Shown piece by piece: positions 1 to 30,603 of a stretch of DNA of 30,603 nt. Location: the IMG/VR virus record IMGVR_UViG_3300042402_000837, positions 1 to 30,603 of that record. The stretch is one strand, 5' to 3'. A model generated the notes under the pieces. It worked only from the letters and a program-made list of their open reading frames with translations. It searched no databases and had not been told where the DNA came from. The first letter of the stretch is position 1. Each line of letters opens with the position of its first letter. This DNA comes from a virus. The position numbers and the translations under genes were made by a program.

Positions 1-25
1 TTTAGTGTGTTTTGCTTATGTATTA

Positions 26-48
26 AGTGTAACATTTCCTACTGACAT
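26..48 (-). promoter_or_regulatory. Early-type promoter element, copy 1 (points off the left end)
   Basis: On the minus strand this reads aTGTCA, 8 bases, then the extended -10 TGT-TACACT (hexamer 31..26). It matches the spacing of five other copies in the left arm. Predicted transcription starts near base 19 and leaves the window, so the gene it drives is not visible. A perfect Crp-like site lies upstream at 96-111. Confidence 0.5.
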
Positions 49-79
49 TATCAACATTTTTCTGAGATTTCTCACTATT

Positions 80-90
80 TGAGACGCTCA
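80..90. repeat. TGAGACGCTCA element, copy 1
   Basis: An 11-base hyphenated palindrome (TGAG-ACG-CTCA), repeated exactly at 2517-2527. In both places it lies exactly 5 bases before a perfect TGTGA-N6-TCACA site. It may be a second operator; the binding protein is unknown. Confidence 0.45.
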
Positions 91-95
91 GGGGG

Positions 96-111
96 TGTGA
101 GTTGAGTCACA
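96..111. promoter_or_regulatory. Crp-like site 1 (perfect)
   Basis: TGTGA-GTTGAG-TCACA matches the Crp/GlxR half-sites without mismatch. Its centre is 77.5 bases upstream of the last base of the -10 hexamer at 31..26 on the minus strand. Confidence 0.6.
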
Positions 112-127
112 TTAGACAGATTGAGGG

Positions 128-193
128 TTATTGTCCACCTGCCACGATTAGCATGATTAGTAACCCTATTACTGTTGCTATTACCATTTCCAT
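128..193 (-). CDS. Tiny single-pass membrane peptide (21 aa)
   Basis: A 21-codon ORF begins with an ATG 6 bases after the stop of the GP88-like gene and follows an AGGA-type ribosome binding site that overlaps that stop. After MEMV the peptide is one continuous hydrophobic stretch (IATVIGLLIMLIVA) with a short GGQ tail, so it should span the membrane once. It is the last gene of the 1067-128 operon. Four other peptides of this kind occur in the left arm (1419-1484, 2639-2791, 3697-3756, 4993-5109), which makes chance less likely. Function is unknown. No homology is visible, so the call rests on hydrophobicity, position and spacing. Confidence 0.45.
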   Translation of the reverse strand: MEMVIATVIGLLIMLIVAGGQ

Positions 194-199
194 TTTTCC

Positions 200-922
200 T
201 CATTTCTTTGTTGCTGAGAATACTATGTCACTCTTTGAGTATACACAAAGTGAGCAAGAAACGCAAGCCGAACCATTTGTTGAGATAAGTGGAATAGCCT
301 TTTTATTCTCAGGACACTTAGCCCCTACCTTGCCTATCATTTCTTTCATGTCTGCTTGTCCTACTAAGAAATTTTTAGCAAGGTATGCAAGACGAATTCC
401 ATGATCATTTTTTAGGGTAACACCAATAGATTTATTCTCACTATCTGTTGAATAGTATAAAGATAAATTAGCAATGTCCTTAAGCATTAGGGCTGCACTC
501 TTTACACGAGTATAAACCCAAAATTGGATATCAGGATGATTAAGGATAACATGCTTCCATGCGAATGTATAAGTATCGTTAAAGAAATCTCCGTCCCAAT
601 GTATACGGAATAACATAGGCGCTTCACGCTTTACACAATCTGCCTTGAAGTCTGCAATCATTTCTTCAAGCAATGCTTCAATGGTGTCATGGTCTGCGTC
701 TTTAACTAATTCCCAATTGTGCAATAGGTTTTTCTTTACTGTTGGGAATACCTTTTCCAATTTGCCTGCATAGCAAACACTCTCGCAGACACTCGTAGCG
801 CCAGGACATGAATAGTTTTTTCCTGCGGGTAATCCGAAAGTGTTAGCGATACTTGCTTGTTTTCCATTTGGTGTGACTGCATTTGCTACTTTCCTGTCTT
901 TGCTTCTAAGTAATTTACTCAT
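200..922 (-). CDS. GP88-like phage protein, Cys-rich
   Basis: This 240-residue protein resembles the actinophage 'gene product 88' family, recognised from the N-terminal layout of a Lys/Arg-rich start followed by LPAGKNYSCPGA and a Cys cluster. Cysteines sit at 39, 46 and 50 near the N-terminus and at 203, 220, 223 and 226 near the C-terminus (the last three as CVSCSLC). The two clusters could bind a metal or Fe-S centre; that is inference, since the family's biochemistry is not known to me. The ATG at 922 has an AAAGAAAGAGG ribosome binding site and the early promoter element at 969..947 just upstream. A 50-codon ORF overlaps its first 8 bases and a membrane-peptide ORF follows it. The plus-strand ORF across 102-404 is a shadow. 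Confidence 0.75.
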   Translation of the reverse strand: MSKLLRSKDRKVANAVTPNGKQASIANTFGLPAGKNYSCPGATSVCESVCYAGKLEKVFPTVKKNLLHNWELVKDADHDTIEALLEEMIADFKADCVKREAPMLFRIHWDGDFFNDTYTFAWKHVILNHPDIQFWVYTRVKSAALMLKDIANLSLYYSTDSENKSIGVTLKNDHGIRLAYLAKNFLVGQADMKEMIGKVGAKCPENKKAIPLISTNGSACVSCSLCVYSKSDIVFSATKK

Positions 923-1067
923 GGTGGGAGCCTCTTTCTTTCTTTAATTCTAACATAAGGGACTGACAATTTTTTCTGTTGTATTTTTTCTTATTGGGTA
1001 CGGCAGAGGCAGCGTTAGACCTACGTAATTCCATAAGCCTACGTAATTCCTCTTTGGTTTTTTTCAT
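915..1067 (-). CDS. Small basic protein (50 aa), predicted leaderless start
   Basis: An ORF of 50 codons starts with an ATG only 5 bases after a good -10 (TGC-TAAGAT, 1078..1073) that has a TTGACA -35 at 17-base spacing, so the transcript should begin at or next to the start codon. The product is Lys/Arg/Glu-rich, likely helical, and carries a short internal repeat (ELRRLMELRR) encoded by a repeated CCTACGTAATTCC. Its stop lies inside the start of the GP88-like gene (overlap of 8 bases), as expected for translational coupling. It runs across the TTGTCA promoter element at 969..947. Function is unknown. It could instead be a non-coding leader. Confidence 0.45.
   Translation of the reverse strand: MKKTKEELRRLMELRRSNAASAVPNKKKYNRKNCQSLMLELKKERGSHHE
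947..969 (-). promoter_or_regulatory. Early-type promoter element, copy 2
   Basis: TTGTCA (969..964), 8 bases, then TGT-TAGAAT (hexamer 952..947) on the minus strand, about 25 bases before the GP88-like start codon. No -35 is seen at 17 bases. No Crp-like site is seen at the distance found for the other copies. Confidence 0.55.
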
Positions 1068-1072
1068 ACTTA

Positions 1073-1101
1073 ATCTTAGCAGATTTGGGGAAAAATGTCA
1101 A
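1073..1101 (-). promoter_or_regulatory. Sigma70-type promoter
   Basis: TTGACA (1101..1096), 17 bases, TAAGAT (1078..1073) with TGC before the hexamer. The start codon of the 50-aa ORF lies 5 bases downstream. One copy of the CGACACGCC word is just upstream (1116-1126). Confidence 0.65.
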
Positions 1102-1115
1102 TTCTTACGTAAACA

Positions 1116-1126
1116 CGACACGCCCG
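1116..1126. repeat. CGACACGCC intergenic word, copy 1 of 6
   Basis: CGACACGCCCG occurs here and at 2577-2587 and 5133-5143. The core is also present, in the opposite direction, at 3585-3594 (GGGCGTGTCG), 4815-4822 (GCGTGTCG) and 4904-4912 (GGCGTGTCG). All copies lie in left-arm gaps next to promoters or terminators, and none was noticed in the virion region. The asymmetric, dispersed arrangement resembles operator or stoperator arrays of temperate actinophages, but the protein that would bind is unknown. Confidence 0.6.
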
Positions 1127-1139
1127 ACTGCGTTCGAAA

Positions 1140-1171
1140 ATTTTGTGCGGGGAAGCACACAAAATCTTTTT
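1140..1171. terminator. Hairpin terminator after the 1804-1175 operon
   Basis: ATTTTGTG (1140-1147) pairs with CACAAAAT (1158-1165) around a 10-base loop. T-runs follow on both sides, so it could act in either direction. It lies just past the stop of the minus-strand gene that ends at 1175. Confidence 0.55.
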
Positions 1172-1174
1172 TAA

Positions 1175-1417
1175 TTATTCGTCAGCGTCTACGTAAACGT
1201 AAAGAGAAACTGATTCATCATACTTAAACTGCACAATGTCTTTATCACCAAAATCGGTTTTATAAGCAACGGCATATAAATCGCCTGTTTCATCGGATGC
1301 AATTCCAAGTACTTCAACAACCTCACCCTCAACCATGATTAGATCTTCAATCATCAATTGATCAGGTGTTAGGCTATCTGCAAATTTTAGTTCCATATTA
1401 GATATTGTAACAGTCAT
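1175..1417 (-). CDS. Small acidic phage protein (80 aa), unknown
   Basis: I place the start at the ATG at 1417, giving 80 residues beginning MTVTISNMELKF. An upstream ATG at 1435 exists in frame, but the one at 1417 lies one base after the stop of the 21-aa membrane-peptide ORF, which fits the coupling seen across the operon. The protein is acidic and looks beta-rich (alternating segments such as GEVVEVLGIAS and DLYAVAYK), perhaps a small SH3-like or OB-like barrel. I do not recognise the family. It is the last gene of its operon and is followed by a hairpin terminator. Confidence 0.65.
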   Translation of the reverse strand: MTVTISNMELKFADSLTPDQLMIEDLIMVEGEVVEVLGIASDETGDLYAVAYKTDFGDKDIVQFKYDESVSLYVYVDADE

Positions 1418-1418
1418 T

Positions 1419-1484
1419 TTAACGTGCCCCCGCAATCATTAGTAGGAATAAAAAGCAGCCTGCAACAAATAAGAATTCTATCAC
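1419..1484 (-). CDS. Tiny single-pass membrane peptide (21 aa, GTG start)
   Basis: A GTG start overlaps the TGA of the upstream gene as GTGA (4-base overlap), and the stop is one base before the ATG at 1417. The 21 residues are almost all hydrophobic (IEFLFVAGCFLFLLMIAG) and end in Arg, so one membrane span is expected. The exact fit between two stop/start junctions supports real coding despite its size. Function is unknown. It belongs to a set of five such peptides in the left arm. Confidence 0.5.
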   Translation of the reverse strand: MIEFLFVAGCFLFLLMIAGAR

Positions 1485-1804
1485 TCAAGCCCCAATCCTA
1501 ATTCATATCCTGCATCTTCTTCACCATAGTATTCATCATCTTGTGGCAACCAAAAATCCAAGTGGTGTTGTTCAATGATAGCCCATGCTGGTGCATGACT
1601 CATGCCCTTATAGAATACGCCTTCTGGCATAGCAATAAATCGCATAGCATCGTTTTCATAGTATGCATCAATAGCATCAATGCAAGGTTGCACCATGCTT
1701 AGTGGTACTGGTGGATAGTGATTACCTTGCAAGTGATAACCAATAGCCTGTTCAAGTGGTAGGTCTAAGTTTGTTGCTAGGTCAATTCCTGTCATGCTTC
1801 CCAT
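1481..1804 (-). CDS. Conserved-looking small phage protein (107 aa)
   Basis: The 107-residue product has an acidic C-terminus (DDEYYGEEDAGYELG) and a central HYPPVPLSMV segment that I associate with small actinophage proteins, though I cannot name a family. The start ATG at 1804 overlaps the preceding stop as TAATG. A second in-frame ATG lies 9 bases further on. The gene is the second to last of the 2417-1175 operon. No catalytic motif, membrane segment or signal peptide is evident. Confidence 0.75.
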   Translation of the reverse strand: MGSMTGIDLATNLDLPLEQAIGYHLQGNHYPPVPLSMVQPCIDAIDAYYENDAMRFIAMPEGVFYKGMSHAPAWAIIEQHHLDFWLPQDDEYYGEEDAGYELGLGLE

Positions 1805-2025
1805 TATCGTGTTGTTACCTTTCCCATGCGGTCAATTACTTTTGTATGCATTTTGCCTGACGGCTCTGATAAATTAATTGTTGAGTATTCGTTAGCAAAG
1901 CCTACATCAACAAAGCGTTGGTATGCTTCCACGGCAGATAAAGCATCTGAGTAACGACCAACCCAATTAGGCTTAGGGGCTGAGTCATAGGTAACTGTTA
2001 TTGAGTATAAGTATTCATTATTCAT
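1804..2025 (-). CDS. Small phage protein (73 aa), unknown
   Basis: The 73-residue product starts at an ATG that overlaps the stop of the upstream 58-aa gene (TAATG), and its own stop overlaps the next start in the same way. Residues 5-14 (YLYSITVTYD) look like a beta strand and the middle (DALSAVEAYQRFVDVG) like a helix, suggesting a small alpha/beta fold. No recognised motif. Its place in an unbroken chain of overlapping genes supports it. Confidence 0.7.
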   Translation of the reverse strand: MNNEYLYSITVTYDSAPKPNWVGRYSDALSAVEAYQRFVDVGFANEYSTINLSEPSGKMHTKVIDRMGKVTTR

Positions 2026-2201
2026 TATGCGTTCTCCAATGTGTATTCATTTAATTCATTACTAGCATACCATTCGGTGTATTCATTTTCAAGTGACACG
2101 CCTAGCGCACACTCACAAAATTCTGAGTCAAATTCGCCATGACCATTACCCCAAAATAGGACACCCTCATCATAGCAATCTCTGCAATTAAAATCTTTCA
2201 T
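2025..2201 (-). CDS. Small Cys-pair protein (58 aa)
   Basis: A 58-codon ORF with ATG at 2201 after a GGAGAATAA ribosome binding site, ending in a TAATG overlap with the next gene. Cysteines at 6, 9, 29 and 31 (CRDC ... CEC) would suit a zinc-ribbon-like site; that is inference. The rest is acidic. It lies 3 bases after the stop of the 70-aa gene upstream. Function is unknown. Confidence 0.6.
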   Translation of the reverse strand: MKDFNCRDCYDEGVLFWGNGHGEFDSEFCECALGVSLENEYTEWYASNELNEYTLENA

Positions 2202-2204
2202 TAT

Positions 2205-2417
2205 TTATTCTCCTGTCTTTACTGCTAAATAGCGGTAAGTATCTTTTAAGTTAAGTGGTGCTGAGTAGTGGGGGCGTACCTGCACTTTGTATGTATCGCA
2301 ATTTGCATACCATACATCATTTGTTTTTTCTGCATCAATAATTTCTCCCGTAAGTGTGCGGGACTTATAAGTTTTTCCTACAAGTAGGTTTTCTATTGTA
2401 TAGACATTTGCTGACAT
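2205..2417 (-). CDS. Small phage protein (70 aa), first gene of operon
   Basis: I start this gene at the ATG at 2417 (MSANVYTIENLL), which has an AAAGAAAGAGG ribosome binding site. The longer reading frame from 2471 would begin inside the promoter element at 2484-2462, so its first 18 residues are unlikely to be translated. The product looks like a small beta-rich domain (LVGKTYKSRTLTGEI ... KVQVRPH) and has one Cys. I do not recognise it. It leads the 2417-1175 operon. Confidence 0.65.
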   Translation of the reverse strand: MSANVYTIENLLVGKTYKSRTLTGEIIDAEKTNDVWYANCDTYKVQVRPHYSAPLNLKDTYRYLAVKTGE

Positions 2418-2461
2418 TTGCCAACCTCTTTCTTTTTGTTTAATTACTTTATTACTCTGTA

Positions 2462-2484
2462 ATCCTATCATGGCAGGCTGACAA
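2462..2484 (-). promoter_or_regulatory. Early-type promoter element, copy 3
   Basis: TTGTCA (2484..2479), 8 bases, TGA-TAGGAT (hexamer 2467..2462) on the minus strand. Predicted start near 2455, giving a leader of about 38 bases before the ATG at 2417. Confidence 0.6.
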
Positions 2485-2516
2485 ATGTATAGTTACTAGC
2501 GAGTAATCTTAAATAA

Positions 2517-2527
2517 TGAGACGCTCA
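2517..2527. repeat. TGAGACGCTCA element, copy 2
   Basis: Exact copy of the element at 80-90, again 5 bases before a perfect Crp-like site. Confidence 0.45.
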
Positions 2528-2532
2528 ACCAA

Positions 2533-2548
2533 TGTGATAAACCTCACA
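2533..2548. promoter_or_regulatory. Crp-like site 2 (perfect)
   Basis: TGTGA-TAAACC-TCACA. Its centre lies 78.5 bases upstream of the end of the -10 at 2467..2462 (minus strand). Confidence 0.6.
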
Positions 2549-2558
2549 AATCTAAGCC

Positions 2559-2567
2559 TGTGGATAA
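2559..2567 (-). promoter_or_regulatory. DnaA-box-like site
   Basis: The minus strand reads TTATCCACA, the classic DnaA box. A second, weaker match (TCGTCCACA on minus, 2571-2579) follows 3 bases away and runs into a CGACACGCCCG word (2577-2587). Confidence 0.4.
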
Positions 2568-2595
2568 CTTTGTGGACGACACGCCCGAACGGGTC

Positions 2596-2628
2596 GAAAA
2601 ATTTTTGAGCAGTTTAGAATCTTGCTCA
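2596..2628 (-). terminator. Hairpin terminator after the 3394-2639 operon
   Basis: On the minus strand TGAGCA (2628..2623) pairs with TGCTCA (2611..2606) and is followed by AAAAATTTTT. It lies 11 bases after the stop of the 50-aa membrane protein gene. Confidence 0.5.
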
Positions 2629-2638
2629 GGATTTTGTT

Positions 2639-2791
2639 TTACTTTTTAAGTCTTTCAGTTCGCAAAGCAACTTGCAATCTGCGAATTTCTTTTTCTAGTT
2701 TGATGTTATGTTTCCAAAATGCGATCATCATTCCAAGAGATGTGCTGAGTGCAATTATAATTGCAATAAGTGTTCCAGTGTCTAGAATCAT
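2639..2791 (-). CDS. Small membrane protein with charged tail (50 aa)
   Basis: A 50-codon ORF whose ATG overlaps the previous stop as ATGA. Residues 8-26 (LIAIIIALSTSLGMMIAFW) form a clear membrane span. The remainder (KHNIKLEKEIRRLQVALRTERLKK) is basic and heptad-like, so a short cytoplasmic coiled coil is likely. It is the last gene of its operon and is followed by a terminator. The layout resembles small phage membrane effectors or spanin-like proteins, but nothing specific identifies it. Confidence 0.6.
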   Translation of the reverse strand: MILDTGTLIAIIIALSTSLGMMIAFWKHNIKLEKEIRRLQVALRTERLKK

Positions 2792-2973
2792 GCTTTCACC
2801 CCAACACCATCAACGCAAGCGTCATAGAATTTATTTTCATCAAATCTAGGATTATCAGAAGCAAACCATTCGCTAAATTCAAAAACTAATTGGTCAAAAT
2901 CATTTGAGTCAATGTCATCAACGAATTTATTTAGAATTTTTGCAGTTTCCACATAGTCTTTGCGTGTCATCAT
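2788..2973 (-). CDS. Small acidic protein (61 aa), unknown
   Basis: The 61-residue product is rich in Asp and aromatic residues (DDIDSNDFDQLVFEFSEWF) and likely all-helical. Its ATG overlaps the upstream stop (TAATG), with a second ATG directly after it, and its own stop overlaps the next start (ATGA). Acidic small phage proteins sometimes mimic DNA or inhibit host enzymes; there is no direct evidence of that here. Confidence 0.65.
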   Translation of the reverse strand: MMTRKDYVETAKILNKFVDDIDSNDFDQLVFEFSEWFASDNPRFDENKFYDACVDGVGVKA

Positions 2974-3176
2974 TAGTCTGCCACCTTTAGAATTGCGTAG
3001 GACCCACCCTCGTTAATTTCATCAAGGATTGGCTTTAGTCGTGGAGCGATTAGGTCCTTAAGCATTGACTCAAGCATTTGAATGCGTAGTGTTTCAGGGA
3101 GACTTAGCATTGTTAGAGTAACAGGATGGTCCTCTTTGAATTCAGTGACGAATTTTAGGTTGTGTTCAATTTTCAT
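2973..3176 (-). CDS. Small phage protein (67 aa), unknown
   Basis: A 67-residue product, mostly helical by composition (TLRIQMLESMLKDLIAPRLKPILDEI), with no cysteines and no membrane span. An AGGA-type ribosome binding site lies before the ATG, and the stop overlaps the next gene's start. It is second in the 3394-2639 operon. Family not recognised. Confidence 0.65.
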   Translation of the reverse strand: MKIEHNLKFVTEFKEDHPVTLTMLSLPETLRIQMLESMLKDLIAPRLKPILDEINEGGSYAILKVAD

Positions 3177-3196
3177 TTATTAGTTTTCCTATTCTT

Positions 3197-3394
3197 TTAG
3201 TTTGAGTTAGTAAGTGTACGAGTGCCACGAATTGTGCCACTAATTCCAAGAGAGTCGCAAGCGACTTTAACAGATACGCCAACAGGTAATTGTGTTGGGT
3301 ATTGTGATACGAATTGAGCAACCTGACCTCGTGATGAGAAGTTGATTTTTTTGGTAGAACCTGAAAAGGTTTCTAGTGTTAGAGTGTAAGTCAT
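3197..3394 (-). CDS. Small phage protein (65 aa), first gene of operon
   Basis: The 65-residue product is Ser/Thr-rich and beta-prone. The ATG has a strong AAAGAAAGGA ribosome binding site. Tandem promoters lie upstream: TTGTCA/TGATAGGAT at 3450-3428 and TTGACT/TATACT at 3575-3547, each with a Crp-like site 57.5 bases from the -10. This makes it one of the most elaborately controlled genes in the window. Function is unknown. Confidence 0.65.
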   Translation of the reverse strand: MTYTLTLETFSGSTKKINFSSRGQVAQFVSQYPTQLPVGVSVKVACDSLGISGTIRGTRTLTNSN

Positions 3395-3427
3395 TTAGTG
3401 ACTTCCTTTCTTTAAGTTGATAATACT

Positions 3428-3450
3428 ATCCTATCATGGGGGTCTGACAA
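3428..3450 (-). promoter_or_regulatory. Early-type promoter element, copy 4
   Basis: TTGTCA (3450..3445), 8 bases containing CCCCC, TGA-TAGGAT (hexamer 3433..3428). No -35 hexamer at 17 bases. Crp-like site 3 lies upstream. Confidence 0.6.
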
Positions 3451-3460
3451 ATTAGGGCAC

Positions 3461-3513
3461 TTATTCGCTAGGCTCACTGTGATACTGGTCACATTTATTT
3501 GCTAGGCTCATTG
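3461..3513. repeat. 19-base direct repeat around Crp-like site 3
   Basis: 3461-3479 and 3495-3513 are the same 19 bases with two C/T differences, sharing GCTAGGCTCA. The first copy overlaps and the second follows the Crp-like site at 3478-3493. They could be paired operators or the trace of a duplication. Confidence 0.6.
3478..3493. promoter_or_regulatory. Crp-like site 3 (perfect)
   Basis: TGTGA-TACTGG-TCACA. Centre 57.5 bases upstream of the end of the -10 at 3433..3428 (minus). Confidence 0.65.
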
Positions 3514-3515
3514 CC

Positions 3516-3552
3516 TTGTCTGTCCTTATTTAATTGTTATACTAGAAGTATA
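3516..3552. promoter_or_regulatory. Overlapping opposed -10 elements
   Basis: TATACT-AGA-AGTATA (3538-3552) is an inverted repeat that supplies a -10 on both strands. The minus -10 belongs to the TTGACT promoter at 3575..3547. The plus -10 (TGT-TATACT, 3538-3543) has TTGTCT 16 bases upstream (3516-3521) and would make an RNA running toward the hairpin at 3663-3688, with no gene of its own. Confidence 0.35.
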
Positions 3553-3575
3553 GCAAGGAAATGTCAAAAAGTCAA
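3547..3575 (-). promoter_or_regulatory. Sigma70-type promoter for the 3394 operon
   Basis: TTGACT (3575..3570), 17 bases, TATACT (3552..3547). The 19 bases from 3576 down to 3558 are identical to 4914-4932 in the plus-strand promoter of the 4993 gene. Confidence 0.7.
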
Positions 3576-3596
3576 GTCCTGCATGGGCGTGTCGTG

Positions 3597-3612
3597 TGTG
3601 ATTTACACCACA
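3597..3612. promoter_or_regulatory. Crp-like site 4 (one mismatch)
   Basis: TGTGA-TTTACA-CCACA. Centre 57.5 bases upstream of the end of the -10 at 3552..3547, the same distance as sites 3 and 7. Confidence 0.5.
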
Positions 3613-3616
3613 TTAC

Positions 3617-3649
3617 TTATCCACATGACCACAATTAGCCTGTGGATAA
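3617..3649. promoter_or_regulatory. Inverted pair of DnaA-box-like sites
   Basis: TTATCCACA (3617-3625), 15 bases, TGTGGATAA (3641-3649): two perfect boxes facing each other. The spacer holds ATGACCACAATT, which recurs at 4799-4810 near the next such pair. Confidence 0.5.
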
Positions 3650-3662
3650 CTTTTTTCGAAAA

Positions 3663-3688
3663 TTTTTCAGGGGATCAATCCTGAAAAA
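3663..3688. terminator. Hairpin terminator after the 4634-3697 operon
   Basis: TTTTTCAGG (3663-3671) pairs perfectly with CCTGAAAAA (3680-3688) around 8 bases. It lies 8 bases past the last stop of the minus-strand operon, with TTTTCG following on that strand. Confidence 0.65.
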
Positions 3689-3696
3689 CTTTTCTA

Positions 3697-3756
3697 TTAA
3701 CTATGAATTGCAATAACAAAAGCAAAACAAGTAATTGCGATTAGAATAACTAACAT
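3697..3756 (-). CDS. Tiny membrane peptide (19 aa)
   Basis: A 19-residue hydrophobic peptide (MLVILIAITCFAFVIAIHS) whose ATG overlaps the upstream stop as TAATG. It is the last gene before the terminator at 3663-3688. It is short for a full membrane span but long enough to insert. Position and overlap support translation; function is unknown. Confidence 0.45.
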   Translation of the reverse strand: MLVILIAITCFAFVIAIHS

Positions 3757-3845
3757 TAGTTTTCCTCAATTTCATCTAGTAGTTCCCATAGCACGGGTTC
3801 TAGTGCAAGGGCTGCCTCATCTAACTTTTCTTGTAAGGTTTTCAT
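3756..3845 (-). CDS. Tiny acidic peptide (29 aa)
   Basis: A 29-codon ORF (MKTLQEKLDEAALALEPVLW then acidic residues to the end) likely to form one amphipathic acidic helix. Its ATG directly follows the upstream stop, and its stop overlaps the next ATG (TAATG). Supported by the uninterrupted overlap chain only. Confidence 0.45.
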   Translation of the reverse strand: MKTLQEKLDEAALALEPVLWELLDEIEEN

Positions 3846-3962
3846 TTACTTACCTTCATTCTTTCTAATTATTGCAATGCATTCTCTAATAGCGGTTACA
3901 CCATTCTGGTCGCCACGATACTCAATGATAAGGTTTTCCAATTCACGAATTGTTTTTTCCAT
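3846..3962 (-). CDS. Small protein (38 aa)
   Basis: A 38-codon ORF with ATG immediately after the upstream TAA. The product is charged, helical and has one Cys (IRELENLIIEYRGDQ ... AIRECIAIIRKN). The heptad-like pattern suggests a short coiled coil. Function is unknown; coding is supported by the operon chain. Confidence 0.5.
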   Translation of the reverse strand: MEKTIRELENLIIEYRGDQNGVTAIRECIAIIRKNEGK

Positions 3963-4100
3963 TTATGCAATCTCCAATTCGTTATAGTCAATAACCTGAA
4001 AGTCATGTCTTTCTAGTGGCATAGCCTTTAGCCATGATAGTGCAGACTCAAAGTCGTCTGCCTCAATAGTAACCATTAGGTCAAAGTTAAATAGTGTCAT
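3963..4100 (-). CDS. Small protein (45 aa)
   Basis: A 45-codon ORF overlapping the upstream stop as TAATG. The pattern (NFDLMVTIEADDFESALSWL, then PLERHDFQVIDYNELEIA) looks like a beta-alpha-beta mini-domain. No motif is recognised. It sits in the middle of the seven-gene 4634-3697 operon. Confidence 0.55.
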   Translation of the reverse strand: MTLFNFDLMVTIEADDFESALSWLKAMPLERHDFQVIDYNELEIA

Positions 4101-4264
4101 TACTTTACCTCCTTGTATAAAAAGTCCCAAGCCTTACGGCATAACACAATTGATTTGCAATTGTCACAACAGATAACCCCATGAGGGTTAAGGTCTAAGT
4201 CATAGACATCAACGCTTGCTGATGTAGCCCCACAAACTGAGGGGAGATTAACAAAGGTACTCAT
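4100..4264 (-). CDS. Small Cys-pair protein (54 aa)
   Basis: A 54-codon ORF with ATGA overlap to the upstream gene and TAATG overlap to the next. Cysteines at 11, 32, 33, 36 and 42 include a CCDNC group, compatible with a small zinc site. Function is unknown. It lies between two other small Cys-containing genes of the same operon. Confidence 0.55.
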   Translation of the reverse strand: MSTFVNLPSVCGATSASVDVYDLDLNPHGVICCDNCKSIVLCRKAWDFLYKEVK

Positions 4265-4461
4265 CTTTTAAGTCCTTCCTTTCCATAAGTGTTAATAAAA
4301 TCAGTAAGAGCCATAACGCCCTTGTAGTCTTTACATGCTGGGCAAAATCTATTCCACCCGTCAAATAGTGTTATGCAAAAAGCGCAAATGTTATCCATAG
4401 CGCATAAGCCTTGCTCATCTATGAATTGCATAGTGTCAAATGTTTGATTAGTGTTATTCAT
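4261..4461 (-). CDS. Small zinc-ribbon-like protein (66 aa)
   Basis: The 66-residue product has two Cys pairs (CAFC at 26-29 and CPAC at 40-43), spaced like a zinc ribbon, plus Cys20. The ATG overlaps the preceding TGA as ATGA. Such small Cys-ribbon proteins are common in actinophage early regions. No DNA-binding or catalytic activity can be assigned. Confidence 0.7.
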   Translation of the reverse strand: MNNTNQTFDTMQFIDEQGLCAMDNICAFCITLFDGWNRFCPACKDYKGVMALTDFINTYGKEGLKR

Positions 4462-4634
4462 TTAGTCACATACCAATCTGTCCACATAGGGAATTGTTCT
4501 GGGTCACTATCATAGTAGTAACGCTCAATGTTCTGCTCACAATCTGTGCAGAAAGTAAATTGCTCATCACCGATTTCGGAGATAGCGGATACCATAGGGC
4601 TATGGTCTTTACATAGTGTGTTTAGTGTAGTCAT
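4458..4634 (-). CDS. Small Cys/His protein, first gene of operon (58 aa)
   Basis: A 58-codon ORF with ATG at 4634 behind an AAGAAAGGTGG ribosome binding site. A C8-x2-H11 group and a CTDC pair (29-32) suggest a zinc site. The C-terminal half is Tyr/Asp-rich. It heads a seven-gene operon controlled by the promoter at 4712-4690. Its stop overlaps the next start. Confidence 0.6.
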   Translation of the reverse strand: MTTLNTLCKDHSPMVSAISEIGDEQFTFCTDCEQNIERYYYDSDPEQFPMWTDWYVTK

Positions 4635-4689
4635 TTGAGACCACCTTTCTTAGCGGATTTCTTTACCGCCTGTGTTTCTTTATACTGTA

Positions 4690-4712
4690 AGTGTAGCATG
4701 GGGGTCTGACAA
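4690..4712 (-). promoter_or_regulatory. Early-type promoter element, copy 5
   Basis: TTGTCA (4712..4707), 8 bases containing CCCCC, TGC-TACACT (hexamer 4695..4690). Two adjoining Crp-like sites lie upstream (4746-4777). Confidence 0.6.
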
Positions 4713-4745
4713 ATCGCAAGTCCAAAATGGTATCAAAACGGACAT

Positions 4746-4761
4746 TGTGAGACAGGTCACA
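4746..4761. promoter_or_regulatory. Crp-like site 5 (perfect)
   Basis: TGTGA-GACAGG-TCACA. Centre 63.5 bases from the end of the -10 at 4695..4690 (minus). Confidence 0.6.
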
Positions 4762-4777
4762 TGTGTTTCATGTCACA
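4762..4777. promoter_or_regulatory. Crp-like site 6 (one mismatch)
   Basis: TGTGT-TTCATG-TCACA, directly abutting site 5. Centre 79.5 bases from the same -10, matching the distance of sites 1 and 2. Confidence 0.45.
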
Positions 4778-4849
4778 TTTGAATGGTCAAAGATAAGTAT
4801 GACCACAATTCTCAGCGTGTCGGTTTGACAAAAACGGGTCGAAAAAAAG

Positions 4850-4873
4850 TTATCCACAACCCCCTGTGTATAA
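4850..4873. promoter_or_regulatory. Inverted pair of DnaA-box-like sites
   Basis: TTATCCACA (4850-4858), 6 bases, TGTGTATAA (4865-4873, TTATACACA on minus). Both fit TTATNCACA. The pair lies between the divergent 4634(-) and 4993(+) operons. Confidence 0.5.
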
Positions 4874-4877
4874 CCTA

Positions 4878-4893
4878 TGTGGTGGAGATCACA
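4878..4893. promoter_or_regulatory. Crp-like site 7 (one mismatch)
   Basis: TGTGG-TGGAGA-TCACA. Centre 57.5 bases upstream of the end of the plus-strand -10 at 4938-4943. Confidence 0.5.
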
Positions 4894-4914
4894 TTAACTA
4901 TGCGGCGTGTCGTC

Positions 4915-4943
4915 TTGACTTTTTGACATTTCTATGTTACACT
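4915..4943 (+). promoter_or_regulatory. Promoter for the 4993 gene
   Basis: TTGACT (4915-4920), 17 bases, TGT-TACACT (hexamer 4938-4943). A short stem (TTAGAT/ATCTAA, 4951-4969) lies at the predicted 5' end of the transcript. Confidence 0.7.
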
Positions 4944-4992
4944 TGCAGTATTAGATAGTTAAAATCTAACTACTAAACGAAAGGTCACTAAC

Positions 4993-5109
4993 ATGAACCC
5001 ATTTACCGCACTCATTGACTGGTTAGACGAGAACGCAGACTATGCCCCTATCGGAGCCTTTGTAGGCTTAGGCATAGCGATAGCCCTAGCCTTTACGCTT
5101 GGAGCGTGA
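4993..5109 (+). CDS. Small membrane protein (38 aa)
   Basis: A 38-codon ORF with ATG 7 bases after CGAAAGG. The N-terminal 18 residues are amphipathic and acidic (FTALIDWLDENADYAP) and residues 20-38 form a Gly/Ala-rich membrane span (IGAFVGLGIAIALAFTLGA). It is the first plus-strand gene, divergent from the 4634 operon, with its own promoter. Function is unknown. Confidence 0.6.
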   Translation: MNPFTALIDWLDENADYAPIGAFVGLGIAIALAFTLGA

Positions 5110-5120
5110 CCTAAATCACA
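5105..5120. promoter_or_regulatory. Crp-like site 8 (one mismatch)
   Basis: CGTGA-CCTAAA-TCACA, overlapping the stop of the 4993 gene. Centre 67.5 bases upstream of the end of the -10 at 5175-5180. This is the weakest call because it overlaps coding sequence. Confidence 0.35.
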
Positions 5121-5157
5121 AAAATACTTTCCCGACACGCCCGAAAAACAGGCAAAT

Positions 5158-5180
5158 TTGTCAGTCCCCTCTGATAGACT
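5158..5180 (+). promoter_or_regulatory. Early-type promoter element, copy 6
   Basis: TTGTCA (5158-5163), 8 bases containing CCCC, TGA-TAGACT (hexamer 5175-5180). It is the only plus-strand copy and it drives the 5217-5905 operon. A CGACACGCCCG word lies 14 bases upstream. Confidence 0.6.
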
Positions 5181-5216
5181 TCCAGTATAAAGATTAACAA
5201 AGAAAGGTCAGATAAA

Positions 5217-5312
5217 ATGACACTAGATGAATACAAGGCTTATGTAGAAGCCCAGCGCAAGGAAAGCCTAGCGCAAGCCCTGTCCCTACTAACGAAAGGC
5301 TCAGATAAATGA
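5217..5312 (+). CDS. Tiny helical peptide (31 aa)
   Basis: A 31-codon ORF with an AAAGAAAGG ribosome binding site; the stop overlaps the next start as ATGA. The product is charged and helical (LDEYKAYVEAQRKESLAQAL). It leads a five-gene plus operon in which every junction overlaps. Function is unknown. Confidence 0.5.
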   Translation: MTLDEYKAYVEAQRKESLAQALSLLTKGSDK

Positions 5313-5455
5313 GTACCTATGACAGAATAAGAGCAGAGCAACAGGCTCGCTACGCTATCCAGCGTGAAAAGGATAAGGCTAAGATAGAGGCTATGTTCTC
5401 TAACAATTCTCGCCCTCTAAATAACGATTACGAATTAAAGAAAGTAGAAAACTAA
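5309..5455 (+). CDS. Small basic protein (48 aa)
   Basis: A 48-codon ORF with overlaps at both ends (ATGA, TAATG). The N-terminal two thirds are strongly helical and rich in Arg/Lys/Gln (RIRAEQQARYAIQREKDKAK); the tail is polar. Function is unknown; supported by operon structure. Confidence 0.55.
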   Translation: MSTYDRIRAEQQARYAIQREKDKAKIEAMFSNNSRPLNNDYELKKVEN

Positions 5456-5616
5456 TGATAAGCAATAACGAGGTAATTGCAGAGATTAACTCTCTCGCTA
5501 AGAAACACTATGATGACATGGCACTTGCGTGGTCATGGGGTTGTGCACAAGCACTACTAACAACAGAACAGTTACAGTTAATTCTTGGAATACTAAAAGA
5601 TAAGGAGACTAACTAA
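5455..5616 (+). CDS. Small protein (53 aa)
   Basis: A 53-codon ORF linked by TAATG overlaps on both sides. Likely helical, with a Trp/Cys-containing centre (MALAWSWGCAQALL) and a C-terminal segment TTEQLQLILGILKDK. No family recognised. Confidence 0.55.
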   Translation: MISNNEVIAEINSLAKKHYDDMALAWSWGCAQALLTTEQLQLILGILKDKETN

Positions 5617-5810
5617 TGTTAGACTTTGAGATTGCTTTTGCTACTAAACAATTGTTTGATGAAATGTTAGACGAATCCTATCCAGTAGTTACTATGGGTC
5701 AATTAACTTTCTATCCGTCACAGATTCTAAAAGAGTGTGACCCTATTGCCTACAATGAGGCATTGTTAGACTTCCAAGATGCAGTAACAGAAAACGAGGA
5801 CAACGAATGA
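5616..5810 (+). CDS. Small acidic protein (64 aa)
   Basis: The 64-residue acidic product contains LDFEIAFATKQLFDEMLDES and an acidic tail (DAVTENEDNE). The ATG overlaps the previous stop (TAATG) and the stop overlaps the next start (ATGA). No membrane span, no Cys pairs. Function is unknown. Confidence 0.7.
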   Translation: MLDFEIAFATKQLFDEMLDESYPVVTMGQLTFYPSQILKECDPIAYNEALLDFQDAVTENEDNE

Positions 5811-5905
5811 ACGCTATGTATGCACACACTTGCGAATTTTGTGGTGATACAGGTATCATCATTTTCTCTGAAAAAGAGACCCGCATAGACCCTTGCAAAT
5901 GTTAG
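5807..5905 (+). CDS. Tiny Cys-pair peptide (32 aa)
   Basis: A 32-codon ORF with CEFC (9-12) and CKC (30-32). The spacing and the CGDTG following the first pair resemble a minimal zinc ribbon of the DnaJ/RNA-polymerase-finger kind. It is the last gene of the plus operon. Function is unknown. Confidence 0.55.
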   Translation: MNAMYAHTCEFCGDTGIIIFSEKETRIDPCKC

Positions 5906-6097
5906 AATAAATCGGTGGCACTAGTGTTAGAATTATTGACGGCACTAGTGTCAAGATCTTTACACACAACCTACTAGTGTGCTCACTATTCAAATTATTT
6001 TTATTTTACAAAAGTATGTATCATACACATTTGAAAAATATTCAGATTTTGGCAAAAGTGGTTTTTATAAAATTTTTCAGATTTTGGCGGGATAGGG
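5906..6097. other. Non-coding gap with short repeats
   Basis: No ORF of note. GGCACTAGTGT occurs at 5917-5927 and 5941-5951, and ACTAGTGT again at 5973-5980; each of the first two contains the palindrome CACTAGTG. TTCAGATTTTGGC occurs at 6041-6053 and 6076-6088, the second copy ending 9 bases before the -10 of the Fe-S carrier gene. This is the boundary between the small-gene arm and the metabolic/virion part. Confidence 0.6.
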
Positions 6098-6103
6098 TAT
6101 AAT
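6098..6103 (+). promoter_or_regulatory. -10 for the IscA-like gene
   Basis: TATAAT, 6 bases before the ATG at 6110; predicted leaderless. Preceded by GGG rather than TGn. Confidence 0.6.
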
Positions 6104-6109
6104 TAAAAC

Positions 6110-6439
6110 ATGATCTTAACACAAAAGGCTAAAGACAAAGTAAATGAACTAATACAAGAAACCCGCATATCTATTCCAGACAGAGAGGTATTCCTAAGAA
6201 TATCTGTCCAGCCTGGTGGATGCTCTGGTTTGAGATATCAGACATACTTTGACTATGAAAAACTAGACGGAGACACAGACTATAACTTTGAAGGTTTTAC
6301 ATTAAAACTAGATAGAATGTCTAATCCATATCTACAGGGTGCTACGTTAGATTTTGTAGACACAATTGAAAAGCAAGGTTTTACAATTGACAATCCTAAT
6401 GCTCAAGGATCTTGTGCATGCGGAGACAGTTTTAACTAA
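6110..6439 (+). CDS. A-type Fe-S carrier (IscA/HesB family)
   Basis: This 109-residue protein has the length and motif layout of the IscA/SufA/ErpA/HesB family. The three ligand cysteines are present: Cys38 in PGGCSGLRY and Cys102/Cys104 in SCACGDSF. Such proteins accept and pass on [2Fe-2S]/[4Fe-4S] clusters in the cytosol. Known examples in virus genomes are thought to support host Fe-S enzymes during infection; that role is inferred here. A -10 sits 6 bases before the ATG and no Shine-Dalgarno is visible, so the mRNA is predicted to be leaderless. A 46-codon Cys-rich ORF follows after 16 bases. The paralogue (IscA, SufA or ErpA) cannot be decided from sequence alone. Confidence 0.9.
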   Translation: MILTQKAKDKVNELIQETRISIPDREVFLRISVQPGGCSGLRYQTYFDYEKLDGDTDYNFEGFTLKLDRMSNPYLQGATLDFVDTIEKQGFTIDNPNAQGSCACGDSFN

Positions 6440-6455
6440 TTTCGAGGGGAATTAA

Positions 6456-6596
6456 ATGGCCATACTAGATAACGTAGATAACAATACATATCCACTGTTT
6501 GAGACAGAATCCACATCTCTGGCTGTAAAAATATTTTCAGAAACCTGTTGCAATGGATGTAGTTGTCAATCAGAGTCTGATCACATAAAAGAATAA
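6456..6596 (+). CDS. Small Cys-rich protein next to the Fe-S carrier (46 aa)
   Basis: A 46-codon ORF with an AGGGGA ribosome binding site 16 bases after the Fe-S carrier stop. The C-terminal half carries CCNGCSC (residues 31-37), four cysteines within seven residues. This arrangement suits metal or Fe-S cluster binding and suggests a partner or client of the carrier; that is inference. The N-terminal half is acidic and featureless. I do not recognise the family. Confidence 0.6.
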   Translation: MAILDNVDNNTYPLFETESTSLAVKIFSETCCNGCSCQSESDHIKE

Positions 6597-6619
6597 CTTT
6601 TTGTTATACTTAATAAACT

Positions 6620-7348
6620 TTAATCTTCTACTAAATTATTTTTAATTTCTGTTAAAACTTTTTCTCTAAGTCCAGCATTTTTAAATCTCTCATATCTTGA
6701 TAAAAGTGATGTTCTTTTACCCATAATTAAGGTTGAGGTTAAACAAGAACTAAGATATTGTTCTAGTCTTGTATTTAAATTAAATCGTTTTAATATAATC
6801 GGTCTGTCAGTTAAAAATTCTACATAGAACAATGGCTCATTTTCTTTAATAATAATATCTCCAGAATTTTGCCAGGTTTGTATTTCAAAATTATATGGTC
6901 TAAACCATTGACCAATATCAAATTTTCCTGGAACGGCAGCGCCATAATTTGTATATCCTGGCTTATGAAAATATGGGGGTGTAAAAGAAGCAACAAGTGG
7001 TTCATCAGCAAAAAACAATGTTCTATGCTCTAACTCTATACTCGGCCCAAACTCAAAAGCCTTTTTTCTAATCTGTGGACCAAGTTTATATGATAAAGGA
7101 TCTATAATCTCTACACTTTCTTTACCATCTTTAAAATCATACATATAATGACAATCCTGACCAGATCTAAAGACAAGCACATCTTTATATACTCCGTTAA
7201 ATGCAGGACACATTAGTATATTGGGCTTTGGAGTGTTATCTACCTTGCTTTCATTCATTTCCTGAAATAATGATTTTGGCTTTAAATAAAGCAAAGACCA
7301 GTTTTCATTAAGTATTCCCCAGTATACTGTTATTGGTTTCTTTGACAT
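6620..7348 (-). CDS. Conserved-looking phage protein, unknown (242 aa)
   Basis: I start at the ATG at 7348 (MSKKPITVYWGI), which lies 1 base after the stop of the upstream Cys-ribbon gene; the longer frame from 7378 would overlap that gene by 29 bases. The product is rich in aromatics and Pro (CPAFNGVYKDVLVFRSGQD, FTPPYFHKPGY, IGQWFRPYNFEIQTW), beta-rich in the middle and helical at the C-terminus (SRYERFKNAGLREKVLTEI). I believe similar proteins occur in other environmental phages, but cannot name a domain. No signal peptide or membrane span. Its promoter is shared with the 7350-7547 gene. Confidence 0.7.
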   Translation of the reverse strand: MSKKPITVYWGILNENWSLLYLKPKSLFQEMNESKVDNTPKPNILMCPAFNGVYKDVLVFRSGQDCHYMYDFKDGKESVEIIDPLSYKLGPQIRKKAFEFGPSIELEHRTLFFADEPLVASFTPPYFHKPGYTNYGAAVPGKFDIGQWFRPYNFEIQTWQNSGDIIIKENEPLFYVEFLTDRPIILKRFNLNTRLEQYLSSCLTSTLIMGKRTSLLSRYERFKNAGLREKVLTEIKNNLVED

Positions 7349-7349
7349 G

Positions 7350-7547
7350 TTACCACTTACCCACTGGACACTTGGCATTTGCCAACATAGACTTAGCCTT
7401 CATAAAACAACCACACTTCTTACATGTCTGGCTACCTTTGCGAAAGAACTCACAACCCTTACAAATCTCTAATCGGTACTCTGCTACCTCTTCAGGAGAT
7501 CTAGGGGATCCATTAAATAAGTCCCAAGGCTTTACATCATCACTCAT
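7350..7547 (-). CDS. Cys-ribbon phage protein (65 aa), copy A
   Basis: The 65-residue product has CKGC at 29-32, CKKCGC at 42-47 and a single late Cys in CPVGKW. It is a clear relative of the gene at 20549-20794: both share PWDLFN, a RLxIC motif, CK(K/E)CGC(F/I)M and the CP(V/I)GKW ending. The type is widespread in marine and freshwater phages; it probably binds zinc, with unknown role. A TATAAT lies 6 bases before the ATG, so the start is predicted leaderless. The gene is divergent from the virion genes that begin at 7692. Confidence 0.8.
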   Translation of the reverse strand: MSDDVKPWDLFNGSPRSPEEVAEYRLEICKGCEFFRKGSQTCKKCGCFMKAKSMLANAKCPVGKW

Positions 7548-7553
7548 TTATCT

Positions 7554-7559
7554 ATTATA
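7554..7559 (-). promoter_or_regulatory. -10 for the minus-strand pair 7547-6620
   Basis: TATAAT on the minus strand, 6 bases before the ATG at 7547. A stem TTTCGGC/GCCGAAA (7646-7673) lies between this and the divergent promoter at 7677-7685. Confidence 0.55.
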
Positions 7560-7676
7560 GCCCATAGGGAGATATAAGTCCAATGTTTGACAATGTTAGG
7601 TATGTAATTCCTTATGTTGTCAGGGGTAGGTTTGTATACTCTATTTTTCGGCTTAACCTATATCCCGCCGAAATAA

Positions 7677-7685
7677 TGCTATAAT
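7677..7685 (+). promoter_or_regulatory. Extended -10 for 7692 gene
   Basis: TGC-TATAAT, hexamer ending 6 bases before the ATG; predicted leaderless. Confidence 0.65.
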
Positions 7686-7691
7686 GTATAT

Positions 7692-7976
7692 ATGGCTGAA
7701 CATTCATTAATAGCGGTAAGTAACTCTGCTGCGACTCGTTTGACACCTGGCGGAACTCATTCTGGAATGGATGTTACAATTCAAAATGTCAATGCATCAG
7801 GTTATATTTATATTGGCGTTGACGATACTGTAAACGCTACAAATTACGGCTTTAGAATTATGCCAAACCACTCAATTTCTTTTGAACTTGCAGGCGGAGA
7901 TACACTTTACGGCTTTGCTTCTGCTGCAGACATGAACGCTGCTGTTATTAAAATTAATTTAGAATCTGGATCGTAA
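7692..7976 (+). CDS. Small virion decoration-like protein (94 aa)
   Basis: A 94-residue beta-rich protein (VTIQNVNASGYIYIGVDD, YGFRIMPNHSISFELAGGD). I associate this type with small structural proteins encoded beside tail or head fibre genes of actinophages and cyanophages; the precise place in the virion is not known. It begins the plus-strand virion block, has a leaderless-type promoter, and its stop overlaps the next gene (TAATG). Confidence 0.7.
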   Translation: MAEHSLIAVSNSAATRLTPGGTHSGMDVTIQNVNASGYIYIGVDDTVNATNYGFRIMPNHSISFELAGGDTLYGFASAADMNAAVIKINLESGS

Positions 7977-8416
7977 TGGCACGGTTTACTCATCCAGCAT
8001 TTGGTGATATCGGCGGCCTTACAACCGAAACAAAAACATGGACACCTGTTTGGAGTGGAACTGGACTTGCTTTTACTGGAACACCTACAAGTGGTCATTA
8101 TATTCAAATTGGAAAATTAGTTCATTTTAATATTTTAGTATCTTGTGCAACTGTTACTAATTTTGGATCTGGACAATATCATTTGACATTGCCTATTGCG
8201 TCTGGTTATCATTATGCATTTAGAGATGGCGGTATTCATCATCCAGCACAGAACTATCACTTTCAACTAATGGCAGATGCAGAACCAAACTCAACTGACT
8301 TAGAACTATATTACACAGCATCAAATGGATTAGACGGTGCAGTAGATCATAACTCTCCACATACGTTAGAAACAGGAGATTTTTTCTACGTTACTGGTAC
8401 ATATATATCTATTTAG
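7976..8416 (+). CDS. Virion fibre/receptor-type protein (146 aa)
   Basis: The 146-residue product contains TWTPVWSGTGLAFTGTPTSG, then IQIGKLVHFNILVSC and a Gly/His-rich region. This pattern is common in short phage fibre or knob proteins with a beta-sandwich fold. It is translated from an overlapping start (TAATG) after the 94-aa gene, so the two products are probably made together. The receptor is unknown. Confidence 0.7.
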   Translation: MARFTHPAFGDIGGLTTETKTWTPVWSGTGLAFTGTPTSGHYIQIGKLVHFNILVSCATVTNFGSGQYHLTLPIASGYHYAFRDGGIHHPAQNYHFQLMADAEPNSTDLELYYTASNGLDGAVDHNSPHTLETGDFFYVTGTYISI

Positions 8417-8426
8417 TCTTAAATAA

Positions 8427-8435
8427 TGATATAAT
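8427..8435 (+). promoter_or_regulatory. Extended -10 for 8445 gene
   Basis: TGA-TATAAT, hexamer ending 9 bases before the ATG. Confidence 0.6.
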
Positions 8436-8444
8436 AATCTCATT

Positions 8445-8732
8445 ATGACAACCACCGATTGGGCTCAATTTATTCTTGCTTTGCTTTCAATTGGAACAGT
8501 TGTAGTAGGCTCAATTCGCTGGTATATAAAGATTCAAGTTACCCCAATAAAAGAAGCAGTAGATGATATCCGTTCAGAAACTAAAACAAATGGCGGATCC
8601 AGCATGCGTGATGAGATTAAGTTCATTAAACTTGAGCAAGAAAGATCTGCAAAAACACGTGCAGTCTATAATGACAAACTAGATCATATGTACGATATAC
8701 TTATTAACTATATATCTAAAAATTCTAAATAA
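8445..8732 (+). CDS. Single-pass membrane protein, holin-like (95 aa)
   Basis: Residues about 7-27 (AQFILALLSIGTVVVGSIRW) form one membrane span, followed by an NGGSSMRDEIK motif and a helical charged tail with coiled-coil character. Actinophage proteins with an N-terminal span and NGGSSxRD are often annotated as holins or membrane proteins of the lysis cassette; whether this one makes lesions is inferred. It is about 3.4 kb from the lysozyme-like gene at 12132, so the lysis genes are not contiguous. Confidence 0.65.
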   Translation: MTTTDWAQFILALLSIGTVVVGSIRWYIKIQVTPIKEAVDDIRSETKTNGGSSMRDEIKFIKLEQERSAKTRAVYNDKLDHMYDILINYISKNSK

Positions 8733-8951
8733 CTACTATATATAATATATAAGATATCTTTTAAAAACTTAACTACAGTATATTCTTTTCTTATATATTT
8801 TAAGTATACACTAAAAGTTCTTAGTTTTCAACTTTTATACCCTGGCTGATTATAACTTTTTATAACAATTTTAAATATATACCAATTATAACTTTTTGTT
8901 ACTATATATATAACTTTTTGTTATAGTCCTATATATACTGGTATAAATTAA

Positions 8952-8960
8952 TGTTATAAT
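8952..8960 (+). promoter_or_regulatory. Extended -10 in front of hairpin RNA
   Basis: TGT-TATAAT with predicted start near 8967, exactly at the base of the hairpin at 8968-9015 and not near any start codon. Confidence 0.55.
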
Positions 8961-8966
8961 GTGAAG

Positions 8967-9015
8967 GCTGGCACTCTAGATTGCTCCCCCACCCCACTGC
9001 GTCTAGAGTGTCCAG
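8967..9015 (+). ncRNA. Candidate small RNA or leader hairpin with C-rich loop
   Basis: The arms 8968-8980 and 9002-9015 form a 13-base-pair stem with one bulged T (9011). The loop of about 21 bases contains CTCCCCCACCCC, strikingly GC-rich in an AT-rich gap. The stem starts where the upstream -10 would place the 5' end. No T-run follows, so it may read into the next gene rather than end as a discrete RNA. A C-rich loop could pair with Shine-Dalgarno sequences. Confidence 0.35.
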
Positions 9016-9025
9016 TTATGAATTA

Positions 9026-9034
9026 TGGTATAAT
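9026..9034 (+). promoter_or_regulatory. Extended -10 for 9043 gene
   Basis: TGG-TATAAT, hexamer ending 8 bases before the ATG; predicted leaderless. Confidence 0.65.
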
Positions 9035-9042
9035 CTAATATT

Positions 9043-9459
9043 ATGTGCTCTCCTGCGATAGAAAAATTAGGTGCTACACCAGCCAACATACAGTGGACAG
9101 TTGTCCGTGGGGATACTGGAACGCTTAAGGTAGAGTTCTTTGAAGATGACGAAGTAACCCCATACGATACAAGCCAATGGGAGTTTTCAGCAACATCATA
9201 TGATCCATCTGGAGATATACTTGACGAATTAACAGTTGAGACATATGAAGATGGAATTGTATACATTATTGCTAAACCAGATATTACATTATTCTGGGGA
9301 GGATCAAAATATAAGCCAGTTGTAGCAGAACTTAGATTTGACCTTACCGCTACTATTCCAGGAGATGGAGTTTCTGGTGGAGGCGGGGATGATGAAACAA
9401 CTTGGACACCAGTAGTAGGAACAATCTGCGTACTAGGTGACGTAAGCGGTACATTATGA
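9043..9459 (+). CDS. RGDT-family small virion protein, copy 1 (138 aa)
   Basis: Contains IQWTVVRGDTGTLKVEFFED near the N-terminus, then alternating beta strands, and a Gly-rich stretch near residue 110 (GVSGGGGDDE). The same WTVVRGDT core occurs in the gene at 13358 and a looser version (YYRGDT) at 10313, so three paralogues lie within this fibre region. The fold is probably a beta sandwich as in baseplate/tail adaptor domains (BppU-like), by pattern only. Its stop overlaps a 28-codon ORF. Confidence 0.7.
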   Translation: MCSPAIEKLGATPANIQWTVVRGDTGTLKVEFFEDDEVTPYDTSQWEFSATSYDPSGDILDELTVETYEDGIVYIIAKPDITLFWGGSKYKPVVAELRFDLTATIPGDGVSGGGGDDETTWTPVVGTICVLGDVSGTL

Positions 9460-9542
9460 TAGTTAAGGTTTCTCCAGCAACACCAAATATTGCCCCTGTT
9501 ATTAAGGTTGGCAAAAAGACTTACAGAACTCAGTCAAAGTAG
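9456..9542 (+). CDS. Tiny basic peptide (28 aa)
   Basis: A 28-codon ORF whose ATG overlaps the preceding stop as ATGA. The product is Lys/Pro-rich (VSPATPNIAPVIKVGKKTYR). It lies between two virion genes and could be a small linker or simply chance coding. Supported only by the overlap. Confidence 0.4.
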   Translation: MIVKVSPATPNIAPVIKVGKKTYRTQSK

Positions 9543-9553
9543 GGGAGGGGTCT

Positions 9554-10288
9554 ATGGCAACTAGCATGGATCCACCTCAGCCACTAAAAAAGAAAAACTA
9601 TCTTGACGCAGTAAAATCTTCAAGTCCACAAGAGATAAAAGAGTACTTAGCCGTTCCTGGAATTCAGGGTGAACGTGGTGAGCCTGGACCTAAAGGAGAT
9701 AAGGGTGATAGAGGCGATACGGGTCCACAAGGACCAAAGGGTGACACAGGTAAGCCTGGTCCTCAAGGAGAGCGTGGAGAGCCAGGAAAGGGTGCTGAAG
9801 GATATGATTCAGCATCTGGACAGTATCCAGGATGGGCATACTATAAAAATGCATCAGATAGACCAACTCAACTTGGACCACAAAGAGGAGATGATGGTTG
9901 GGTATCAATAAACTTTAACCCAGACATTTCATTGTCTGAAGAAACCTACATTCCAAAAGGATCTAGTTCTTTATGGCTTACAGATATCGGAATCTTTAAC
10001 TTTAAATCTTTAAAACTTGGAGCCAAGGTTGATATTAGATATGATTTTACTATTTCAACTGAATCAAACTACACTGAACTTTGGATGAGGACTTTTAATG
10101 AAAAATATAAACAATCTCCAACCTCATATGTTGCAAACCTAAAATATCAATATTCCTACGATATGTCTTTTTGTCAAACCTTATACATAGATGACCAAAG
10201 AATTAAAGGCTATGGAGCAAAGCCTCAAGCAAGAACTGACATGGAAAGTGTTATAGTTTTAAATGGCCTATATATATCAGTCTGTTAA
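9554..10288 (+). CDS. Collagen-like tail fibre protein (244 aa)
   Basis: Residues about 36-83 are an unbroken run of Gly-X-Y triplets rich in Lys/Glu/Asp/Pro, typical of phage collagen-like fibre shafts that form a trimer. The N-terminal 35 residues (with KKKNYLDAVKSSSPQEIKEYL) are probably the attachment end. The C-terminal 160 residues start with an SGQYPGWAYY segment and are beta-rich; this is the likely trimerising or receptor-facing head. A GGGGAGGGG ribosome binding site lies 3 bases before the ATG. No glycosylation signal can be read. Confidence 0.8.
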   Translation: MATSMDPPQPLKKKNYLDAVKSSSPQEIKEYLAVPGIQGERGEPGPKGDKGDRGDTGPQGPKGDTGKPGPQGERGEPGKGAEGYDSASGQYPGWAYYKNASDRPTQLGPQRGDDGWVSINFNPDISLSEETYIPKGSSSLWLTDIGIFNFKSLKLGAKVDIRYDFTISTESNYTELWMRTFNEKYKQSPTSYVANLKYQYSYDMSFCQTLYIDDQRIKGYGAKPQARTDMESVIVLNGLYISVC

Positions 10289-10297
10289 TGGTATAAT
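10289..10297 (+). promoter_or_regulatory. Extended -10 for 10313 gene
   Basis: TGG-TATAAT, hexamer ending 15 bases before the ATG, with a GCAGGAGGA ribosome binding site between. Unlike its neighbours, this gene has a conventional short leader. Confidence 0.6.
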
Positions 10298-10312
10298 AAA
10301 GCAGGAGGAATA

Positions 10313-10666
10313 ATGGCATTTCCAGGCACATATAATTTTAGTTATTACCGTGGTGACACGTATCAATTTGTAATCCGTCCAAAAAATGCAAACGGAACAA
10401 CTTTTGCTCTTGACGATTATGCATGGAATGCAGATTTTACTATTGCAAACAGACGTGGTAGCACAGGCACACAGATTTCTGCAACAGCAACAGTAGACAC
10501 AGCCAATGACATTATTACTTGTACAATAACTGGATCCCAGGGAAGACAACTTGTTGCTGGAACAACATATGTTTATGACGTTCAAATAGACAATGGCGCT
10601 GGAGTTATTTTTACATTACTTACTGGTTCAATAACAGTTACAGATGATGTTACTGGAGCAGTATAG
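10313..10666 (+). CDS. RGDT-family small virion protein, copy 2 (117 aa)
   Basis: A 117-residue beta-rich protein with YYRGDTYQFVIRPKNANG near the start, related by pattern to the proteins at 9043 and 13358, and ending in a TGSITVTDDVTGAV strand similar to the VVVIEDVTNSEIV end of the 13358 protein. Probably a tail or baseplate adaptor domain. Its stop shares one base with the GTG start of the next gene (TAGTG). Confidence 0.7.
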   Translation: MAFPGTYNFSYYRGDTYQFVIRPKNANGTTFALDDYAWNADFTIANRRGSTGTQISATATVDTANDIITCTITGSQGRQLVAGTTYVYDVQIDNGAGVIFTLLTGSITVTDDVTGAV

Positions 10667-11229
10667 TGCCAGATGTAGTTCTATCAAACGATGATTTAAC
10701 AGTCCTGGCTGGTCCTTCAAACATTGAGTTGCTTGTTGATATAGGACCAACTGGAACTCGTGGAAGTAAATTTTTTGTTGGCATTGGAAATCCAAACTCT
10801 ATTGGTGGACTAGACCCAATATTAAACGATATGTATATTAATTCTGCTCCAGGAGAAAACTATGGATATTTGTACCAATATGTTTCTGAGCCTGGTGGCA
10901 GTTCTTGGGTAGAAGTTTTAAAAATTAACCCAACAATTTACTCCAAGTTGCATACAGTCACATTCTCATCTGGAACAAGTGCTTCAACAGGTAGTGGATC
11001 AGTTATAATTCCTTTGGCAGACATTTCTACAGCATCAGGACTTGCTGCAGAAAACTTTAGTATTCAATATTCAATTCAAAACCCAAATCCAATAGCATCT
11101 TCACTTTCTTTAGTTGAGGTATCTGGAACAGATTTAGTAATAAATCTTGAAGCATCAGAATATGATGGCACATGGGGCCCTCTTGACACAGAAACATCTG
11201 TTCATATTTTTATTACGGTTGTGCTATAA
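10666..11229 (+). CDS. Virion fibre-region protein (187 aa, GTG start)
   Basis: Begins PDVVLSNDDLTVLAGPSNIELLVDIGPTGTRGSKFFVG; the IGPTGTRGS piece is one or two collagen-like triplets, a common hinge in fibre proteins. The rest is Ser/Gly/Pro-rich beta structure. GTG is the start because it follows the previous stop directly (TAGTG). Its stop codon lies inside the next promoter's -10. Place in the virion is unknown. Confidence 0.65.
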   Translation: MPDVVLSNDDLTVLAGPSNIELLVDIGPTGTRGSKFFVGIGNPNSIGGLDPILNDMYINSAPGENYGYLYQYVSEPGGSSWVEVLKINPTIYSKLHTVTFSSGTSASTGSGSVIIPLADISTASGLAAENFSIQYSIQNPNPIASSLSLVEVSGTDLVINLEASEYDGTWGPLDTETSVHIFITVVL

Positions 11230-11230
11230 T
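11222..11230 (+). promoter_or_regulatory. Extended -10 for 11248 gene
   Basis: TGC-TATAAT, overlapping the stop of the preceding gene; hexamer ends 17 bases before the ATG, with GAGGTG between. Confidence 0.55.
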
Positions 11231-11247
11231 GAATGAGGTGAAAAAAC

Positions 11248-12084
11248 ATGGCATCTGAAACAATTGGAGCAATTTATCCTACGGAAATTCCTGGGTATGC
11301 GGATAACGCTGATATTCAGGCTGCATTTAGACTATATCACTATGGTTCTTTAGAGTATGATACGGCAGAAACAGACACTGCAGAATTAGTTAATCCATCA
11401 ATTGCTTATAGTCTTAATGATTTGCAAGTTCAAATAACAAACTTAGATCCATCTGGAAGTGTGTCAAAATCAGTAATTGATGCAAAGGGTGATTTAATAG
11501 TTGGAACTGCAAATGACTCTGTGGACAATCTTTCCGTTGGCAGTAACGATTTTATATTAACTGCTGACTCTTCTCAGACACTTGGAGTTAAATGGGCAGC
11601 ACCTGCTGTTGGTTTAACAAACTCTGTAACTCTTACAAACAAAACTCTTACATCTCCAGTATTAACAGCACCCAGCATAACTGGAAAAACATCAATAGAG
11701 CAAATACTTGAAAAAATTACTGTCTCTGCAACCGCTGCAACTGGAACAATAAACTATAACTTAATCACAAACGGAGCAATTTTATACTATACTTCAAATT
11801 CTTCTGCAGACTGGACACTAAATATTCGTGGAGACAATACAACAACATTAAATTCATTAATGTCTATTGGTCAGTCACTAACTATTGTATTTTTAGTAAC
11901 TAATGGATCTACAGCATATCTTCAGACTAGTCTTCAGATTGATGGAAATGTTGTTACACCAAAATGGCAAGGCTTTGCACCAACAAACGGAAATGCTTCA
12001 TCAATTGATGCATATACGGTTACTGTTATTAAAACTGCAAATGCTACCTTTACCGTTTTAGAGGCACAGACCAAGTTTATATAA
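11248..12084 (+). CDS. Modular tail fibre protein (278 aa)
   Basis: The middle carries the fibre-repeat words DAKGDLIVGTANDSV, ILTADSSQTLGVKWAAP and [11 protein letters not shown], common in environmental phage fibres. The last 130 or so residues (from [22 protein letters not shown] to the end) are closely similar to the C-terminus of the 17387 protein, sharing WTLNIRG, QSLTI-FLVTNG and TPKWQG. This looks like an exchangeable tip module. An 11-pair hairpin terminator follows the stop. Confidence 0.8.
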   Translation: MASETIGAIYPTEIPGYADNADIQAAFRLYHYGSLEYDTAETDTAELVNPSIAYSLNDLQVQITNLDPSGSVSKSVIDAKGDLIVGTANDSVDNLSVGSNDFILTADSSQTLGVKWAAPAVGLTNSVTLTNKTLTSPVLTAPSITGKTSIEQILEKITVSATAATGTINYNLITNGAILYYTSNSSADWTLNIRGDNTTTLNSLMSIGQSLTIVFLVTNGSTAYLQTSLQIDGNVVTPKWQGFAPTNGNASSIDAYTVTVIKTANATFTVLEAQTKFI

Positions 12085-12123
12085 AAATACCCCCAAGGAT
12101 AAAACCAAGGAGGTATTTTATTT
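12084..12123. terminator. Bidirectional terminator between converging genes
   Basis: AAAATACCCCC (12084-12094) pairs with GGAGGTATTTT (12109-12119) with one mismatch. A-rich and T-rich flanks on both sides suit termination of both the 11248 gene (+) and the 12132 gene (-). Confidence 0.65.
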
Positions 12124-12131
12124 GTATAAAA

Positions 12132-12677
12132 CTATTTAGGAAACTTGCTCATCCACATTCTAGTCTTAGGTGTTATGCCCTTCCAAGAAGACCAATCTTC
12201 TCCACCCCTTGACATATAGTGCGCTATCTCAGCATTTTTTACAGGATTGAATAGTTCAGCATTAGAGTCAAGATCAAACTTTTCTCTTCTATCTGGACCA
12301 AGGTTATCAATCATATTAATTTGAAACATACCATAGGATGAGTCACCAGTCTTATGGTTTCCATTAAATGCTAAAGGACGACCATTAGATTCTTTCTTAG
12401 CAATAGCCCAAGCCACAACTAAGTCCTTACCCCTAAACCCCACAAGGTAAAGAAGTTCTTTTAACTCACGATCTGTGAGGTGTGTCTTATTCTCATAACT
12501 TTCTAATTTATTTGCTTTAGAAACAACAAAAGCCACCTTGTGGGTGGCAGCAGGGTTTTCAGCCTGTTTAATTAGTAAATTATTTTCCGTACTTGACGCA
12601 TTGGCAAAGTTGCTAAATGGTGCAACAACCCCTACCATTGCTAGGATTCCAATCCAAGCCTTTAAATCTCTTCTCAT
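12132..12677 (-). CDS. Secreted lysozyme/lytic transglycosylase-like protein (181 aa)
   Basis: An N-terminal signal peptide (MRRDLKAWIGILAMVGVVAP, then FSNFANA) predicts Sec export with cleavage near residue 27. The catalytic region is SLT/goose-lysozyme-like: AIAKKESNGRP places the likely catalytic Glu at 96, followed by SSYGMFQINM and a C-terminal DWSSWKG. It would cut peptidoglycan at host lysis, or less likely during entry. It is the only minus-strand gene inside the virion block. Its promoter (12737..12729) produces a leader that starts with an 8-bp stem-loop and contains TAGGAGG before the ATG. Confidence 0.8.
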   Translation of the reverse strand: MRRDLKAWIGILAMVGVVAPFSNFANASSTENNLLIKQAENPAATHKVAFVVSKANKLESYENKTHLTDRELKELLYLVGFRGKDLVVAWAIAKKESNGRPLAFNGNHKTGDSSYGMFQINMIDNLGPDRREKFDLDSNAELFNPVKNAEIAHYMSRGGEDWSSWKGITPKTRMWMSKFPK

Positions 12678-12702
12678 AATAAAAACCTCCTAGAGACTAA
12701 AA

Positions 12703-12722
12703 ATGCTACTTGTTAGTAGCAT
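12703..12722 (-). promoter_or_regulatory. 5' stem-loop in lysozyme mRNA leader
   Basis: ATGCTACT (12703-12710) pairs perfectly with AGTAGCAT (12715-12722) around TGTT. The transcript is predicted to begin at about 12722, so the stem is at the very 5' end, followed by TTTTT on the minus strand. It could stabilise the mRNA or attenuate transcription. Confidence 0.5.
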
Positions 12723-12728
12723 GTATTA

Positions 12729-12737
12729 ATTATAACA
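12729..12737 (-). promoter_or_regulatory. Extended -10 for the lysozyme gene
   Basis: TGT-TATAAT on the minus strand; 5' end predicted near 12722, 45 bases before the start codon. Confidence 0.65.
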
Positions 12738-12804
12738 TGGAATTGGGTCATAAGTCAAACTTTAGATAACATTTTGATAACTTTTTAATTTTTATGCGGG
12801 TAAG

Positions 12805-12813
12805 TGGTATAAT
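12805..12813 (+). promoter_or_regulatory. Extended -10 for 12824 gene
   Basis: TGG-TATAAT, hexamer ending 10 bases before the ATG at 12824. An in-frame ATG at 12794 lies upstream of the promoter and is unlikely to be used. Confidence 0.65.
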
Positions 12814-12823
12814 AATAAGTACT

Positions 12824-13342
12824 ATGGCTACTGGCTCAACTACTAACTATGATCTTCCTTATCCCGTTTTAAGTGACCCTGTTAATGTTCATGAAGATAT
12901 TCAATCACTTGCAGAACGACTAGAAGATATTTTATCTAATGTTGGTGTTCCTTTTATTTCTTTAGAAGTTAGAAATGTAACAGGTTCAACAATTGCTAAA
13001 GGAACTCCAGTATATATTTCTGGGTACTCAACAAAACCAACAATTGCAAAATGCGATTCAGACAACTTAGCAACTTTTCCAGTTGTAGGAATAACACAAT
13101 CAGCAATATCAACTGGGACAGATGGAGTAATAATTGTTTCTGGAGTATTTGAAGGAATTGATACTTCTGCATTTGCCGCAGGAGATGTGCTATATGTTGC
13201 AAATGGTGGAGGACTAACTGATAGCGCTATATCTGGTGCAGTAGCAGTTGTTGCAACTTCAAATGCTTCAACTGGAACAATAGTTGTTGGTCAGCCAAAA
13301 GGAAACGGAACATGGGGGGCATTAAAAAATGGCCTCTCATAA
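12824..13342 (+). CDS. Virion fibre-region protein (172 aa)
   Basis: The start at 12824 gives MATGSTTNYDLPYPVLSDP, which reads like the N-terminus of many phage fibre proteins (TNYDLPYP); the longer frame from 12794 begins upstream of the -10. Residues from about 50 carry a beta-rich module (GTPVYISGYSTKPTIAKCD, VVGITQSAISTGTDGVIIVSGVFEG, DVLYVANGGGLT) known from phage and contractile-tail spike proteins, probably a capping or head domain. Not a recognised enzyme. Confidence 0.75.
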   Translation: MATGSTTNYDLPYPVLSDPVNVHEDIQSLAERLEDILSNVGVPFISLEVRNVTGSTIAKGTPVYISGYSTKPTIAKCDSDNLATFPVVGITQSAISTGTDGVIIVSGVFEGIDTSAFAAGDVLYVANGGGLTDSAISGAVAVVATSNASTGTIVVGQPKGNGTWGALKNGLS

Positions 13343-13351
13343 TGGTATAAT
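13343..13351 (+). promoter_or_regulatory. Extended -10 for 13358 gene
   Basis: TGG-TATAAT, hexamer ending 6 bases before the ATG; no Shine-Dalgarno. It overlaps the stop region of the preceding gene. Confidence 0.7.
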
Positions 13352-13357
13352 TTAAAA

Positions 13358-13774
13358 ATGGCTATATTAAGAAATCAAGCACAAGAAAACTATCTTGTTG
13401 GTTTGAAGCCTCCTACCGTAACTTGGACGGTAGTTAGAGGCGATACAGCAGCATTTAGAGTTTATGTAACAGATGACAATAAAGATCCACTTACAATTGC
13501 AGACTGGACTATTGCTATGGAGGTAAAGAGACCAAATACAAAGCCTGGAGACTTTACAGATAACGCAGAATTAATTGTTGAACTAGAACCAATTCCAACA
13601 GATGCTGATGGACCAGGAGAGTTTACAGTTTCTATAATTGCATCAGAGTCAGTGCTTCTTGAGACTGGTGATATTTTTGATATTGAACTAAGTGATGAGT
13701 CAAGAGTCTGGACAGTTGCTCGTGGCACTGTTGTTGTTATTGAAGATGTTACAAATAGCGAAATAGTTTCATAA
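13358..13774 (+). CDS. RGDT-family small virion protein, copy 3 (138 aa)
   Basis: VTWTVVRGDTAAFRVYVTDD near residue 20 is the same core as in the 9043 protein, with equal overall length (138). The rest is beta-rich and acidic. Being the same size and core as copy 1 but different outside it, the two probably arose by duplication and divergence. Likely tail/baseplate adaptor. Translation probably couples to the next ATG, 2 bases after its stop. Confidence 0.7.
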   Translation: MAILRNQAQENYLVGLKPPTVTWTVVRGDTAAFRVYVTDDNKDPLTIADWTIAMEVKRPNTKPGDFTDNAELIVELEPIPTDADGPGEFTVSIIASESVLLETGDIFDIELSDESRVWTVARGTVVVIEDVTNSEIVS

Positions 13775-13776
13775 CT

Positions 13777-13998
13777 ATGGCATCTGCAGTAATCATTGAT
13801 GATACCCTGCAAAAAGCAAGGGTAATTAAAGATGTAAATCACCCAATAACAAATATAATACCTGTAACTAGAGGTGTTCGTATTAATGAAGTCCTTCCAT
13901 TTAGAGTCAGATTTACTACCATAGGTTTGGCTGGAGCAAATGCCAATGTTCCAGGAATTGGTTTGCAAATCATTGGAATCAATAACTATATACTTTAA
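13777..13998 (+). CDS. Small virion-region protein (73 aa)
   Basis: A 73-residue protein ending in GLQIIGINNYIL, with LPFRVRFTTIGLAG in the middle. I believe this type recurs next to fibre genes in other actinophages but cannot name it. It starts 2 bases after the previous stop, so it is likely translated by coupling, and no -10 is seen before it. Confidence 0.65.
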   Translation: MASAVIIDDTLQKARVIKDVNHPITNIIPVTRGVRINEVLPFRVRFTTIGLAGANANVPGIGLQIIGINNYIL

Positions 13999-14003
13999 TA
14001 ATG

Positions 14004-14012
14004 TGATATAAT
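14004..14012 (+). promoter_or_regulatory. Extended -10 for 14019 gene
   Basis: TGA-TATAAT, hexamer ending 6 bases before the ATG at 14019; predicted leaderless. Confidence 0.7.
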
Positions 14013-14018
14013 TTGGGC

Positions 14019-14459
14019 ATGGCCAGAATATCAATAGCAAGCGTAAAATCTTTCTTCCAGACAGGCGATAGACCTACTGAAGAACAATATGTAGATTTAA
14101 TTGATACCGCAACAGCACAAGCAACAGATTTGGGTTCTGCTGGTAACAATGAGTCAACAATCAACGGCATTGAAAACACCACAATCTTTGATAATTTTGA
14201 TGCCACACTATGGAGATCTATGAAGTACACGATCTCACTTAAGAAGAGTACTGGAAATAAGTACTACACAACAGAATTAACCATCCTTCCTGACGGTACA
14301 GATGTAAATGTCAGCGAGTATGGTTTTGTAGACAATGATGGGAATATTGGCACCATTAATGTCTCTAGGGCTGGAAACACAGTTTCACTATCTGTAGTTC
14401 CAGTAGGTGGGCAGACCCCGATTACCCTACGCTACATGCGTATGGGCTTGAAGGCTTAA
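14019..14459 (+). CDS. Virion fibre-region protein (146 aa)
   Basis: The ATG at 14019 is preferred to the in-frame TTG at 14013 because it sits 6 bases after the -10. The N-terminus (MARISIASVKSFFQTGDRPT, then EEQYVDLIDT) is typical of fibre-associated phage proteins. The last 90 residues (from TLWRSMKYTISLKKSTG) resemble the C-terminus of the 14475 protein (TYSSAKYLVQMKKGN ... NVYLTEY), so a beta-rich end domain is shared between these neighbours. Confidence 0.7.
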   Translation: MARISIASVKSFFQTGDRPTEEQYVDLIDTATAQATDLGSAGNNESTINGIENTTIFDNFDATLWRSMKYTISLKKSTGNKYYTTELTILPDGTDVNVSEYGFVDNDGNIGTINVSRAGNTVSLSVVPVGGQTPITLRYMRMGLKA

Positions 14460-14474
14460 CCAAGGAGATAAGAA

Positions 14475-16865
14475 ATGGCAACAGTAACAAAAGATTTTAG
14501 AGTAAAAGCGGGATTAGTAGTTGAAGGATCAACTGCAACCGTTGCTGGTCACGATATACTTACAGAAGCATTAGTAGATGCAAAAGGTGATTTACTAGTA
14601 GCCTCTGGTGCAGATGCGGTAACTCGTGTTGCACTAGGACAAAACGGATATATCCTTACAGCAGACGATTCACAAACAGCAGGTGTTAAGTGGGCAGCAG
14701 CCCCAGCAGTTGGAACATTTGAGTCAAGCGTTACATTTGAAGGTGCAACAGCAGATTCATATGAGACAACACTTACAGTAACAGACCCAACTGCAGATCG
14801 TACAATCACACTTCCAGATGCAACAGGAACGGTAGCACTTACTGCAGATATCACATCAGCAATCAATGCATTGTCAACAACTGATATTGAAGAAGGCACA
14901 AACCAATATTTTACAGATGAAAGAGCACAAGACGCAGTTGGAAACAATGTTGGAACTGGTCTTACCTATAATGATGGAACAGGTGCAATTTCTGTATCAG
15001 CAAATACTTATGATGCATACGGTGCAGCATCAGCAGCACAGACTGCAGCAGAGTCAACTGCTTCAGGATATGTATCAACACACGCAGGTCTTACAGAAAC
15101 ACACGGTGCAACAGGTGCAATCGTTGGTACAACCAACGAGCAAACACTTACAAACAAGACTCTTACATCACCAGTAGTAAATGGAGATGGAGTTGTATTT
15201 GAAGGTGCTACAGCAAATAACTTTGAAACAACACTTACAGTAACTGATCCAACAGCAGATCGTACAATTACTATTCCAGATGTCACTGGTACAGTCGTTA
15301 CAACTGGAGATACAGGATCTGTAACAAACACAATGCTTGCAGGATCAATTGCAAATGACAAACTTTCAAACTCAGCAATTACTATTAATGGTACATCAAC
15401 TTCTCTTGGCGGATCACGCACACTAGGATCTGATGACATTGCAGAAGGCTCAACCAACAAGTATTTCACAGACGAGAGAGCACAAGATGCTGTAGGAAAT
15501 GCAGTCGGAAATGGTCTTGACTATGATGATTCAACAGGTGCAATTTCTGTAGACCCTGCAGAGTTTGCACTAAATGCTGTTGGAGCACCAACTGCAGCAG
15601 TATCTATGGCTACATACAAGATTACAAGCCTTGGAACACCAACTGATGCAACAGATGCAGCAACAAAGGCTTACGTAGACTCAGTAACAGAAGGTCTACA
15701 CATTCATGAGGCAGCAGTAGCAGCAACAACTGCAAACGTAAACCTTGCTAATGCTCTTGAAAATGGAGATACATTAGACGGAATTACTCTTGCTACTGGT
15801 GATCGTATTCTTGTTAAGAATCAGACAACTACATCTGAAAACGGTATTTACATAGTTCAGGCTTCAGGACAACCAACTCGTGCAACTGACTTTGATACAG
15901 CAACAGAGGTTGACTCTGGAGACTTTATCTTCGTATACTCAGGAACAATAAACGGTTCAACTGGTTGGGTACAGACAAACAAGCCAGCAACTATTGGAAC
16001 AGATCCAATCTTGTTTACACAGTTCTCAGGTGCGGGTACATATCTTGCAGGTAACGGATTAACTCTAACTGGTAACTCATTTAGCATTAATACAGGAGTT
16101 ACAGTTGATCTTTCTACCGCTCAAACACTAACAAACAAGTCAATCAGCGGTTCAGCAAACACACTTACAAACATTCCAAATAATGCTTTGACAAACTCAG
16201 CAATTACAATCAACGGAACATCTACCTCACTTGGTGGAACTCGTACACTTGTAACAGATGATATTGCAGAAGATGGATCACCAACAAACCTATGGTTTAC
16301 TGACGAAAGAGCACAGGATGCAGTTGGTAATGCTGTAGGAACTGGTTTAGCATATAATGATGGAACTGGTGCACTTTCTAACACAGGTGTTCTAAGTGTT
16401 ACAGGAACAGCAAATCAGGTTGTAGCAGATGCTTCAACTGGTGCAGTAACTCTATCACTTCCACAAAGCATTCATACAGCAGCAACACCAACATTTGCGT
16501 CAGTTTCTGTTGGTTCTGGATCAGTTACAGCAGGTTCTGTAACTCTTGCAGATGCTCTTGTTGGTTCTGCTCTAGCAACAGCATCAACATCAGCAACAAC
16601 AATTGATACATGGTCAGCAACAACATACTCAAGCGCTAAGTACCTAGTTCAAATGAAAAAGGGTAACGACATTGAGGTTATTGAAGTCCTAGTAACAATT
16701 GATGGAAATAACAATGTTTACCTAACAGAGTACGCAGATGTAATTAGTAACGAAGTTCTTGGAACAACAAATGCTGTATACAGCAGCGGAAATGTTCTAC
16801 TACAGGTTACTGGTGCATCAGCAGATACTGCTGTTAAGGTAGTCAAGACCTACATAGAAGCATAA
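14475..16865 (+). CDS. Large modular tail fibre protein (796 aa)
   Basis: N-terminal DFRVKAGLVVEG is an attachment-type motif shared with the 16885 protein. The shaft holds repeats of [14 protein letters not shown](L/I)PD (near residues 95 and 244) and of YFTDERAQDAVGN (three times). A block of about 160 residues from TEGLHIH through GNGLTLTG is closely similar to one in the 17387 protein. The C-terminal end domain is related to that of the 14019 protein. An AAGGAGA ribosome binding site precedes the ATG. Very even Ala/Thr/Ser/Gly composition also yields long antisense frames, which are not genes. Likely a side or receptor-binding fibre. Confidence 0.85.
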   Translation: MATVTKDFRVKAGLVVEGSTATVAGHDILTEALVDAKGDLLVASGADAVTRVALGQNGYILTADDSQTAGVKWAAAPAVGTFESSVTFEGATADSYETTLTVTDPTADRTITLPDATGTVALTADITSAINALSTTDIEEGTNQYFTDERAQDAVGNNVGTGLTYNDGTGAISVSANTYDAYGAASAAQTAAESTASGYVSTHAGLTETHGATGAIVGTTNEQTLTNKTLTSPVVNGDGVVFEGATANNFETTLTVTDPTADRTITIPDVTGTVVTTGDTGSVTNTMLAGSIANDKLSNSAITINGTSTSLGGSRTLGSDDIAEGSTNKYFTDERAQDAVGNAVGNGLDYDDSTGAISVDPAEFALNAVGAPTAAVSMATYKITSLGTPTDATDAATKAYVDSVTEGLHIHEAAVAATTANVNLANALENGDTLDGITLATGDRILVKNQTTTSENGIYIVQASGQPTRATDFDTATEVDSGDFIFVYSGTINGSTGWVQTNKPATIGTDPILFTQFSGAGTYLAGNGLTLTGNSFSINTGVTVDLSTAQTLTNKSISGSANTLTNIPNNALTNSAITINGTSTSLGGTRTLVTDDIAEDGSPTNLWFTDERAQDAVGNAVGTGLAYNDGTGALSNTGVLSVTGTANQVVADASTGAVTLSLPQSIHTAATPTFASVSVGSGSVTAGSVTLADALVGSALATASTSATTIDTWSATTYSSAKYLVQMKKGNDIEVIEVLVTIDGNNNVYLTEYADVISNEVLGTTNAVYSSGNVLLQVTGASADTAVKVVKTYIEA

Positions 16866-16884
16866 TTAGAGACGGGAGTCAACT

Positions 16885-17343
16885 GTGACAACAACTAATA
16901 GAGACTTTAAGGTAAAGCATGGGCTATCAGTAGCCGAAGGCGGTACTTTTGGTCAGGCTGTCACAGTTGGCACTCCAACTGAAAATGGACATGCTGCAAC
17001 TAAACTTTATGTAGATAGCAAAGAGGTTGTTGTTGCACAAGGTAGTACACCACCTAACACAGAAAATTCATCAAATGGTGAACTTTTTATTGATACTGCT
17101 GAAAACAGACTTTTATTTTATTATAATGGTCAATGGAACACACTTGCATTACTAAATGACACAATTGAAATAGCACAACACATCCACGATACATCAATCG
17201 GAGGAACTGGTTTGATTGTTTCAACATTTAAAGATGCAGGATTTTACAACGAGGCTGGCGCAGTAGAAGATGCTGGCTTTTATAATACAAATAGTTGGTC
17301 TGTCACATATGATGGCGGAATAGCAACAGAAGTATTTAACTAA
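16885..17343 (+). CDS. Fibre-region protein (152 aa, GTG start)
   Basis: GTG is preceded by GGGAG. The N-terminus (NRDFKVKHGLSVAEGGTFG) matches the attachment motif of the 14475 protein, and the middle (TENGHAATKLYVDSK) is a frequent fibre motif. The C-terminal third has a near-repeat (KDAGFYNEAGAVEDAGFYN). It may be a short fibre using the same attachment site as the large one, or a fragment left after recombination. Confidence 0.7.
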   Translation: MTTTNRDFKVKHGLSVAEGGTFGQAVTVGTPTENGHAATKLYVDSKEVVVAQGSTPPNTENSSNGELFIDTAENRLLFYYNGQWNTLALLNDTIEIAQHIHDTSIGGTGLIVSTFKDAGFYNEAGAVEDAGFYNTNSWSVTYDGGIATEVFN

Positions 17344-17348
17344 TACTC

Positions 17349-17357
17349 TGATATAAT
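17349..17357 (+). promoter_or_regulatory. Extended -10 for 17387 gene
   Basis: TGA-TATAAT, 29 bases before the ATG, with GGAGGAG as ribosome binding site. Conventional leader. Confidence 0.55.
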
Positions 17358-17386
17358 ATGAACATAGACCCCTGGAGGAGTAAATA

Positions 17387-19237
17387 ATGGCAACAAGAAT
17401 GCAACAGCGTAGAGGTACCGCTATACAGTGGACATCTTCTAACGACGGCGACGGTCCAATCCTAAATGCTGGTGAAATCGGCTGGGAGTCAGACACAAAT
17501 AAATTTAAAATAGGTGATGGAGTCTCCTACTGGGCAGACCTAACCTATTTCGTAGATGCTACAGATGTTATTCAGTCATCTCTTGGAGCATACCTACAGG
17601 ATTCAGATGTCGGAGCAGTATCTGGTGTTGCAGGACTTGATTCAAACAAGAACCTAATCGTTCCTGGAGCATCTATCATTGTAGAAGGCGCAACAGACAA
17701 CGCCCATGAAACTACTTTAACTGTCACAGACCCAACAGAAGATCGTACCATTACATTTCCTAATGCAACGGGTACAGTTGTTTTAAAAGATTCAACAGAC
17801 ACTCTTACAAACAAATCAATCTCCCTTGCTACAAACACAGTAAGTGGAACAACTGCAGAATTTAATACTGCACTTTCAGACTCTAACTTTGTAACTACTG
17901 GAGATACTGGAACAGTTACAAGCACAATGATTGCTGATGGAACAATTGTTAACGCTGATATTAATGCCTCTGCAGCAATTGCACAGTCTAAGATTGATGG
18001 ACTTACAACAGACCTTGGAGCCAAACTAGCCCTTGCTGGCGGTACTATGACTGGTGCTATTGCAATGGGAACAAACAAGATCACTGGTCTTGGAACTCCT
18101 ACAGATTCTACAGATGCAACAACTAAGGCATATGTTGATGCAGTTACAGAGGGACTACACATTCATCCTTCTGTTGTCGCTGCAACAACAGAAAATGTTA
18201 CATTGGCAAGCGCTCTAGAAAATGGAGATACTCTTGATGGAGTAACTCTTGCAACTGGAAATAGAATTCTTGTTAAAAACCAAACAACACAATCAGAGAA
18301 TGGTATTTATGTAGTTGCTGCTTCTGGAGCACCTTCTAGAGCAACTGATTTTGATTCTCCTGCTGAAATTGATGGCGGAGACTTCGTGTTTGTAACTGGT
18401 GGAACAGCAAATGACAACACAGGCTGGGTACAAGTAAATACAGTTGGAACAGTAGGAACTGATGCAATTGCCTTTACCCAATTTTCAGGTGCAGGAACTT
18501 ATACTGCTGGAAATGGTTTAACATTAACTGGTACAGCATTTAGTATTAACACTGGAACAACAGTTGATCTAAACACCGCACAAACTTTAACCAATAAGAC
18601 ATTAACAAGTCCAACACTTACTACACCAGCACTAGGAACACCAGCATCTGGAACTCTTACAAACGCAACTGGATTGCCAGTAGATACAGGTATCTCAGGT
18701 CTTGGAACAGGCGTGGCAACATTCCTTGCAACTCCATCATCTGCAAACCTTGCATCAGCAGTTACAGGTGAAACTGGTTCAGGAGCACTTGTTTTTGGAA
18801 CATCTCCAACTATTGCTTCTCCAATCTTTACTGGAACAACAGATATTCAGCAAGTTCTTGAAAAGGTAACAGTTGCAGCAACAGCAGCAACAGGAACAAT
18901 CAACTATGATTTGCTTACAAATGGTGGAGTTACATACTACACATCAAATGCGTCTGCAAACTGGACACTAAACATTCGTGGTAATGGTTCAACTACACTA
19001 AACTCAACAATGGCAACAGGAGAATCGCTAACAATAGCCTTCTTGGTTACTAACGGAGCAACTCCTTACTACCAGTCTGGATTCCAGGTTGATGGCAACG
19101 CTATTACTCCTAAGTGGCAGGGTGGAACTGCCCCTAGTGGTGGAAATGCCTCATCTATTGATATTTATTCAATAACTATTATTAAGACAGCAGATGCAGC
19201 ATTTACAGCATTTGCTGCTCAAACAAAGTTTGCATAA
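17387..19237 (+). CDS. Large modular tail fibre protein, Mtd-type N-terminus (616 aa)
   Basis: The first 60 residues ([10 protein letters not shown], then [20 protein letters not shown]) match the N-terminal domain found in the major tropism determinant and many phage tail proteins. The middle has [22 protein letters not shown], a TEGLHIH to GNGLTLTG block shared with the 14475 protein, and [20 protein letters not shown]. The last 130 residues closely resemble the C-terminus of the 11248 protein. So the gene is a mosaic of modules found in two neighbours. Confidence 0.85.
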
Positions 19238-19252
19238 TATCTATAGAAAATA

Positions 19253-19261
19253 TGGTATTAT
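19253..19261 (+). promoter_or_regulatory. Weak extended -10 before 19309 gene
   Basis: TGG-TATTAT, 47 bases before the ATG. Confidence 0.4.
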
Positions 19262-19308
19262 GGACTGCAAGATAGTTTGTAGTAAATTTTATAGAATAGA
19301 GGAACTAG

Positions 19309-19527
19309 ATGAATGAGAAGAAATTAGTATTAGTTGTAGATAACAAGGTTATTGAAGTAGCAACTTCTATTAACGGTGTTATAACTATATTACACCAAGT
19401 TGAAAAGCCTGAAAACCACTTGAAGAAAAATCCTTTTGTTATGGACATAACATCACTAGACGAAGATGTTCGTCCTGGATGGATATATAATCCAATAACT
19501 AAGGAACTTTCAGAGCCAACCGTATAA
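19309..19527 (+). CDS. Small protein of the V-DN-V type, copy A (72 aa)
   Basis: Shares a layout with the protein at 20798: a Val-rich start with V(V/I)DN-VI/V, a central NP(F/L)V(M/V)DI, and a late Y(N/D)P-T-E motif before the end. The pair flanks the Cys-rich fibre gene and the Cys-ribbon gene. Function is unknown; small proteins like these often sit beside fibre genes and may be chaperones, but this is speculation. An AGAGGAA ribosome binding site lies before the ATG. Confidence 0.7.
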   Translation: MNEKKLVLVVDNKVIEVATSINGVITILHQVEKPENHLKKNPFVMDITSLDEDVRPGWIYNPITKELSEPTV

Positions 19528-19549
19528 GGACTATAATATATCATAAAGA

Positions 19550-19558
19550 TGATATAAT
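19550..19558 (+). promoter_or_regulatory. Extended -10 with leader ORF before 19618 gene
   Basis: TGA-TATAAT. The fibre gene starts 59 bases later, but an ATG occurs 6 bases after the hexamer and opens a 20-codon ORF. Confidence 0.55.
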
Positions 19559-19564
19559 ACTAAA

Positions 19565-19627
19565 ATGATGAATATGTTAAGAATAACAACTAATAACTTT
19601 AATAAGGAGGTTATGAAATGCCATTAA
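19565..19627 (+). CDS. Possible leader peptide (20 aa)
   Basis: A 20-codon ORF (MMNMLRITTNNFNKEVMKCH) begins 6 bases after the -10, the same spacing as the leaderless virion genes. It ends 7 bases past the first base after the ATG of the 19618 gene, so the frames overlap by 10 bases. It could couple or modulate translation of the fibre gene, which has its own AAGGAGG. Chance is possible. Confidence 0.3.
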   Translation: MMNMLRITTNNFNKEVMKCH

Positions 19628-20538
19628 TGGGAACTCGTGGTGGAGGGTCTGTAAGAGGTTTTGGGCGCTTTGGAAAAAACCTGCTTTTAATATTTGTTGA
19701 TACATTTAGTAGATCAACATCGGGATCACTTGGAGTTTCAAGTGATGGAAAAGGTGTCTGGAAAAACGTTAGAGGAACCTGGCAGGCAGATGGAAGTTCT
19801 GCTGCTTCACAAACTGGAGCATCAAACAATAACATTGCTGTTGTAGACATGGATTCATCAAAAATTTCAAATCTTCAGGTAGATACTGGAACAAGCGGAG
19901 GAGTAGGTTTATCCTTTTGGGTAACTGACGCTAATTCTTGGTGGGGAATTTATCCAAATTATAGAACAACAACTTCCTCTCAAACAATTCAAACATGTAC
20001 TGGTCCAGGTCTTAGTGGTACTTCTCCTTATCCAGGATCAGGGTGTGCTGGTACTTGTGTAAATGTTGCGCTTCTTGCTCAATGTACTTTTGGTCAACAA
20101 TGGGTTGGGTATGAGCCTTCAAATAACGGCTGTGTTCCAAGTCAAGACTACGGCGGACCTTGCCAATATGGCTACTGGGGATATTACTGTGTAGGTGGTC
20201 AATGTACAACAAATGCCACTATTGCAAACTCAACACAAACAACCACAACATATCATTCTGAAATTAAAATTGATAATGCAGGTGGAACCCAACACACAAA
20301 CACATATTCCAGCGGTGGCGGGTTCTCAAAGACTCAATCAATAGGAGTTTCTACATCTGGAGATACAATTAGTTATTCAGCATATAATTCAACAGGAAAG
20401 GGGGGATCAGTAATTGCAAGTTCATCAATTACACCATCCTCTCCTACTAAGGGTGTAGGTGCTGGAATATTCCAAGCATCCTCTGCTAATGACCAAGGAT
20501 CAACAGTGGATAATTTTGGTGTTGAAGTAACACCTTAA
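19618..20538 (+). CDS. Fibre/adhesin-like protein with Cys-rich insertion (306 aa)
   Basis: A Gly-rich N-terminus (GTRGGGSVRGFGRFG) leads into a concanavalin/LamG-like sandwich segment (DTFSRSTSGSLG ... KNVRGTWQADG ... SFWVTDANSWWGIYPN). Then comes an unusual region at about residues 120-200 with eight Cys and many Gly, Trp and Tyr (SGCAGTC, CQYGYWGYYC, GGQC). The sandwich seems to resume after it (YHSEIKIDNAGG ... DNFGVEVTP). The Cys may form disulfides on the virion surface. AAGGAGG lies 5 bases before the ATG. Confidence 0.75.
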   Translation: MPLMGTRGGGSVRGFGRFGKNLLLIFVDTFSRSTSGSLGVSSDGKGVWKNVRGTWQADGSSAASQTGASNNNIAVVDMDSSKISNLQVDTGTSGGVGLSFWVTDANSWWGIYPNYRTTTSSQTIQTCTGPGLSGTSPYPGSGCAGTCVNVALLAQCTFGQQWVGYEPSNNGCVPSQDYGGPCQYGYWGYYCVGGQCTTNATIANSTQTTTTYHSEIKIDNAGGTQHTNTYSSGGGFSKTQSIGVSTSGDTISYSAYNSTGKGGSVIASSSITPSSPTKGVGAGIFQASSANDQGSTVDNFGVEVTP

Positions 20539-20548
20539 TGGGGGAAAA

Positions 20549-20794
20549 ATGACAGATAAAAATGATAGACCAGCCAGACCATGGGACTTATTTAATAAAA
20601 ACATTGGTAGGGTAGCAACAATAGTTGCAGAAAAAAGATTGTCTATTTGTGAGACTTGTCCTAGTTTCATAAAAACAACTACACAATGCAAAGAATGTGG
20701 TTGTATAATGAGATTAAAGACAAAACTTCCAAATGCATCATGCCCAATTGGAAAATGGGCAATAGAAACAAACTTACACAACAAGGAGATATAA
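20549..20794 (+). CDS. Cys-ribbon phage protein (81 aa), copy B
   Basis: Paralogue of the 7350-7547 protein: shared PWDLFN, RLSICETC, CKECGCIM and CPIGKW, with 14 additional residues before the first Cys and an added tail. Probably binds zinc. A GGGGGA ribosome binding site lies before the ATG. Placed between the Cys-rich fibre and the V-DN-V protein; the role in virion or infection is unknown. Confidence 0.8.
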   Translation: MTDKNDRPARPWDLFNKNIGRVATIVAEKRLSICETCPSFIKTTTQCKECGCIMRLKTKLPNASCPIGKWAIETNLHNKEI

Positions 20795-20797
20795 TAA

Positions 20798-21061
20798 ATG
20801 ACAGATCAAGTTAACGAACTTACGCCAGTTAGAGTGGCATTTGTGATAGACAATGTAGTTGCAGATGTACTACACACAGATGAAAGGCTTGCTTCTATAT
20901 TTTTAAGCAATCCACTTGTTGTCGATATTTCAGATTTTGAAAATAAAGACAAAATTTCAGTTAATTCAGAGTATGATCCAGCAACTGGAGAGTTTACTGA
21001 TGCACCACCTCCAGAGGTTAATACAGATATAGAAGTTATTTCTGTAGGCGAACCTGAGTAA
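20798..21061 (+). CDS. Small acidic protein of the V-DN-V type, copy B (87 aa)
   Basis: Contains VAFVIDNVVADVLHTDERLAS, then LSNPLVVDISDF and YDPATGEFTDAPPP, with an acidic tail. Related by layout to the 19309 protein but better conserved relative to forms I have seen beside actinophage fibre genes. An AAGGAGA ribosome binding site precedes it. A terminator follows at 21103-21138. Confidence 0.7.
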   Translation: MTDQVNELTPVRVAFVIDNVVADVLHTDERLASIFLSNPLVVDISDFENKDKISVNSEYDPATGEFTDAPPPEVNTDIEVISVGEPE

Positions 21062-21102
21062 ACAGTATAACAATATAGTCACTACTTTACTAAACTTAAA
21101 GT

Positions 21103-21138
21103 GCTATACCTTAACATTAGGTATAGCCTTTTTGTTTT
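21103..21138 (+). terminator. Rho-independent terminator before RNR
   Basis: GCTATACCT (21103-21111) pairs perfectly with AGGTATAGC (21119-21127) around 7 bases, followed by CTTTTTGTTTT. It ends the fibre-region transcripts and isolates the reductase gene. Confidence 0.8.
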
Positions 21139-21142
21139 GCGC

Positions 21143-21171
21143 TTGAATTGATTTAATAATTATGATATACT
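21143..21171 (+). promoter_or_regulatory. Promoter of the ribonucleotide reductase gene
   Basis: TTGAAT (21143-21148), 17 bases, TGA-TATACT (hexamer 21166-21171). The leader is about 50 bases, with AAGAAAGG before the ATG, the same ribosome binding type as left-arm genes. Too short for a cobalamin riboswitch. Confidence 0.65.
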
Positions 21172-21229
21172 TGAGACCACTTTGGAAAACTCAAAGTACT
21201 CATATAAATTTGCTAAGAAAGGTAAATAA

Positions 21230-23260
21230 ATGTCAGAAGTTTTTTCGTTTCGTCTATCAGAAGATTTTGTAAATAAATATAATAACGTTCCAGCGCCATT
21301 TGGTTTTTCAGATGCTGGATCAAACTCTTTAGGAGAGGTTACATTTATTCGTACATATTCTCGTGTTAAAGAAGACGGTACAAAAGAACGCTGGCATGAA
21401 GTTTGTCGTCGTGTAATTGAGGGTATGTATTCAGTACAGAAGAATCATGCTAAAGATAATCGTTTGCCATGGAATGACAACAAGGCACAAAAGTCTGCAC
21501 AAGAAGCATTTCAAAGAATGTTTGAATTAAAATGGACACCACCAGGTCGTGGTCTTTGGGCATTTGGAACACCTATGACTATGGAGAAGCGTAACTCTGC
21601 TTCTCTTCAAAATTGTGCAATGGTTTCAACAAGAGATATTGATCGTAATGATCCAGGTGCCTTATTTGCCTGGGTAATGGATGCATTAATGTTGGGCATT
21701 GGTGTAGGGTTTGACACCCTTGGACAAGATAAGCAAATGTCTATTTATGCACCTACTGAGCCTGCATCTATTTATGAGATTCCTGATACTCGTGAAGGAT
21801 GGGTAGAGTCTGTCCGTCTTTTAATCAACTCATTCCTTCGTCAAAATCAACCTATTCAAGAGTTTAACTATGACCTTATCCGTCCTCTAGGAGCACCAAT
21901 TAAAGGCTTTGGAGGGGTAGCAAGCGGTCCAGCACCGTTAATTGATCTACATACCCGTATTCGTAATGTTGTTGGTTCTAGAGCAGGTGAAGCACTTGAT
22001 AGCCGTGCTATTGTTGATATTGTAAATCTTATTGGAACCTGTGTTGTTTCTGGTAATGTTCGTAGGTCTGCAACACTTGCACTTGGAACTCCAGAAGATG
22101 ATGGATTTATTAATCTTAAGAATCCAGAAGTATTCCCAGAGCGTAACTCGTATGATCCAGAAAAACCAGGCTGGGCATGGATGTCTAATAATTCTATTTC
22201 AGCAACAGTTGGAACAAAGTACGAAGACTATGTAGATTTAATTGCAGACAATGGAGAGCCAGGTTTTATTTGGCTAGATGTTGCTCGTAATTATGGCCGA
22301 CTTGCTGATGCTCCTGATTACAAGGACACTCGCATTATGGGCTTCAATCCTTGTGCGGAGCAGCCATTAGAGTCATACGAATTATGTACACTTGTAGAAG
22401 TGCACTTGAATCGTCATGAATCTAAGGAGGACTTCCTCAAGACATTGAAGTTTGCATATCTTTATGGAAAGACTGTAACTCTTATGCCTACACATTGGCA
22501 ACAGACAAACGGCATCATGCAAAGAAATCGTCGCATTGGAACATCACTAACTGGCATTGCAGCCTTTGCTGATGAACATGGGTTGCCAACAACTCGTGAA
22601 TGGATGGACGAAGGATATCAAAAGATTCGTCACTATGATCACCAATATTCAGAATGGCTATGTGTTCGTGAATCAGTCCGTGTAACAACGGTTAAGCCTT
22701 CAGGATCTGTTTCATTACTTTCTGGTGCAACTCCTGGAGTTCACTGGGGTCCTGGTGGAGAGTTTTATCTTCGTGCTATTCGTTTTGGAAATACAGATCC
22801 AATGCTTCATCTTTTCAAAGCAGCGGGGTATAAGATTGAAGATGATCTAGTATCAGCAAATACCTCAGTAGTTTACTTCCCAGTCGCATCAGGACATAAG
22901 CGTTCTGAAAAGCAGGTAAGCCTATTTGAAAAAATTGGTTTGGCAGCAACTGCTCAGAAGTACTGGTCTGATAATGGTGTTTCTGTGACTCTCTCATTTG
23001 ATAAGGAAGAAGAAAAGAAGTTTGTTGCTCCAGCACTCAATATGTATGAGGGTCAGTTAAAGGCAGTTTCGTTTCTTCCAATGGGTAATAAAACGTATCC
23101 TCAGCAGCCATATACAGAAATCACAAGAGAGCAATATAACTCTTATGTTGGCACAATTGGAAAGATTGATTGGTCTGCAATTTATGACGGTAAAGATAAT
23201 TTAGACGCTGAGTCTGAAAAATATTGCTCAACTGATGCATGTGAGATTAAGTTATACTAA
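21230..23260 (+). CDS. Adenosylcobalamin-dependent (class II) ribonucleotide reductase, 676 aa
   Basis: Reduces ribonucleotides (likely triphosphates) to deoxyribonucleotides using adenosylcobalamin, without a second subunit. Residues align with the Lactobacillus leichmannii enzyme by motif: NPCAE gives the thiyl Cys375 and Glu377; Cys129 (QNCAMVST) and Cys386 match the redox pair, the latter 11 residues after Cys375 as in that enzyme; Cys666 and Cys671 (CSTDACEIKLY) match the C-terminal shuttle pair. KPSGSVSLLSGATPGVHWG is also typical. The protein is slightly shorter than the 739-residue model. Its own terminator upstream and promoter isolate it from the virion genes around it. It would boost dNTP supply for phage replication; a host B12 source is needed. 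Confidence 0.93.
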   Translation: MSEVFSFRLSEDFVNKYNNVPAPFGFSDAGSNSLGEVTFIRTYSRVKEDGTKERWHEVCRRVIEGMYSVQKNHAKDNRLPWNDNKAQKSAQEAFQRMFELKWTPPGRGLWAFGTPMTMEKRNSASLQNCAMVSTRDIDRNDPGALFAWVMDALMLGIGVGFDTLGQDKQMSIYAPTEPASIYEIPDTREGWVESVRLLINSFLRQNQPIQEFNYDLIRPLGAPIKGFGGVASGPAPLIDLHTRIRNVVGSRAGEALDSRAIVDIVNLIGTCVVSGNVRRSATLALGTPEDDGFINLKNPEVFPERNSYDPEKPGWAWMSNNSISATVGTKYEDYVDLIADNGEPGFIWLDVARNYGRLADAPDYKDTRIMGFNPCAEQPLESYELCTLVEVHLNRHESKEDFLKTLKFAYLYGKTVTLMPTHWQQTNGIMQRNRRIGTSLTGIAAFADEHGLPTTREWMDEGYQKIRHYDHQYSEWLCVRESVRVTTVKPSGSVSLLSGATPGVHWGPGGEFYLRAIRFGNTDPMLHLFKAAGYKIEDDLVSANTSVVYFPVASGHKRSEKQVSLFEKIGLAATAQKYWSDNGVSVTLSFDKEEEKKFVAPALNMYEGQLKAVSFLPMGNKTYPQQPYTEITREQYNSYVGTIGKIDWSAIYDGKDNLDAESEKYCSTDACEIKLY

Positions 23261-23269
23261 GCCTCATCC

Positions 23270-23278
23270 TGCTATAAT
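23270..23278 (+). promoter_or_regulatory. Extended -10 for 23296 gene
   Basis: TGC-TATAAT, hexamer ending 17 bases before the ATG, with TAGGAGA as ribosome binding site. Confidence 0.6.
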
Positions 23279-23295
23279 AAGGGTATAGGAGAACA

Positions 23296-26200
23296 ATGTC
23301 TAACCCATCTAATTTATATGCAGAAAAGATTTTTAGTGAGCATCCTCTGGCTCTTTGGGCTCTAGACGATAAACTTGACTATATTAGCCTAATATCTGAG
23401 GCTCAAAGGAATATACTATCTTCTTGGGAAGAGACTAGATGTACACTTTCTTCAGGTGCAGGGTTTATAGGTGAACCATTCCCAGACAGTTATAATACAA
23501 AAGTCAGTTGTGATATACCAGTTGGACTAACAAATGAGGCAATACTAAAAAGTCCAGAGATTATAAATTTTCAAGATCTAGACTTATCTCTTGGTACATT
23601 TTGTATAGGAACACATTTTTACTCAGCCAGCGTTTATCTTGAGTCTATATCTATTGGATATGAATATACAGACACAACAACATCCCAAGTAGTTCAAAAG
23701 TTAAAAACATTTAATACATCCATATCCAACCAGTGGGGTTTTGTTTCAGAAACATTTGAAATACCAAATGAAAACACTAATATAAGATTAGTTATTAAAA
23801 TAGTAACCAATACTGGTGGAGATAATATTAATGACTATGAGTTTTATTTTAATGGAATATCATTTGGTCAGTGGTCGGAAGACTTTAATGTTGTATCTTT
23901 AGGAATTACAACAGAGGCTTTTCCAGCAGGCATTGAACTTACAACAACAAATACAGTAGTAGAAGCACCAGCATACGGAATATCTTCAGATACTGCATAT
24001 TATCTTGTTAATGGAAATTCTTTAGTAGCAAAAAATACTGGAGTACCATTAGTATTTGGTGCATCTAGCGTTACTAAAATTTTACCTAATGGCGGAGATC
24101 CTTCTTTAATTATTCCTGGAAAAGGCTTGCTTCACGAAAAGGGAAGATACAATGACTACACTGTTGAATTTTGGGCAAGAATAAATTGCGACTCAAGTCT
24201 ACCTAAAAAAATCTTTGGACCAATAGCAAGTCAAGACGGTATATATGTAGAAGGTGGATTCTTAACATTACTTATAGGTGGTAACTTTGCTTCCCACTTT
24301 GTTGGTGAGTGGTTTAGACCAATGCTAATTCATTTGAGAGTTGTACTAAATAACGCCACTGTTTTAATAAATGGAGAAGAGGTAATTTCTTTAGATTTTG
24401 CAACAGACTCAATTACATTGCCAAGTCTAGATGGTGAAGATTGGCTTGGATTTTATGCACATGAAGATGTGTCACCCGTAGAAATTGATTGTGTAGCAAT
24501 CTACTCCTATACCGTTCCTAATATTGTAGCCAAAAGAAGATACGTATATGGACAGGGTGTTGGTTCTTCAGAAAGCATTGACTCTGCTTATAGTGGAACA
24601 ACTGCTGCAATTGACTACTCATTTGCTGACTATACTGCTAACTATAACTATCCAGATTTTGCACAGTGGCAACAGGGATCTTTTGATAATTTATCAACTA
24701 CCGCAACATCATTGACCACTCCGCAGTACTCTTTACCAACAATCTTTACTGGAACAAAAACATTACAAGACCTATATGATGACTCAAATTATTTATATGA
24801 TAATCTTACAAGCGGAGACTTAGGAACAGATAGCCACTTTATTTGTTTAAATCCAGACTCTTCTTGGGACTCAGAAGGATCGCACTTTAACTTTCCAAAC
24901 TTTAATATACTAAATAGTCAAGTAGCAGCACTATACGGTGTCTTTCAGGTAAACCAAGAGGGTAGCGGAACAGATGAACAAGAAGAGATATTATTTAAGA
25001 TATATAGTCCTAGTACAGGAAATTACTTTTCAGTAAATGTAGATGGTTTAGAGATTGTGTATTCCTTGTTTTACAGCGGTATTTTGCAAGAGATTTACCG
25101 TACAGACACATTTGCAGTAGAAGAATTATTTGCTGCAGGAATAAACATACAAGACCTTGTAAATACATTCGGTGGAAACGTTGCAACATTTTTTGGAAAT
25201 CAGAACTCTTTAAGTCTTTATGTTGGTGGAGATAATAATAAAGATAAAACATTTAAAGGATATATATTCTCAGTAGGATTTTCTACAGCCCTAAACCTTA
25301 ATAGAATTTCAACTCACTTCAATGACTCTGGTATCGCTATCGTAGACTCATATACTGGAAGCGGTGTTGAAACATCAGAAAACGCCTTGTCTTTACTATC
25401 TCATACTGCCAGTTATACACTTATTCCAACATATTCCTACAATAAACTATTCTTAGATATAGGAGTTTCTGGATCTTGGGAAGACTATATGCCTTTATCA
25501 TATTTTGCACAATATGTACAAAATGATGTTGGAAATTCTTTTTATGACCTAGACTTTTTGCAATTTAATATTGGATACCCATCGCCATCTAGACTCCTAG
25601 AGTCAGAAACAACTGGAAGTTGGACATATGAAGACCTATTAATAGAGTACTCTCTTCCAGCACAAAGCACATATCAGCAACTAGATAATGCCCTATTTAC
25701 TGGCTGGAATAACTATCAAGATATTAAAGAGCGCTCTCTAAGATATTACGAACATAATACTCAGAATGCAGCAATAAGAAGTTATGTAACTTTTCAATAT
25801 ATACAAGAGGGTGCAAATAGACCACAAGAAGAATTTACTACAACTATTACAGCAAGGGAAAATGCAATTGTAGATGTTTCTGAGTATTCATCATGGGCAA
25901 CAACAAAGTTTGAGGTTGTTGATAATACAATTATTTATCCTAGAAAAGATGTTGACTTTAATGATTTAGCAATTGTTTATCACCTTGACTTTAACATAAG
26001 GGGAATACTAACAAAACCTATTCTTTTGAGAAAGTTAGAAGTTGCATCTAAAGCACTAAACGATAACTCCTTTAATCCAGTTGGAACAAGGTTTGGAACA
26101 AGTCTGTTTCCTTATAAGAGATCTGGAATATATTTTGATTATAAGTCAAAAAATCCATTTAGCATTTATAAGGGAAGCACACCATACCTATACATGAACA

Positions 26201-26937
26201 GAACTTCTGGAATTCAGGTTCGTGGTGACTTTGACTCCAATTTTGATCGTGGTATTTCTATGCCAATAAATCAATCATTGTCAGAAAATTACAGAGTTAG
26301 TGCTATGCAGTCTTGGATAAGATATGACCAAGAGTCATTTACAGGTACCCCAATAAGTTTATTTGAAATAAGACATAAGGGTGACACAATTGTTTTTTAT
26401 GTTGTATCAAATGATGAGTTTGGTCAAAGAGGCAGGGTATATGCCAAGAATAAATCAGACAACTCAGATTTTAATGGAATATCTTACTACCTAAATGGAA
26501 CCCTGGTAAGAGAGCCAGTCCTCACTCTTAAAGAGTGGGGAGTGTTAGGAATCAACTTTGGAGAAGCATTAAACTTTGACCTATTTAGAGGTGCAATTAA
26601 TCTAAACAGTCCAGCAATATTTAATAACATTTCTTACTATCAGGCAAATAATCTTCAGCAGTTACAGTCAAAGATCAACAGACCATGGCTTAAGGTAAAG
26701 CAGGATGGTTTGACTGAGCGTGAATGGTCGTATTGGCTAAACAACTTTACATGGGAAGGCGTTCTTGTTATTTCAGCCTCAGCCTTGTACGGAGTTAACG
26801 CACAGGATGTTTATAAGAACTATTTAGGAACTAATAAGATTATCATTGATGATGAATCAGGTATGATTTTTGATGCAGATAAGATGAAAATCTATAATGA
26901 CACCACATGGTCAATATCTGTAGGCACACCAGTGTAA
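23296..26937 (+). CDS. Large LamG-like virion protein (1213 aa)
   Basis: Several concanavalin/LamG-like jelly-roll segments are visible: an N-terminal region with HPLALWALDD, one near residues 290-405 (YTVEFWARINCDSSLPKKI, WFRPMLIHLRVVLNNATVLI), one near 575-690 and others toward the C-terminus. Such large LamG proteins in actinophages are annotated as minor tail proteins and may bind host glycans. No enzymatic motif is seen. It lies between the reductase and the head-assembly genes, away from the fibres. Its role as tail protein is inferred. Confidence 0.75.
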   Translation: MSNPSNLYAEKIFSEHPLALWALDDKLDYISLISEAQRNILSSWEETRCTLSSGAGFIGEPFPDSYNTKVSCDIPVGLTNEAILKSPEIINFQDLDLSLGTFCIGTHFYSASVYLESISIGYEYTDTTTSQVVQKLKTFNTSISNQWGFVSETFEIPNENTNIRLVIKIVTNTGGDNINDYEFYFNGISFGQWSEDFNVVSLGITTEAFPAGIELTTTNTVVEAPAYGISSDTAYYLVNGNSLVAKNTGVPLVFGASSVTKILPNGGDPSLIIPGKGLLHEKGRYNDYTVEFWARINCDSSLPKKIFGPIASQDGIYVEGGFLTLLIGGNFASHFVGEWFRPMLIHLRVVLNNATVLINGEEVISLDFATDSITLPSLDGEDWLGFYAHEDVSPVEIDCVAIYSYTVPNIVAKRRYVYGQGVGSSESIDSAYSGTTAAIDYSFADYTANYNYPDFAQWQQGSFDNLSTTATSLTTPQYSLPTIFTGTKTLQDLYDDSNYLYDNLTSGDLGTDSHFICLNPDSSWDSEGSHFNFPNFNILNSQVAALYGVFQVNQEGSGTDEQEEILFKIYSPSTGNYFSVNVDGLEIVYSLFYSGILQEIYRTDTFAVEELFAAGINIQDLVNTFGGNVATFFGNQNSLSLYVGGDNNKDKTFKGYIFSVGFSTALNLNRISTHFNDSGIAIVDSYTGSGVETSENALSLLSHTASYTLIPTYSYNKLFLDIGVSGSWEDYMPLSYFAQYVQNDVGNSFYDLDFLQFNIGYPSPSRLLESETTGSWTYEDLLIEYSLPAQSTYQQLDNALFTGWNNYQDIKERSLRYYEHNTQNAAIRSYVTFQYIQEGANRPQEEFTTTITARENAIVDVSEYSSWATTKFEVVDNTIIYPRKDVDFNDLAIVYHLDFNIRGILTKPILLRKLEVASKALNDNSFNPVGTRFGTSLFPYKRSGIYFDYKSKNPFSIYKGSTPYLYMNRTSGIQVRGDFDSNFDRGISMPINQSLSENYRVSAMQSWIRYDQESFTGTPISLFEIRHKGDTIVFYVVSNDEFGQRGRVYAKNKSDNSDFNGISYYLNGTLVREPVLTLKEWGVLGINFGEALNFDLFRGAINLNSPAIFNNISYYQANNLQQLQSKINRPWLKVKQDGLTEREWSYWLNNFTWEGVLVISASALYGVNAQDVYKNYLGTNKIIIDDESGMIFDADKMKIYNDTTWSISVGTPV

Positions 26938-26939
26938 TC

Positions 26940-26948
26940 TGGTATACT
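26940..26948 (+). promoter_or_regulatory. Extended -10 for 26956 gene
   Basis: TGG-TATACT. The first ATG (26950) is 1 base after it, too close to be included in a transcript with a normal start; the second (26956) is 7 bases after. Confidence 0.6.
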
Positions 26949-26955
26949 TATGGCT

Positions 26956-27354
26956 ATGGATTCTTTAATTAACCCAAAAACTGGTAAACCAATTGTAAAT
27001 AATGTGCGTCGTAAGGTCATAGATAAGCATTATGACTGGGGACTATACGTTTATAAGAAGTCAAACGGAAAGTGGTTTACAGATGGTAATGGATCTGTTT
27101 TAAATATACCTTCTCAGAAGGGTGACATCTCAAAGATTGCTGAACTAAAGAGGGCAGCAATATTTAATGGTGATGATGGAGAAGGAACCGCACACTTTGT
27201 TCCTGGACTTACACGGGTATCAGAAGAAGAATATTCAGAACAAAGAGATAGAATGAAGCAGGGGTTAATACCAAACCTTAATGATTTAGGTGCTATTTCA
27301 GACGCACAGAATACACTAAGAACTTATGGAAGGGATGCTTACGAAAGTGAGTGA
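26956..27354 (+). CDS. Head-region protein upstream of portal (132 aa)
   Basis: Starts MDSLINPKTGKPI at the ATG 7 bases downstream of the -10. Charged and mostly alpha/beta (HYDWGLYVYKKSNGKWFTDG), helical C-terminus. Its 3' end overlaps the portal start. By position it may be a head completion or neck protein, but I see no family signature. Confidence 0.65.
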   Translation: MDSLINPKTGKPIVNNVRRKVIDKHYDWGLYVYKKSNGKWFTDGNGSVLNIPSQKGDISKIAELKRAAIFNGDDGEGTAHFVPGLTRVSEEEYSEQRDRMKQGLIPNLNDLGAISDAQNTLRTYGRDAYESE

Positions 27355-28951
27355 TGACGATAACTTTGAGTACATTAGAGCAAGCCTAAATACTCAAGAA
27401 CAGCAAGAAAATGAATTTAAAGCAAACGACCCATTTAATAAAAATTGGGAAGAACTTAAAGAATACACTGGCCTAGACCAAAACTTTCGTCGCCGTGTAG
27501 CAAGACAAGTAAGCAAGGCTGTTACTCCAACTGCAGCGTATCTAGATTCTGCAAATGCAACTCCATCTGGAGTAGATGCTGGATCAAAGGCTCTTAATCC
27601 TGGAACGGTATACAGAAATGGATACGGTCTGTTTGATGTAATCACACCACCATATAATATGTATGAACTTGCAAACTTTTATGATACTTCTTTTGCTAAC
27701 CATGCTGCAATTGATGCTAAGGTAGAAAATATTGTAGGTCTTGGATATAGGTTTGATATTGCAGATAGAACTGCTTTAAGACTAGAGATGTCTGAAGATC
27801 AAGAAGCAACCGAGAGAGCACGTAAAAGAATTGAAAGAGCCAAGATTGAACTTCGTGATTGGCTAGAAAACCTTAATGATGATGACAGTTTTACAAAGGT
27901 TATGGAAAAAGTTTACACAGATGTTGAAGCAACAGGAAATGGTTTTATTGAAGTAGGTAGAACTGTAAAAGGTGAGATTGGCTACATTGGTCATATTCCT
28001 GCAACAACAGTTCGTGTTCGTAGATTAAATGATGGCTTTCTTCAGATTATTGGTCAGGCAGTTGTTTACTTTAGAAATTTCGGGGCAAATAATCAAAACC
28101 CAGTAACAGCAGATGCTAGACCAAATGAGATTATTCACATAAAGTCATACTCTCCACTTAATACATACTACGGAATTCCAGATATTGTATCTGCTATGCC
28201 TTCACTAATTGGAGATCAACTTGCAGCAAGATATAACATTGACTACTTTGAAAACAAGGCTGTTCCAAGATATATCATTACTCTAAAAGGAGCAAAACTT
28301 TCTGGAGATGCAGAAGATAAAATGTTTAGATTCTTGCAGACAGGACTTAAGTCCCAGTCTCATAGAACTCTTTACATTCCGCTTCCTGGAGATACAGACC
28401 AGAACAAGGTTGAGTTCAAGATGGAGCCTATTGAAAACGGTATTCAAGATGGCTCATTTAAAGAGTATCGTAAGCAAAACCGTGATGACATTTTAATTGC
28501 ACATCAAGTTCCAATTTCAAAACTTGGTGGATCAGAATCTGGTTTGGCAGCAGCACTCTCTCAAGATCGCACTTTTAAAGAGCAGGTTGCCAGACCAGCA
28601 CAGCATCATCTTGAAAAGGTTGTCAACAAGATTATTAAAGAAAAGACAGACATCCTTGAACTTAAGTTTAACGAACTAACTCTTACAGATGAGATTGCTC
28701 AGTCTCAGATTCTTGAGAGACTTGTAAAGACTCAGATCATGATGCCTAACGAGGCTCGTGAAGCACTAGACCTTCCTCAAAGATCAGACGGAGATGAGCC
28801 ATTTGTTATGAGTCCAAGAGAAGCAACAGACGCTAGAGCAAATCTTGCAGGGAATAGACAAAGAGATACTGAAAGAACAAACAACAACTCAGACTCTCCA
28901 AGTACTATCGCTGGACGCAATCCACAAGGAGAGGGTAGATCGTCTCAATAG
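27347..28951 (+). CDS. Portal protein (534 aa from GTG)
   Basis: Forms the dodecameric channel at the capsid vertex. Recognised from the PBSX/HK97-like portal layout: VITPPYNMYELANFYDTS, a long helical middle, GYIGHIPATTVRVRR, IHIKSYSP, YIPLPGD, and a C-terminal KEYRKQNRDDILIAHQVP then PAQHHLEKVVNKIIKEK. I prefer the GTG at 27347 (product MSDDDNFEY), 8 bases inside the previous gene and about 12 bases after GGAAGGGA; ATGs at 27326 and 27335 would add 7 or 4 residues. Followed by the protease gene, in usual head-cluster order. Confidence 0.88.
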   Translation: MSDDDNFEYIRASLNTQEQQENEFKANDPFNKNWEELKEYTGLDQNFRRRVARQVSKAVTPTAAYLDSANATPSGVDAGSKALNPGTVYRNGYGLFDVITPPYNMYELANFYDTSFANHAAIDAKVENIVGLGYRFDIADRTALRLEMSEDQEATERARKRIERAKIELRDWLENLNDDDSFTKVMEKVYTDVEATGNGFIEVGRTVKGEIGYIGHIPATTVRVRRLNDGFLQIIGQAVVYFRNFGANNQNPVTADARPNEIIHIKSYSPLNTYYGIPDIVSAMPSLIGDQLAARYNIDYFENKAVPRYIITLKGAKLSGDAEDKMFRFLQTGLKSQSHRTLYIPLPGDTDQNKVEFKMEPIENGIQDGSFKEYRKQNRDDILIAHQVPISKLGGSESGLAAALSQDRTFKEQVARPAQHHLEKVVNKIIKEKTDILELKFNELTLTDEIAQSQILERLVKTQIMMPNEAREALDLPQRSDGDEPFVMSPREATDARANLAGNRQRDTERTNNNSDSPSTIAGRNPQGEGRSSQ

Positions 28952-28973
28952 TTGAGAAATCTATTAAAACATT

Positions 28974-28982
28974 TGGTATAAT
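28974..28982 (+). promoter_or_regulatory. Extended -10 for protease gene
   Basis: TGG-TATAAT. The in-frame ATG at 28981 lies inside this hexamer, so translation should start at 28993, 10 bases after it. Confidence 0.6.
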
Positions 28983-28992
28983 GGATAACGAT

Positions 28993-30291
28993 ATGTTAAT
29001 AAATAAGGCTTCCTGGACCACAGACAAAGATAATCTACGTCTGTCAATGCCTATTGGCAAGGTAGATGCTGAAAGACGCATCGTGTCTGGCTTTGCATCT
29101 CTTGATAATATTGACAAGCAAGATGACATCGTTACAGCAGAAGCAAGTGTAAAAGCATTTAAGAATTTTAAGGGAAACCTTCGTGAAATGCACCAACCAT
29201 CAGCAGTAGGAAAGATGGTTTCATTTAAAGAAGATCGTTATTTTGATCCAAACTCAAAGAAGTTTTATAATGGAGTTTATGTGTCTGCCTATGTTTCAAA
29301 GGGAGCACAGGATGCCTGGGAGAAGGTCCTAGATGGCACATACAGCGGTTTTTCTATTGGTGGCAATATAAAGTCTTGGGATGATGCATACAATGCAGAT
29401 CTAGACAAGGCTATCCGTGTTATTAAAGATTATGACCTTTATGAATTGTCACTAGTTGATAGCCCAGCAAACCAGTTTGCAAGCATTATTTCTGTTGAAA
29501 AAGTAAACGGAGAAAATGTTGTAACAGGTTCATCTGCAGATACAGTTATTGAAAATGTATTTTACGATTCAGAAAACGGTATTGTATTAGTATCTGACTC
29601 AGAAACAGCAGAAAGCCCTATTAGCGGTAAGGGTATGGAAAACATTGGTTTCGTAGAAAAGAATGATGACGAAAAAACAAACATGATAAAGTTCTTAGTT
29701 GATAGTGCTAAAGGCATTAGTACAATTAAGATTACAAAGGAGGTAAGTCAAATGACAGAAGCAACAGAAGTAGCAGTAGATGCTGCAGTTGAAAATGTTG
29801 AGATTACTCCAGAGGCACAGCCAGCAGAAGTAGAAACTCCTGCAGTCGTTGAAGAGACACCAGCAGAAGTTGCTGTTGAAAAGTCTGACGATGGTGGTGC
29901 AGTTCCTTCTGCTCCTGTAGTAGAAGAAGAGAGTGTTACTCCAGAGGTTGAAGCCGAACCTGCTGTAGCAAAATCAGATGAGGCAGTTGCAGAAGCAGTT
30001 GCTGAAATCAAGAACTCTCTTACTAATGCCTTTGGCGATCTCGCTACAACTATTAAGTCTCTTCATGAGCAGGTTGCAGCACTTAGCAAGTCCATTGATG
30101 GTGTATCCGCAGAGGTAAACAATGTCAAGGGTGAGTTCAATGAGTTTGGAAAGAGAGTAGATGCCGTAGAGCAAGATACCGCTTTCCGCAAGTCTGGCGA
30201 TCTAGGCGAGATCGTGCAGTTTGAGCCTGAAAAGGTTCAGAAATCCCTATGGGGCGGACGTTTCCTCAAAAATTCCGACCTATTTAATTAA
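28993..30291 (+). CDS. Prohead maturation protease fused to scaffold-like domain (432 aa)
   Basis: The first 170 residues are a prohead serine protease domain (HK97/XkdF type): VSGFASLDNIDKQDDIV, a likely catalytic His67 (REMHQP) and Ser121 (GFSIGG), then YELSLVDSPANQ. The rest is acidic, Ala/Val/Glu-rich, with a coiled-coil-like end (FGDLATTIKSLHEQVAALSK) and C-terminal SLWGGRFL, typical of scaffolds. The internal ATG at 29752 has a strong ribosome binding site. The protease would cut scaffold and capsid protein during head maturation. The ATG at 28981 would add 4 residues but overlaps the -10. Confidence 0.85.
   Translation: MLINKASWTTDKDNLRLSMPIGKVDAERRIVSGFASLDNIDKQDDIVTAEASVKAFKNFKGNLREMHQPSAVGKMVSFKEDRYFDPNSKKFYNGVYVSAYVSKGAQDAWEKVLDGTYSGFSIGGNIKSWDDAYNADLDKAIRVIKDYDLYELSLVDSPANQFASIISVEKVNGENVVTGSSADTVIENVFYDSENGIVLVSDSETAESPISGKGMENIGFVEKNDDEKTNMIKFLVDSAKGISTIKITKEVSQMTEATEVAVDAAVENVEITPEAQPAEVETPAVVEETPAEVAVEKSDDGGAVPSAPVVEEESVTPEVEAEPAVAKSDEAVAEAVAEIKNSLTNAFGDLATTIKSLHEQVAALSKSIDGVSAEVNNVKGEFNEFGKRVDAVEQDTAFRKSGDLGEIVQFEPEKVQKSLWGGRFLKNSDLFN
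29752..30291 (+). CDS. Nested in-frame scaffold protein (179 aa)
   Basis: Within the protease gene, AAAGGAGGT (29736-29744) sits 8 bases before an in-frame ATG at 29752. Initiation there would yield a 179-residue acidic protein (MTEATEVAVDAAVENVEITP onward) with a coiled-coil C-terminal half and no protease domain. This is the lambda C/Nu3 arrangement, in which the scaffold is made in excess from an internal start. Strength of the site is better than that of the protease itself, which is predicted leaderless. Inferred, not proven. Confidence 0.55.
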   Translation: MTEATEVAVDAAVENVEITPEAQPAEVETPAVVEETPAEVAVEKSDDGGAVPSAPVVEEESVTPEVEAEPAVAKSDEAVAEAVAEIKNSLTNAFGDLATTIKSLHEQVAALSKSIDGVSAEVNNVKGEFNEFGKRVDAVEQDTAFRKSGDLGEIVQFEPEKVQKSLWGGRFLKNSDLFN

Positions 30292-30317
30292 CAATATATT
30301 CACTAGGAGGTGAAATA

Positions 30318-30603
30318 ATGTCAGAACAAGATAAAGATATAGCCAAAAACTATCCAGGTTCAGGTGGCGCAGGAGCAGAACTTAACTCTCAGGGCTCACT
30401 CGTATCAGGTGGTGTAGGTGGTGCTACAGGTCTAGATTCAGCAGCAGCGTCTGTAGGATCACAACTTGGCAACACTGCAACGGCAAACTTTGGTGTCACA
30501 TCAGGACCAAATGCTGTAAATCCAACTGGAGTAGCAGGTGGTATTCTTGCACCAGAACAGGCTCGTCGCTTCATCGACTACGTGTGGGATGGAACTGTAC
30601 TCG
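30318..30603 (+). CDS. Probable major capsid protein, N-terminal part
   Basis: Starts at ATG 30318 after TAGGAGG; 95 codons then the window ends. The first 75 residues are Gly/Ser/Ala-rich (YPGSGGAGAELNSQGSLVSG), which would suit a proteolysed delta region. APEQARRFIDYVWDGTVL near the edge is the start of a major capsid protein pattern I recognise from actinophages. Position directly after protease/scaffold supports the call. Partial at the 3' end. Confidence 0.75.
   Translation, partial: MSEQDKDIAKNYPGSGGAGAELNSQGSLVSGGVGGATGLDSAAASVGSQLGNTATANFGVTSGPNAVNPTGVAGGILAPEQARRFIDYVWDGTVL

Follow-up and report, generated by a model that had tools for sequence, protein, structure and literature searches.

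Iron-sulfur carriers of the A type are a known kind of phage gene. Genes for A-type carriers or IscU have been described in 14 marine viral genomes, together with radical SAM, Cas4 and Grx as partners, and were read as auxiliary metabolic genes (Nishimura 2017, PMC5332604); sufA and iscU had been regarded as viral auxiliary genes earlier still, as cited in the same paper. In cells, the family comprises the ErpA, IscA, SufA and HesB carriers, and mycobacteria have been described as having a SUF system without SufA, with a single, probably essential A-type carrier in M. smegmatis (PMC10301553). The locus described here shares with the viruses of Nishimura 2017 a virus-borne A-type carrier, but those viruses are marine and partly T4-like, whereas the present carriers come from contigs that encode WhiB and few radical SAM genes, and have a leaderless-type promoter. 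Its relatives have in common with the WhiB-encoding freshwater actinophages (PMC6802176, PMC10202952) a WhiB gene marking an actinobacterial host; the genomes of the two Nanopelagicales phage isolates measure about 39 kb (PMC6802176), whereas lengths of 100-119 kb were reached among the near relatives here. Term searches of PMC6802176 and PMC10202952 gave no mention of iron-sulfur, nor, in PMC6802176, of IscA or HesB, and no report of A-type carriers in actinophages was found in a search of the open-access literature. What the present locus adds is a viral clade of the carrier and a family of modular microproteins.

The window, that is, the whole 30,603-base stretch of DNA analysed, is an incomplete virus record in which portal, head-maturation protease, class II ribonucleotide reductase and GP88 genes were recognised by profile searches. 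The PF17289 terminase family was found in none of the 12 records searched, a result that speaks neither for nor against virus identity. At positions 6110-6439 of the plus strand, the window encodes an A-type (ErpA/HesB-like) iron-sulfur carrier of 109 aa. Matches above cut-off to PF01521 (E 9.8e-15) and to TIGR00049 (103.8 bits against a cut-off of 58.8, spanning residues 2-109) agreed with the preliminary description, in which a viral A-type carrier retaining all three of its cysteines had been proposed; these cysteines, C38, C102 and C104 (CxnCxC), were invariant in the 29 aligned viral carriers (29/29). The full-length match and the three conserved cysteines are shared with the cellular ErpA/IscA/SufA/HesB carriers (TIGR00049, PF01521), M. 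smegmatis MSMEG_4272 included. The phage carrier differs from cellular A-type carriers in belonging to a viral clade of its own and in its scores against the equivalog models, which were below the cut-offs for ErpA (NF010147, 92.7 bits against 117), IscA and SufA. Solved homologues were 1nwb, 2apn, 1s98, 1r94, 1x0g and 2d2a, and the ends of such proteins, of the type xTCGCGSSF (2apn) or SCGCGSSF (1nwb), contrast with GSCACGDSF in the phage carrier. One further viral locus, L052:4666-5321, held two carrier-like ORFs in tandem.

The nearest cellular kin of the carrier, among the matches listed, were actinobacterial. The best 80 of at least 595 cellular relatives were all Actinobacteria by record title, two Candidatus Nanopelagicales among them, with 59-75% identity over the best segment. 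Matches in annotated phages, at 34-41% identity, were set aside, some of these records resembling host DNA. In a tree of 45 distinct viral and 77 cellular rows, which had few columns for its rows and a bootstrap that had not settled, 41 of the 45 viral carriers formed one clade (support 100/99), and the microprotein-adjacent carriers of the window, L002, L004, L005, L006 and L007 formed a subclade (99/97). Judged by these relationships, the carrier gene is most likely host-derived, from the actinobacterial host of an ancestor of the phage. WhiB, which is regarded as a mark of actinophages (PMC6802176, PMC10202952), was encoded by 23 of 35 related contigs compared with one of 14 control genomes (Corynebacterium), and relatives of the window's GP88 protein, among 374 records, came from Mycobacterium phages (270) and Streptomyces phages (101). 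The host of the window virus is probably to be found among freshwater actinobacteria.

A 46-codon ORF with four cysteines had been reported to begin 16 bases past the carrier stop, and it was found there, at 6456-6596 of the plus strand. It encodes a modular microprotein of 46 aa, with an N module (MAILDN...), a C module (SLAVKIFSETCCNGCSC) and cysteines at 31/32/35/37 (CCNGCSC). As CCxxCxC was also present in three other reading-frame stretches of the window, the motif alone is no proof of a real microprotein gene. Relatives were, however, found in viral contigs, and a pN/pS of 0.28 over all pairs among 26 distinct homologous coding sequences rules out a chance ORF; the gene is under purifying selection. 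Searches of Pfam, PHROGs and NCBIfam gave no match to the microprotein, by which assignment to WhiB-like proteins (PF02467), to zinc ribbons or to a known phage family was rejected, and in annotated phages nothing was found beyond one chance-level match of 40%. AlphaFold gave no confident fold (mean pLDDT 58.0). The family thus appears to be unnamed in these three libraries, and it was not found in a search of the open-access literature; it is large, widespread and uncharacterised, and belongs to actinophage contigs most of which have no carrier.

Three short modules recurred among the 69 hits (59 distinct) of a six-frame profile search of the loci collected at that stage, namely N, MxILDN(L/F/V)(E/D); P, DNMGREKFWEDLGRP; and C, LAVKIFSETCCxxCxC. 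They were combined as N+C (the window), N+P+C, N+C'+P with two cysteines only, N+P without cysteine, and C with a poor N, so that the tail was variously CCxxCxC, one CxxC or CxxC...CxxC, and the members in L126, L127, L138 and L101 had no cysteine at all. Beside other carriers, too, the tail may be of another cysteine pattern or have no cysteine: an N module with a CxxC...CxxC tail was located directly after the carrier in L013 and 563 bases downstream of it in L012, and cysteine-free N-module ORFs were located directly after the carrier in L020 and 199 bases upstream of it in L018. Being small and conserved, with exchanged tails, the family offers a good case for the study of short-motif evolution in phages. 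Outside the family, the P module was seen in a single 124-aa protein (L047/L048), without a Pfam match, which begins with it (SDAMGREKFWEDIGRPD; L047:5996-6367); a relative in L050 is without the module. At L033:416-1073, two CCxxCxC ORFs follow one carrier, the first a 36-aa CCEACTC ORF and the second an N+P+C microprotein.

The upstream regions suggested how the two genes may have come to be neighbours. Two copies of the tandem element TTCAGATTTTGGC (6041-6053 and 6076-6088, plus strand) are located 69 and 34 bases before the carrier ATG, and a -10-like TATAAT (6098-6103, plus strand) six bases before it, at leaderless-type spacing. In carrier-free loci, two copies of TTCAGATTT, or of a near variant, mostly lie at about the same 69 and 34 bases, in this case before the microprotein ATG. 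Across the 59 distinct microprotein upstreams with a full 160 bases, some of them carrier-bearing, two copies were present in 30, one in 12 and none in 17, while two or more copies occurred in 1.25% of random 160-base windows from the same loci. In the window, the place behind the tandem TTCAGATTT/TATAAT promoter is taken by the carrier; in carrier-free relatives it belongs to the microprotein gene. Alignment of carrier-bearing with carrier-free loci placed the carrier between the TTCAGATT element and the microprotein start, and in L004 the junction alignment showed the old start-proximal segment still present behind the carrier. The same layout may instead have arisen if an ancestral carrier-microprotein pair lost its carrier, although loci without the carrier are by far the more common.

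A -10-like hexamer at leaderless-type spacing was a general feature of these carriers, being found before 31 of 48 (25 of 38 distinct upstreams) as against 38 of 302 distinct control ORF upstreams; the 48 are drawn from 51 carrier loci, after removal of two near a contig end and one without ATG/GTG at the match start. For Mycobacterium tuberculosis, 73% of primary starts have a TANNNT -10 located 7-12 bases upstream, and roughly one in four genes having a primary start is leaderless (PMC3898074). Promoter elements were seen only before the carrier, and the microprotein ATG is preceded, at six bases, by a Shine-Dalgarno-like AGGGG (6445-6449, plus strand); on this basis the two genes probably constitute one transcription unit. 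A leaderless carrier mRNA with the microprotein as its second cistron would be the simplest reading.

We regard as reasonably probable the explanation that a host-derived carrier supplies clusters during infection and is co-transcribed with a microprotein that is independent of it. An ancestor of these phages would have acquired the A-type carrier from its actinobacterial host and, in one clade, the gene would have been placed behind the promoter and ahead of the start of a microprotein gene that was already there, making the latter a second cistron. By analogy with its cellular counterparts, the carrier, expressed from the phage promoter and probably from a leaderless mRNA, would be loaded with clusters by the SUF machinery of the host and would hand them to apo-proteins in the infected cell; host enzymes and WhiB-like [4Fe-4S] regulators of the phage are plausible recipients. 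The additional copy would in this way raise the capacity for cluster delivery during infection. If true, a phage-borne second carrier would show cluster delivery to be a possible limiting factor for infection by actinobacterial phages. The microprotein, a conserved phage product in its own right whose cysteine tail can be exchanged, would probably be a contact peptide forming a metal-thiolate site with zinc or another metal.

A rather unlikely variant would make the microprotein a zinc-binding, disordered contact peptide acting on a host target, and the carrier unrelated cargo that uses its strong promoter. The exchange of CCxxCxC, CxxC and CxxC...CxxC tails and the lack of a confidently predicted fold are in keeping with such a peptide, and the promoter element was also seen before carriers with no CCxxCxC ORF behind them (L028, L029, L032 and L035). 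Other small CxxC ORFs are, moreover, common in the window, which makes a Cys-rich neighbour weak evidence by itself. Tiny ORFs with CxxC pairs were observed at 2025-2201, 4100-4264, 4261-4461, 4458-4634 and 5807-5905, the last (plus strand) being a 32-aa CxxC...CxC ORF upstream of the carrier that is also present in L004-L007; two small CxxC proteins of the DUF6171 type, at 7350-7547 (minus strand) and 20549-20794 (plus strand), both matched phrog_13558. Zinc binding cannot, however, be the common function of a microprotein family of which some members have no cysteine (L126, L127, L138, L101). Nor would unrelated cargo account readily for N-module ORFs recurring near carriers: in the 51 carrier loci, nine of ten were within 700 bases of the carrier, although these stretches account for 84,568 of 429,233 bases (20%), a closeness that is suggestive without yielding a probability, since several of these rows are near relatives.

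The distribution of the two genes was investigated in viral contigs by a carrier search (58 loci), a GP88 search (best 80 loci) and a microprotein search (best 80 of 200 relatives). The preliminary description had interpreted carrier and microprotein as a two-gene Fe-S module and had pointed to their co-occurrence in viral metagenomes as a check. Such co-occurrence was limited. Within flanks of up to 3 kb, a carrier was present at five of 80 microprotein-centred loci, always directly upstream, and not at the other 75. Conversely, the microprotein profile matched 11 of 50 whole carrier records (L052-L054 not counted), nine strongly and two (G017 and G019) via the N-terminal part only; absence of the microprotein from other phages with the carrier, named in advance as evidence against the module, was the finding in the other 39, many records being fragments. 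Carriers were detected in one of 50 GP88 records (30 of the 80 loci left out) and microproteins in 41 of 50, a partly different set from which another 30 of the 80 were left out; in the 43 GP88 records searched for both, microproteins numbered 34, of which G079, G085, G094 and G095 matched weakly and by the N-terminal part only, and carriers none (0/43). Eleven records, L052-L054 again not counted, had both carrier and GP88, and four of these a microprotein match. As each gene is common where the other is absent (34/43, 0/43, 39/50, 5/80), neither depends on the other. One point stands against full independence, namely that in nine of the 11 records with both genes (G001-G006, G017, G019 and G032, not G023 and G037) they were neighbours, which exceeds the expectation for a purely independent pair.

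That adjacency, with the tight spacing and the single predicted operon, is what a dedicated module would predict, the microprotein serving as client, scaffold or cluster donor of the carrier, and it was observed in the window, L002-L007 and L199, as well as in L033 with the CCEACTC ORF in between. We nevertheless hold a dedicated module to be improbable. The 34 of 43 GP88 records and 75 of 80 microprotein-centred loci without a carrier, together with the 39 of 50 carrier records without a microprotein match, show that the pairing is not obligate; the ORF that immediately follows the L020 carrier retains the N module without cysteine; and the adjacent cases belong to one carrier subclade, except for L033 and L199, the latter not in the tree. 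What survives of the original proposal is the likely single transcription unit and the neighbourhood in 9/11 records. Rather than a two-gene Fe-S module, the pair is most likely a borrowed carrier associated with a pre-existing, independent phage microprotein.

A long shot, by our estimate, is that these modular microproteins of freshwater actinophages, with their anchor M-x-I-L-D-N-L/F-E and tails CCxxCxC, CxxC, CxxC...CxxC, DNMGREKFWEDLGRP or none, are adaptors that would steer the phage carrier or the host Fe-S machinery to targets; the accompanying proposition, that it would be the N-terminal anchor and not the cysteines that recurs beside A-type carriers, is held just as tentatively. That the microprotein ORF is a cysteine-responsive attenuator, like the polycysteine leader-type attenuators of mycobacteria, and not a functional protein would suit the shortness and Cys content of the ORF and a host that is probably actinobacterial, but is scarcely credible, given amino-acid conservation well past the Cys codons (pN/pS 0.28), family members without cysteine and no obvious gene downstream to attenuate, the next ORF listed (6620-7378) being on the opposite strand.

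If the carrier delivers clusters as the borrowed-carrier explanation supposes, WhiB-like proteins are plausibly its best candidate phage clients, since they hold a [4Fe-4S] cluster (PMC4850268) and genes for them are present in G001 and G012, relatives that have the carrier; in the window, an incomplete record, no WhiB was seen. As WhiB is also found in phages without the carrier, the carrier would be helpful but not required. Radical SAM proteins were encoded by only two of 35 related contigs, pointing to a modest phage demand for Fe-S clusters, and Cas4-like nucleases (PF12705), considered as clients and rejected, were found in six of 35 records, three of them over cut-off.

The protein at 200-922 (minus strand) had likewise been proposed as a client. 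It is a full-length member of the GP88 family (PF17338, E 1.7e-50) of mycobacteriophages and Streptomyces phages, and the cysteine clusters noted earlier, 39/46/50 and 203/220/223/226, were all present; with C96 they make eight cysteines (C39, C46, C50, C96, C203, C220, C223 and C226) that were invariant in an alignment of 28 (28/28). GP88 may, on this pattern, be a metal or Fe-S protein. No PF04055 or other radical SAM family was among its profile matches, and its model (mean pLDDT 58.7, most Cys regions <50) gave weak TIM-barrel-like fold matches, none with E <= 0.001. A dedicated client it is not, because GP88 occurs in phages without the carrier, which was seen in only 1/50 GP88 records.

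Another arrangement of Fe-S genes was observed on an 87-kb viral contig, where an NfuA-type NifU domain (PF01106, E 1.8e-18), a ferredoxin-like protein (PF13370, E 2e-5) and an A-type carrier follow one another in tight succession (L051:4283-5315). This is, by its profile matches, a three-gene Fe-S cassette, and the same contig also encodes WhiB and a radical SAM protein; NifU was found in one of 50 carrier records (L015, L022 and L039 left out). In the window itself, a collagen-like GxY repeat protein is encoded at 9554-10288, in the tail gene region.
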